The notes below the pieces were generated by a model. The model worked only from the letters and a program-made list of their open reading frames with translations, did no database searches and was not told where the DNA came from. This document shows positions 1 through 36,347 of a DNA stretch of 36,347 nt, one piece after another; position 1 is the first letter of the stretch; each line of letters opens with the position of its first letter. Made by a program: the position numbers and the translations under genes. This DNA comes from a virus, in IMG/VR virus record IMGVR_UViG_3300017971_000532, positions 1 to 36,347 of that record, one strand, 5' to 3'.

Positions 1-941
1 CTCAGCAATACACCAAATCCATCCAAGGCATCAACGTCAACATACAATGCTATGCCATAACCAACAAGGCCAAATGTTGATTTACTTCCACGCAATCTAG
101 CGCTGACCACATAATTTTCCCAATCGTCAGAGCCTTCCACATTCACAATAGCGCCTTCATCTGATGTGTCATCTGTAAATCTTGCCATACCTCCGGTGAC
201 TGTCGGCGCATTGCCTCCCAAGAGGATGTCCCACTGGCTGGCATCCCCGTCAACCTTGAACAAATCCAAGAAGTCCAAGTATGTGATTTCAAACCTCTCA
301 CCAGTTGGACGCATCAGATTGAGCACATCCTTGACCAATTGTCGCTGGAATGTCCCAGGATCAACGATGCGCACATTCATCCAATATTCTTCACCTGAAC
401 CTGGCAAGTCGATGATCCACGGATCACGCCCCTGATGTTCCTCGCTGAATTCAGTCTCATCCAGCACCCACCTGAAGTCAAACCAATTCCAGACACGCAA
501 CCTCTCCCCGGTGACCAAACTCAATACATTGGCAATTGAGTCTCTGGTGCTCCTGGTTTTCCAAAGTGGGACACTGGCGCTGATGAGCCTTCTCAACGTG
601 GCATCATCCAACTCTTTTGTGATGTGTTCAAGCTCTGCTGTCCATCCCACTATGTTCTTCAGATACTTCAAGAATTCATCAGGACATTTTGTGACAGACC
701 ACAAATCCTTGATAGCAAAAATGCGTGCTTGTGTGTCACGCCATTCTTGCTGCGGACCTTCCAAAAACCGCTTCAGGAACAGCTTGCCTTCAATCTGGTC
801 CTTTTCGCGTATAGGCCAGATGATGAAGTCATACATCTCCAGCTGCAATTCCTCGGCAGATTCTGGTGGCTCAACGTAGCCTAGCATGTAGCCAGTTGCC
901 ACACCTGCCAGCGGATTGTATGCAACATCACTTATCGCCAT
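1..941 (-). CDS. Tail protein I (P2 gpI-like), 3' end beyond window
   Basis: This frame is open without a stop from the ATG at 941 to the window edge, giving 313 codons, so the C-terminus is missing. The start has an AGGA site seven bases upstream and lies 9 bases after the preceding gene's stop. The N-terminal ~170 residues have the helical, Trp-rich look of gpI/XkdT-neighbour tail proteins, including the segments LKNIVGWTAE and LRRLISASVPLWKTRST. In that family the protein sits at the edge of the baseplate next to the J-like protein and links to the fibres. From about residue 245 the sequence changes character (TGGMARFTDD, DWENYVVSARLRG) and resembles a concanavalin/LamG-type sandwich, suggesting a carbohydrate-binding extension. 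The gpI call follows from the pattern and the gene order; the lectin-like domain is inference. Confidence 0.75.
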   Translation of the reverse strand, partial: MAISDVAYNPLAGVATGYMLGYVEPPESAEELQLEMYDFIIWPIREKDQIEGKLFLKRFLEGPQQEWRDTQARIFAIKDLWSVTKCPDEFLKYLKNIVGWTAELEHITKELDDATLRRLISASVPLWKTRSTRDSIANVLSLVTGERLRVWNWFDFRWVLDETEFSEEHQGRDPWIIDLPGSGEEYWMNVRIVDPGTFQRQLVKDVLNLMRPTGERFEITYLDFLDLFKVDGDASQWDILLGGNAPTVTGGMARFTDDTSDEGAIVNVEGSDDWENYVVSARLRGSKSTFGLVGYGIALYVDVDALDGFGVLL

Positions 942-950
942 CACAGATTC

Positions 951-2174
951 CTATGGCGTCACCTGAAGCGTGTACATCACGCCAGGCGTCTGGTCACTGG
1001 TTACCAACTCCACTCTCTCACCACTCACATCCAAAACGCTCAACACAGCCAACCCTTGGTCAAATGCATAATTTGCTGGGTTCCTGATGTCTGCGTTGTC
1101 TCTCATGTCCTCATTGAAATACACCACAGCCCGATTCTCACCCGTTGAAACAACTCTTGAAATGACCGGTGGTGTGCCTTGCCCCGTGAAATCATCATCA
1201 TTGAACGATGGGCTAATATGATTCCCCCATCGATCTTCAAGGGTGATTGACACTTCGCAATTGTATGTTTTTCCGTTGGTCATTTCTGAACAAGGGATTT
1301 CCACATATTCTGGATATGTGTCGCCTGGGATGAGTATCTGTGAAAAATACAATGGTGCGGTCTCAGGGTCCACAGGTGTCAAGATGTAATTTGATATGTC
1401 CCGCAATTCAGCGTTGTTGAGCATCGGTTTGCTGAAATTCAATCTGATTTTCGTGTCTGACACCGGTTCAGCGCTGTCCAATTTCGTTTGGACATCGACT
1501 CCAACAAAATCATCCCTGTCATTTGGCGGATCATCAATGGGGTTGTCAGACAAATCAGTAACGTTGGCAACCACTATGGTGTAATTGCCACCAACCACCA
1601 TTGGAGTATCTATCCACACACGCACCACGGTGGATGATATGATGTCCACAGAAATAACTGTGAGTGGCGGATTCACGCCTGTCAATATTGTGTAATTGCT
1701 AGGTGTAGTCAATCCGGTCGTGCTCATTGCCTCGTTGAATGTCATTTCGATGATCACGCCATCAATCGCAGTCGCATCCTGGACCTGTGGTTTGTAGCCA
1801 AAGCCTGTGAATGTGTATGTGTCGTATGATGGATCGATGATTTGACCCAAAGCAGAAATGACGTTGGACACTGTAAGTTGGATGGATGACCCGGATGTCA
1901 TCTCATTGTTGAGCGTGATGTCCACAAACGTCGGTATGGATTGGTGCAACGCAACACTGCTAGCAGCAACCGGTACACCTCCGGTGACCACAAAGGCATA
2001 GTTGCTGGGGTTGAGCACATCATCTCCGTCTGCTGGATTGGTGTGCTTCATTTTTTGGTCAAACTGAACACGCACAGTGGTGCCGTCGATGGCTTGAGCC
2101 TGTACTATCTGTGGCCTACCATATTGACCACCAGACTCAAACTCAAAACCTCCAACTGGCCCTCTGTCCGTCAT
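951..2174 (-). CDS. Tail/baseplate protein with four tandem Ig-like domains
   Basis: The product is 407 aa with no signal peptide or membrane segment. It is built almost entirely of four repeats of about 100 residues, beginning near residues 20, 128, 229 and 334. Each has the order V.V.F...M, then NY[AT]/NYI (Tyr near residues 59, 161, 263 and 369), then LxVxxV, then YTxxVxxVxD..GN. This resembles the SbsA-type bacterial Ig-like fold (Big_5). Repeats 1-3 end in a D/E-rich F.G linker, and the last repeat ends the protein. The start overlaps the LamG-like gene by ATGA, so the two are probably translationally coupled. The position between the LamG-like protein and gpI suggests a spacer or adhesin at the tail tip. 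No catalytic residues are visible. Function is inferred from fold and place. Confidence 0.75.
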   Translation of the reverse strand: MTDRGPVGGFEFESGGQYGRPQIVQAQAIDGTTVRVQFDQKMKHTNPADGDDVLNPSNYAFVVTGGVPVAASSVALHQSIPTFVDITLNNEMTSGSSIQLTVSNVISALGQIIDPSYDTYTFTGFGYKPQVQDATAIDGVIIEMTFNEAMSTTGLTTPSNYTILTGVNPPLTVISVDIISSTVVRVWIDTPMVVGGNYTIVVANVTDLSDNPIDDPPNDRDDFVGVDVQTKLDSAEPVSDTKIRLNFSKPMLNNAELRDISNYILTPVDPETAPLYFSQILIPGDTYPEYVEIPCSEMTNGKTYNCEVSITLEDRWGNHISPSFNDDDFTGQGTPPVISRVVSTGENRAVVYFNEDMRDNADIRNPANYAFDQGLAVLSVLDVSGERVELVTSDQTPGVMYTLQVTP

Positions 2175-4711
2175 GCTTTCTTCCTCTTGTATCTTGCTAT
2201 TGCAACCAAGCCCTTGTGCTGGGCTGTGGATCTTGGTCTGTCAATCGGATTGAACACCCCGGCACCATGTAAGGTTGCCAAGTATCCAGCATCACCCGGC
2301 ATGAGTATTGCTCCACCATCCTTGCGTTCTGTGTCCCCTGGTTGGTGCCTAACCAAACCCTTGTATTGGGCTGTAGGTCTTGGACGATCAATTGGCACAT
2401 AAGTTGCCGCGTGTGCATGCAATGCTGGCCATTCAATGCCTTTGCTTATCGGTCCCACCGTAGGATTTCCAGCGCCATAATGCACAGGCGTGTTCAACAC
2501 GTCAAAATTGAAGTTGCCAATCTCTGATAGATACTTCCCGCCAATAACCACCCTTTTATGGAAATCGACATATGCCTTTGGGTTGGTATCAACCGGATCT
2601 ATTTCTTTATTGTACAGCGCCTCAAAGAATGCTTGATCCTTGACAGGCGTTCCATTCCACCACGCCCACCAGAAGATGTCACCAATGTCAATGCCACCGC
2701 CAACTACTGAAGCACCTATGCCAAGTGCTGCCGTTGTTGCCTGTGGCGCTCCGCTGGCTATGCTGCCTGTGCCAGTTGCCCCCTCGCCAGATGGCCGGCA
2801 CACATACCCACGTGACACATTTGGTTCCCACGTATGACAGCACAAATACACCGAATCATTCGGCGTGTTCCATGCCGGGAACATATTGGTGATGTAAAAT
2901 CCATTTTCTGTGGGTGTCCAAATGATTGGTCTGAATGCCCCATTCACACCCACTATTTGGCAATCAAAACAGTATGCTGGCCCGGTATTGTCCCATTTAC
3001 AGCAAAGGTGTCTGTATCCATTTACACCATTTGGGAATCTGATCAAAGCACACCATGAGAATGGTACGCTGCTTTGCGCAAACTCATCCCCTCCATCAGC
3101 ATCTGTCAACGCCAGACCATCACCATCTGTGCCGCTTGCTTCCTCGATGTGCCAGTAATCATCATCCGGGTCTGCCAGCGGTGGTTCACCCCTGCGATGA
3201 TCTGAGACGGCAATGAGGTCATCCAAGTATTCGTCCATTGATGTCACAGTTGGTTTGGGATCTGGCCACGTGCCAAGGTCTTCAAGCGTTGGGTTGCCTT
3301 CCACTGTGAAATCCAACGATGGAGAATCAGGGATTTCAGATGATTGCGTGCCATCCGGTGTGTCATTGAATTCTTCATAATAATCAGGGTTCAAGTCCCT
3401 GGGCTCCACGCTGCCATTCACAAGCATTTCTGTTTCAACATCGGTCAACTTTCTGTTCCAATATGCCAACCAATAGAAAAGTCCGTTGAACCAACGATCT
3501 GCTGAATCATCAAAATCGCCAATCTGAACGTCAATTCCAGATGACGAATATATGGGCCCATATGCACTTCCGTTGTAATCACGCGTTCTTTCAAATTGCC
3601 CATACCATGATTCTGTGTCAAGCCACAAATCGCTGCTGGTTCCAGGTGAGCCTGAATATTTGTACCTGCCAACAAATCTGCGATTGCCAGTGCTAATATT
3701 TGCCCAAACATCCGAATATGAGCCTGGTGAACCACTTTGCGACACCCTCAATCGCAGATAACCGCTGTTCATATAAAGCCACCAACTGGCGTTGCTCTGA
3801 TTGCGTTTGCAAAAAACACCTTTGTCGCCAGACGCAACAGAAGGACTGATAACACCAGCAACGGTAAAATCATTGGCATTGGATTGCGGATCAAACAAAC
3901 CGGCACTTGAACCAGCGAGTCTCAGCGCATCACCAGATCCATCAAATCGCCACCGGTGTCTCTCTGATGGCTTGAAATGCATGCGATGCGGCCCGGTGTA
4001 CCACGACACACCGCCCTGCACAGGCGTTCCTTCAACAGTGAATTCAACGGGACTGACAACAGGGAAATCAGAATCAAGCGTTGCCCCCACTTCTGCGTGG
4101 AAATCAATGTAAAAATCACCAGGCTCAAGCAACTGCTGCGGTTTGATAGTTCCATCCAACAGGCCATCCTTTTCTGCATCGGTCAACTTCCTGTTATAGA
4201 ATGCCAACCAATACTCACGGCCTGTGAGCTTGCCGGTGCCTGCATCACAATCAGCAATTTGCACATCAGCGCTGGTGGTTGAATTCACCGGCCCACGTGC
4301 AACTGCTGTGGATACCTCCGACTGTCCTGTGGCATCCAACCACATGTCGTTGACAGCGCCAGCAGAGTCATATTCATATCTGCCACAAAACACAATGTCT
4401 TCATCAGCATTTAGAGCACTTGTCAAAGCAAGCTGGGTTGTGTTGCTGCCATCGTCACTCACCAATAAATGCAAGTCTTGATTTTGCCGCCTTACCATCC
4501 AGCACTTATTTGGACTTACATCCCACTTGCACATGATGCTTTCATCACCGCTGTCTGAATCAGGCATGAATCTTCCGGCAATGGTGAAATCATTGTTGTT
4601 GGATTGTGGATCAAACAATGCTGCGTCAGCATCTGTGCCTAACAAACGCAATGCAGCATCTGATCCGTTGAATTCCCACCACCATCTGCCTGGAAGAAAA
4701 CCCAGCGACAA
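2171..4711 (-). CDS. Baseplate-associated protein with three LamG/concanavalin-like domains
   Basis: The product is 846 aa. The start is a TTG behind AGGGGTGA; no ATG is better placed. Three related domains occupy roughly residues 7-235, 247-480 and 520-745. Domains 1 and 2 share FDPQSNxNDFT[IV]AG near their start and FYNRKLTDAE / YWNRKLTDVE near their end. Domain 3 is more divergent, with CC pairs (RHLCCKWD, YLCCHTW) and WWAWWNG in the matching place. The pattern fits LamG_3-type jelly rolls, which bind glycans in other proteins. The last ~90 residues contain two copies of IDRPR[PS]TAQ[YH]KGLV. Signals for secretion or enzymatic activity are absent. A role in host-surface binding at the baseplate is inferred from fold, tandem arrangement and neighbours. 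Confidence 0.75.
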   Translation of the reverse strand: MSLGFLPGRWWWEFNGSDAALRLLGTDADAALFDPQSNNNDFTIAGRFMPDSDSGDESIMCKWDVSPNKCWMVRRQNQDLHLLVSDDGSNTTQLALTSALNADEDIVFCGRYEYDSAGAVNDMWLDATGQSEVSTAVARGPVNSTTSADVQIADCDAGTGKLTGREYWLAFYNRKLTDAEKDGLLDGTIKPQQLLEPGDFYIDFHAEVGATLDSDFPVVSPVEFTVEGTPVQGGVSWYTGPHRMHFKPSERHRWRFDGSGDALRLAGSSAGLFDPQSNANDFTVAGVISPSVASGDKGVFCKRNQSNASWWLYMNSGYLRLRVSQSGSPGSYSDVWANISTGNRRFVGRYKYSGSPGTSSDLWLDTESWYGQFERTRDYNGSAYGPIYSSSGIDVQIGDFDDSADRWFNGLFYWLAYWNRKLTDVETEMLVNGSVEPRDLNPDYYEEFNDTPDGTQSSEIPDSPSLDFTVEGNPTLEDLGTWPDPKPTVTSMDEYLDDLIAVSDHRRGEPPLADPDDDYWHIEEASGTDGDGLALTDADGGDEFAQSSVPFSWCALIRFPNGVNGYRHLCCKWDNTGPAYCFDCQIVGVNGAFRPIIWTPTENGFYITNMFPAWNTPNDSVYLCCHTWEPNVSRGYVCRPSGEGATGTGSIASGAPQATTAALGIGASVVGGGIDIGDIFWWAWWNGTPVKDQAFFEALYNKEIDPVDTNPKAYVDFHKRVVIGGKYLSEIGNFNFDVLNTPVHYGAGNPTVGPISKGIEWPALHAHAATYVPIDRPRPTAQYKGLVRHQPGDTERKDGGAILMPGDAGYLATLHGAGVFNPIDRPRSTAQHKGLVAIARYKRKKA
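2205..2395 (-). repeat. Two imperfect 44-bp direct repeats
   Basis: Copies at 2205-2248 and 2352-2395 lie in the 3' end of the LamG-like gene. Both encode IDRPR[PS]TAQ[YH]KGLV in the same frame. They differ mainly at third codon positions, so selection on the peptide looks more likely than a very recent duplication. Confidence 0.75.
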
Positions 4712-4726
4712 TTTGTCACCCCTTTG

Positions 4727-6643
4727 CTACGGCCAAAGCTCAGGGCCAACTGCACACCAATTGGCGTATGTGATGCTGAATACCCTGAAGGTTTCATACT
4801 TGCCATTCCATATGGCCTTCACGGTGTCTTCTTGCGCCGCACCCAATGAAGTCCACATACGACGAATCAGCGGAATCACACCCCAAGCGCGATGCCAACT
4901 GTTGTAAAGTCCACCGGTGTATGCATCGCTGCCACCGCTTTCATATCCTGCTTCAACCATGAATGGAACCAGCGGCAACTGCTGATTGACACGGTTCCAA
5001 TTCTCATCCAGAATGTAATCATGCCGACAAGGAACAAGCCTGGTCCAACAACCATTTCCATAGTATGATTCACCCTGGGCATTGTACATATCCCACGGAT
5101 TGCCGGATGAAACATTGACATAGCATCTGCCATGCTGGCGGTGCGTGGGATTGGTGATTCTGCTTTCAGCGTAAGGCACAGCCCTGAATGGTGTGCAAGT
5201 GGTAGGTTGATCACCGCTAGTATTGGAATTGTCCACCGGCCTGAATTGGAATGCAAAGGCTGTGTTTTGCGCATCTCCTACCGTTGGCCTACAGAATGGC
5301 CTGGGATCTTCCCCGACAACTGCACCAGCCTTGTATGAGTAGATGAGCGGATCTGTGAGTGTGATTTCTCCAGTACCCAGGTTCACGCCTCCCGGTGCAA
5401 CCTTGATCAATTCTGTGTTCAGTTCCTCTGGATCAAGGTCATCCCAGTCATTCGGGGATGCTCCCATGAACGTGTCAGCGCTGCGATCATAGTTGTCAAT
5501 CCAGTCTTGGACACTTTGGCCAACCAGCCGATATACAGCCCCATCGGTGAATTGATACGGATCATCCACAACGATGGAATATGCACCAGCTGATGCATCA
5601 TTGCCGACCTTGATGTTGGTTGTAAGTGGGCTGGAAATGGGGATGTAATTTCCCCAATAGTATCCATAGTATGTGGAACCACGCAGATACACAATCAGGA
5701 ATCCATCCTTGTTGCCGTACAACCACACGTTGCAAGGCGTGGAGAAAGTTCCAGGGAAATTGTACGGGATGCCAAAGAACAATGAGTGATTAGTCCCAGG
5801 CGTAGGTGCACGACGGGTTGCGGGTGGAAAAAATCCACCAGATAGCACGTGCACATCGCCTGAGTTGACTGAACCCGGAGGCGTCTTGAATTTCTGATAG
5901 CTGTAGGCACCACCATTCGTTGAGTTGTTGATCCAACGCATCTTGCCTTCATCGGCATGGCCCACTTGTGCCACTTTGATGAGCGCATGATAGTTGAATT
6001 TGTCTTCCTCATAACCATCTAGGCCAGAGATATTCCCAACCGATGCGTCATCACCCAACGTTGAAGCAGCGTCACTTGCTGCGAGTTCATTGTCCAGATC
6101 ACGGAAAGCAAACAACTCGATGCAAGGTCTGGCGCATGTGTCCTCATTAGCATCTTGGCCGCCCCACGTCAGTTCCAGCACAACATCATCATCATAGTGT
6201 GCTTCCGGTGTGGTGCCACCATACCCTCTGGTGCAACCATTCAGGTTGTCACCGCCTGTGTCCACAACACCGATTGCAATCAACTCATTGCCGATTTTGA
6301 TGATGCCGCCATCAACAAATAGGCTGGCATCATCGACAGCAAAGGATGTTGCACCGACATCAAGATGATCACCATTCAGGTATGTAAAATCACACCCAAT
6401 GGTACGGGTTTGGTGACCTTTGTTGGTGCTCATGTGCATGTGGATGTCCTGTTGGCCATCCTCCCCATCGCTGTGCAAGAACCAGCCCAAGATGTGTGCA
6501 TGCTCATCATCCTGGGCTTGTCTCGCTGCCAAATCAGCACTTGGCCCGATGGTTGACCATCCGCACGCAACCAAGAAGTCCTTGATTGTCTCAAGCAGGT
6601 GCTGTGCGGATGCTACTGTGTAATGATTTCCTTTGTATGCCAT
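4727..6643 (-). CDS. Baseplate/tail structural protein of unknown function
   Basis: The product is 638 aa. The ATG follows AGGAG, which overlaps the stop of the J-like gene. I do not recognise the whole protein. Residues ~95-155 contain a module seen in several phage tail proteins: GGIIKIGNELIAIG, then a tract ending in CTRGYGGT and an acidic H..D..V. A related stretch (AYSIVVDDPYQF.DGAVYRL) occurs near residues 360-395. The protein is rich in Gly, Asp, Tyr and Trp and has about ten Cys. The C-terminal ~100 residues (GLYNSWHRAWGVIPLIRRMW, ETFRVFSITYANW) look like a compact domain. Its place between the J-like wedge protein and the LamG-like protein suggests a baseplate-fibre connector or fibre component. 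No enzyme motif is visible. Confidence 0.6.
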   Translation of the reverse strand: MAYKGNHYTVASAQHLLETIKDFLVACGWSTIGPSADLAARQAQDDEHAHILGWFLHSDGEDGQQDIHMHMSTNKGHQTRTIGCDFTYLNGDHLDVGATSFAVDDASLFVDGGIIKIGNELIAIGVVDTGGDNLNGCTRGYGGTTPEAHYDDDVVLELTWGGQDANEDTCARPCIELFAFRDLDNELAASDAASTLGDDASVGNISGLDGYEEDKFNYHALIKVAQVGHADEGKMRWINNSTNGGAYSYQKFKTPPGSVNSGDVHVLSGGFFPPATRRAPTPGTNHSLFFGIPYNFPGTFSTPCNVWLYGNKDGFLIVYLRGSTYYGYYWGNYIPISSPLTTNIKVGNDASAGAYSIVVDDPYQFTDGAVYRLVGQSVQDWIDNYDRSADTFMGASPNDWDDLDPEELNTELIKVAPGGVNLGTGEITLTDPLIYSYKAGAVVGEDPRPFCRPTVGDAQNTAFAFQFRPVDNSNTSGDQPTTCTPFRAVPYAESRITNPTHRQHGRCYVNVSSGNPWDMYNAQGESYYGNGCWTRLVPCRHDYILDENWNRVNQQLPLVPFMVEAGYESGGSDAYTGGLYNSWHRAWGVIPLIRRMWTSLGAAQEDTVKAIWNGKYETFRVFSITYANWCAVGPELWP

Positions 6644-6654
6644 TGTACACTCTC

Positions 6655-8850
6655 CTACGGCTCGACAATCGTCAAAACGACTGTTCCCAAAACAGGCAAT
6701 TCCCTTGTTTGCAACGGAGTATCACTTGCAGGCGTTGTGAGATCCACTCTTGTAATGTTATCACTGGCTTCAAAGATTTCATGGTTGATACGTGACATAG
6801 GCACCTCCCCGCCAAATTCCCACTCCCATGACACGCCATCATCCTTCAACGCTTCTGCTTGCAGTATTTGCTGAAGTCTGTTTTCTATGACTTCTTGCGT
6901 CACATCCCCATACACAGTGGCCTCGATGTCAATGATTTTTGGCGTGTAATTCACCGCTGTGACTTCTTGATTAGCCACCACGTGTTTGATGATAGGCGGA
7001 TGTGTGTATGGATTCCCGTTGAAATATTCATTCAGATCATCCAATTGCTCGCTGCTGGCAGGCGCACCGCCTTTTGCCACAACAACCAATTCGATGGTCT
7101 TTGGTCCAAATCCTTCCTCGATGGCCTTGGCTCTGCTATATGGGCTTGAACCATCATCATCCTCAAATTCCTGTGCCAATTGCTCAACATCATTAGGTCC
7201 CAGTGCAACTTGTATAGTTCTCAGCGAAGCAGGCCCAGCAATCTTGGCTTGTTCCAGGCTTTCCTCAGTTGCGCCCTGTGCCTGTTCCCAACCTGATGCC
7301 GGTCTGGGATTGTACAGCTTGTTGACATATGTCAAACCAGTTTTGTCGCTGACGATTGTGTTGGAGCCAACGTTGCCATCATTCTCGCCACCATACCGAT
7401 ACAACACAGCAACATTCCCGACTCCAACTGGTGGAATCCTGCCTGTCACGCCATCACCAAAGATGTAGGATGCTCTGTCATTCTCGCCCAGTTCCACCCT
7501 GTAATGCTTGTCAGTGGATTTACTTGACAAGAAATTGTCCACCCTTGTCCACGCCTCATCTTCAACGGCCAACTCATCGCTGTTGTTGATGTGATATTCC
7601 TTGGCAGCTTCAAACTCTTGGCTGGCCGTTCCATCAGATGAACCAAGTGGATTTTCCTCGAATGTCCGTCCTTGAATTGTCTGGGCAATGACGTATTGCT
7701 TGCCTTGGTCAATTCTGCCATATTGAAGCACAGGTGCAGTTGGCCCAGCCACTTCAACGATGCGATACCTGATCCAATATGCCAAATTGCCATCAACCGT
7801 GGTCTTGCGCCAATTCTCGGTCAATGTCTGTGGCAATGTGAATTCCACATCGCCATCGGCAGTCAATTGCGATGTTCCATCCGTGAGGTCAGGGATTTCA
7901 ACCCATGCCGAACCAACAGAGTAATATTCCTGTGCATTTGATGTCGGTGAACCTCCCCCCACGTTGTATTTGGGGCTGGTCTGACCCAACAATCCACTGG
8001 TTATGACATAGTTTTTGGAACCATCCCAAAGGCTGGTCAATTCTTCATATGCGCCAGTCTCGTTGTAGTGGACACGGACTGTCAAACCCGCCCGGTTGGT
8101 GGATCCCAGCAGGCTAGTAAGATCAAAGAGCAATTGGCCACCACCGCCATACAGTTGCACCTCTGTCGGTGCTGTTCTTTGCCAATTGCCATCGTAGTAT
8201 TCCCAAGCACCCGTGATATTTGCAGCAACCGTCGTGAACCAAAGGCCCAACTTGTTCCACATGATGTGCGGGTGTCCAAAGTACAACATGTCACCAGCCA
8301 CAGGGGTTGCCCATGGTGTGAAGTCATCAGCTGGTGTGGCTTGGCTGTTGGCCTCCGTCGTGAAGTCTGTGTATGTGGAGCCTTCCTTGGCAATGACGTG
8401 TCCAAGTTGATCTGTGCGTTGGATGGTGATTGCTGCCAATCTCTCAAAGTACACAGCCGCCACATCACCCTGACGCTTGGTGGCAACTTGCGCCCTCTCT
8501 GGGATGATCTCGTATGAGGCATTGAATACTTTGGACAATTCAAAGATGACATCGGCCTGTGCAGGTGATGCTGGGCTCATCTCGTATGCAATCAGCCGCA
8601 GCTTGTTGCGCACAGACTCCGCCAGTTTGGCGGTGGGCAGAGTAGACTCATTGGCAATCAGGTCAATCAACGTATTGTTGAGATGGCCAACCAGCGCCAT
8701 CATCCTGATCATTTGCATCAACGGATCGTATGAACTTTCATCGGTGTGTTCAGGCACATTCCTGCGCTTGTAGTCAATCAACTTGTCCAGGATTTGCCCA
8801 TAGTAGAATCCGCTGAAGTCAAAATCTGGTATGTCAATTGTGGTTGCCAC
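6655..8850 (-). CDS. Baseplate J-like wedge protein (gpJ / T4 gp6 family)
   Basis: The product is 731 aa. The start is GTG with AGGAG seven bases upstream; the ATG inside that ribosome site is out of frame. The N-terminus (YDPLMQMIRMMALVGHLNN, ESVRNKLRLIAYEMSPASPA) is typical of J-like proteins. In this family such proteins form the wedge framework that holds the baseplate together and triggers sheath contraction. The middle contains YIFGDGVTGRIPPVG and VLYRYGGENDGNVG, both characteristic of the family. The C-terminal part (EATVYGDVTQEVIENRLQQI) matches its usual end. It lies directly downstream of the gp25-like gene, as in P2-, Mu- and T4-type baseplate operons. Family assignment is firm. 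Confidence 0.92.
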   Translation of the reverse strand: MATTIDIPDFDFSGFYYGQILDKLIDYKRRNVPEHTDESSYDPLMQMIRMMALVGHLNNTLIDLIANESTLPTAKLAESVRNKLRLIAYEMSPASPAQADVIFELSKVFNASYEIIPERAQVATKRQGDVAAVYFERLAAITIQRTDQLGHVIAKEGSTYTDFTTEANSQATPADDFTPWATPVAGDMLYFGHPHIMWNKLGLWFTTVAANITGAWEYYDGNWQRTAPTEVQLYGGGGQLLFDLTSLLGSTNRAGLTVRVHYNETGAYEELTSLWDGSKNYVITSGLLGQTSPKYNVGGGSPTSNAQEYYSVGSAWVEIPDLTDGTSQLTADGDVEFTLPQTLTENWRKTTVDGNLAYWIRYRIVEVAGPTAPVLQYGRIDQGKQYVIAQTIQGRTFEENPLGSSDGTASQEFEAAKEYHINNSDELAVEDEAWTRVDNFLSSKSTDKHYRVELGENDRASYIFGDGVTGRIPPVGVGNVAVLYRYGGENDGNVGSNTIVSDKTGLTYVNKLYNPRPASGWEQAQGATEESLEQAKIAGPASLRTIQVALGPNDVEQLAQEFEDDDGSSPYSRAKAIEEGFGPKTIELVVVAKGGAPASSEQLDDLNEYFNGNPYTHPPIIKHVVANQEVTAVNYTPKIIDIEATVYGDVTQEVIENRLQQILQAEALKDDGVSWEWEFGGEVPMSRINHEIFEASDNITRVDLTTPASDTPLQTRELPVLGTVVLTIVEP

Positions 8851-8860
8851 TGGTCATCTC

Positions 8861-9250
8861 CTAAATCTCTTCAGCACCTGTGGTCTGGCTGTATACTCGC
8901 TGGAATGACTTGACTTCTTCAGTCTCCAAGTTGATGTACTCAAACTCCAGTACCAAATCGCCTTCAGATTTGCTCCATTGGATGCTTTCTTCTTTGAGTC
9001 TGTATCGTTTGTCAGCCTCAAAAATGCCAAAGATTGTTATGAGTTTTCGCAGGATTTTGGCTTTGACTTTTGAATTGTTGTTCCAAAATACCATGAAGTT
9101 GCCAAGCCCCAAATCCTGTTGGTACGCATGCTCATTTTCACAATCCGACAAAGCGGCATAGATCGTTTTGTCATCATTGGCTTCACCGGACACCATGGCA
9201 GTGCCGCCACTTGCATCAACACCAACGGGTATCTTCAAACCTGTTGCCAT
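8861..9250 (-). CDS. gp25-like baseplate wedge protein
   Basis: The product is 129 aa, the normal length for the gp25/W family. Visible family features are LKIPVGVDASGG at the N-terminus, QQDLGLGNFMVFW near residue 44, the RKLITIFGIFEADKRYRL segment near residue 68, and the closing LEFEYINLETEEVKSF. These proteins sit in the baseplate wedge and are proposed to seed sheath assembly. T4 gp25 was historically called a lysozyme, but I see no catalytic residues to support that here. The stop codon overlaps the ribosome site of the J-like gene, so the two wedge proteins are tightly linked. The start is ATG with a modest GGGA site. Confidence 0.9.
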   Translation of the reverse strand: MATGLKIPVGVDASGGTAMVSGEANDDKTIYAALSDCENEHAYQQDLGLGNFMVFWNNNSKVKAKILRKLITIFGIFEADKRYRLKEESIQWSKSEGDLVLEFEYINLETEEVKSFQRVYSQTTGAEEI

Positions 9251-9284
9251 ATTGGTCCCATAGTATAGCTCAAAACATCATCCG

Positions 9285-9773
9285 CTACAAAATTGTCTCA
9301 ACAATAGGATTTGGAACACCTGGGAATGTAGCTGTTCCCCCGGCATTCTGCGCATGAATCACTTGCGCAATCCTCTGCATCGCTGTATTCTTGTCTGCTT
9401 CTTCATTTTTGTTCAAATCAAATATTGGTTGAAGTGCTGCTTCTATGCCTGTGACGCCTGGTGCCATCACAATCAATGTTGCTGCTGGAAAGAACAACGG
9501 AGGTGATGCAATCATTTGTGCCCAAAACAATGAAATCCCGTTCTGGATTGCTTGTGCACCCAACGTTGACAAACCCACCATCCCACCAACCATAGCAGGC
9601 TTGGCCAGTCCATCAATAGCATCAGCCAGGATTGGTACATTCAACACCATGCCAGTCACAGCATTCTTGAAATATTCGGCAAATGCACCTGCCCAAGCAT
9701 CAATTGCATCTGGCTCATTGTCATACAAAACCAGTGCCTGTAAATTGGTAGCCAATTGCGCTTCAATTCTCAT
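9285..9773 (-). CDS. Small baseplate-region protein, conserved phage type
   Basis: The product is 162 aa. The ATG has GAGGTG just upstream, overlapping the stop of the proline-rich gene. The N-terminal half has a helical look with small and aliphatic residues (NAVTGMVLNVPILADAIDGL, MVGGMVGLSTLGAQAIQNGI). It could be membrane-active or simply a packed bundle. The C-terminus reads QNAGGTATFPGVPNPIVETI, a Pro/Gly-rich ending that recurs in small proteins beside phage gp25-like genes. No enzymatic motif is present. Its position between the spike/proline-rich genes and the gp25-like gene argues for a baseplate component. The exact role is unknown. Confidence 0.6.
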   Translation of the reverse strand: MRIEAQLATNLQALVLYDNEPDAIDAWAGAFAEYFKNAVTGMVLNVPILADAIDGLAKPAMVGGMVGLSTLGAQAIQNGISLFWAQMIASPPLFFPAATLIVMAPGVTGIEAALQPIFDLNKNEEADKNTAMQRIAQVIHAQNAGGTATFPGVPNPIVETIL

Positions 9774-9781
9774 TCAACACC

Positions 9782-10117
9782 TCAATCCAACGGGCACAGG
9801 AACATCAACGGCAAAGCAGGCAATGCCGGAATTGGCAGGATGTCCGGAATTGGGATTGGCAACGATAATGGCGGCAACGGAGGCAGCGGCATGCCGGGAA
9901 GCATCACGGGGAGTGCGGGCAATGCCGGTAGTGCCGGGATCGGTGGGATGCCAGGGATAGGTATGGGCAGGCTCAACGGAGGCAACGGAGGCAAGGGCAT
10001 CCCCGGCAACATCAGCGGCAACTCTGGCAGACTTGGCAATGCCGGGATCGGTGGTATCCCTGGGATTGGTATTGGCAATGCCAGGGGTGGCAAAGGTGGA
10101 AGTGTGCACTTGCTCAT
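9782..10117 (-). CDS. Proline-rich 36-residue-repeat protein of the baseplate operon
   Basis: The product is 111 aa, almost entirely Pro, Leu and Ile. After MSKCT come three tandem 36-residue repeats (residues 6-41, 42-77 and 78-107). Each follows LPPLPPL[AS]LPIPIP, then a Pro-Ile/Ala-Leu-Pro run, with MLPGMP ending the first two. The third copy is degenerate and ends LCPLD. The sequence would form polyproline-II-like structure rather than a globular fold. The ATG at 10117 has GAGG eight bases upstream, and its stop overlaps the ribosome site of the next gene; this supports this frame over the overlapping one from 10121. It follows the spike gene directly, so a role as a spike-tip, sleeve or adhesive element is possible. 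That role is inference; only the repeat structure and context are seen. Confidence 0.7.
   Translation of the reverse strand: MSKCTLPPLPPLALPIPIPGIPPIPALPSLPELPLMLPGMPLPPLPPLSLPIPIPGIPPIPALPALPALPVMLPGMPLPPLPPLSLPIPIPDILPIPALPALPLMFLCPLD
9797..10102 (-). repeat. Tandem 108-bp repeats (2.8 copies)
   Basis: Copies lie at 10102-9995, 9994-9887 and 9886-9797 and encode the 36-residue proline-rich units. Copies 1 and 2 are the closest. The third is shortened and diverged. On the plus strand the same DNA reads as a glycine-rich collagen-like frame, which I regard as a by-product of Pro codons (CCN) being read as Gly codons (NGG/GGN). Confidence 0.85.
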
Positions 10118-10127
10118 TCATCCCGCC

Positions 10128-11039
10128 TCACTCTGTGTTCACCTTGGTGCTCAATGTTGCCGGTGACAATGGCGTTGTTGTCCCGCTTGGTCCCGTGCCA
10201 GTCGGGTGTATGTGTGCATCATACTCACTCTTGGTGTCATTCCCTCTCAACACAGGTGTGTCCGCTCCATCTCCCAGATTGACTTCTGATGCCGCATTGA
10301 TGTTTGCTTTGTCACACGTTACATCCACGTTGTTGGCCGCAGATATGTTCACACCACCTTGGCTGAGAATATTGATCACGCCATCAGCCATGGTGATCAT
10401 ATTTCCAAATTTGTCAATTACCTTGGTGCCTTCAGCATCGGTTGAATGGGTGTTACCATGTTCATCAATGATGCTCACAGCCCCATTCTTGGCATCCATG
10501 TAAATGGTGGAGCCTTTCTTGTTTGCCAGCACAATCGACCCATCTTTGTCAAATGCGACAAAGGCATAGTCAACAGAATCCTCGCCAGTCGGTTGTGCCC
10601 AACTCAACCGCACACTTTCATCACCTTCGGTATCATCAAACAATAACACATGGCCAGCAGGCGTGATGAGGCCACGCCTTTTGCCATAATTGGTCTTGAA
10701 ATCCTCTGGGATGGGTCTGGGTGCCGGTCTGGTTGCCTCATCCCCCTCATCAATCTCACCCCAAAATCGCCTTCCCCTCCACCTGATGTCTGGATCCCAA
10801 ATTCGTGATTGCCCTCTGTGTTCATCTGTGGTGGAAGCCATCACAATCTCAATCTCCACCATCTCATCAACATCAGGGATTGTGAACCATCCCCAATGAT
10901 GCACAGGCTCAATCCACGATGAAATTGGTGTTTCATCGCTGCCCAGAAAGTCTGGACAAATGACCTTGATTCTGCCACGTTGTTCTGGATCTTGATTATC
11001 CACAACTTTGGCAATGAATTTTTCACTCAACGATGGCAT
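10128..11039 (-). CDS. Baseplate spike protein (gpV / T4 gp5 / VgrG-type)
   Basis: The product is 303 aa from the ATG that overlaps the hub stop as TAATG. Residues ~7-75 form an OB-fold of the gp5/gpV type: AKVVDNQDPEQRGRIKV, then an aromatic loop (HHWGWF) and IPDVDEMVEIEI. The middle contains GHVLLFDDTEGDESVRL. From about residue 175 a run of short beta repeats (GSIVLANKKGSTIYMD, GAVSIIDEHGNTHSTD, KFGNMITMADGVINIL) fits the triple-stranded beta-helix that makes the membrane-piercing spike. The C-terminus is HIHPTGTGPSGT.TPLSP, typical of phage spikes. It would trimerise on the upstream hub protein. A lysozyme domain like that of T4 gp5 is absent. Family assignment is firm. Confidence 0.88.
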   Translation of the reverse strand: MPSLSEKFIAKVVDNQDPEQRGRIKVICPDFLGSDETPISSWIEPVHHWGWFTIPDVDEMVEIEIVMASTTDEHRGQSRIWDPDIRWRGRRFWGEIDEGDEATRPAPRPIPEDFKTNYGKRRGLITPAGHVLLFDDTEGDESVRLSWAQPTGEDSVDYAFVAFDKDGSIVLANKKGSTIYMDAKNGAVSIIDEHGNTHSTDAEGTKVIDKFGNMITMADGVINILSQGGVNISAANNVDVTCDKANINAASEVNLGDGADTPVLRGNDTKSEYDAHIHPTGTGPSGTTTPLSPATLSTKVNTE

Positions 11040-12265
11040 TATGAAAGTGCCTTCCTTCCGTGCCAATCGCACTGATATCCGTTGCCCCCAAGGACATGGC
11101 GCACCCTGTCCATGTAGTATTTGCCATCCCATGGACGGCCAAGCCCTTCAATATAGTGTTCCTGCCTCGCCATCAAATTCTCAATTCCAACTGTTCTACC
11201 CCTGGCAATGATGAAATTCTCTTTGTTGCGCCTGAACCATGATTCAGCCCATGCCTTGAGCTTTTCAGGCGTGTTGATGTGTGTGCCTGCCATGAATTTG
11301 AATGAATACTCCCCGATGAACAATTGGACTGTCTCTGCACTCTTCAGATCTGTTTTGATCTTGTCCTTGGCTGTTCCTTCAAACAGGATTGAATCCTGGC
11401 CGGTGTCTTCATCAACAAACAGTTGCGCTTCCATCAACTGTCCATATTTGCCTGAACTCCTGTTGCCATATGCCTGGATCTTGATCTCTGTGTATTTGTC
11501 CTGAAACAACATTTCAGGCTCAAATGAGAACAAGGATGTGGCAACCCCAGCGTTGTATTTGAATGTGTACACCTTTTCTTGCTCAAGTGCCAACGGCTTG
11601 TTCGGGTCCTTGAAGTGCAATTGCCAATGACCCTGCTTGTCTGAATCAACCCAAAACAAATATCCGGTCAAATTTGACAGACATTTGATGAAATCATAAT
11701 CTGACAAATCGGCTGGCCTGTCAAGATTCTCAATTTCAGGCAAATCAACTGAATCGACATCATCAACGCGCATGAAGTTTTCCAACCCTATTTGCTCAAC
11801 CACATCGCTGACTGATGCATCTCCATAGTTGATTTTCTTGATGGCTTTGGCCAAATCCTTCTTGCCAGAACCTTGTGCCTTTTCAGCTGCTTCCTCCCTG
11901 CGCTTCTTGTCAGCAGGATCAGTGCGCATCATCACCCAATCCTTGCTGTACCCCTTGACTTCCAACGTCGGCATTCCACCCGGTGGGAACAAGATCCTTG
12001 GCCTGGCCAAAATGACTCTGCCAATGTATGTGGGCAGCTTGGCTCCCCAGCCAATCCAGATGGACATTTCGTTGTATGGCTGGAATAGCTTGGTTGTTGA
12101 CAAGATAAAATCCGGGTTTGAGAATGTCACTTTTGCCATGTCCGCCATGCCGTCTGAACTCTCATACTCCAGAGTTTGGACAAAGTCTGTGACGTTGGCT
12201 TGGATCTCTTGATTCTCCACCTCCAATACAAAGAATGGAGCAAGGTTGTCTGGTGCTTCTGCCAT
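11039..12265 (-). CDS. Baseplate hub protein (gpD / T4 gp27-like)
   Basis: The product is 408 aa from the ATG at 12265, which overlaps the upstream stop as TGATG and has GGAG seven bases before it. An in-frame TTG one codon earlier is less likely. The N-terminus (FVLEVENQEIQANVTDFVQT, then MADMAKVTFSNP) and the segment LPTYIGRVILARP are typical of late-control D/gp27-like hub proteins. These form the ring between the tube and the spike. Residues ~130-150 hold a Lys/Ala-rich charged insert. Later parts (DLSDYDFIKCLSNLTGYLFWVD and LKAWAESWFRRN) match the remaining hub domains. The spike gene follows directly with a one-base overlap, which supports a hub-spike complex. Confidence 0.85.
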   Translation of the reverse strand: MAEAPDNLAPFFVLEVENQEIQANVTDFVQTLEYESSDGMADMAKVTFSNPDFILSTTKLFQPYNEMSIWIGWGAKLPTYIGRVILARPRILFPPGGMPTLEVKGYSKDWVMMRTDPADKKRREEAAEKAQGSGKKDLAKAIKKINYGDASVSDVVEQIGLENFMRVDDVDSVDLPEIENLDRPADLSDYDFIKCLSNLTGYLFWVDSDKQGHWQLHFKDPNKPLALEQEKVYTFKYNAGVATSLFSFEPEMLFQDKYTEIKIQAYGNRSSGKYGQLMEAQLFVDEDTGQDSILFEGTAKDKIKTDLKSAETVQLFIGEYSFKFMAGTHINTPEKLKAWAESWFRRNKENFIIARGRTVGIENLMARQEHYIEGLGRPWDGKYYMDRVRHVLGGNGYQCDWHGRKALS

Positions 12266-13035
12266 CAATGCTCCAAGACGATATGCGATGTGTATGATCT
12301 GTTCCTTGCATCAAACACCTGCAATCTCAACGTCCGTTGCGGAGACACCGCCCGTCTGTAGGCTGTCTTCAACGCAATGGACGTTTGTTCCACTGTCTCC
12401 TTGCGTAGCGCTGCCGTAGAAGGCAGCTTGATGACATCTGCAACCCGGATATTGGGCTTGTCTGGATGGCGCTTGCGTATGATGTCCCCTACATCCGCGT
12501 CACCATATTCCCGCAAGGTCAACATCTCATAGTAGTCACGGCTGCGTGCTGTGTGGTATCTGGTCTCTGGAGGTGGCTTGTTTTCAACGTCCAACGACCA
12601 CGCCACATATTCTCTGAGACGGATGCTGAAGCTCACTGAACGCAGACTTCCATCGCTGCGTGGCTCACCATATTCAATGTTGCTGATACCTTCGATGACA
12701 CACTGGCGCAGCGCAAGATGTGCATCACCTACCCAAAATTGCAACACTGGTGGCCTACCCAGGTCCGGGTTGACCTTGGCCCAACTTCTCAGCATTGCAA
12801 AGATTTTGTACACATTCTCGGTAGAACCATCTGCAAAAAACAATCCTCTGAATGATACTGTTTCACTGTTGCCATGAACAAAGTGAAGGATTGCATTTTG
12901 ACGACTCAATGCCGTGGATTCTGCGTATGTGGCGCTGATGTCGTGATTCACATCTTCTGCTGGAAATTGTCCTTCAATTTCCTCACCAATCTCGTCATTG
13001 GCAAGCCACCATTTGTTCAAATTCGACCAAGCCAT
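12265..13035 (-). CDS. Tube-baseplate junction protein with LysM-like end (CIS tube-initiator/gp53-like)
   Basis: The product is 256 aa. The first ~150 residues have the pattern of the contractile-injection-system tube-initiator domain: EGQFPAEDVNHDISATYAES, NAILHFVHGNSETVSF, GLFFAD, and PPVLQFWVGDA. Residues ~175-205 (REYGDADVGDIIRKRHPDKP then VADVIKLPS) have the LysM-like signature seen in gp53/XkdP-type baseplate proteins. In such proteins this part contacts peptidoglycan or joins the hub to the tube. The ATG has AGGAG eight bases upstream, overlapping the tape-measure stop. The order tape measure, LysM-like protein, hub, spike is standard for myophages. The exact family name is uncertain. 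Confidence 0.75.
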   Translation of the reverse strand: MAWSNLNKWWLANDEIGEEIEGQFPAEDVNHDISATYAESTALSRQNAILHFVHGNSETVSFRGLFFADGSTENVYKIFAMLRSWAKVNPDLGRPPVLQFWVGDAHLALRQCVIEGISNIEYGEPRSDGSLRSVSFSIRLREYVAWSLDVENKPPPETRYHTARSRDYYEMLTLREYGDADVGDIIRKRHPDKPNIRVADVIKLPSTAALRKETVEQTSIALKTAYRRAVSPQRTLRLQVFDARNRSYTSHIVLEH

Positions 13036-13044
13036 GTATCACTC

Positions 13045-15579
13045 CTATGCCAATGACTCATGGGTGGTTGGCACAGCACCATATTCACACGCAGTCCTGG
13101 GCACCCATGGCGTGGTCTTGGCTGCTGTGCGTTCGTTGATTTCCGCCTGGTGGCGCTGCAATGCCGTGCCAACCTCTCGACCATCAACGCACAGGGTGCT
13201 CTTGACGTTGGTCGTGCGTTTGTCGTCAATTCTGATGCCGGCTGTGACTGCCGCTGCTTTCTTGGTGCGCTTGGCTGCTTCCTGTTCCCTCTTGGCTGCA
13301 TTGATCATACTCAGGATCTCATTCCACTGCCTTTCCTTCACACTCCCAGCCTCAAGTGTGTCCACCCACTTCACCAACGCTTCTTGGTGTGGTGCCAGTG
13401 CCGCTGCAATCTGTTTCTTTTGGCCTTTGGTGATGCCTTCAACCAACGCTCCACCAGAATACACAAGGTGCCGCATCTCAGGTGCTTCCATGATTTCCAG
13501 GCCATAATCCTCCCACCTGGTAAGACTGAATGTGGCAATCTTTTTCTCTCTGCGCTCTTCAACTATTCCCAGGAAGGCCAGAGCATCATGAATAGCGTTG
13601 CGGAGCATCAACAGCGCCTCACCAATCAGTTTGATGACTTCCGATATGGCAGAAAGCACACCACCGAGGATCAACCCCAATGTTTCACCCCACTCACCCC
13701 AAATTGACTTGGTGCCGGATGCTGTATCATCTGAGCCTTCCCATATCCACCCAAAGATGGCATCGATGATGTTCCACAATCCCATGAAGATTTCACCAAC
13801 CACCTCAACTGCATTCTTGAACCCTTTCCAGAATCCCTCGATGAACGGCTTGAGGGCATTTTCCCACACATTTGTGATGACTTGCTTGAATCCCTCCCAC
13901 ACTCGCTTGACGGTATCAAACAAGCTCTCATTTTCTCGCTTCAATGCCATGAGGATGCCGATGATGGCCAACACAATCAACCCAACCGGCCCCATGGCGA
14001 GTTTGAACAACAGGCCCAACCCCTTGATGATTGGGAACAATCCACCTTTGATTGCCCAACCAAGCAACCCTACGGCAAACATGACCGGAACAAATGCCGC
14101 CGCAAGTGAACCAATCTTGATGATCATGGCAACGATATTCCTCACACCCTCGTTGCCAAATTTCTCAGCAATCCATCTTCCTGCGTCCTTGACCGTCTGA
14201 ACCAGACTTTTCCAACCAGCCTTCAGCGACTCGATGGCATCCATGAAACCCATGGCGACTGCAACTGTTGTCTCGCCATATTCGCCCATTATCTGTTGGG
14301 CTTTTTCCTCAACGGTCAAGCCTTCCTTCCTGGCTTTCTTCAGGTCTTGGACGGCAAACAACACGCTGTTCAATCCACCGGTCATTTCTCTGACGGTTTT
14401 CTGCATTGGTCCAAGCATCTCTCCAAACACTTCGATGCTGGCCTGCTCCACTGATGCAGAAAACAGAACCATTGCGCCTCTGAAGTTGTCCAGCCGCCTC
14501 TTTGCCATGTCAGCTGCTACACCTTCACCCTCGGATGCTTTCTCAGCAGCATCCAGCAGCTTGTTGTAGCCTTCGACACCGGCCTTGGCCAAAGCATTGT
14601 ATGCACGCGCACCCCGCTTGCCAAACAACTCTTGCGCAGCATTCAACCTCTGCATCCTGGTTGGCAAGGCATCAATGTGTTTCCTGAAGTCGGCAACCAA
14701 CTCACCGATGTTGCGAAGCTCACCGCTGTCATCGTGCATTTCAATCCGCCATTTCTTCATCAACTTGGTCGCCTTCCCTGAAGGCTTGGCAAGTTTGGTC
14801 ATCATGGCGGTGAAGGTTGTGCCGGCCAATGTGCCTTGAAGTCCTGCATCTGCGATAGTGGACATGGCCGCGCCTGCTTGGTCAATCTTCAGACCCAACT
14901 GGCTGGCAGCAGCAGCGCCCATCCTGAAGCTGTTGCCCAATTCAGAAATTGTGGTATTGGTTTTGGTTGACACCAGTGCAAATACATCTGCGATGTGGCT
15001 GGCATCGCCCCACTCATGGCCCAGCGCTTTGATGGTATTGGCAACGATCTTGGATGCATCGCCCAATTCCATGCCTTCAGCTGCTGCCATATTCAAGACA
15101 CCACCGATGCCTGACAGCACTTGTTCTTGATCAGCACCGGCTCTGGCCATCATCTCCATGGCATCACCGGCCTGCTTTGCCGTGAACACTGATTCAACAC
15201 CCAATTGCTTTGCTCTGTCAATCAGCGGTTCAATTGCATCCTTGTTGACTCTGTAGATGGAAGCAACATTGGACATCTGTTGCTCAAAGTCTGCTGCCTT
15301 GCCCACTGCCTTACCTATCCCCAAGGCAACAGGCATCATCGAAAAACTCAATGTGCGCAACCCTGCGCCAATTTGGCCAAATGCTGCGCCCATCCCCCGC
15401 ATTGCTGTTCTGATTCTGGTGGCCATGCGAGTCACGGCCATGCCAACACGCCCAGTCGCAGCGATGAATGAATTGCTGGACTGGCTCATCTTCATAAAGC
15501 CCTGCTGCACCCTCCCCATGCCTCTCACGGCTTGGGTGTGATCAAAAGTCAGCACACCTCCAAGTCCTAATCTATGCAT
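13045..15579 (-). CDS. Tail tape measure protein (TP901-type)
   Basis: I place the start at the ATG at 15579, giving 844 aa, because GAGGT lies eight bases upstream; a GTG two codons earlier touches the chaperone stop. The N-terminal third matches the TP901 tape-measure core: KAADFEQQMSNVASIYRVN, SVFTAKQAGDAMEMMARAGA, then QEQVLSGIGGVLNMAAAEGM, later LGLKIDQAGAAMSTIADAG and AAQELFGKRGARAYNAL. Roughly residues 490-560 are strongly hydrophobic (VPVMFAVGLLGWAI, GPVGLIVLAIIGILMAL), as is common in proteins that are ejected and inserted in the host membrane. By the usual rule of about 1.5 Angstrom per residue the tail would be near 125 nm long. It follows the tail assembly chaperone genes, as expected. 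Confidence 0.92.
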   Translation of the reverse strand: MHRLGLGGVLTFDHTQAVRGMGRVQQGFMKMSQSSNSFIAATGRVGMAVTRMATRIRTAMRGMGAAFGQIGAGLRTLSFSMMPVALGIGKAVGKAADFEQQMSNVASIYRVNKDAIEPLIDRAKQLGVESVFTAKQAGDAMEMMARAGADQEQVLSGIGGVLNMAAAEGMELGDASKIVANTIKALGHEWGDASHIADVFALVSTKTNTTISELGNSFRMGAAAASQLGLKIDQAGAAMSTIADAGLQGTLAGTTFTAMMTKLAKPSGKATKLMKKWRIEMHDDSGELRNIGELVADFRKHIDALPTRMQRLNAAQELFGKRGARAYNALAKAGVEGYNKLLDAAEKASEGEGVAADMAKRRLDNFRGAMVLFSASVEQASIEVFGEMLGPMQKTVREMTGGLNSVLFAVQDLKKARKEGLTVEEKAQQIMGEYGETTVAVAMGFMDAIESLKAGWKSLVQTVKDAGRWIAEKFGNEGVRNIVAMIIKIGSLAAAFVPVMFAVGLLGWAIKGGLFPIIKGLGLLFKLAMGPVGLIVLAIIGILMALKRENESLFDTVKRVWEGFKQVITNVWENALKPFIEGFWKGFKNAVEVVGEIFMGLWNIIDAIFGWIWEGSDDTASGTKSIWGEWGETLGLILGGVLSAISEVIKLIGEALLMLRNAIHDALAFLGIVEERREKKIATFSLTRWEDYGLEIMEAPEMRHLVYSGGALVEGITKGQKKQIAAALAPHQEALVKWVDTLEAGSVKERQWNEILSMINAAKREQEAAKRTKKAAAVTAGIRIDDKRTTNVKSTLCVDGREVGTALQRHQAEINERTAAKTTPWVPRTACEYGAVPTTHESLA

Positions 15580-15585
15580 GGCCAC

Positions 15586-16658
15586 CTACCTCTTGCGCCC
15601 ACCCCTTTTTCTTCCACCAGGCTTTTTCAAGGGCACGCCTTTTTTCTTGCCCTTCATAGCCTTTGCTTCATCCTTCAATTGCTTCATAAGTCTTTTCAGA
15701 TACCAACGACGGTCCTCATGAAGCATGTGCTCAACATCCCCGTAACTCATCCCAGGGATGAAATATGTCATCAAAAACATTTCTTCCCGCAACGTGTCAA
15801 GCGGTGTTACCGGGAAGAAATGCCGAAAAAACTGTCAAAACCCCAATCTATTGGCAACTCAAAATCCCTGTTGCATCTGGGGCACACATCCTTGATGGAC
15901 ATGTCTGGGCCCAGAGCATTGGCATCAATCTCAGCCGTGATCTGCTCCAGATCCCTCTTGCTCATCTCATCCAGTTCATGGTCGGCAAGTACCAACTGTT
16001 GATCGTGCCCACCGACCTTGTGGATGCTGCCATTGATGATGGCATACTTGGCCTCACCGGTGTTCATCTGGCCCTTCACTGCTTCCATGGCATACCATCT
16101 AGCTGGCCCCAGAAGCAACTCAGTCACCGTTTTGTTGCGAAGCTCAAACGGGTCTTGGAGTTTGTATGTCCAATTCATGTTTGGCAGGCCAACTGGTTGT
16201 TTGTCATCCTTCACAGGCTCAACCGGCTGAGGCACGCGCACTTCAACTGTATTCAAATCAGCCGCAAAGTCAAACTGATTTGTGCAATTGGGGCAGCGCA
16301 ATTTCATGTCGCAGACATTACCAATGGATTGCCGACGTAACCAGACATATGCATAGTAGACATCTGCCATGAATGCTTGGCTGATGTGAATCCGCCTGGC
16401 GTTGAAGTCCATCGGTTCAAAGTCGTGTGGTCCCATCCGTTTGTACAGGGTTGCCAGCACCATGCTTGTGAATTGGGCAACGCTGATGCCCTGATTCTTG
16501 GCACGCATCGCACCCAATTCCTTTTCGTGCTTCATCTTCCACGGCAATTCAGACAGTTGCTTACCTATTTGGCCATTTGATTCTATGCCAATGGGCAACT
16601 GCGGTCCAAGCTCTGCCAGCGTGACCGTGCTGTAACGGATTTTGGGTTTTACTGCCAC
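15586..16658 (-). CDS. Tail assembly chaperone, long -1 frameshift product
   Basis: This is the extended form of the tail assembly chaperone, equivalent to lambda gpGT. Translation begins at GTG 16658 and follows the zero frame through codon 278 (Phe, TTC, at 15827-15825). It then slips back one base so that 15825 is read again, and continues in the -1 frame to the TAG at 15586, for 357 aa in all. The join reads SFFRHFFPVTPLDTLREEMF and the -1 frame is open throughout the overlap. The added part contains FIPGMSYGDVEHML and EDRRWYLKRLMKQLKDEA, then a Lys/Arg-rich tail. In lambda-type systems the long form recruits the tape measure, whose gene begins 7 bases downstream. A TTG or ATG (15792, 15780) could also start the second part separately. 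Confidence 0.75.
15778..15831 (-). promoter_or_regulatory. Programmed -1 frameshift signal: slippery heptamer plus stem-loop
   Basis: On the coding strand the heptamer T-TTT-TTC (15831-15825) is in the zero frame at codons 277-278. Two bases later a perfect 12-bp stem begins: CATTTCTTCCCG (15822-15811) pairs with CGGGAAGAAATG (15789-15778) across a 21-nt loop. The zero-frame stop TAA lies at the start of that loop. Melting the four bottom pairs would leave an 8-bp stem about six bases from the slip site, which is the usual spacing for a stimulatory hairpin. Confidence 0.85.
15807..16658 (-). CDS. Tail assembly chaperone, short form, with CxxC pairs
   Basis: The product is 283 aa. The start is GTG with a strong GGAGGTGA five bases upstream. 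Two CPxC pairs, at residues 122/125 (RCPNCTNQF) and 259/262 (VCPRCNRDF), could form one zinc site. Other marked segments are LPWKMKHEKELGAMRAKN and the conserved-looking LADHELDEMSKRDLEQI, DANALGPDM. The gene sits between tail tube and tape measure, where tail assembly chaperones are encoded in nearly all long-tailed phages. The C-terminus DWGFDSFFGISSR holds the slip codons, so ribosomes that do not shift make this short form. Chaperone function is inferred from position and the frameshift arrangement. The CxxC pairs resemble those of T4 gp26-type proteins. Confidence 0.8.
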   Translation of the reverse strand: MAVKPKIRYSTVTLAELGPQLPIGIESNGQIGKQLSELPWKMKHEKELGAMRAKNQGISVAQFTSMVLATLYKRMGPHDFEPMDFNARRIHISQAFMADVYYAYVWLRRQSIGNVCDMKLRCPNCTNQFDFAADLNTVEVRVPQPVEPVKDDKQPVGLPNMNWTYKLQDPFELRNKTVTELLLGPARWYAMEAVKGQMNTGEAKYAIINGSIHKVGGHDQQLVLADHELDEMSKRDLEQITAEIDANALGPDMSIKDVCPRCNRDFELPIDWGFDSFFGISSR

Positions 16659-16718
16659 GGTTCACCTCCAATCGGCGTGATCGCCTTGTTAGGCCCAACC
16701 GCTGGGGTTGTGGGTTGG

Positions 16719-17156
16719 TTAGATGGGCAGGATGTCATCCGCCCTGAATGTCCACTCCACCTGCGCCATCTCACCTTCATTGGCCATCTCCAAGTCCGGC
16801 AAACCACGCTTGGACGGGAAGATGTTGACCAACGAATAGGTGCGCAGCACCTGACCGCTGATGGACTTGTGGATCAGCGTTGCAGCCTTCTTGTACAAGG
16901 GGCTGACGTCATCCTGTGACTCGCTGTACCAAAGCTCCATTGCGGCCTGCTCCGCAAGATGGTGCATCGGCAACATAGCCGTGAACTCCACCGGCCCGGT
17001 GTTGCCACCGCTGGCAACCGTCCGATCTGGTAGTTCAACAACCTGCAATTCTTCCTCGATGCCGCTGATTTCTGTGAACATCAGCGATGGCAATCCCAGC
17101 ACCAACAGTTCATATTTGTTGACCGGGATGTGATCAGGCTGAAGTACGCTTTTCAT
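16719..17156 (-). CDS. Tail tube protein (T4 gp19-like)
   Basis: The product is 145 aa, the usual length for gp19-type tube proteins. Family features are the N-terminal NKYELLVLGLPSLMFTEISG, the VVELPDRTVASGG stretch, ELWYSES near residue 78, LRTYSLVNIFPSK, and the closing VEWTFRADDI. It would polymerise as stacked hexamers to form the inner tube inside the sheath. The ATG follows GGAGGT. Its place between the sheath gene and the tail chaperone is standard. Codon third positions are rich in G and C compared with neighbouring low-copy genes, as in the sheath and capsid genes, in line with high expression. Confidence 0.9.
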   Translation of the reverse strand: MKSVLQPDHIPVNKYELLVLGLPSLMFTEISGIEEELQVVELPDRTVASGGNTGPVEFTAMLPMHHLAEQAAMELWYSESQDDVSPLYKKAATLIHKSISGQVLRTYSLVNIFPSKRGLPDLEMANEGEMAQVEWTFRADDILPI

Positions 17157-17210
17157 GTCTTACCTCCACGGATAAAGGCACCAATCAATGGGCCTTGGGT
17201 CCGTCGTTTG

Positions 17211-17423
17211 CTACTCTTCAGCGGTGACTTCCACCGCTAAGTCGGTTGCGGTTGACGGCGTGGTGCTGGAATCGTGATCGGCCTTGAGTTGATTGAACTG
17301 CGTCACCACATCAGCCTGGAAGTCCACCAACCCCTTCAGGACGTCATACAGGTTGTCTGTTCCATGGGATTCATCCAGCCCAGCGCCCGCATTGCCCACG
17401 AGTCTTTTCAATGTGACTGCCAT
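17211..17423 (-). CDS. Small 70-aa protein between sheath and tube genes
   Basis: The product is 70 aa with no family I recognise. The ATG has GAGG immediately upstream, the frame is clean, and codon use resembles the sheath and tube genes on either side. The protein is acidic. It has a short basic N-terminus (MAVTLKRLVGNAGAGLD), a predicted helix around residues 24-48 (LYDVLKGLVDFQADVVTQFN) and a Thr/Ser/Ala-rich end. It could be a tail-tube accessory or a minor virion protein. Only the location and codon use support that it is a real gene. Confidence 0.6.
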   Translation of the reverse strand: MAVTLKRLVGNAGAGLDESHGTDNLYDVLKGLVDFQADVVTQFNQLKADHDSSTTPSTATDLAVEVTAEE

Positions 17424-17480
17424 TTCCTCACCTCACTATTGATGAAGGTTTATGTTTCCCTTGCGTTTTCTTGTTTTGCG

Positions 17481-19757
17481 TTATCCTACACTTTCAAAGA
17501 TGCCCGCCTTGCCGATCATGATGTTGAAGCGCTCCACGGTGTCAGCAAGCGCCAGTCTGAGCTGCGCCCACATGTCACCGGTTGCCTTGGTGACAGCCGT
17601 GTTGATCTCGCTGTCGATCTTGATGATGGCCGCATCCTCAAACTTCTTGTCAAGGTCCAATGCACCTTTCCTCCATTCCGGCAGGAAGAACACCTTGAAG
17701 GATGTGATGGCCTTTTTCTGGGTGTTGCTGTTGTTGAGCTGGAAAACGATCCAGTCAAAATTCTCCTGGAGCACATGCTCATAATAGCTCATCTGCTCAC
17801 GCTGATGCTTGAATTTCCATGCCGGGTCCACCCACAGCGTCCTGTCACCCCAGAGGATGAAATTGCCCTTGGACTTCTTGATGACGTTGATGCCCAGCGG
17901 ATTGAGGTATTCCTCATCCAGAATTGCATCACCGGTCGGCAATTCCAGAATCTTGGACAGGATGTTCTCAACACCCGCCTCTGCCTTGTGATATCCGGTG
18001 TAATCATTGGCAGTCTTGGCCTCTTCACCATGCACCATACCGGTGCAAGACACCAGCTTCAACTTGCCTTCGGTGCTGGCCTCCGGGTCAGCCACGTAGG
18101 CATAGCTGGGGAATGACACAACGGCAAAGTCGTTGCGTCCCAGGGTGTCGTTGATATACTCATCAACTTCCTGCTCGGTGACCTTGTTGCTGGGCACCTC
18201 ATACCTGTACTGATGGTTTTTGGCCTCAGCATAGGCGGCACCCGCCTTCTGGACAGCCGTGGAAGTGATGCCAGGGGTGGCACACTTGATCAGGCCCATG
18301 TTCTTGCCAAAGATGCGGTTGAACGGGCTGTTGGATGTGTCCCACACCTGCTGCGTGTAGTCTGCATCCACCACGTTGTTGCCATCCTTCCCGCCTGCCA
18401 TGTCCAGCGGTGCAACAACCATGAACTCATCGGCAGGCGCACCGCTGGCCGTCAGGTCGCTGCCAGCCGCCACTGTGATGGTCTCATGGTCGTTGTCAGT
18501 GATGCGGTATTTTTCCCTGGTGGCATTGGGCTTGTCGGGATACAGGTATCCATCGATCAGCTCATCCGCCACAAACGGCTTGTAGGTGAGCACCATGGTG
18601 TCACCCGCTTCCAAAACGGTGGCACCGTTGGTGATAGTGAATGGAGGTGTCCACTTGTTGTTGGGTGTGAATGCCGCACCTTCAGTGCCGCTGCCCAGCG
18701 CTCCGAACACATCGCTGGTGGCATTGAATGCACTGGCATCCGACATGACGATGGTGATGACCTGAGCCACCATGTCATCGGTCGTTGTACCCAATGCCAC
18801 CGTTGCGTCTGCGTCACCGACCGAATGGATGAACTCATGGATGACAGCGGTGAGCACGGTCTCAGTGACCGATGAAATCTCACCCCAGTAGTTGGCAGGC
18901 CTGACGTCAGCCGCATGGGCACCAACCCACAGGTCTTCAGCTTCCACTTCATCGTTGTTCCCGTCGTTGTTGATTTTGTTGACCCAGTATCTGGCGTGGG
19001 TGGGATTGGTGTGAAGGTTGGGATACTGAAGAACCAACTCATCATCAACGTAGATGAACAAGCCAAATTCCTCAGTGGGCTTTTCCTCGCCATCCCTGAT
19101 CTCATAGGACAGCTGCTTGCCCTCATTCTCCAGCACCAGATAATAGCGCAAATCACCGCCACCACCGGCTGTCCAGTCATCCTTCATGGTCTGATCGGCT
19201 GCGACGGTGACCACCCCGGTTGCATCGTTGCTGATGATGGGGTATTGCTTGTTGGACACCTCTGCCAACTCGACATAGCCACCCTTCCATTCATCCACCA
19301 GCATGGTCTTGCCGGTGTCAATGGTGGTGTTGGTAATATCGCCACCTCCGGTCACGTCATCGGTGAGCTTCTGGGCCTTGCCACCCCATCTGCCGCCGTT
19401 CTTGGCCTTGAGTTTGCCCATGGCCGTGCGCACCAGCTTGCGACAATACAACGTTTTTTCTGCTTGCACTTCCTCGCCATCTGTCACACGCACGAGGAAA
19501 AGCCCACCCCTGCCTGCCGCCTCATCAAAAAAGTCGATACAAGCGTCAGGCAGCAGGCTGTCCTCGATATAGCTGCCGCACTTTTTGATGAATTGTGATT
19601 TGCTGGAACACTGAATCAGCTCACCCACGTTGCCCTTTTCCAAAATGCCGCCATATGCGGCCCAGCCAAGCGCACCCGGCTCAATGGGTTTGTCGCCTTC
19701 CAACTCGGTGATGCTGACACCGGCTCCACGCACGGGTCCAAACCGTCGCTGTGCCAT
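17481..19757 (-). CDS. Contractile tail sheath protein
   Basis: The product is 758 aa. The ATG follows AGGAGGT. The N-terminus (RFGPVRGAGVSITELEGDKP, GALGWAAYGGILEKGNVGEL) and the C-terminal core (NPLGINVIKKSKGNFILWGD, RTLWVDPAWKFKHQREQMSY, EHVLQENFDWIVFQ) match tail sheath proteins. These form the contractile outer tube and anchor each disc to the next through terminal arms. The middle (about residues 130-460) is a variable insertion rich in Asp, Thr and Gly, probably exposed on the tail surface. The protein is longer than a minimal sheath such as P2 FI because of this insertion. Third codon positions are strongly G/C, fitting an abundant virion protein. Confidence 0.93.
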   Translation of the reverse strand: MAQRRFGPVRGAGVSITELEGDKPIEPGALGWAAYGGILEKGNVGELIQCSSKSQFIKKCGSYIEDSLLPDACIDFFDEAAGRGGLFLVRVTDGEEVQAEKTLYCRKLVRTAMGKLKAKNGGRWGGKAQKLTDDVTGGGDITNTTIDTGKTMLVDEWKGGYVELAEVSNKQYPIISNDATGVVTVAADQTMKDDWTAGGGGDLRYYLVLENEGKQLSYEIRDGEEKPTEEFGLFIYVDDELVLQYPNLHTNPTHARYWVNKINNDGNNDEVEAEDLWVGAHAADVRPANYWGEISSVTETVLTAVIHEFIHSVGDADATVALGTTTDDMVAQVITIVMSDASAFNATSDVFGALGSGTEGAAFTPNNKWTPPFTITNGATVLEAGDTMVLTYKPFVADELIDGYLYPDKPNATREKYRITDNDHETITVAAGSDLTASGAPADEFMVVAPLDMAGGKDGNNVVDADYTQQVWDTSNSPFNRIFGKNMGLIKCATPGITSTAVQKAGAAYAEAKNHQYRYEVPSNKVTEQEVDEYINDTLGRNDFAVVSFPSYAYVADPEASTEGKLKLVSCTGMVHGEEAKTANDYTGYHKAEAGVENILSKILELPTGDAILDEEYLNPLGINVIKKSKGNFILWGDRTLWVDPAWKFKHQREQMSYYEHVLQENFDWIVFQLNNSNTQKKAITSFKVFFLPEWRKGALDLDKKFEDAAIIKIDSEINTAVTKATGDMWAQLRLALADTVERFNIMIGKAGIFESVG

Positions 19758-19758
19758 T

Positions 19759-21015
19759 TTATGACCTCCTGATCACAAGATTAGAGTCATTTGTTGACTT
19801 GAATTCCTTTACAGCATATGTGTCAATTGAATCACGCATATAGAATAACGCGCCCACAATGCTGAAGCGAAGTCTGCCTGTGTGCAAATCCCCCAGATTG
19901 GCACTGGTTCTCATGTCGTATTCATCAAGAAGCCAAAGCCTGTATTCCTCATCCAACCCTGTTGAAGTTATTAGGGGATTGTTAGCAAAAAAGCGCTTCA
20001 TTTCATCAGCAAGGCGCGTTTGGTCAACGCCTTTGTCTGTAATCAAGTTGGCCATTATTTCCAGATCGCCTCTGATGGGTGCTGGAACAATTACAGCCTC
20101 ACCAGTGCTCTTGTTCACCACATAGTCATCTGGGCCATATTCTGTTGCGTTTACAAGATTGACGTCATCTAGCACAAGCGATGGGACCTTTTGGATTTCT
20201 GTGTAATCACGACTCGTTGTCACAGCAACTTCAGGCTCCCAGTAAAAACGGAGCCAAACAACTTTTCCTGCCGACACAACTTGTGACAAAGTCACAACAT
20301 TTGTGCCCGGATCATATGATTGGTAGATGTCTGTGTTATGATTGGGATCGTCTGTGTGATTATAAGCGCTGTCAATCCCAACTATATTGTATGGAGTTTC
20401 AAGAGGAAAATCATTTGCCAAATCCAACGTGTCTGTATCCGATGTCAACTCAATTGGATAATCAGCAATTGGCCTGACATTATCCCTCAAAAGTGGTATC
20501 AATGTTCTATACAACAAATCCTCTTTGAATTCGATATTTGATGAATATAAAACCTTGATGTCACGGAGATATGGCGTGACGTATTTGTTTGTTGTCTTGA
20601 GATTGACGATGACTTGTAATTTTTTGGCAATTGCTGGAAAATTTGAGATGTTGCCAGCAACTTCAACCTCTGTATTCCAATCGGTTGTATTCACCACCCA
20701 ATTGCCACCGTCCCACCAATATTCATCAACCCCATCAGATAATCTGAATCCAAGACTTGTGGCAACTTGCCCATCCACTTCAAAGTGCGTTGCTTCCACC
20801 TCAAATCCCAGCCATTGCTGGACGCTCTGTGGTTGTGCCACCCATGTCTTCAAATGCAGATCATCGTCAGTTGGGTATTCCTCAATCTCAAAGAGAATTT
20901 CCTTGAGCTGTGCGCGGTTTTCATCCTCATTCAATCTGGTGTAGTCATCAAGGGTGATTTTGTCACGATTGTTGCTGAGGAATTCAAAGTGTTTGACAAG
21001 TTTTCTCAACCGCAT
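19759..21015 (-). CDS. Neck/tail-junction protein of unknown family
   Basis: The product is 418 aa from the ATG at 21015, which overlaps the upstream stop as TGATG and has AGGT six bases before it; a GTG one codon earlier is possible. I do not recognise the family. The first third is acidic and charged (ITLDDYTRLNEDENRAQLKE). The middle has beta-rich stretches (WLGFEVEATHFEVDG, YWWDGGNWVVNTTDW) and the C-terminal part contains GDLEIMANLITDKGVDQTRL and RLRFSIVGALFYMRD. Codon use is clearly more A/T-rich than in the adjacent sheath gene. Its place just before the sheath, after connector and tail-completion genes, suggests a tail-terminator or sheath-cap role, or a collar protein. This is inference. 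Confidence 0.6.
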   Translation of the reverse strand: MRLRKLVKHFEFLSNNRDKITLDDYTRLNEDENRAQLKEILFEIEEYPTDDDLHLKTWVAQPQSVQQWLGFEVEATHFEVDGQVATSLGFRLSDGVDEYWWDGGNWVVNTTDWNTEVEVAGNISNFPAIAKKLQVIVNLKTTNKYVTPYLRDIKVLYSSNIEFKEDLLYRTLIPLLRDNVRPIADYPIELTSDTDTLDLANDFPLETPYNIVGIDSAYNHTDDPNHNTDIYQSYDPGTNVVTLSQVVSAGKVVWLRFYWEPEVAVTTSRDYTEIQKVPSLVLDDVNLVNATEYGPDDYVVNKSTGEAVIVPAPIRGDLEIMANLITDKGVDQTRLADEMKRFFANNPLITSTGLDEEYRLWLLDEYDMRTSANLGDLHTGRLRFSIVGALFYMRDSIDTYAVKEFKSTNDSNLVIRRS

Positions 21016-21641
21016 CACTTACCTGCCGCCAACTCCCGCATTGCCAGATTGATAGCTTCATGCCAATGATTCAAAGCTATTCTGTGCAATTCAGGATCTT
21101 GAAATGCCTGGCGCATGAATGGCCTTGAAACAATCACAATTGCCCTTGTTCCAACGCCAATTGGCTTCCATCCGCCTGGCATCCTGTCCCACAGTTCTTT
21201 GGCCCTTCCAGACAACGTGTTGGGGTTCACTGTGCCTTGGCTTGTCAACCAAAGTATCCAGAACAAACCTCTCATCTCCCACGTGACTGGGATGATCCCT
21301 CCGTCGTGAATCATCACTGCTATGTTGTATATGCCACTGGTTTTCAACACACCAACAAACACAGTGTATTCATTCACAACCTGATATGTTATGGATTGGA
21401 AAAGCTCACCATCATCGACAAGTGGCTTGCTGCTTCTTTTGATTGCCACAGTCAATGGTTTATTTGGTGCAAACCCGCCTTTCTGTATGACCTTCCTGGT
21501 GTTTCTCACGCCCATCAGACCAATCCTGCCTGATGCGATTTTCATGTATTTGCGAGTTTTTTTGTCAAATATTCTTGGATCAAATGCTTTTTTAGCAGCC
21601 TTCCACCCATATGTCTTTTTGAATTGGGTTTTCGGCATCAT
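21015..21641 (-). CDS. Tail completion protein (HK97 gp10 / Mu gpG-like)
   Basis: The product is 208 aa. Two adjacent ATG codons are possible; the first overlaps the upstream stop as ATGA, and the second has the better spacing to AGAGG. The region APNKPLTVAIKRSSKPLVDD followed by GELFQSITYQVV is the characteristic core of phage virion-morphogenesis/gp10-type proteins, with their K..s.PL.d.G.L..SI pattern. It is followed by a beta segment (VFVGVLKTSG, IAVMIHDGG) and PGGWKPIG. These proteins act at the head-tail joint during tail completion. Gene order (connectors before, sheath after) supports the call. The N-terminus is very basic. Confidence 0.7.
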   Translation of the reverse strand: MMPKTQFKKTYGWKAAKKAFDPRIFDKKTRKYMKIASGRIGLMGVRNTRKVIQKGGFAPNKPLTVAIKRSSKPLVDDGELFQSITYQVVNEYTVFVGVLKTSGIYNIAVMIHDGGIIPVTWEMRGLFWILWLTSQGTVNPNTLSGRAKELWDRMPGGWKPIGVGTRAIVIVSRPFMRQAFQDPELHRIALNHWHEAINLAMRELAAGK

Positions 21642-22048
21642 GCGCCTCTTGTCTGCTTCGATGGTTGTCTGTCTGCGAAATGAGCTTTGACCATTGTTGG
21701 ACCGCTTTGATCCGGGTAATGTCCACACCATTCCAGTTTGATGATGTACACATCAGTAACAACATGGCCGATTTGTACAAATCTGTCATTCGGCTGCAAT
21801 GTCACACTAGCTGCATCCAGATCAATCTTCCTGAACAACACATACCCATCAGAGCCTTCAACTGCTCCAGCCTTGCCTGCCTCCAGTCCATACTGTTGGC
21901 CCCATTTCGGCTGGCCCTGTACAGTCTTGGTTGCCGCACGTTTGGCCTGCTGTACAGGTTCCCTTGCATCCTCATCCATGATTGTGCTGGATTTGAGGAT
22001 TTGTTTGATCTTCACATCGCAAGGATGTATGAGATTGGGTATTGGCAT
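21638..22048 (-). CDS. Putative head closure/stopper protein
   Basis: The product is 136 aa from the ATG that overlaps the connector stop as TGATG. An in-frame TTG five codons upstream is less likely. Visible segments are DVKIKQILKSSTIMDEDARE, PVQQAKRAATKT, a beta-rich middle (GSDGYVLFRKIDLDAASVTL), and VQIGHVVTDVYIIKLEWCGHYP. The size, the beta-rich C-terminal two thirds and the place right after the head-tail connector fit the small stopper/adaptor proteins that close the portal ring. No exact family is recognised, so the role is inferred from context. Confidence 0.55.
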   Translation of the reverse strand: MPIPNLIHPCDVKIKQILKSSTIMDEDAREPVQQAKRAATKTVQGQPKWGQQYGLEAGKAGAVEGSDGYVLFRKIDLDAASVTLQPNDRFVQIGHVVTDVYIIKLEWCGHYPDQSGPTMVKAHFADRQPSKQTRGA

Positions 22049-23142
22049 CAGTAGTATGTCCAATCCGCTGGCGTAGCCACACCCAATGGTGCACGATACA
22101 GTTTGATGATGTCCAGGATCTCCTGGTCTTGTGTGATTCCATCCAATCCAGCTTTCCTGGATTTGGTGGAATCTGAATATTGGATTTCATGGCCATCAGT
22201 CTTTTCCTTGATGACCTGGCCACCAGGCGTCACAGGCACCAACGGATTGCTGGCCCCTGGATACACGGGATTGGACAACTTTTCGATGACCAACTTCAAC
22301 AGCGCACGGCTGATCAACTTGGGCACACTTCCATCCTCTTCAGTGTATCCGAGGATGCATTTGACTTCTTGGTTCTTTTGGCCACGACGGAATTTCAACT
22401 GGCCAAATGTCAACGGTGCAACATAGATGTCCCTGTATTCATCAGGCCCAACCAACTTGATGCGCGGGTTGCGCCTGTCGTCAGGATAGCTTCTGGAATT
22501 GTATACCTTGTACAATTCCGCCTGAAGCTCATCCGCTGATCCGTTGAGCTTGATGTAATCCACTTGGATGATGGGAATGCCAAAGAACAGTGTGTCTGAG
22601 TCATTCCCGTTCAATTCCAGAATCACTTGCTTGGGCACAAACCACTGCCGACAAGCCCGATCAAGGAATTGCTGCCACGTCTCGATGTAGGCCAAAACTG
22701 TGTCGTCATCTGGCGGATCTGGAATGCCTGCATCCCGCACGTCCTGGACAGAGATGTAGTGATCAGCCGATGAACCACCCGACTGCACCAACACCTCAAA
22801 GTCCTCTTGGCCCAATTGATATGGCGCTGCGGCAGATATCTTCCAGCGCCACTTGATGCGATGGGTGCCAATCGGTTCAGCAAGTCCAGGCGTGTAACCA
22901 TTCCCAGCCGTGTTGTCATATGCATAGTATGAACCAACCGAGAATTTGCCAGGCGCACTGGTGACATCCTCCCAATCAGTGTCATCGCCAGGGGTTGGGA
23001 ATACCACACTGCCAGGCAGGCCACCGGTGATGTCCCAGATCTGATATCCCACTTCATAGGCATCCGTAAGAACATTGTTTACTGTGATAAACCAATTGAT
23101 TATACTAGGTGTATTTTCTTGGCCGCGTGCTAATGCTGGCAT
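22048..23142 (-). CDS. Head-tail connector (adaptor) protein with N-terminal beta domain
   Basis: The product is 364 aa from the ATG at 23142, which has GGAG eight bases upstream; a TTG four codons earlier is less likely. The N-terminal ~120 residues form a beta-rich domain seen in several phage proteins (VGYQIWDITGGLPGSVVFP, GTHRIKWRWKI). The helical part begins at about residue 130 with YISVQDVRDAGIPDPPDDDT and continues with YIETWQQFLDRACRQWF, the usual start of gp6/YqbG-type connectors. Later, LGYTEEDGSVPKLISRALLK closes that fold. The protein would bind the portal ring. Its ribosome site lies inside the end of the upstream homing endonuclease gene. Confidence 0.7.
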   Translation of the reverse strand: MPALARGQENTPSIINWFITVNNVLTDAYEVGYQIWDITGGLPGSVVFPTPGDDTDWEDVTSAPGKFSVGSYYAYDNTAGNGYTPGLAEPIGTHRIKWRWKISAAAPYQLGQEDFEVLVQSGGSSADHYISVQDVRDAGIPDPPDDDTVLAYIETWQQFLDRACRQWFVPKQVILELNGNDSDTLFFGIPIIQVDYIKLNGSADELQAELYKVYNSRSYPDDRRNPRIKLVGPDEYRDIYVAPLTFGQLKFRRGQKNQEVKCILGYTEEDGSVPKLISRALLKLVIEKLSNPVYPGASNPLVPVTPGGQVIKEKTDGHEIQYSDSTKSRKAGLDGITQDQEILDIIKLYRAPLGVATPADWTYY

Positions 23143-23759
23143 GATTGACTCCAAACTCTGACACCATCAACCAAAGACCAACTTTTACCTAACTTGGCTT
23201 TACGCATCTTGGCCTTTGCAACTTCATCGTGTCGTTTGCCCAACTGCGCTTGACGCAATTTTTCACATGTCTCCTTTGATCGTTTCATCCCTCTGTGAGC
23301 ACTTCCTATTTTGCGTTTATGCTCTTTGGACAATTTTTTTCCAAGATGTGCCAACCGATTTTTTTCATTTGATTCATCTGTGTGTTTACATCCAAGGAAT
23401 GAACTGGGCTTGCCTTTCTTTGCTTGGGACATTTTCATTCTTGTCTCATCTGTGTGCTTCACCCCCAAGCAATTCCCTGCTGTTGGACTAATATTGTACA
23501 AGCCTATACCCAACCTCAATGAATCCAACCAAGCCTGTTCGCAAGCCAACAGTGATTCTGATTCGCAACATTCCACAATCTTGAAAACAAAGGCCATTGC
23601 GCCATACTTATTCCAAGCACGTTGCAGATAGGCATTCTCGTGAACTCCGTTTTCTAATTCTCTGATGTGTTCTGCCCATCGACGTTCAATGTCAATAGAT
23701 GAGCCGACATATTGTTTGCCAGCGACCTCGTTGACGATTGTGTAAACGCCACAAATCAT
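23130..23759 (-). CDS. GIY-YIG homing endonuclease with NUMOD3-type repeats
   Basis: The product is 209 aa. The catalytic domain is at the N-terminus: GVYTI (residues 4-8), YVGSS (17-21) with the second Tyr of the motif at 17, Arg27 in IERRW, a Glu in CEQAWLD (74) and Asn89 in YNISPTA. Residues ~98-195 hold at least three NUMOD3-like DNA-binding repeats of the kind GKK.SKEHKRKIGSAHRGM and KRSKETCEKLRQAQLGK. Such free-standing SegA/I-TevI relatives cut phage DNA lacking their gene and spread by repair. The gene starts 3 bases after the upstream stop. It ends 13 bases inside the connector gene, as expected for an inserted selfish element that preserves both neighbours. It has no role in virion structure. 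Confidence 0.9.
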   Translation of the reverse strand: MICGVYTIVNEVAGKQYVGSSIDIERRWAEHIRELENGVHENAYLQRAWNKYGAMAFVFKIVECCESESLLACEQAWLDSLRLGIGLYNISPTAGNCLGVKHTDETRMKMSQAKKGKPSSFLGCKHTDESNEKNRLAHLGKKLSKEHKRKIGSAHRGMKRSKETCEKLRQAQLGKRHDEVAKAKMRKAKLGKSWSLVDGVRVWSQSCQH

Positions 23760-23762
23760 ATA

Positions 23763-24491
23763 TCACAGCACTCCGCTCCAGAAGCTCTTTTGGACAGGCT
23801 CACCCTTGGGGATGAACACAATGCGCTTTTCCATCTCCACGGGATCGCCAAACTCAAACTCCCCGTTGACGTTGCGCACGTAGCTCATCTGGTAATACTT
23901 CACCCTGGATTCCCCCTCGGCAACCAGGTTGGGCTCACTGCCGACATACAAGTCAACAATGACCTTGTCCCCGTAAATGTCCACAGGGTACACATCAGCA
24001 TCCTTGCCGATGCTGACCTTGTTCTTGAGATGTTCCATCACAGACATTCCCATGGACTTCAAGAAGTCCCGCAATGTCTCACCATCCTTGAGTGGCAGCT
24101 GTGATTTTTCTACAGACACCTGCGTTTCGATGTTTTTGCGTGATTCCATGATTTCCTCGTGTTTTTTGGTTGGTTTTTTACCACCGCCTTGAGACGGCAG
24201 AAGCTCTTTGGCATGTTTCATCAGATGTGCCTTGGCCTTGGCCTTGACATCATCCGGTGCTTTGATTTGGTTGACCCTGGCCAAACCGTTGCGCAAGTGC
24301 GGCTTGTCCACGGTGGTATTCTCGGTTGGGCTCTTGACGTTCATGTTGTGATGCGGTAGCAACCGCAAGCCCCTGGGCACGGTCTTGCCTTCCTTGTCCT
24401 TCTTGCCACCCGGAAGGATGTATGCGAATGCCGCATCTGGCAGATTGTTGATGAATTTTGCATCCCACTCGGCTTTTTCCACATGTTCCAT
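23763..24491 (-). CDS. XkdF-associated head protein
   Basis: The product is 242 aa from the ATG at 24491, placed by AGGAGG eight bases upstream. Residues ~10-100 contain FINNLPDAAFAYILPGGKKD, EGKTVPRGLRLLPHH, then KPHLRNGLARVNQI and KAHLMKHAKELLP. This module usually accompanies XkdF-type prohead protease or scaffold proteins. The second half is a separate alpha/beta region (LRDFLKSMGMSVMEHLKN, VIVDLYVGSEPNLV). The last residues are VQKSFWSGVL, close to the KKSFWNGVV that ends the scaffold-like protein at 32034. The place far from the protease gene is unusual. A head-assembly or minor capsid role is inferred. The function of the module itself is not established. Confidence 0.6.
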   Translation of the reverse strand: MEHVEKAEWDAKFINNLPDAAFAYILPGGKKDKEGKTVPRGLRLLPHHNMNVKSPTENTTVDKPHLRNGLARVNQIKAPDDVKAKAKAHLMKHAKELLPSQGGGKKPTKKHEEIMESRKNIETQVSVEKSQLPLKDGETLRDFLKSMGMSVMEHLKNKVSIGKDADVYPVDIYGDKVIVDLYVGSEPNLVAEGESRVKYYQMSYVRNVNGEFEFGDPVEMEKRIVFIPKGEPVQKSFWSGVL

Positions 24492-24501
24492 GACTTGCCT
24501 C

Positions 24502-24807
24502 CTATGGCAATGCGTCCGTTGGATGAAACGGACTGCCTTGGACATTGTCTATTGAAGGGATGGCAGATGATTCCTGGTAAAATGCTTGTATCCTGTCATC
24601 GGTCCACGGTGCTTCAGTGAATTCGATGGTGGTGTTGTCAATTTCAGTCCAACCCCATTTGTCATCATCAGGTTCATACACCAATCCATCATGCACAACT
24701 CTCAATGTTCCAGTCACGTAAGCAGTGGGTGTGTGAAATGTCTTGTTCACCCCGTTTGCCACTCCACTGAGCGTCACAATCTTGCTTTCGTGGTAGCTGT
24801 CAGCCAA
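24502..24807 (-). CDS. Small beta-rich virion protein
   Basis: I place the start at TTG 24807, giving 101 aa. GGAG lies nine bases upstream, and the codon overlaps the end of the preceding gene; the longer frame from 24933 would overlap that gene by 134 bases. The sequence reads KIVTLSGVANGVNKTFHTPT, then LRVVHDGLVYEPDD and IEFTEAPWTDDRIQAFYQ. This is a common small phage beta domain with the pattern G..NGVN..F..p, NG/DG L, P...D.I.A.Y. Such domains occur in head, neck and tail-fibre proteins. The exact role here is unknown. Confidence 0.65.
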   Translation of the reverse strand: MADSYHESKIVTLSGVANGVNKTFHTPTAYVTGTLRVVHDGLVYEPDDDKWGWTEIDNTTIEFTEAPWTDDRIQAFYQESSAIPSIDNVQGSPFHPTDALP

Positions 24808-25303
24808 TGAATTTCTCCACTGTGTAAAAATCTGGGTGCTGCTCGCAAATTGCCAACAATTCCTCCGGGTGTACCCATTGAGGATCATCAACAACTGGAC
24901 CAAGCACTGGAAGCAGTATAACGTGTGTTGCAAACTCTGAGCAAATTTGAGCTTTCCCGCTCAGACTTGGTTTTCTGATTTTGATGCGTAACCATCGCCA
25001 AGCTAGTATGATTATTGCAAACAAGAAAAACCCTTTGAAATCATACTTTCTGTCAAGATAATCACTTGCCGCTCTGAGACTTTTTGATACATCCTTTTTG
25101 GGTGTCACAACATATGCCCATTTCCTGTTTCTCACAGGCCTACACGTCACACCCTTTGGCAGCGCTTCAACCACCCATTCAGATTGCCAATCCTCGCTGC
25201 GATAGGTGACTGCTACGTGGTTGACACGGCCACTTGTGAACCATCGTATGGCCCTACCCAAGAAAGTGTCATCCCGCTCAAATACGCACTTGACGTCTTT
25301 CAC
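24800..25303 (-). CDS. Permuted NlpC/P60-like (YiiX-type) cysteine hydrolase with membrane segment
   Basis: The product is 167 aa from a GTG that overlaps the upstream stop (GTGA). The layout fits the permuted papain-like hydrolases. An early His lies in GRVNHVAV (His29) after GRAIRWFTSG, and a Glu lies in WVVEALPKGV (residue 46). A YDFKGFF segment occurs at ~88, and the nucleophile Cys in ICSEFATHV (Cys121). Such enzymes hydrolyse peptide, amide or ester bonds in cell walls or lipids. Residues 91-105 (FFLFAIIILAWRWLR) form a hydrophobic stretch able to cross or dip into a membrane, flanked by basic residues. The gene lies among head/neck genes rather than with lysis genes. Family fold is fairly clear; substrate is unknown. 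Confidence 0.7.
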   Translation of the reverse strand: MKDVKCVFERDDTFLGRAIRWFTSGRVNHVAVTYRSEDWQSEWVVEALPKGVTCRPVRNRKWAYVVTPKKDVSKSLRAASDYLDRKYDFKGFFLFAIIILAWRWLRIKIRKPSLSGKAQICSEFATHVILLPVLGPVVDDPQWVHPEELLAICEQHPDFYTVEKFIG

Positions 25304-25638
25304 ACAATACTCCCATCTGGAAGTGACTCTACAGATTGCAACAACTCCCAGACACCTTCCTTCGCAGCATCATACCGGCTGATGCCATTCACAGCCTCTG
25401 CCATTTTGGTCAACAACGCAACACCTTGAAGCTCTGTGTATGACAGGCTGTCTGCTTCCTCGTGATACACACCTTCCGTGTCTTTGTGGCCTTTGGTCCA
25501 ATACACCGCAACCCTGGTTGCATATGAATCGTTGGGATCCACATAGATGTGCAATTCGCGGATGTGATATGCATTTTCCTGAACTTCTTCAGGAATTGGG
25601 ATCGCCTTTATTTCTGGAGTAGTTGGTTGGAATGGCAT
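25300..25638 (-). CDS. Small protein of unknown function (head/neck region)
   Basis: The product is 112 aa with a clear GAGGTG eight bases before the ATG. No family is recognised. It begins with a proline-rich segment (FQPTTPEIKAIPIPEE), followed by IRELHIYVDPNDSYATRVAV and VYWTKGHKD, which look like one beta sheet. The C-terminal ~45 residues are helical (LQGVALLTKMAEAVNGISRY, DAAKEGVWELLQSV). Coupling to the NlpC/P60-like gene by a GTGA overlap suggests that the two are made together. The position after the fibre-like gene fits a fibre accessory or assembly helper, which is inference. Confidence 0.5.
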   Translation of the reverse strand: MPFQPTTPEIKAIPIPEEVQENAYHIRELHIYVDPNDSYATRVAVYWTKGHKDTEGVYHEEADSLSYTELQGVALLTKMAEAVNGISRYDAAKEGVWELLQSVESLPDGSIV

Positions 25639-25646
25639 GATACACC

Positions 25647-26891
25647 TCAGCTTACAATGGCGCGGTCAGTCACCCGTCGCCAGTTTGTTCCATCAGAAAA
25701 AGCAGGCACAGCACCACCAGTCTCATCAGTCACATAAATCATCTGTCCTGGTTGGCTGGCTGATGGCAAGGTTGATACAGTGTATGATGGCAACTCAAAA
25801 GGCTTTTTTGCCACAATTCTATCATCTGAATCCAGCAATAATGAACCAACACCAGACGCCACAACGCCATCACTTCCATCGTGATCCATTTGGACATAGG
25901 TTGAACCGCTGCCTGTACCATAGTATGCCCTGATGGTATGGCGTTGGGATGCATTAGAGCCTATGAATTTAGCAATCGCTTGCGCACCAAATATCTGGCT
26001 GATTTTGAATGAAAGGCTCATCCCTCCATTGATCAAAACGCCTGTATTCTGTCCGACAATTCCTGTGGAATTGTATTTGATTGAACCCAGCCCTCCATTG
26101 GTTGCGATGAATCCGGTTTGGGCATATACATATCTCCATCTTGCACCATTTCCACCCAAATCTCTGACGTTGTTTGAATCTGGGATGACATCGCCCTCAT
26201 GCGTCACATCTCCAAAGAATTTGGAGGTTTTGTCGCCATAGAATTCAGCAATTGCCCCATCGCCACTATTTGACACAGCCCATTTCTCGGCTGTCGTGCT
26301 ACCACCAAGTTGCACCTGCCGCTTCATACAATTCAAGTAAGCAGCCTGTGCATCATCTCCACCAACTGTGATGTAAAAATTCCCTCCAGTTCTGCCCAAT
26401 TCGGCAAATTGCACACCATCGCTATGATACAACCGAATGGCATCACCATCAGTGGCTGGTTTGAGATGGCCAGACATCAGCGTCCACAACAAATCCGCCA
26501 ATTCCCACTCAGATGCAGCGTTATTCCACTTGAGTATTTGCTTGTCTGTTGGGGTGCCTGAGTTTACATCCCGGCCTTGAATCTTGTCTGCATCCTGCTT
26601 GTCTGCCAAGACTCCAGAAAGGCCAGCAACGCTGATTTCATCGCTTCCCCCATCTTCATGAGTAGATGCATGCAACCCCACGCTAGATACCACAGCATCC
26701 CATGTACTTCCGTTGTAACGATAAAGTTTGGCTTCATCAATCCTCCAAAACCACTCACCCTCTTGTGGGGATGCTGGGAATGACGATCCTGCACCGCCAA
26801 TGAAAATCCCCCCGTTGTCACGATCAAATGTGTGTTGACCGGTGATGATTTTGTCGGTTGAATCATCTATGACAATTTGGACAACAGGCAT
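25647..26891 (-). CDS. Fibre-like virion protein
   Basis: The product is 414 aa. The ATG follows GAGG, which overlaps the end of the upstream gene. The N-terminal part holds GEWFWRIDEAKLYRYNGSTW and then LHASTHEDGGSDEISVAGLS, a widespread phage fibre motif. A helical linker (GVLADKQDADKIQGRDVNSG) follows. The middle is Gly/Ser/Thr-rich and beta-like (SKFFGDVTHEGDVIPDSNNV). The C-terminus, TLPSASQPGQMIYVTDETGG then AVPAFSDGTNWRRVTDRAIV, is a common C-terminal tip of fibre proteins. The gene is in the head/neck part of the operon, not beside the baseplate genes. A head fibre or collar whisker is therefore more likely than a tail fibre, though this is inference. Confidence 0.7.
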   Translation of the reverse strand: MPVVQIVIDDSTDKIITGQHTFDRDNGGIFIGGAGSSFPASPQEGEWFWRIDEAKLYRYNGSTWDAVVSSVGLHASTHEDGGSDEISVAGLSGVLADKQDADKIQGRDVNSGTPTDKQILKWNNAASEWELADLLWTLMSGHLKPATDGDAIRLYHSDGVQFAELGRTGGNFYITVGGDDAQAAYLNCMKRQVQLGGSTTAEKWAVSNSGDGAIAEFYGDKTSKFFGDVTHEGDVIPDSNNVRDLGGNGARWRYVYAQTGFIATNGGLGSIKYNSTGIVGQNTGVLINGGMSLSFKISQIFGAQAIAKFIGSNASQRHTIRAYYGTGSGSTYVQMDHDGSDGVVASGVGSLLLDSDDRIVAKKPFELPSYTVSTLPSASQPGQMIYVTDETGGAVPAFSDGTNWRRVTDRAIVS

Positions 26892-26892
26892 A

Positions 26893-27345
26893 TCAAGTCC
26901 TCACGCATGTGACATTTGAGATTCTGGAGCCTGTGTATGAGTATGACAATGTCAACCGTTCCACTTCAACTCCTGAACCATCATACTGGATGATGACTTC
27001 TTGTGTGATGTGCGAACCTGTATATGTGTATTGATACTCCCTGATCTTGGTGGTCATTGATACATCGGTCCACACAGTCACATTGGTGATCTTGCTGCCG
27101 CTGTATGTGTAATTCTCATAATAGTCTTCATCCAACTCATGAACAAGCTGATCAAGCACACGGTGTTCTGCTTCGCTGATGCCTCCACCGCTGCGCAAGT
27201 CAAACACACCGGTTGAATCCCTGCCCTTGAGTGCGCCGCTGACATTTCTGATTGCTCCAATTTCTGTGGGGTCAGTCGATTGCTCTTCAAAGACAATTTC
27301 ATCTTCCTCCCTGCTTCCAGGGAATCTATCCGGCGTTGTTGGCAT
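26893..27345 (-). CDS. Small virion protein with three beta repeats
   Basis: The product is 150 aa. The ATG has GGAGG close upstream and overlaps the preceding gene by 20 bases. The N-terminal half is acidic (REEDEIVFEEQSTDPTEIGA) with a helix (ISEAEHRVLDQLVHELDED). The second half has three short related repeats: YTYSGSKITNVTVWTD, YTYTGSHITQEVIIQYD and YSYTGSRISNVTCVRT. They share Y.Y[ST]GS.I followed by a beta strand. This recalls small beta-rich proteins found beside phage fibres. It sits immediately before the fibre-like gene, so a fibre base or adaptor role is plausible but unproven. Confidence 0.6.
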   Translation of the reverse strand: MPTTPDRFPGSREEDEIVFEEQSTDPTEIGAIRNVSGALKGRDSTGVFDLRSGGGISEAEHRVLDQLVHELDEDYYENYTYSGSKITNVTVWTDVSMTTKIREYQYTYTGSHITQEVIIQYDGSGVEVERLTLSYSYTGSRISNVTCVRT

Positions 27346-27883
27346 CAGCCTCCGCTTTCTTTTTCTTCAACGGCTTTTTCTTGGCCATTTTCTTTGCAGG
27401 CCTTTTCTTGGGTGCTGGTTTGGGTGTCTGCTCGGTTTGTTTCTCAGCCTGCTCTGCTTCATCTTCAGCCGCCATTCGCTTGTGACGCTCCCATTTGCCC
27501 TTTTCGGCATTGAAGCGTTTTTCTCCCAGCTTGGCAGCATCCTCCAACCCAACCAACTTCCCTTTCAATGTCAATGCCGTGGCCTGGGCATCTGCGGAAA
27601 ATTCACGCACAACACCCACCATCCTGTTGTTTTGGCTGATTCTGATCTTTGCTTCCTCTGGGTCCATGTTGCCCTTGTCAAGTTGGTTTTGAACAAACTC
27701 ATTTTCAGTCACCAACCGCTTGATAAGGGTCTTGGTCACTTCAGCCGCAATTGCCTTGGCTTCCATGATCTTTCTGACGTTGATGATTTCCTTGTCGATG
27801 TCTGTGACGTATCCTTGGATGCTCTCTAACTTGGTGCGAGTCTTTGGATCGTCCACTTCATTGAGTGTGTTATTCTCGAACAT
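27326..27883 (-). CDS. Coiled-coil protein with lysine-rich tail
   Basis: The product is 185 aa from the ATG at 27883, chosen because GGAGG lies five bases upstream; the longer frame has no such site. Residues ~15-130 are mostly helical (TKLESIQGYVTDIDKEIINV, FVQNQLDKGNMDPEEAKIRI, LTLKGKLVGLEDAAKLGEKR), consistent with a coiled coil. The last ~45 residues are Pro/Lys/Ala-rich (PAPKKRPAKKMAKKKPLKKK), like histone H1-type tails. The same KKKPL.[KR]KK string ends the protein encoded at 30291-30653. Binding to DNA or to acidic capsid surfaces is possible. No family is recognised. Confidence 0.6.
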   Translation of the reverse strand: MFENNTLNEVDDPKTRTKLESIQGYVTDIDKEIINVRKIMEAKAIAAEVTKTLIKRLVTENEFVQNQLDKGNMDPEEAKIRISQNNRMVGVVREFSADAQATALTLKGKLVGLEDAAKLGEKRFNAEKGKWERHKRMAAEDEAEQAEKQTEQTPKPAPKKRPAKKMAKKKPLKKKKAEADANNAG

Positions 27884-27942
27884 TACAGCCTCCACGCTTG
27901 AGCCTCCGCACAGGCCAATCACGCTTGGCTTTGGAGGGTTGG

Positions 27943-29484
27943 TTATTCAGCAAGCACCACGCTGATGATCACATCACCAGTCTTGATGCCCTTGGGGAAA
28001 TCAACCTTGATGTCCCCGTTTGCCGGCGTGTCACCGACATACACGTCATTCTGGGTGGTGACGTTGCCACCGACCAGCAACCGACCGTTGAGGTACACCA
28101 ACTGCTTGACTGTGGAGATGTTCTCCATGTCAATGGGATAGGTGGTAATGTCCTGGATGGCTGCTGGGATGTTGACATCCTGTCCATAGTTGGAGCCTGC
28201 CACAAACTTCTTGAGGGTCAGGTCCACACCACCGTGCTCACCGGCATACTTGATGGCCGCTGAGACAGATGCGAATGTCTGACCAAACAAAGCGCTGATG
28301 GCACCAGCGGTGGCGTCATCCAACGGGAATGGACTGGTTTCACGGACGGTCTGGAATTCAACATCTGCGGATGCTTTGACCAATGCATCGCCTGCGGTGG
28401 CTTCCACCGTGATTCCGGTGCTGTCGATGGTGCCTGCCGCATTGACGCCCAGATTCAGGTCTTGGTCATCGTCATCCACGATGATGCCCTGGCTGAAGCT
28501 CACTCCGCCAGATGGCACATTGACATCCAGAGAATCCAGATTCAATTCCAGCTCATCGCCTGTGGTGTCATTCCGGGTCAGTTGGAAGATGATGGTGCCA
28601 CCTGCTCCGTTCCTCACCACCCAGCTTTTGGTGTCGGCCAACCGGATGTCAACGTCATTGCCGTCAACCTCCATGTAGTGGCCGCCATCATATGCGCTGT
28701 CCAGGCTGACGGCAACGCCTGCCTGCGGGTCAGCACTTTCCAGGTCGCCTCTGAATGCTTCCTCGGGTGTGTCGGCCAAGTCATCACGATTGCTGAATGC
28801 ATACACGATGGCTGCATCTTCGATGTCGGCCACTGGGCACGCTTCCAAGTCATCGTAAGTCGCAGTGGCACGCACGAATGAAATCTGGCCTTGGTCATTA
28901 CCGCTGTCCCCGAATGGATTTCCATCGGTAGCAGCGCTGCCAACTTGCAACAGGCCCCACACCCGGCGTCCACTTGACAGAATGGGATCGCCAGATGCGC
29001 CATCAAACACGGCAACCAGGTTCTTGGGTCGCAACGTGTTGCTGCCGGCAATCTCTGCCAGGTCGTGACTTCCAATGGCACCTGCCAACTGGGCTGTGAC
29101 CGCGCCTTGATTGCTGACGCTGATGGCAATGTTCTTGTCAGGCTTGTTGGAGCCTGTCAATTCTTGCCAATTTTGCCCATTGGACACGGTCACATCATTG
29201 AGGTTGAGACGATTGGTCAAGATGTTTTTGCCTTCCAACGTTGCTCGATTGAACAACGCCTTCAGGGAGGCATCCCCACCAAACGCTCCATCATCGACGT
29301 CATCATGCCAGTTGCCGGAATCATCGCCGTGGATGATTCTCTTGATCTGACTGAGAACACCTGTCAGAAAGTCCTGATGATCAACTGCACTCGACTCGAT
29401 GCCTGCCACCGCAGCTGCGTCCAAGGTGTCATCCGGGTTGTTGGATTTGCGCAGCGCCTCCAATCTGGTCAACTGAACCGCCAT
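27943..29484 (-). CDS. Large virion protein of unknown family, probably abundant
   Basis: The product is 513 aa with GGAGGT eight bases before the ATG. I recognise no family. The N-terminal ~60 residues are helical and charged (RLEALRKSNNPDDTLDAAAV, FLTGVLSQIKRIIHGDDS). The bulk is Gly/Asp/Thr-rich and beta-like, and the region around residues 290-370 (GGTIIFQLTRNDTTGDELEL, DVNVPSGGVSFSQG) resembles fibre or decoration domains. The C-terminus (ISTVKQLVYLNGRLLVGGN, GDIKVDFPKGIKTGDVIISV) is a defined beta domain. G/C-rich third positions, like those of the capsid and sheath genes, suggest high expression. It lies among capsid-proximal genes, so a decoration, collar or head-fibre protein is likely. 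Confidence 0.6.
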   Translation of the reverse strand: MAVQLTRLEALRKSNNPDDTLDAAAVAGIESSAVDHQDFLTGVLSQIKRIIHGDDSGNWHDDVDDGAFGGDASLKALFNRATLEGKNILTNRLNLNDVTVSNGQNWQELTGSNKPDKNIAISVSNQGAVTAQLAGAIGSHDLAEIAGSNTLRPKNLVAVFDGASGDPILSSGRRVWGLLQVGSAATDGNPFGDSGNDQGQISFVRATATYDDLEACPVADIEDAAIVYAFSNRDDLADTPEEAFRGDLESADPQAGVAVSLDSAYDGGHYMEVDGNDVDIRLADTKSWVVRNGAGGTIIFQLTRNDTTGDELELNLDSLDVNVPSGGVSFSQGIIVDDDDQDLNLGVNAAGTIDSTGITVEATAGDALVKASADVEFQTVRETSPFPLDDATAGAISALFGQTFASVSAAIKYAGEHGGVDLTLKKFVAGSNYGQDVNIPAAIQDITTYPIDMENISTVKQLVYLNGRLLVGGNVTTQNDVYVGDTPANGDIKVDFPKGIKTGDVIISVVLAE

Positions 29485-29498
29485 GGCTTACCTCCTTG

Positions 29499-29858
29499 CT
29501 ATCTTGAAAGTGGATTGAATCTCTGTTTGCCGGTTTTGATGACTGAAACACGCACGGCCCGTTGGGCACGATGCACCATCATGACCACGCGCACGTTGTC
29601 TGAGACGCAAGACAACCTTTCCCCTCCCTTGACCTTCTTGTCTTCGTCTGGTTCTACATACTCGGCGTGAAAAAATATTTGACCAAAGCCATGGGGTCTT
29701 GGCAAGGAATATTGGACACCTTTGTCTGCTATCGTGATGCCCGATATTGATTGCTGAAATGCTGGGTCTTTGAGTTTTTCCAACCATGCTTTGGCTTGTT
29801 CCTCATCTTCCAAGTCAATGCGGGCAGTGAATCCATCTGATGTGTGCACCTTCAACAC
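29499..29858 (-). CDS. Small protein of unknown function
   Basis: The product is 119 aa. The only well-placed start is GTG 29858 with GAGGGG six bases upstream. No family is recognised. The protein reads as a small alpha/beta domain: a strand (VHTSDGFTARIDLEDE), a helix (EQAKAWLEKLKDP), and YSLPRPHGFGQIFFHAEYV. The C-terminus is basic with paired strands (DNVRVVMMVHRAQRAVRVSV). It lies between small lysine-tailed proteins and the large virion protein in the capsid-proximal block. No link to a specific function can be read from the sequence. Confidence 0.5.
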   Translation of the reverse strand: MLKVHTSDGFTARIDLEDEEQAKAWLEKLKDPAFQQSISGITIADKGVQYSLPRPHGFGQIFFHAEYVEPDEDKKVKGGERLSCVSDNVRVVMMVHRAQRAVRVSVIKTGKQRFNPLSR

Positions 29859-29911
29859 GTTGGCCCCTCATTGAGCACAAAGCCAAGCAAGGCTGGCCAA
29901 TTATCTTTTTG

Positions 29912-30277
29912 CTACTTGTTCCCAGGCTTCACCTTTTTCCGCTTGAAGCCACCGCCTCCACCGTTGGGCTTTTTGCCCTCAACATCTTCTTTTGCCTCAT
30001 CCTTCTTGGTCTCATCCACTGTTGGCTTTTCCTCGGTGGTCGGGGCAGCTGCCTTTTTTGACGCAGGTGCCGGCTGTGACTTTGCTTCACTCACCACCTT
30101 CATCTTGGATGCCAGGTGCTTGTAATGCTTCTGGATGTGATTCCATTCGTCATCAGTGAACACCTTGACAGCAGATGGCTTGAGATGGAGTGCGCCCTTC
30201 ACGGATCGCTGTGCACCAGGCTTGAAGTCGTCAATCTGGCAAGGTGACAACGTTGGATATGTAAGCACTTTCACCAT
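29912..30277 (-). CDS. Small capsid-region protein with charged C-terminal tail
   Basis: The product is 121 aa with GGAGG upstream of the ATG. The first ~60 residues form the only likely folded part (TLSPCQIDDFKPGAQRSVKG, FTDDEWNHIQKHYKHLASK). The rest is a low-complexity Lys/Glu/Ala/Pro tail with a Gly run (NGGGGGFKRKKVKPGNK). The tail resembles those of two neighbouring proteins. Small head proteins with such layouts are often capsid accessory or head-completion factors, but no family is recognised here. Confidence 0.5.
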   Translation of the reverse strand: MVKVLTYPTLSPCQIDDFKPGAQRSVKGALHLKPSAVKVFTDDEWNHIQKHYKHLASKMKVVSEAKSQPAPASKKAAAPTTEEKPTVDETKKDEAKEDVEGKKPNGGGGGFKRKKVKPGNK

Positions 30278-30290
30278 GTCGCCACCTCCG

Positions 30291-30653
30291 TTATGACTTC
30301 TTGCGTTTCAAGGGCTTTTTCTTGCCCTTGGGCGGTGCCTTGGGAGCAGGCTCAGATTCCTGTTCAGGTTCCTTGACAGGTTCCTGTTCAGGTTCCTTGG
30401 CAGATTCCTGCTTTGGTTCCTGTTCAGGTTCCTTGACAGGTTCCTTGGGTGCTGCCTTTGGCGGTGCCGCCTTGGGTGCTGATGGCTTCTTGGGTGGCGC
30501 TTCATCCAGCATCGTCACCATCAATGAGCCAGTCAGCTTGGCCTGATGGATCTCATCGGCGTCCGTGAGCAGCTGTGGTTGCCCTTTTCGGTAAACACGG
30601 CCCCTCAACGTGTATGAGATGCCTTCCCGCAATTCGACTCTTGCCTTTGCCAT
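30291..30653 (-). CDS. Small capsid-region protein with EPEQEP repeats and lysine tail
   Basis: The product is 120 aa from the ATG at 30653, chosen because GGAGG lies seven bases upstream; the longer frame would run into the hairpin region. Residues 1-52 look like a small folded domain (ELREGISYTLRGRVYRKGQP, DADEIHQAKLTGSLMV). Residues 53-107 are low complexity, with EPVKEPEQE occurring at 71-79 and 91-99. The end is KGKKKPLKRKKS. The acidic-then-basic tail is unusual. It is the first gene after the capsid gene's 3' hairpin and may be driven by its own promoter. Function is unknown. Confidence 0.6.
   Translation of the reverse strand: MAKARVELREGISYTLRGRVYRKGQPQLLTDADEIHQAKLTGSLMVTMLDEAPPKKPSAPKAAPPKAAPKEPVKEPEQEPKQESAKEPEQEPVKEPEQESEPAPKAPPKGKKKPLKRKKS
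30354..30443 (-). repeat. Short in-frame tandem repeats encoding EPVKEPEQE
   Basis: Two copies of a ~30-bp unit are separated by a related unit (KQESAKEPEQEP). On the plus strand the motif caggttccttgacagg recurs. Such repeats can expand or contract in frame by slippage. Confidence 0.7.
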
Positions 30654-30678
30654 CTTGAGCCCTCCAAACAATGGCTTT

Positions 30679-30707
30679 ATTATACCGCGTGTGCGGTTGT
30701 TGACCAA
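30679..30707 (-). promoter_or_regulatory. Sigma70-type promoter candidate
   Basis: On the minus strand a perfect TATAAT (30684-30679) follows TTGGTC (30707-30702) with a 17-base spacer. The -10 is consensus; the -35 matches at three of six positions. The predicted start, near 30672, would give a short leader that includes the GGAGG of the gene at 30653. It lies just downstream of the capsid-gene hairpin, where a new promoter would make sense. Confidence 0.45.
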
Positions 30708-30715
30708 AACATTCA

Positions 30716-30751
30716 CATGGGATTGGTAGCACAATGTCTACCAATCCCATG
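30716..30751 (-). terminator. Perfect 14-bp hairpin after the capsid gene
   Basis: Arms at 30751-30738 and 30729-30716 (CATGGGATTGGTAG and its complement) enclose an 8-base loop. The arms begin 24 bases after the capsid stop. The following tract has only four Ts in a row (TGAATGTTTTGG), so it may be a partial terminator or an mRNA 3'-end stabiliser rather than a full stop. Confidence 0.6.
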
Positions 30752-30775
30752 GAGGTTATTCACCGGTTGGCGCTA

Positions 30776-31969
30776 TTACACGCCGTTGCCGATGTTCTTG
30801 ACCTTGACCAGCGCGTCCACTTCCTCATACTGGACCGCCACCTTGGCCGTGATGGCGTACTGGTTGACACCCTTGAAGATGTCACGGTCTTTTTCGATGC
30901 GCACGTCACGCCCGATGCCCACGATGAGGTTGCTCATGTGGGTCAGCATTAGCTGCGGGCTGGCGTCATAGGTGATCTTGATGGGGTCACCGTCACCGAT
31001 GCCGACATCCAGGTTGGTGATGGTGCCTGCCGCAGCGTCCAGGGTGTAGTCGGTGCCAGCCACAAAAGGTGTCGTGGGGGTGTCCGCCAATGCCTGCGGA
31101 TGCACGACCACATTGGTGACGTTCTTGTACCGCAGGGTGAAGGTCGCACTGGCAGCCAGGCTGGTGTGTTCCACCACCTGTGGGGTCAGATCCATCAGCG
31201 GCACTTCGACCGGGGTGATGCCGAAAGGCTTGTGCAACCCACCACCTGCCGCATCGTCACCGAGCATGGTGGCACGGGTGGCCAACTTCTCGGCATACAG
31301 CTGATACAGGTCAGGGGACAAGAACCACCGCAGGTTGCCTTTGTTGCGCCGGAATTTGGTGGGCATCGCCCTCACCGCCTTGCCGAACACACCCAGCCCG
31401 ATGTTCTGAAGCTCGGCATCGACAACGTGGCCACCATCCGCCAGCCGCAGCCAGCCATCATGCAACGCCAGATAGGCGTCTTTGATGTGCTGGGTGGTGG
31501 AGCCTGCGCCCTTGTAGGCATTCTCGGTGATGGCCGGTCCCAGCAGGTCGCCATTGATGTACAGTTCCTCCGCATCGTTGGCCAGCCTGGTGGCGAACAG
31601 ACGCATGATGGCGTCCTCAACATCCTCACCTTCGATGTTGATTTCACGGAAGGTGTCACCGATCTCCACGGGCACCATGATCTCACGGGGAGTCAGGGTG
31701 ACCTTTCCGGTCGTGATGCCACGACGGATGCCGGGATCAGTTGCCTCGGCCTTGGGCACTGCCGCCCTGGTGCCAACGCCAATCTTGTCGATCTCCAGAC
31801 TCTCGTTGCGGAATCTGACGATCCTGGCGTTGTTCTTCAGGATGGTTTCATCGACCACATAGTCAATGAACTTGTCCGACTGTGCCGGGTTCAGTTTGCC
31901 AGCGGTGGCAAGCGCGTCTGCCGTGATAACCGCCTTGCGCACCAGTTCCTCGTTGGAAATGCCGCTCAT
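30776..31969 (-). CDS. Major capsid protein (HK97-type fold)
   Basis: The product is 397 aa. The ATG has AAGGAGG seven bases upstream. The N-terminal region (TADALATAGKLNPAQSDKFI, DETILKNNARIVRFRNES) and the segment LEIDKIGVGTRAAVPKAEAT followed by KVTLTPREIMVPVEIGDTF are typical of phage major capsid proteins with HK97 fold. MRLFATRLANDAEELYINGD matches the spine-helix region, and IVGIGRDVRIEKDRDIFKGV the C-terminal strands. It is made next to scaffold and protease genes, so the N-terminus may be trimmed during maturation. Codon third positions are the most G/C-rich in the window, as expected for the most abundant virion protein. Confidence 0.9.
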   Translation of the reverse strand: MSGISNEELVRKAVITADALATAGKLNPAQSDKFIDYVVDETILKNNARIVRFRNESLEIDKIGVGTRAAVPKAEATDPGIRRGITTGKVTLTPREIMVPVEIGDTFREINIEGEDVEDAIMRLFATRLANDAEELYINGDLLGPAITENAYKGAGSTTQHIKDAYLALHDGWLRLADGGHVVDAELQNIGLGVFGKAVRAMPTKFRRNKGNLRWFLSPDLYQLYAEKLATRATMLGDDAAGGGLHKPFGITPVEVPLMDLTPQVVEHTSLAASATFTLRYKNVTNVVVHPQALADTPTTPFVAGTDYTLDAAAGTITNLDVGIGDGDPIKITYDASPQLMLTHMSNLIVGIGRDVRIEKDRDIFKGVNQYAITAKVAVQYEEVDALVKVKNIGNGV

Positions 31970-32033
31970 CGTGATCCTCCTTGCCTAACAAGGCTTGTAT
32001 GGTTCGTATCCAACTTCAGTTAGTGGTGCGCGG

Positions 32034-32792
32034 TTACACCACACCGTTCCAGAAGCTCTTTTTCACCTCTTGGGTGTCGGTGACGCCTTCATCCTCCACG
32101 GACTGGGAAGGCTCACGGGTTTTCTCGATGTCTTCCACCCGCTTTTCCAGCTTCTGCTGGCCTTTCTTGACATCACCGATGGCCTTGAGCACCTCATCCA
32201 GCTTGGTGCTGACCGTATTGGGCTGCTCTTGATTGCCCGCATCCTTCTTGACACCCTTCTGGGTGGTGGACTCGGGTGTCAGTTCCTTGAGGACAGCCTC
32301 CAAGGCACTCTTCACCTTGTTGGCCTTTTCCTCGGTGAACACCTGGCCTTTGTTGACGGGCTGGCCCTTGACGATGATGGTTCCATCCTCGAACATCTGG
32401 ACGGCTGGCACCGGCTTGTTGTCCTTCTCCACCGGCGTCTTGTCGTCATCGCCACTGCCGGATTCCTCGGTGGCACCTTCCTCAGTGCTGGCTTCCTGCC
32501 CGCCTTCCTCGGTGGCCGCATCCTCGGATGCCCCGCTTTCCTCGGTGGTGGCTTCGGTGGAATCGCCCTTGTTTTCTTCCGCAGCCGCTTGGTTCTTGTC
32601 GTCGCCATCCTGCTTGTTGACCTGGTCCGTGCGGGTTTCCTCATCGAATGCGCCGCTCATTGTGTCCTCCAGTCTCTTGATTATCAAGAATTCACGCCTG
32701 ATCGCAGGCTTGTCCACAAGTGATACCTCTTCAACGTCAACTGCCACGATTTGTCTTGCCTTGTCTGTGTCTTTTGCTTTGGCTTTTGTCAT
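32034..32792 (-). CDS. Scaffold-like protein with XkdF-type N-terminal motif
   Basis: The product is 252 aa from the ATG at 32792, preceded by only a weak GGTG site; a longer frame from 32906 overlaps the protease gene and lacks a site. Residues ~16-42 (DVEEVSLVDKPAIRREFLII) match the motif that opens XkdF-type protease proteins. Residues ~45-135 are very acidic and low complexity, rich in Glu, Thr and Ala. The C-terminal part is helical and charged (NKVKSALEAVLKEL, LDEVLKAIGDVKKGQQKLEK), suiting a scaffold, and ends KKSFWNGVV. A second start at 32660 with a strong ribosome site would make a 208-aa scaffold-only form. The position between protease and capsid genes supports the scaffold role. 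Confidence 0.7.
   Translation of the reverse strand: MTKAKAKDTDKARQIVAVDVEEVSLVDKPAIRREFLIIKRLEDTMSGAFDEETRTDQVNKQDGDDKNQAAAEENKGDSTEATTEESGASEDAATEEGGQEASTEEGATEESGSGDDDKTPVEKDNKPVPAVQMFEDGTIIVKGQPVNKGQVFTEEKANKVKSALEAVLKELTPESTTQKGVKKDAGNQEQPNTVSTKLDEVLKAIGDVKKGQQKLEKRVEDIEKTREPSQSVEDEGVTDTQEVKKSFWNGVV
32658..32670 (-). promoter_or_regulatory. Internal ribosome site and start in the scaffold gene
   Basis: GGAGG (32670-32666) lies five bases before an in-frame ATG (32660-32658) at codon 45. It is a better site than the one at 32792. Codons before it include AGA, AGG, ATA and CTT. After it third positions switch to G/C, as in the capsid gene. Confidence 0.6.
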
Positions 32793-32839
32793 GGTTACAC
32801 CGTTGGATTTTAGCTGAGACCAATTGAATGGTAAAAGTT

Positions 32840-34939
32840 TCACACAACTGTCGCAATGCCACCAATGGAATATCCGGTGATCTTGCCTTCCTTGATATTC
32901 TTCCATAGCTTGCTGTCAGTGATGTGCGTGACCATTATCCATGATCCCTTCTTGACCTTTTTCCCGCCCAACTTGAATGACGTTGGTGCGATGTAGCTCT
33001 GATACAGCTCAACGCCAATATTCCCAAACAGTTTATGCTGGATACCCATCTTTGTTGACTTGTTGTATTTGGCCAGGAATTTGTGTGCTGCCTTTTCGAT
33101 TGCGTCTGGTTTGATTGTATCGTTATGGGCATCAACCTCATTCGGTTCCAGAACCACACCATAAACAAGTTGTTTCTCATCCGCAACTTTGGCAATTTCT
33201 ACTTCAAATTTCACCTCTGCCATGTATTTCTTCAACTCCTGCTCTTCGCTGGCAGGCTTGAAATTACACACGCCATCTTGGTTTTCTATCTGATACAACC
33301 CTTCCACTTTGCTGCCGGAGAATTCAACCAGCGTGGCATTGCCAGTTTGGCTGACCACTTTCACGGTGCCTTCATCGATCAATTCCACGTTGCTCTTGGC
33401 TCTTTTCGCCCAATTCATGAAATGGCTGGGTCTGATTTCTCCTGTAATTCCCATGGAATCCTTCTGAGATTCCTTGTGGATTGAGGCATTTTTGTGCGAA
33501 TTTGTCAGCGGATTTCCATCAAATTTGATGGAATTCAGTTCACTTCCTCCCATGTCCATCCTGATCCAATAGATGTCCGCATCATCATATGATTGTTTCT
33601 GCACAACAAAACGTGGTTCTTTGTGCTTTTCAACAATTGAAAGCTCATCTCGCTCACACGTTTTGTTGAAATCCACCTTCAGGTGTTTGGTACAAATTGC
33701 CCGATACAGGTTATTTTGCATGATAACAACATCATCATCATTCTTAGCTGTCCAGAATTTGTACTTTGCCGGAATTTGTCCCTTGATTGCCCAGGGAAGT
33801 GCCGACACGCCTTTTGGTGGGTGCTGGTTTTTCTCAATTGCGTCCTTGCTCAACACATACGGCACTTGATTCTGTGCTTCGATGATACTCCATTTGCCAT
33901 CATCACCCTGACTCAGCAAAATCCTTTTGGTCTCTGTTTTGCCATGGATGAACAATTCTGACATGCCTGGCAATTGCATACCATATTCAACAAGTCCATG
34001 ATCAAGGATGTGATACACGCCAGGATTGTTCTCATCACCTCCCACCGGAGGTGGTGTGCCTGCTTTCGGTTCCTTGGTTTTACCCTCGATGTCCAACCAC
34101 TGCTTAGGCACCAAATCCAACTCCACAGCAACTGGGATGAGCACAGCACTTTCATTGTCATTGTTCAGCGCATCGCTCAAATCTGTGGCGTGCTTTTTAG
34201 CGCTGTCGAGATTCTTCACGGCATCATCAACAGTTACAGGATCTGTCCTGCAACGCAATGCCAATTCGCCTTCAGTCTCAATCAACAGATCACGCTGCGC
34301 TGACTTGCCGCACCAATGGTTGTGGATTGTGAACCGCTTTCTGATGTCTTCACTTGGGAATGCAAACGGGTCAAAAGACACCTTTGTGATGTGCTCTACT
34401 TTGCCTGTCTCGTTTGAATCCGTGCCGCCTCCGGCATCCGCTGGTGTGTCCACATGGCTTGTATCAGGCTCATTCTTGGACACGTGGAAATTGTCGGATT
34501 CAAAGTCTGCGGAGATTTCATCAAGGCCATTCGGTGGCACCGGATGAGATATCCCCTTGGCCTTCAATATGTCCACGATGATTGCATGCTGATTCATGAT
34601 ATCTTCGGTTGTATTGCCCTCATTTGGGTGCTCAGCCTTCTGGCTGTATTCCTTGTGCAACTGAAGGTGGATGGATTTCAGGGTATCCTCATCAACTTCC
34701 ATCAAGTCGATGGCTTTGGTTTTGGGCATCTTGGGTTTTTCTTCCTTGCTCTCATCTTTGACAGGTGGCATCTTGGGCTTTTCTTCCTTGGGCTTCACGC
34801 TGCTTCCACCAGGGAGTTTGGCAGGTTGCTTTTTCCCAGCATCCAAATCGCCTGACGTGATGGTCTTGACAACATGCTGGCCTTTCTCAGATGGCACAAT
34901 TGCTGTCCTTGGCATCCGTTTGCGTCGTTTTTGTGTCAT
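32840..34939 (-). CDS. XkdF-type prohead protease fused to two LigD phosphoesterase-like regions
   Basis: The product is 699 aa; its ATG overlaps the upstream stop (ATGA). The last ~115 residues are an XkdF/S78_2-type prohead protease: QLVYGVVLEPNEVDAHNDTI, a helix (IEKAAHKFLAKYN), IQHKLFG with the likely catalytic His, SYIAPTSF, KKGSWIMVTHITDSKLW, and IKEGKITGYSIGGIA. Such proteases cleave scaffold and capsid proteins. Residues ~1-90 are Lys/Pro-rich. Residues ~200-400 (FTIHNHWCGKSAQRDLLIE, LVEYGMQLPGMSELFIHGK, VPYVLSKDAIE, PPKGVSALP) and ~440-560 (RFVVQKQSYDDADIYWIRMD, ELIDEGTVKVV, FSGSKVEGLYQIEN) both resemble the LigD phosphoesterase fold. In the first, the His of the HYD-like motif is Gln; in the second no catalytic His is evident. 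The protease part is fairly sure; the LigD similarity is my reading. Confidence 0.75.
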   Translation of the reverse strand: MTQKRRKRMPRTAIVPSEKGQHVVKTITSGDLDAGKKQPAKLPGGSSVKPKEEKPKMPPVKDESKEEKPKMPKTKAIDLMEVDEDTLKSIHLQLHKEYSQKAEHPNEGNTTEDIMNQHAIIVDILKAKGISHPVPPNGLDEISADFESDNFHVSKNEPDTSHVDTPADAGGGTDSNETGKVEHITKVSFDPFAFPSEDIRKRFTIHNHWCGKSAQRDLLIETEGELALRCRTDPVTVDDAVKNLDSAKKHATDLSDALNNDNESAVLIPVAVELDLVPKQWLDIEGKTKEPKAGTPPPVGGDENNPGVYHILDHGLVEYGMQLPGMSELFIHGKTETKRILLSQGDDGKWSIIEAQNQVPYVLSKDAIEKNQHPPKGVSALPWAIKGQIPAKYKFWTAKNDDDVVIMQNNLYRAICTKHLKVDFNKTCERDELSIVEKHKEPRFVVQKQSYDDADIYWIRMDMGGSELNSIKFDGNPLTNSHKNASIHKESQKDSMGITGEIRPSHFMNWAKRAKSNVELIDEGTVKVVSQTGNATLVEFSGSKVEGLYQIENQDGVCNFKPASEEQELKKYMAEVKFEVEIAKVADEKQLVYGVVLEPNEVDAHNDTIKPDAIEKAAHKFLAKYNKSTKMGIQHKLFGNIGVELYQSYIAPTSFKLGGKKVKKGSWIMVTHITDSKLWKNIKEGKITGYSIGGIATVV

Positions 34940-36207
34940 TTTTTGCCTCCGGTCTTGCCACCCGGTTTCTTTGGCTTCTTGGGTATCTTAGGTGTTTGGA
35001 CCTTTTCTGGCAATTCTCTGGGTGGCACCTCTATGACTGGCGGTGCATTTGACGCTGTTGGTTTTTTGGATAGCAATGCACTTCCGAGTGTCAGCGCAAC
35101 ACCGCCGATATTCATCACAGGCTTGCCAACTGGCATGTCTTTCAATGGTGTGAATGAACCAGCTTCATCTGATACATCTGCTGTGCAACGACACAAAAAA
35201 TGGAATGGAGGCAGACTAAATCCAGCATCAGCCAGTTTCTGAGCATCCTTCATCCCAACAGCGCCTGCCTTGGGTGAGATTTGCTTCAACTCCTTGCCAT
35301 GCATCCACGGGTGTGCCTTTTTGACATCTGCTGGATTGCTGGCTGCAATCTCTGACTCCATGACTTTGATGCCGTGCTCAATTGTGAAGATTTTTCCATT
35401 CATGTGAGAACACACCTCGCAGGTGCGCTCATCCAGCGGATTGACAATCTCATACCTGGTGACACCCAGGTCAATGAAGCTCCGCATCTGGCCCTGAACA
35501 CGAGCAACAGTCACAGCATTGGCAACCACGCCTTTGAAATATTGTCTGGATGGGCCTGTGAATCCCTTTGGAACAACAACCTTGGTGCCTGTTTCACGCA
35601 GATGATGGCGCAGCTGCTCTGCGCCCCAACTTCTGCCTCTGCCTGTCTCGATGACACCTTTTGCCGCCTTCTTGATTGACGGTTTCACACCTTTCTTGTA
35701 GTAGTCACCAATCCAGAACACCTCTTTGGCTTTCATGGCACTCACTGCCGCCTCATCAGCCAAATCAAAGCTCGGTTTCATGGTAGCGTATTTCAATGGT
35801 GGCTTCTTGACAGCCTTCTTGACGGTCTTCAATTCTGGCATGTCATATTGAAGGCTGGATTTGATTTGACCTGTTGCTTTCTTCCACGCTGCTAGGCGTG
35901 CCAAATAGTAAGCACGTTCAATCTCATCGAGGTATCTTTCAACAACATCATCAGCCCAATGATTCAGGATTGCATCAGCAACATTCATCACCTTTTCCAA
36001 GGTGGAAGTGCCCAGCAACATTGGAATCATCTTGTTGACGGCATCCCTGAGAGCATCATCCCATGCGTCATTCATCAAATCTCTTGCCCGCTTCTCAGCC
36101 CTGGCAATTTGAGACACTTCTGACACATTGATGGTCTTGGCGATAATTGTCTCAACCGCCACCAACCCATCATATGCTCTCAACGTGGCTGCTGTCGCCA
36201 AACTCAC
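34936..36207 (-). CDS. Head morphogenesis protein (SPP1 gp7 / Mu F-like)
   Basis: The product is 423 aa. The start is GTG, overlapping the upstream stop as GTGA. The family signature is clear: NPLDERTCEVCSHMNGKIF (Cys263 and Cys266), and near residue 335 PPFHFLCRC (Cys339 and Cys341). Together these form the conserved Cys/His set of the minor head protein family. The N-terminal ~130 residues are helical. The C-terminus is a Lys/Pro/Gly tail (PKIPKKPKKPGGKTGGKK). Family members enter the capsid, associate with the portal and are thought to help DNA packaging or delivery. The position right after the presumed portal is the usual one. Confidence 0.85.
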   Translation of the reverse strand: MSLATAATLRAYDGLVAVETIIAKTINVSEVSQIARAEKRARDLMNDAWDDALRDAVNKMIPMLLGTSTLEKVMNVADAILNHWADDVVERYLDEIERAYYLARLAAWKKATGQIKSSLQYDMPELKTVKKAVKKPPLKYATMKPSFDLADEAAVSAMKAKEVFWIGDYYKKGVKPSIKKAAKGVIETGRGRSWGAEQLRHHLRETGTKVVVPKGFTGPSRQYFKGVVANAVTVARVQGQMRSFIDLGVTRYEIVNPLDERTCEVCSHMNGKIFTIEHGIKVMESEIAASNPADVKKAHPWMHGKELKQISPKAGAVGMKDAQKLADAGFSLPPFHFLCRCTADVSDEAGSFTPLKDMPVGKPVMNIGGVALTLGSALLSKKPTASNAPPVIEVPPRELPEKVQTPKIPKKPKKPGGKTGGKK

Positions 36208-36347
36208 TCTTCACCTTCCCCCTCTGTTCCACCCGCAAACACCTCTTCACGCCACTTTTTCTCCAGCATGTTCTTCAGGCTCATCAATCTGTCAATGGTG
36301 TCATCGGTGAACATCGGGGCATCTGATTCTGAACCGGTGAGTTGTTC
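36204..36347 (-). CDS. C-terminal end of upstream head protein, probably portal
   Basis: The frame is open from the window edge to the TGA at 36206-36204, giving 47 residues. They include a helical stretch (TIDRLMSLKNMLEKKWREE) and an acidic Gly/Glu-rich end (GGTEGEGEE). The stop overlaps the GTG start of the gp7-like gene. Portal is inferred from gene order alone, since portal genes usually come directly before gp7-like genes; the visible part has no diagnostic motif. Confidence 0.5.
   Translation of the reverse strand, partial: EQLTGSESDAPMFTDDTIDRLMSLKNMLEKKWREEVFAGGTEGEGEE

Follow-up and report, generated by a model that had tools for sequence, protein, structure and literature searches.

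The window analysed here is the whole stretch of viral DNA in record IMGVR_UViG_3300017971_000532 of IMG/VR (positions 1 to 36,347; 36,347 nucleotides). It carries a head operon in the gene order MuF, protease, scaffold-like and major capsid protein, in which the protease gene encodes a protein with two regions (R1 and R2) resembling the 3'-phosphoesterase (PE) domain of LigD. The features concerned are:

34936-36207, minus strand: MuF-like minor head protein, the upstream neighbour (PF04233, E 3e-6, just under the curated cut-off; PHROGs head-morphogenesis families)
32840-34939, minus strand: the whole ORF, 699 aa, comprising helical domain, PE-like R1, PE-like R2 and XkdF protease (ORF list, Shine-Dalgarno sequence, Pfam)
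34484-34723, minus strand: helical-looking domain, residues 73-152 (jackhmmer; directly upstream of an NTase or methylase in relatives)
33875-34342, minus strand: R1, PE-like, residues about 200-355 (profile comparison with LigD PE, model strand order, residue table)
33245-33622, minus strand: R2, predicted PE fold without the metal triad, residues about 440-565 (Foldseek, VIA-align, profile, residue table)
32849-33199, minus strand: XkdF/Peptidase_S78_2 prohead protease, residues 581-697 (Pfam E 5e-33; His635 and Ser691 present)
32034-32792, minus strand: scaffold-like gene, downstream (homologues come after the protease in sibling viruses)
30776-31969, minus strand: major capsid protein (MCP; PHROG 1623), the query for finding sibling viruses

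The start of the 699-aa ORF is an ATG that overlaps the stop codon of the MuF-like gene and is preceded by a GGAGG Shine-Dalgarno sequence, and the reading frame across R1 and R2 is open and coding-like. A second contig (L001) carries the same locus, 100% identical over 4735 bp; this identical copy, together with the recurrence of the arrangement across independent samples, rules out a single-contig artefact, and since L001 is the only close relative of the ORF, dN/dS is unusable. The scaffold-like ORF spans 32034-32906, its true start probably being the ATG at 32792. An internal start at M573, which would yield a free protease, was considered and rejected: AGGAG lies upstream of it, but relatives have no conserved equivalent start. 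Elsewhere on the minus strand of the window, a homing-endonuclease-like gene (23130-23759; phrog_314, E 2e-36) adjoins the head-tail adaptor genes, and an ORF with an enoyl-CoA hydratase-like PHROG match (24800-25303; E 4e-13) lies among the tail genes.

The preliminary description had placed a prohead protease in this ORF, which is borne out: judged by its sequence, the C-terminus is an intact XkdF (S78_2) prohead protease, scoring 114 bits against a curated Pfam cut-off of 24, with His635 and Ser691 invariant among 61 sequences. The linker between R2 and the protease is short and unconserved, and no cleavage site was identified in the polyprotein. The same description assigned two LigD-like regions to the N-terminal 560 residues, a loose delimitation in that residues 1-72 have no assigned fold and residues 73-152 form a separate, helical-looking domain. 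The latter belongs to no assigned family; it is present in 13 other polyproteins of viral contigs (jackhmmer, E down to 1e-31), where it stands before NTase or methylase modules and shows a motif around LHAxVVDEL...HPxPPxxGLD. Pfam and PHROGs searches of the N-terminal region of the window protein gave no match.

The first real relative of this N-terminal part was the C-terminal half of an 'ATP-dependent DNA ligase' of the ANMV-1 virus (E 7e-14). TIGR02777 (LigD_PE_dom) is the sole NCBIfam match of the window protein (E 0.037; 13.8 bits vs a curated cut-off of 144) and the commonest among 16 relatives (11/16, best 2.7e-4). A direct search of the window record with PF13298 gave no match, the sequence being too divergent, and neither did a search of annotated phages with the canonical LigD PE consensus. 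An AlphaFold2 model of residues 186-699, built from 25 sequences (mean pLDDT 79.4), returned LigD PE chains as its five best Foldseek PDB matches (probability 1.00, best E 6.5e-5, TM up to 0.81). In VIA-align, likewise, model residues 255-384 matched six PE entries at Z 11.9-15.2, and the best of the remaining structures reached 3.6. These matches all concern R2, which filled the list, and a second model, of R1 and R2 from the relative L077, again matched LigD PE through R2.

Profiles of the 15-member R1 and R2 families were also compared with nine aligned LigD PE sequences (four PDB chains and five from plasmids). The R2 profile matched over 105-110 columns, most of the PE profile, with a score of 63.6 (P 9e-10), the highest score in 60 column shuffles being 19.4. 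For R1 the score was 33-45 depending on the alignment, and 60 column shuffles gave at most 20.5; control profiles of XkdF and ligase scored 12-15. As modelled, R2 is a LigD 3'-phosphoesterase fold, the same as that of the known domain (PF13298, TIGR02777; PaeLigD 3n9b/3n9d; archaeal 3p4h, 3p43 and 5dmp; Z 12-15), and R1 matches a PE-like domain by profile, metal-site residues and predicted strand order. That R2 would be the only PE domain, with R1 something else, is very unlikely: the structure-search lists were filled by R2, so that the structural match concerns R2, and the R1 profile match is weaker and in some alignments partial, but column shuffles come nowhere near the R1 scores, most relatives have R1 residues aligned with Gln40, Arg52 and the PE metal triad, and the strand succession of R1 in the AlphaFold2 model resembles that of R2. 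The LigD similarity first suggested for both regions therefore stands, for R2 by fold and profile and for R1 by profile and strand order; it emerges from the family profiles and not from PF13298 directly, and its structural part covers R2. The bounds 440-565 hold for R2, whereas the 195-400 originally given for R1 are better drawn as 200-355.

In the PE active site, His42, His48 and Asp50 bind Mn and are required residues, while Arg52, His84 and Tyr88 bind sulfate (PMC8656161). At the positions of the metal ligands, the window protein has H208, Q215 and D217 in R1 and Q, I and W in R2; the Arg52 position of R1 is L219, and R2 has Q at the His84 position and M at the Tyr88 position, the His84/Tyr88 region of R1 having no certain alignment. 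The earlier observation that both regions lack part of the catalytic His set was thus correct. Among the 15 aligned rows, the R1 metal ligands are kept in 14, the window being the exception, and Arg52 in 13; in R2 the triad is absent from every row, and His84 is kept in 13. From these residues, both PE domains of the window have most likely decayed beyond catalysis, leaving the N-terminal part catalytically dead.

Sibling viruses were found through two scans, of which that with the capsid protein gave 58 loci and that with R1-R2 a further set (19 in all). Twelve distinct contigs encode an ORF in which a ligase precedes R1 and R2 (L020, L021, L024/L057, L047/L074, L068, L070, L072, L073, L075, L077, L078 and L080); these ORFs all end in XkdF apart from that of L075, truncated by the contig end, and in L073 the truncation falls within the ligase. 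The order is (usually) Pol-beta-like NTase, LigD-type ATP-dependent DNA ligase, R1, R2 and XkdF. In most contigs that include the upstream side, the NTase is encoded ahead of the ligase, either within this ORF or in the one before it. Several of the twelve also have D12 methylase insertions (one or two each), and the polyproteins of relatives reach up to six recognised domains. In three further contigs (L050, L052 and L059), Methyltransf_11, NTase and ligase are followed by a more distant R1 and then XkdF, and in four others (L036, L045, L049 and L054) R1 occurs with other enzymes or none. R1-R2 were not found outside this ORF in the contigs tested. Genome contigs scanned once with the window protein and once with the relatives' R1-R2 yielded no cellular relatives, so no host or prophage is assigned.

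Other enzymes are fused upstream of XkdF in further siblings:

L043, 3350-6577: ferritin-like domain
L038, 3192-7055: inorganic pyrophosphatase (InPase) and D12 methylase
L045, 4597-7050: 2H/LigT phosphoesterase
L058, 5347-6873: D12 methylase

The fused ligases retain the KxDG motif I and the other motifs visible in the alignment, and among NCBIfam domains the NHEJ/LigD ligase domain fits the ligase of L077 best. A LAGLIDADG intein lies immediately after KxDG in the ligase of L047 (1767-6995) and also in L074, a position typical of active-site inteins. Of 13 tested contigs carrying the main fusions, 12 have the fused enzyme as their only ATP-dependent ligase, and the thirteenth (L036) has none. 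Six siblings without a fused ligase (L009, L010, L014, L027, L030 and L043) encode an ATP-dependent ligase elsewhere in an ORF of its own (about 300-470 aa), and no tested contig has both. Ku (PF02735) was absent from 13 related contigs, all possibly partial.

Set beside these polyproteins, the window protein retains the helical domain, R1, R2 and XkdF, with the NTase and ligase absent from the ORF; no ATP ligase or D12 methylase was detected in the window record, itself a fragment. Given that the helical domain that precedes the NTase is kept, the missing block lies between that domain and R1. Going beyond the preliminary description, the association of the relatives' PE domains with a LigD-type ligase, and usually an NTase, suggests that the window protein is a reduced descendant. 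Its R1 and R2 share 34 and 31% identity with relatives, vs 65 and 60% among the relatives themselves, whereas XkdF shows 55% vs 59% and MCP 58 vs 59.5%. Such fast divergence of R1 and R2 alongside a steady XkdF and MCP is as expected if constraint was relaxed upon ligase loss. The capsid-protein tree places the window near L036, beside the short-protease clade; L036 also has no ligase and has a truncated R2, a placement that fits stepwise loss. A direction of loss rather than gain is suggested by this tree, a quick version in which many branches are weakly supported.

The window protein is best explained, with somewhat more confidence than doubt, as the decaying, reduced form of a polyprotein carried as capsid cargo (a 'polyvalent protein'). 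This cargo reading is suggested by the fusion of unrelated enzymes at the same site, before the same C-terminal protease, in sibling viruses. The ancestral chain would have comprised the helical domain, a Pol-beta-like NTase, a LigD-type ATP-dependent ligase, a PE domain with a metal site (R1), a PE domain without one (R2) and XkdF. By analogy with known polyvalent proteins and from the position of the gene, the chain would enter the procapsid through its protease/scaffold end as the head assembles, cleavage by the protease would next release the cargo, and the enzymes, enclosed in the head with the DNA, would work on DNA ends either during packaging or following injection. The ancestral protein may accordingly be pictured as an end-healing and sealing kit carried into the capsid, with packaging, cleavage, injection and substrate all proposed on the same analogy. 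In the window, the NTase and ligase would have been lost and both PE domains would have decayed past catalysis, so that a working protease probably carries, as its remaining N-terminal part, a head-internal remnant that has no catalysis but may bind DNA. Of the roles initially proposed, that of a capsid-internal protein released by self-cleavage best fits the siblings' fusions, while nothing was found in support of binding to DNA ends or to the portal or terminase.

The conservation of R2 in relatives, where it never has the metal triad, runs counter to decay, and R2 may serve a separate function, retained in the window protein; decay in the window would also be incomplete, its R1/R2 frame remaining open. 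Alternatively, PE domains lacking catalysis could have been taken on by the head-assembly protease to serve it structurally or in DNA binding, for instance by holding it on DNA, portal or terminase, and would fill that role in the window rather than being in decay. Conservation of R2 at about 60% in ligase-bearing viruses indicates that a non-catalytic PE fold is maintained there, and the window ORF is open with a confidently predicted fold. This alternative is nevertheless considered unlikely, as R1 and R2 of the window evolved much faster than its own protease, and assembly needs no PE domains, many siblings having a short ORF of about 150-260 aa with the protease only.

The cargo reading must also be weighed against a simpler use of the fused ligase, in which the polyprotein merely encodes a replicative enzyme that the protease frees in the cell, with no packaging. 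The complementary distribution of fused and free-standing ligases described above speaks for this. A late head operon beside scaffold and capsid genes is, however, a poor site for an early replication enzyme, and the unrelated cargo enzymes occupy the same site; the idea is regarded as quite improbable.

Head cargo proteins with several domains and a C-terminal capsid peptidase are already known. Polyvalent proteins, as described by Iyer et al. 2017 (PMC5512222), are multi-domain, enzyme-bearing proteins whose packaging and injection are predicted; assemblin-like peptidases are reported to be always C-terminal in them (PMC5512222). The proteins described here resemble them in carrying several distinct domains per chain, in lying among head genes and in ending with a capsid-type peptidase (here XkdF), and methylases, Pol-beta NTases, 2H and InPase domains recur in both. 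Unlike polyvalent proteins generally, the window protein has lost its enzymatic modules. A text search of PMC5512222 gave three occurrences of 'ligase', all concerning RNA ligases or other matters, and none of LigD or XkdF. No LigD-type ligase joined through tandem PE-like domains to XkdF turned up in the literature searched, the genomes scanned or 50,697 annotated phage records, the protease-less ANMV-1 protein aside. The latter (AJP62006, in KP703175), the only such protein in those records, has the same NTase-ligase-R1-R2 order and adjoins a portal gene, but its ORF has no XkdF protease. In the same record (L002), the gene at 1913-3193 is annotated 'MutT-like phage hydrolase', but its product matches phage portal proteins (Phage_portal_3, E 3e-22).

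As in LigD, the PE domains of the relatives are joined to a LigD-type ligase; those of the window differ from LigD PE in their incomplete metal triad and His84, their tandem duplication and their fusion to a capsid protease. Compared with the LigD NHEJ system, the window also has no NHEJ ligase, and Ku is missing from the 13 relatives searched. Protection and circularisation of the genome just after injection in tailed viruses have mostly been studied via host enzymes. The mycobacteriophages Omega and Corndog, for example, encode Ku and use the host LigD (Pitcher et al. 2006, as cited in PMC7719229). The viruses described here share with them the phage use of LigD-type end joining, but the LigD-type ligase and PE are virus-encoded and Ku was not found (13 related contigs). 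A bolder proposal, held with more doubt than conviction, is that an uncultivated tailed-virus lineage packs a self-contained LigD-like end-joining enzyme (NTase, NHEJ-type ligase and PE) into its capsid as the front of its maturation protease, and that this enzyme is injected and, without Ku, heals and seals the ends of the incoming genome; the window virus would then show what is left after the loss of that machinery. If true, a capsid-protease polyprotein with LigD-type ligase and PE would constitute a virion-delivered end-repair machine.

The window protein shares with XkdF/Peptidase_S78_2 prohead proteases the protease domain, the catalytic residues and the position in the head operon. The XkdF genes inspected in isolate phages are, by contrast, short protease or protease-first ORFs without an enzymatic N-terminal extension. 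The fusions provide an annotation rule for large ORFs ending in XkdF, and they offer a possible reason for the 'DNA methyltransferase' label on some XkdF proteases of isolate phages (WYV99683.1, L083 2432-2896; ANS02530.1, L082 2426-3475). This label is probably a transferred misannotation, the 154-aa case leaving no room for a methyltransferase.
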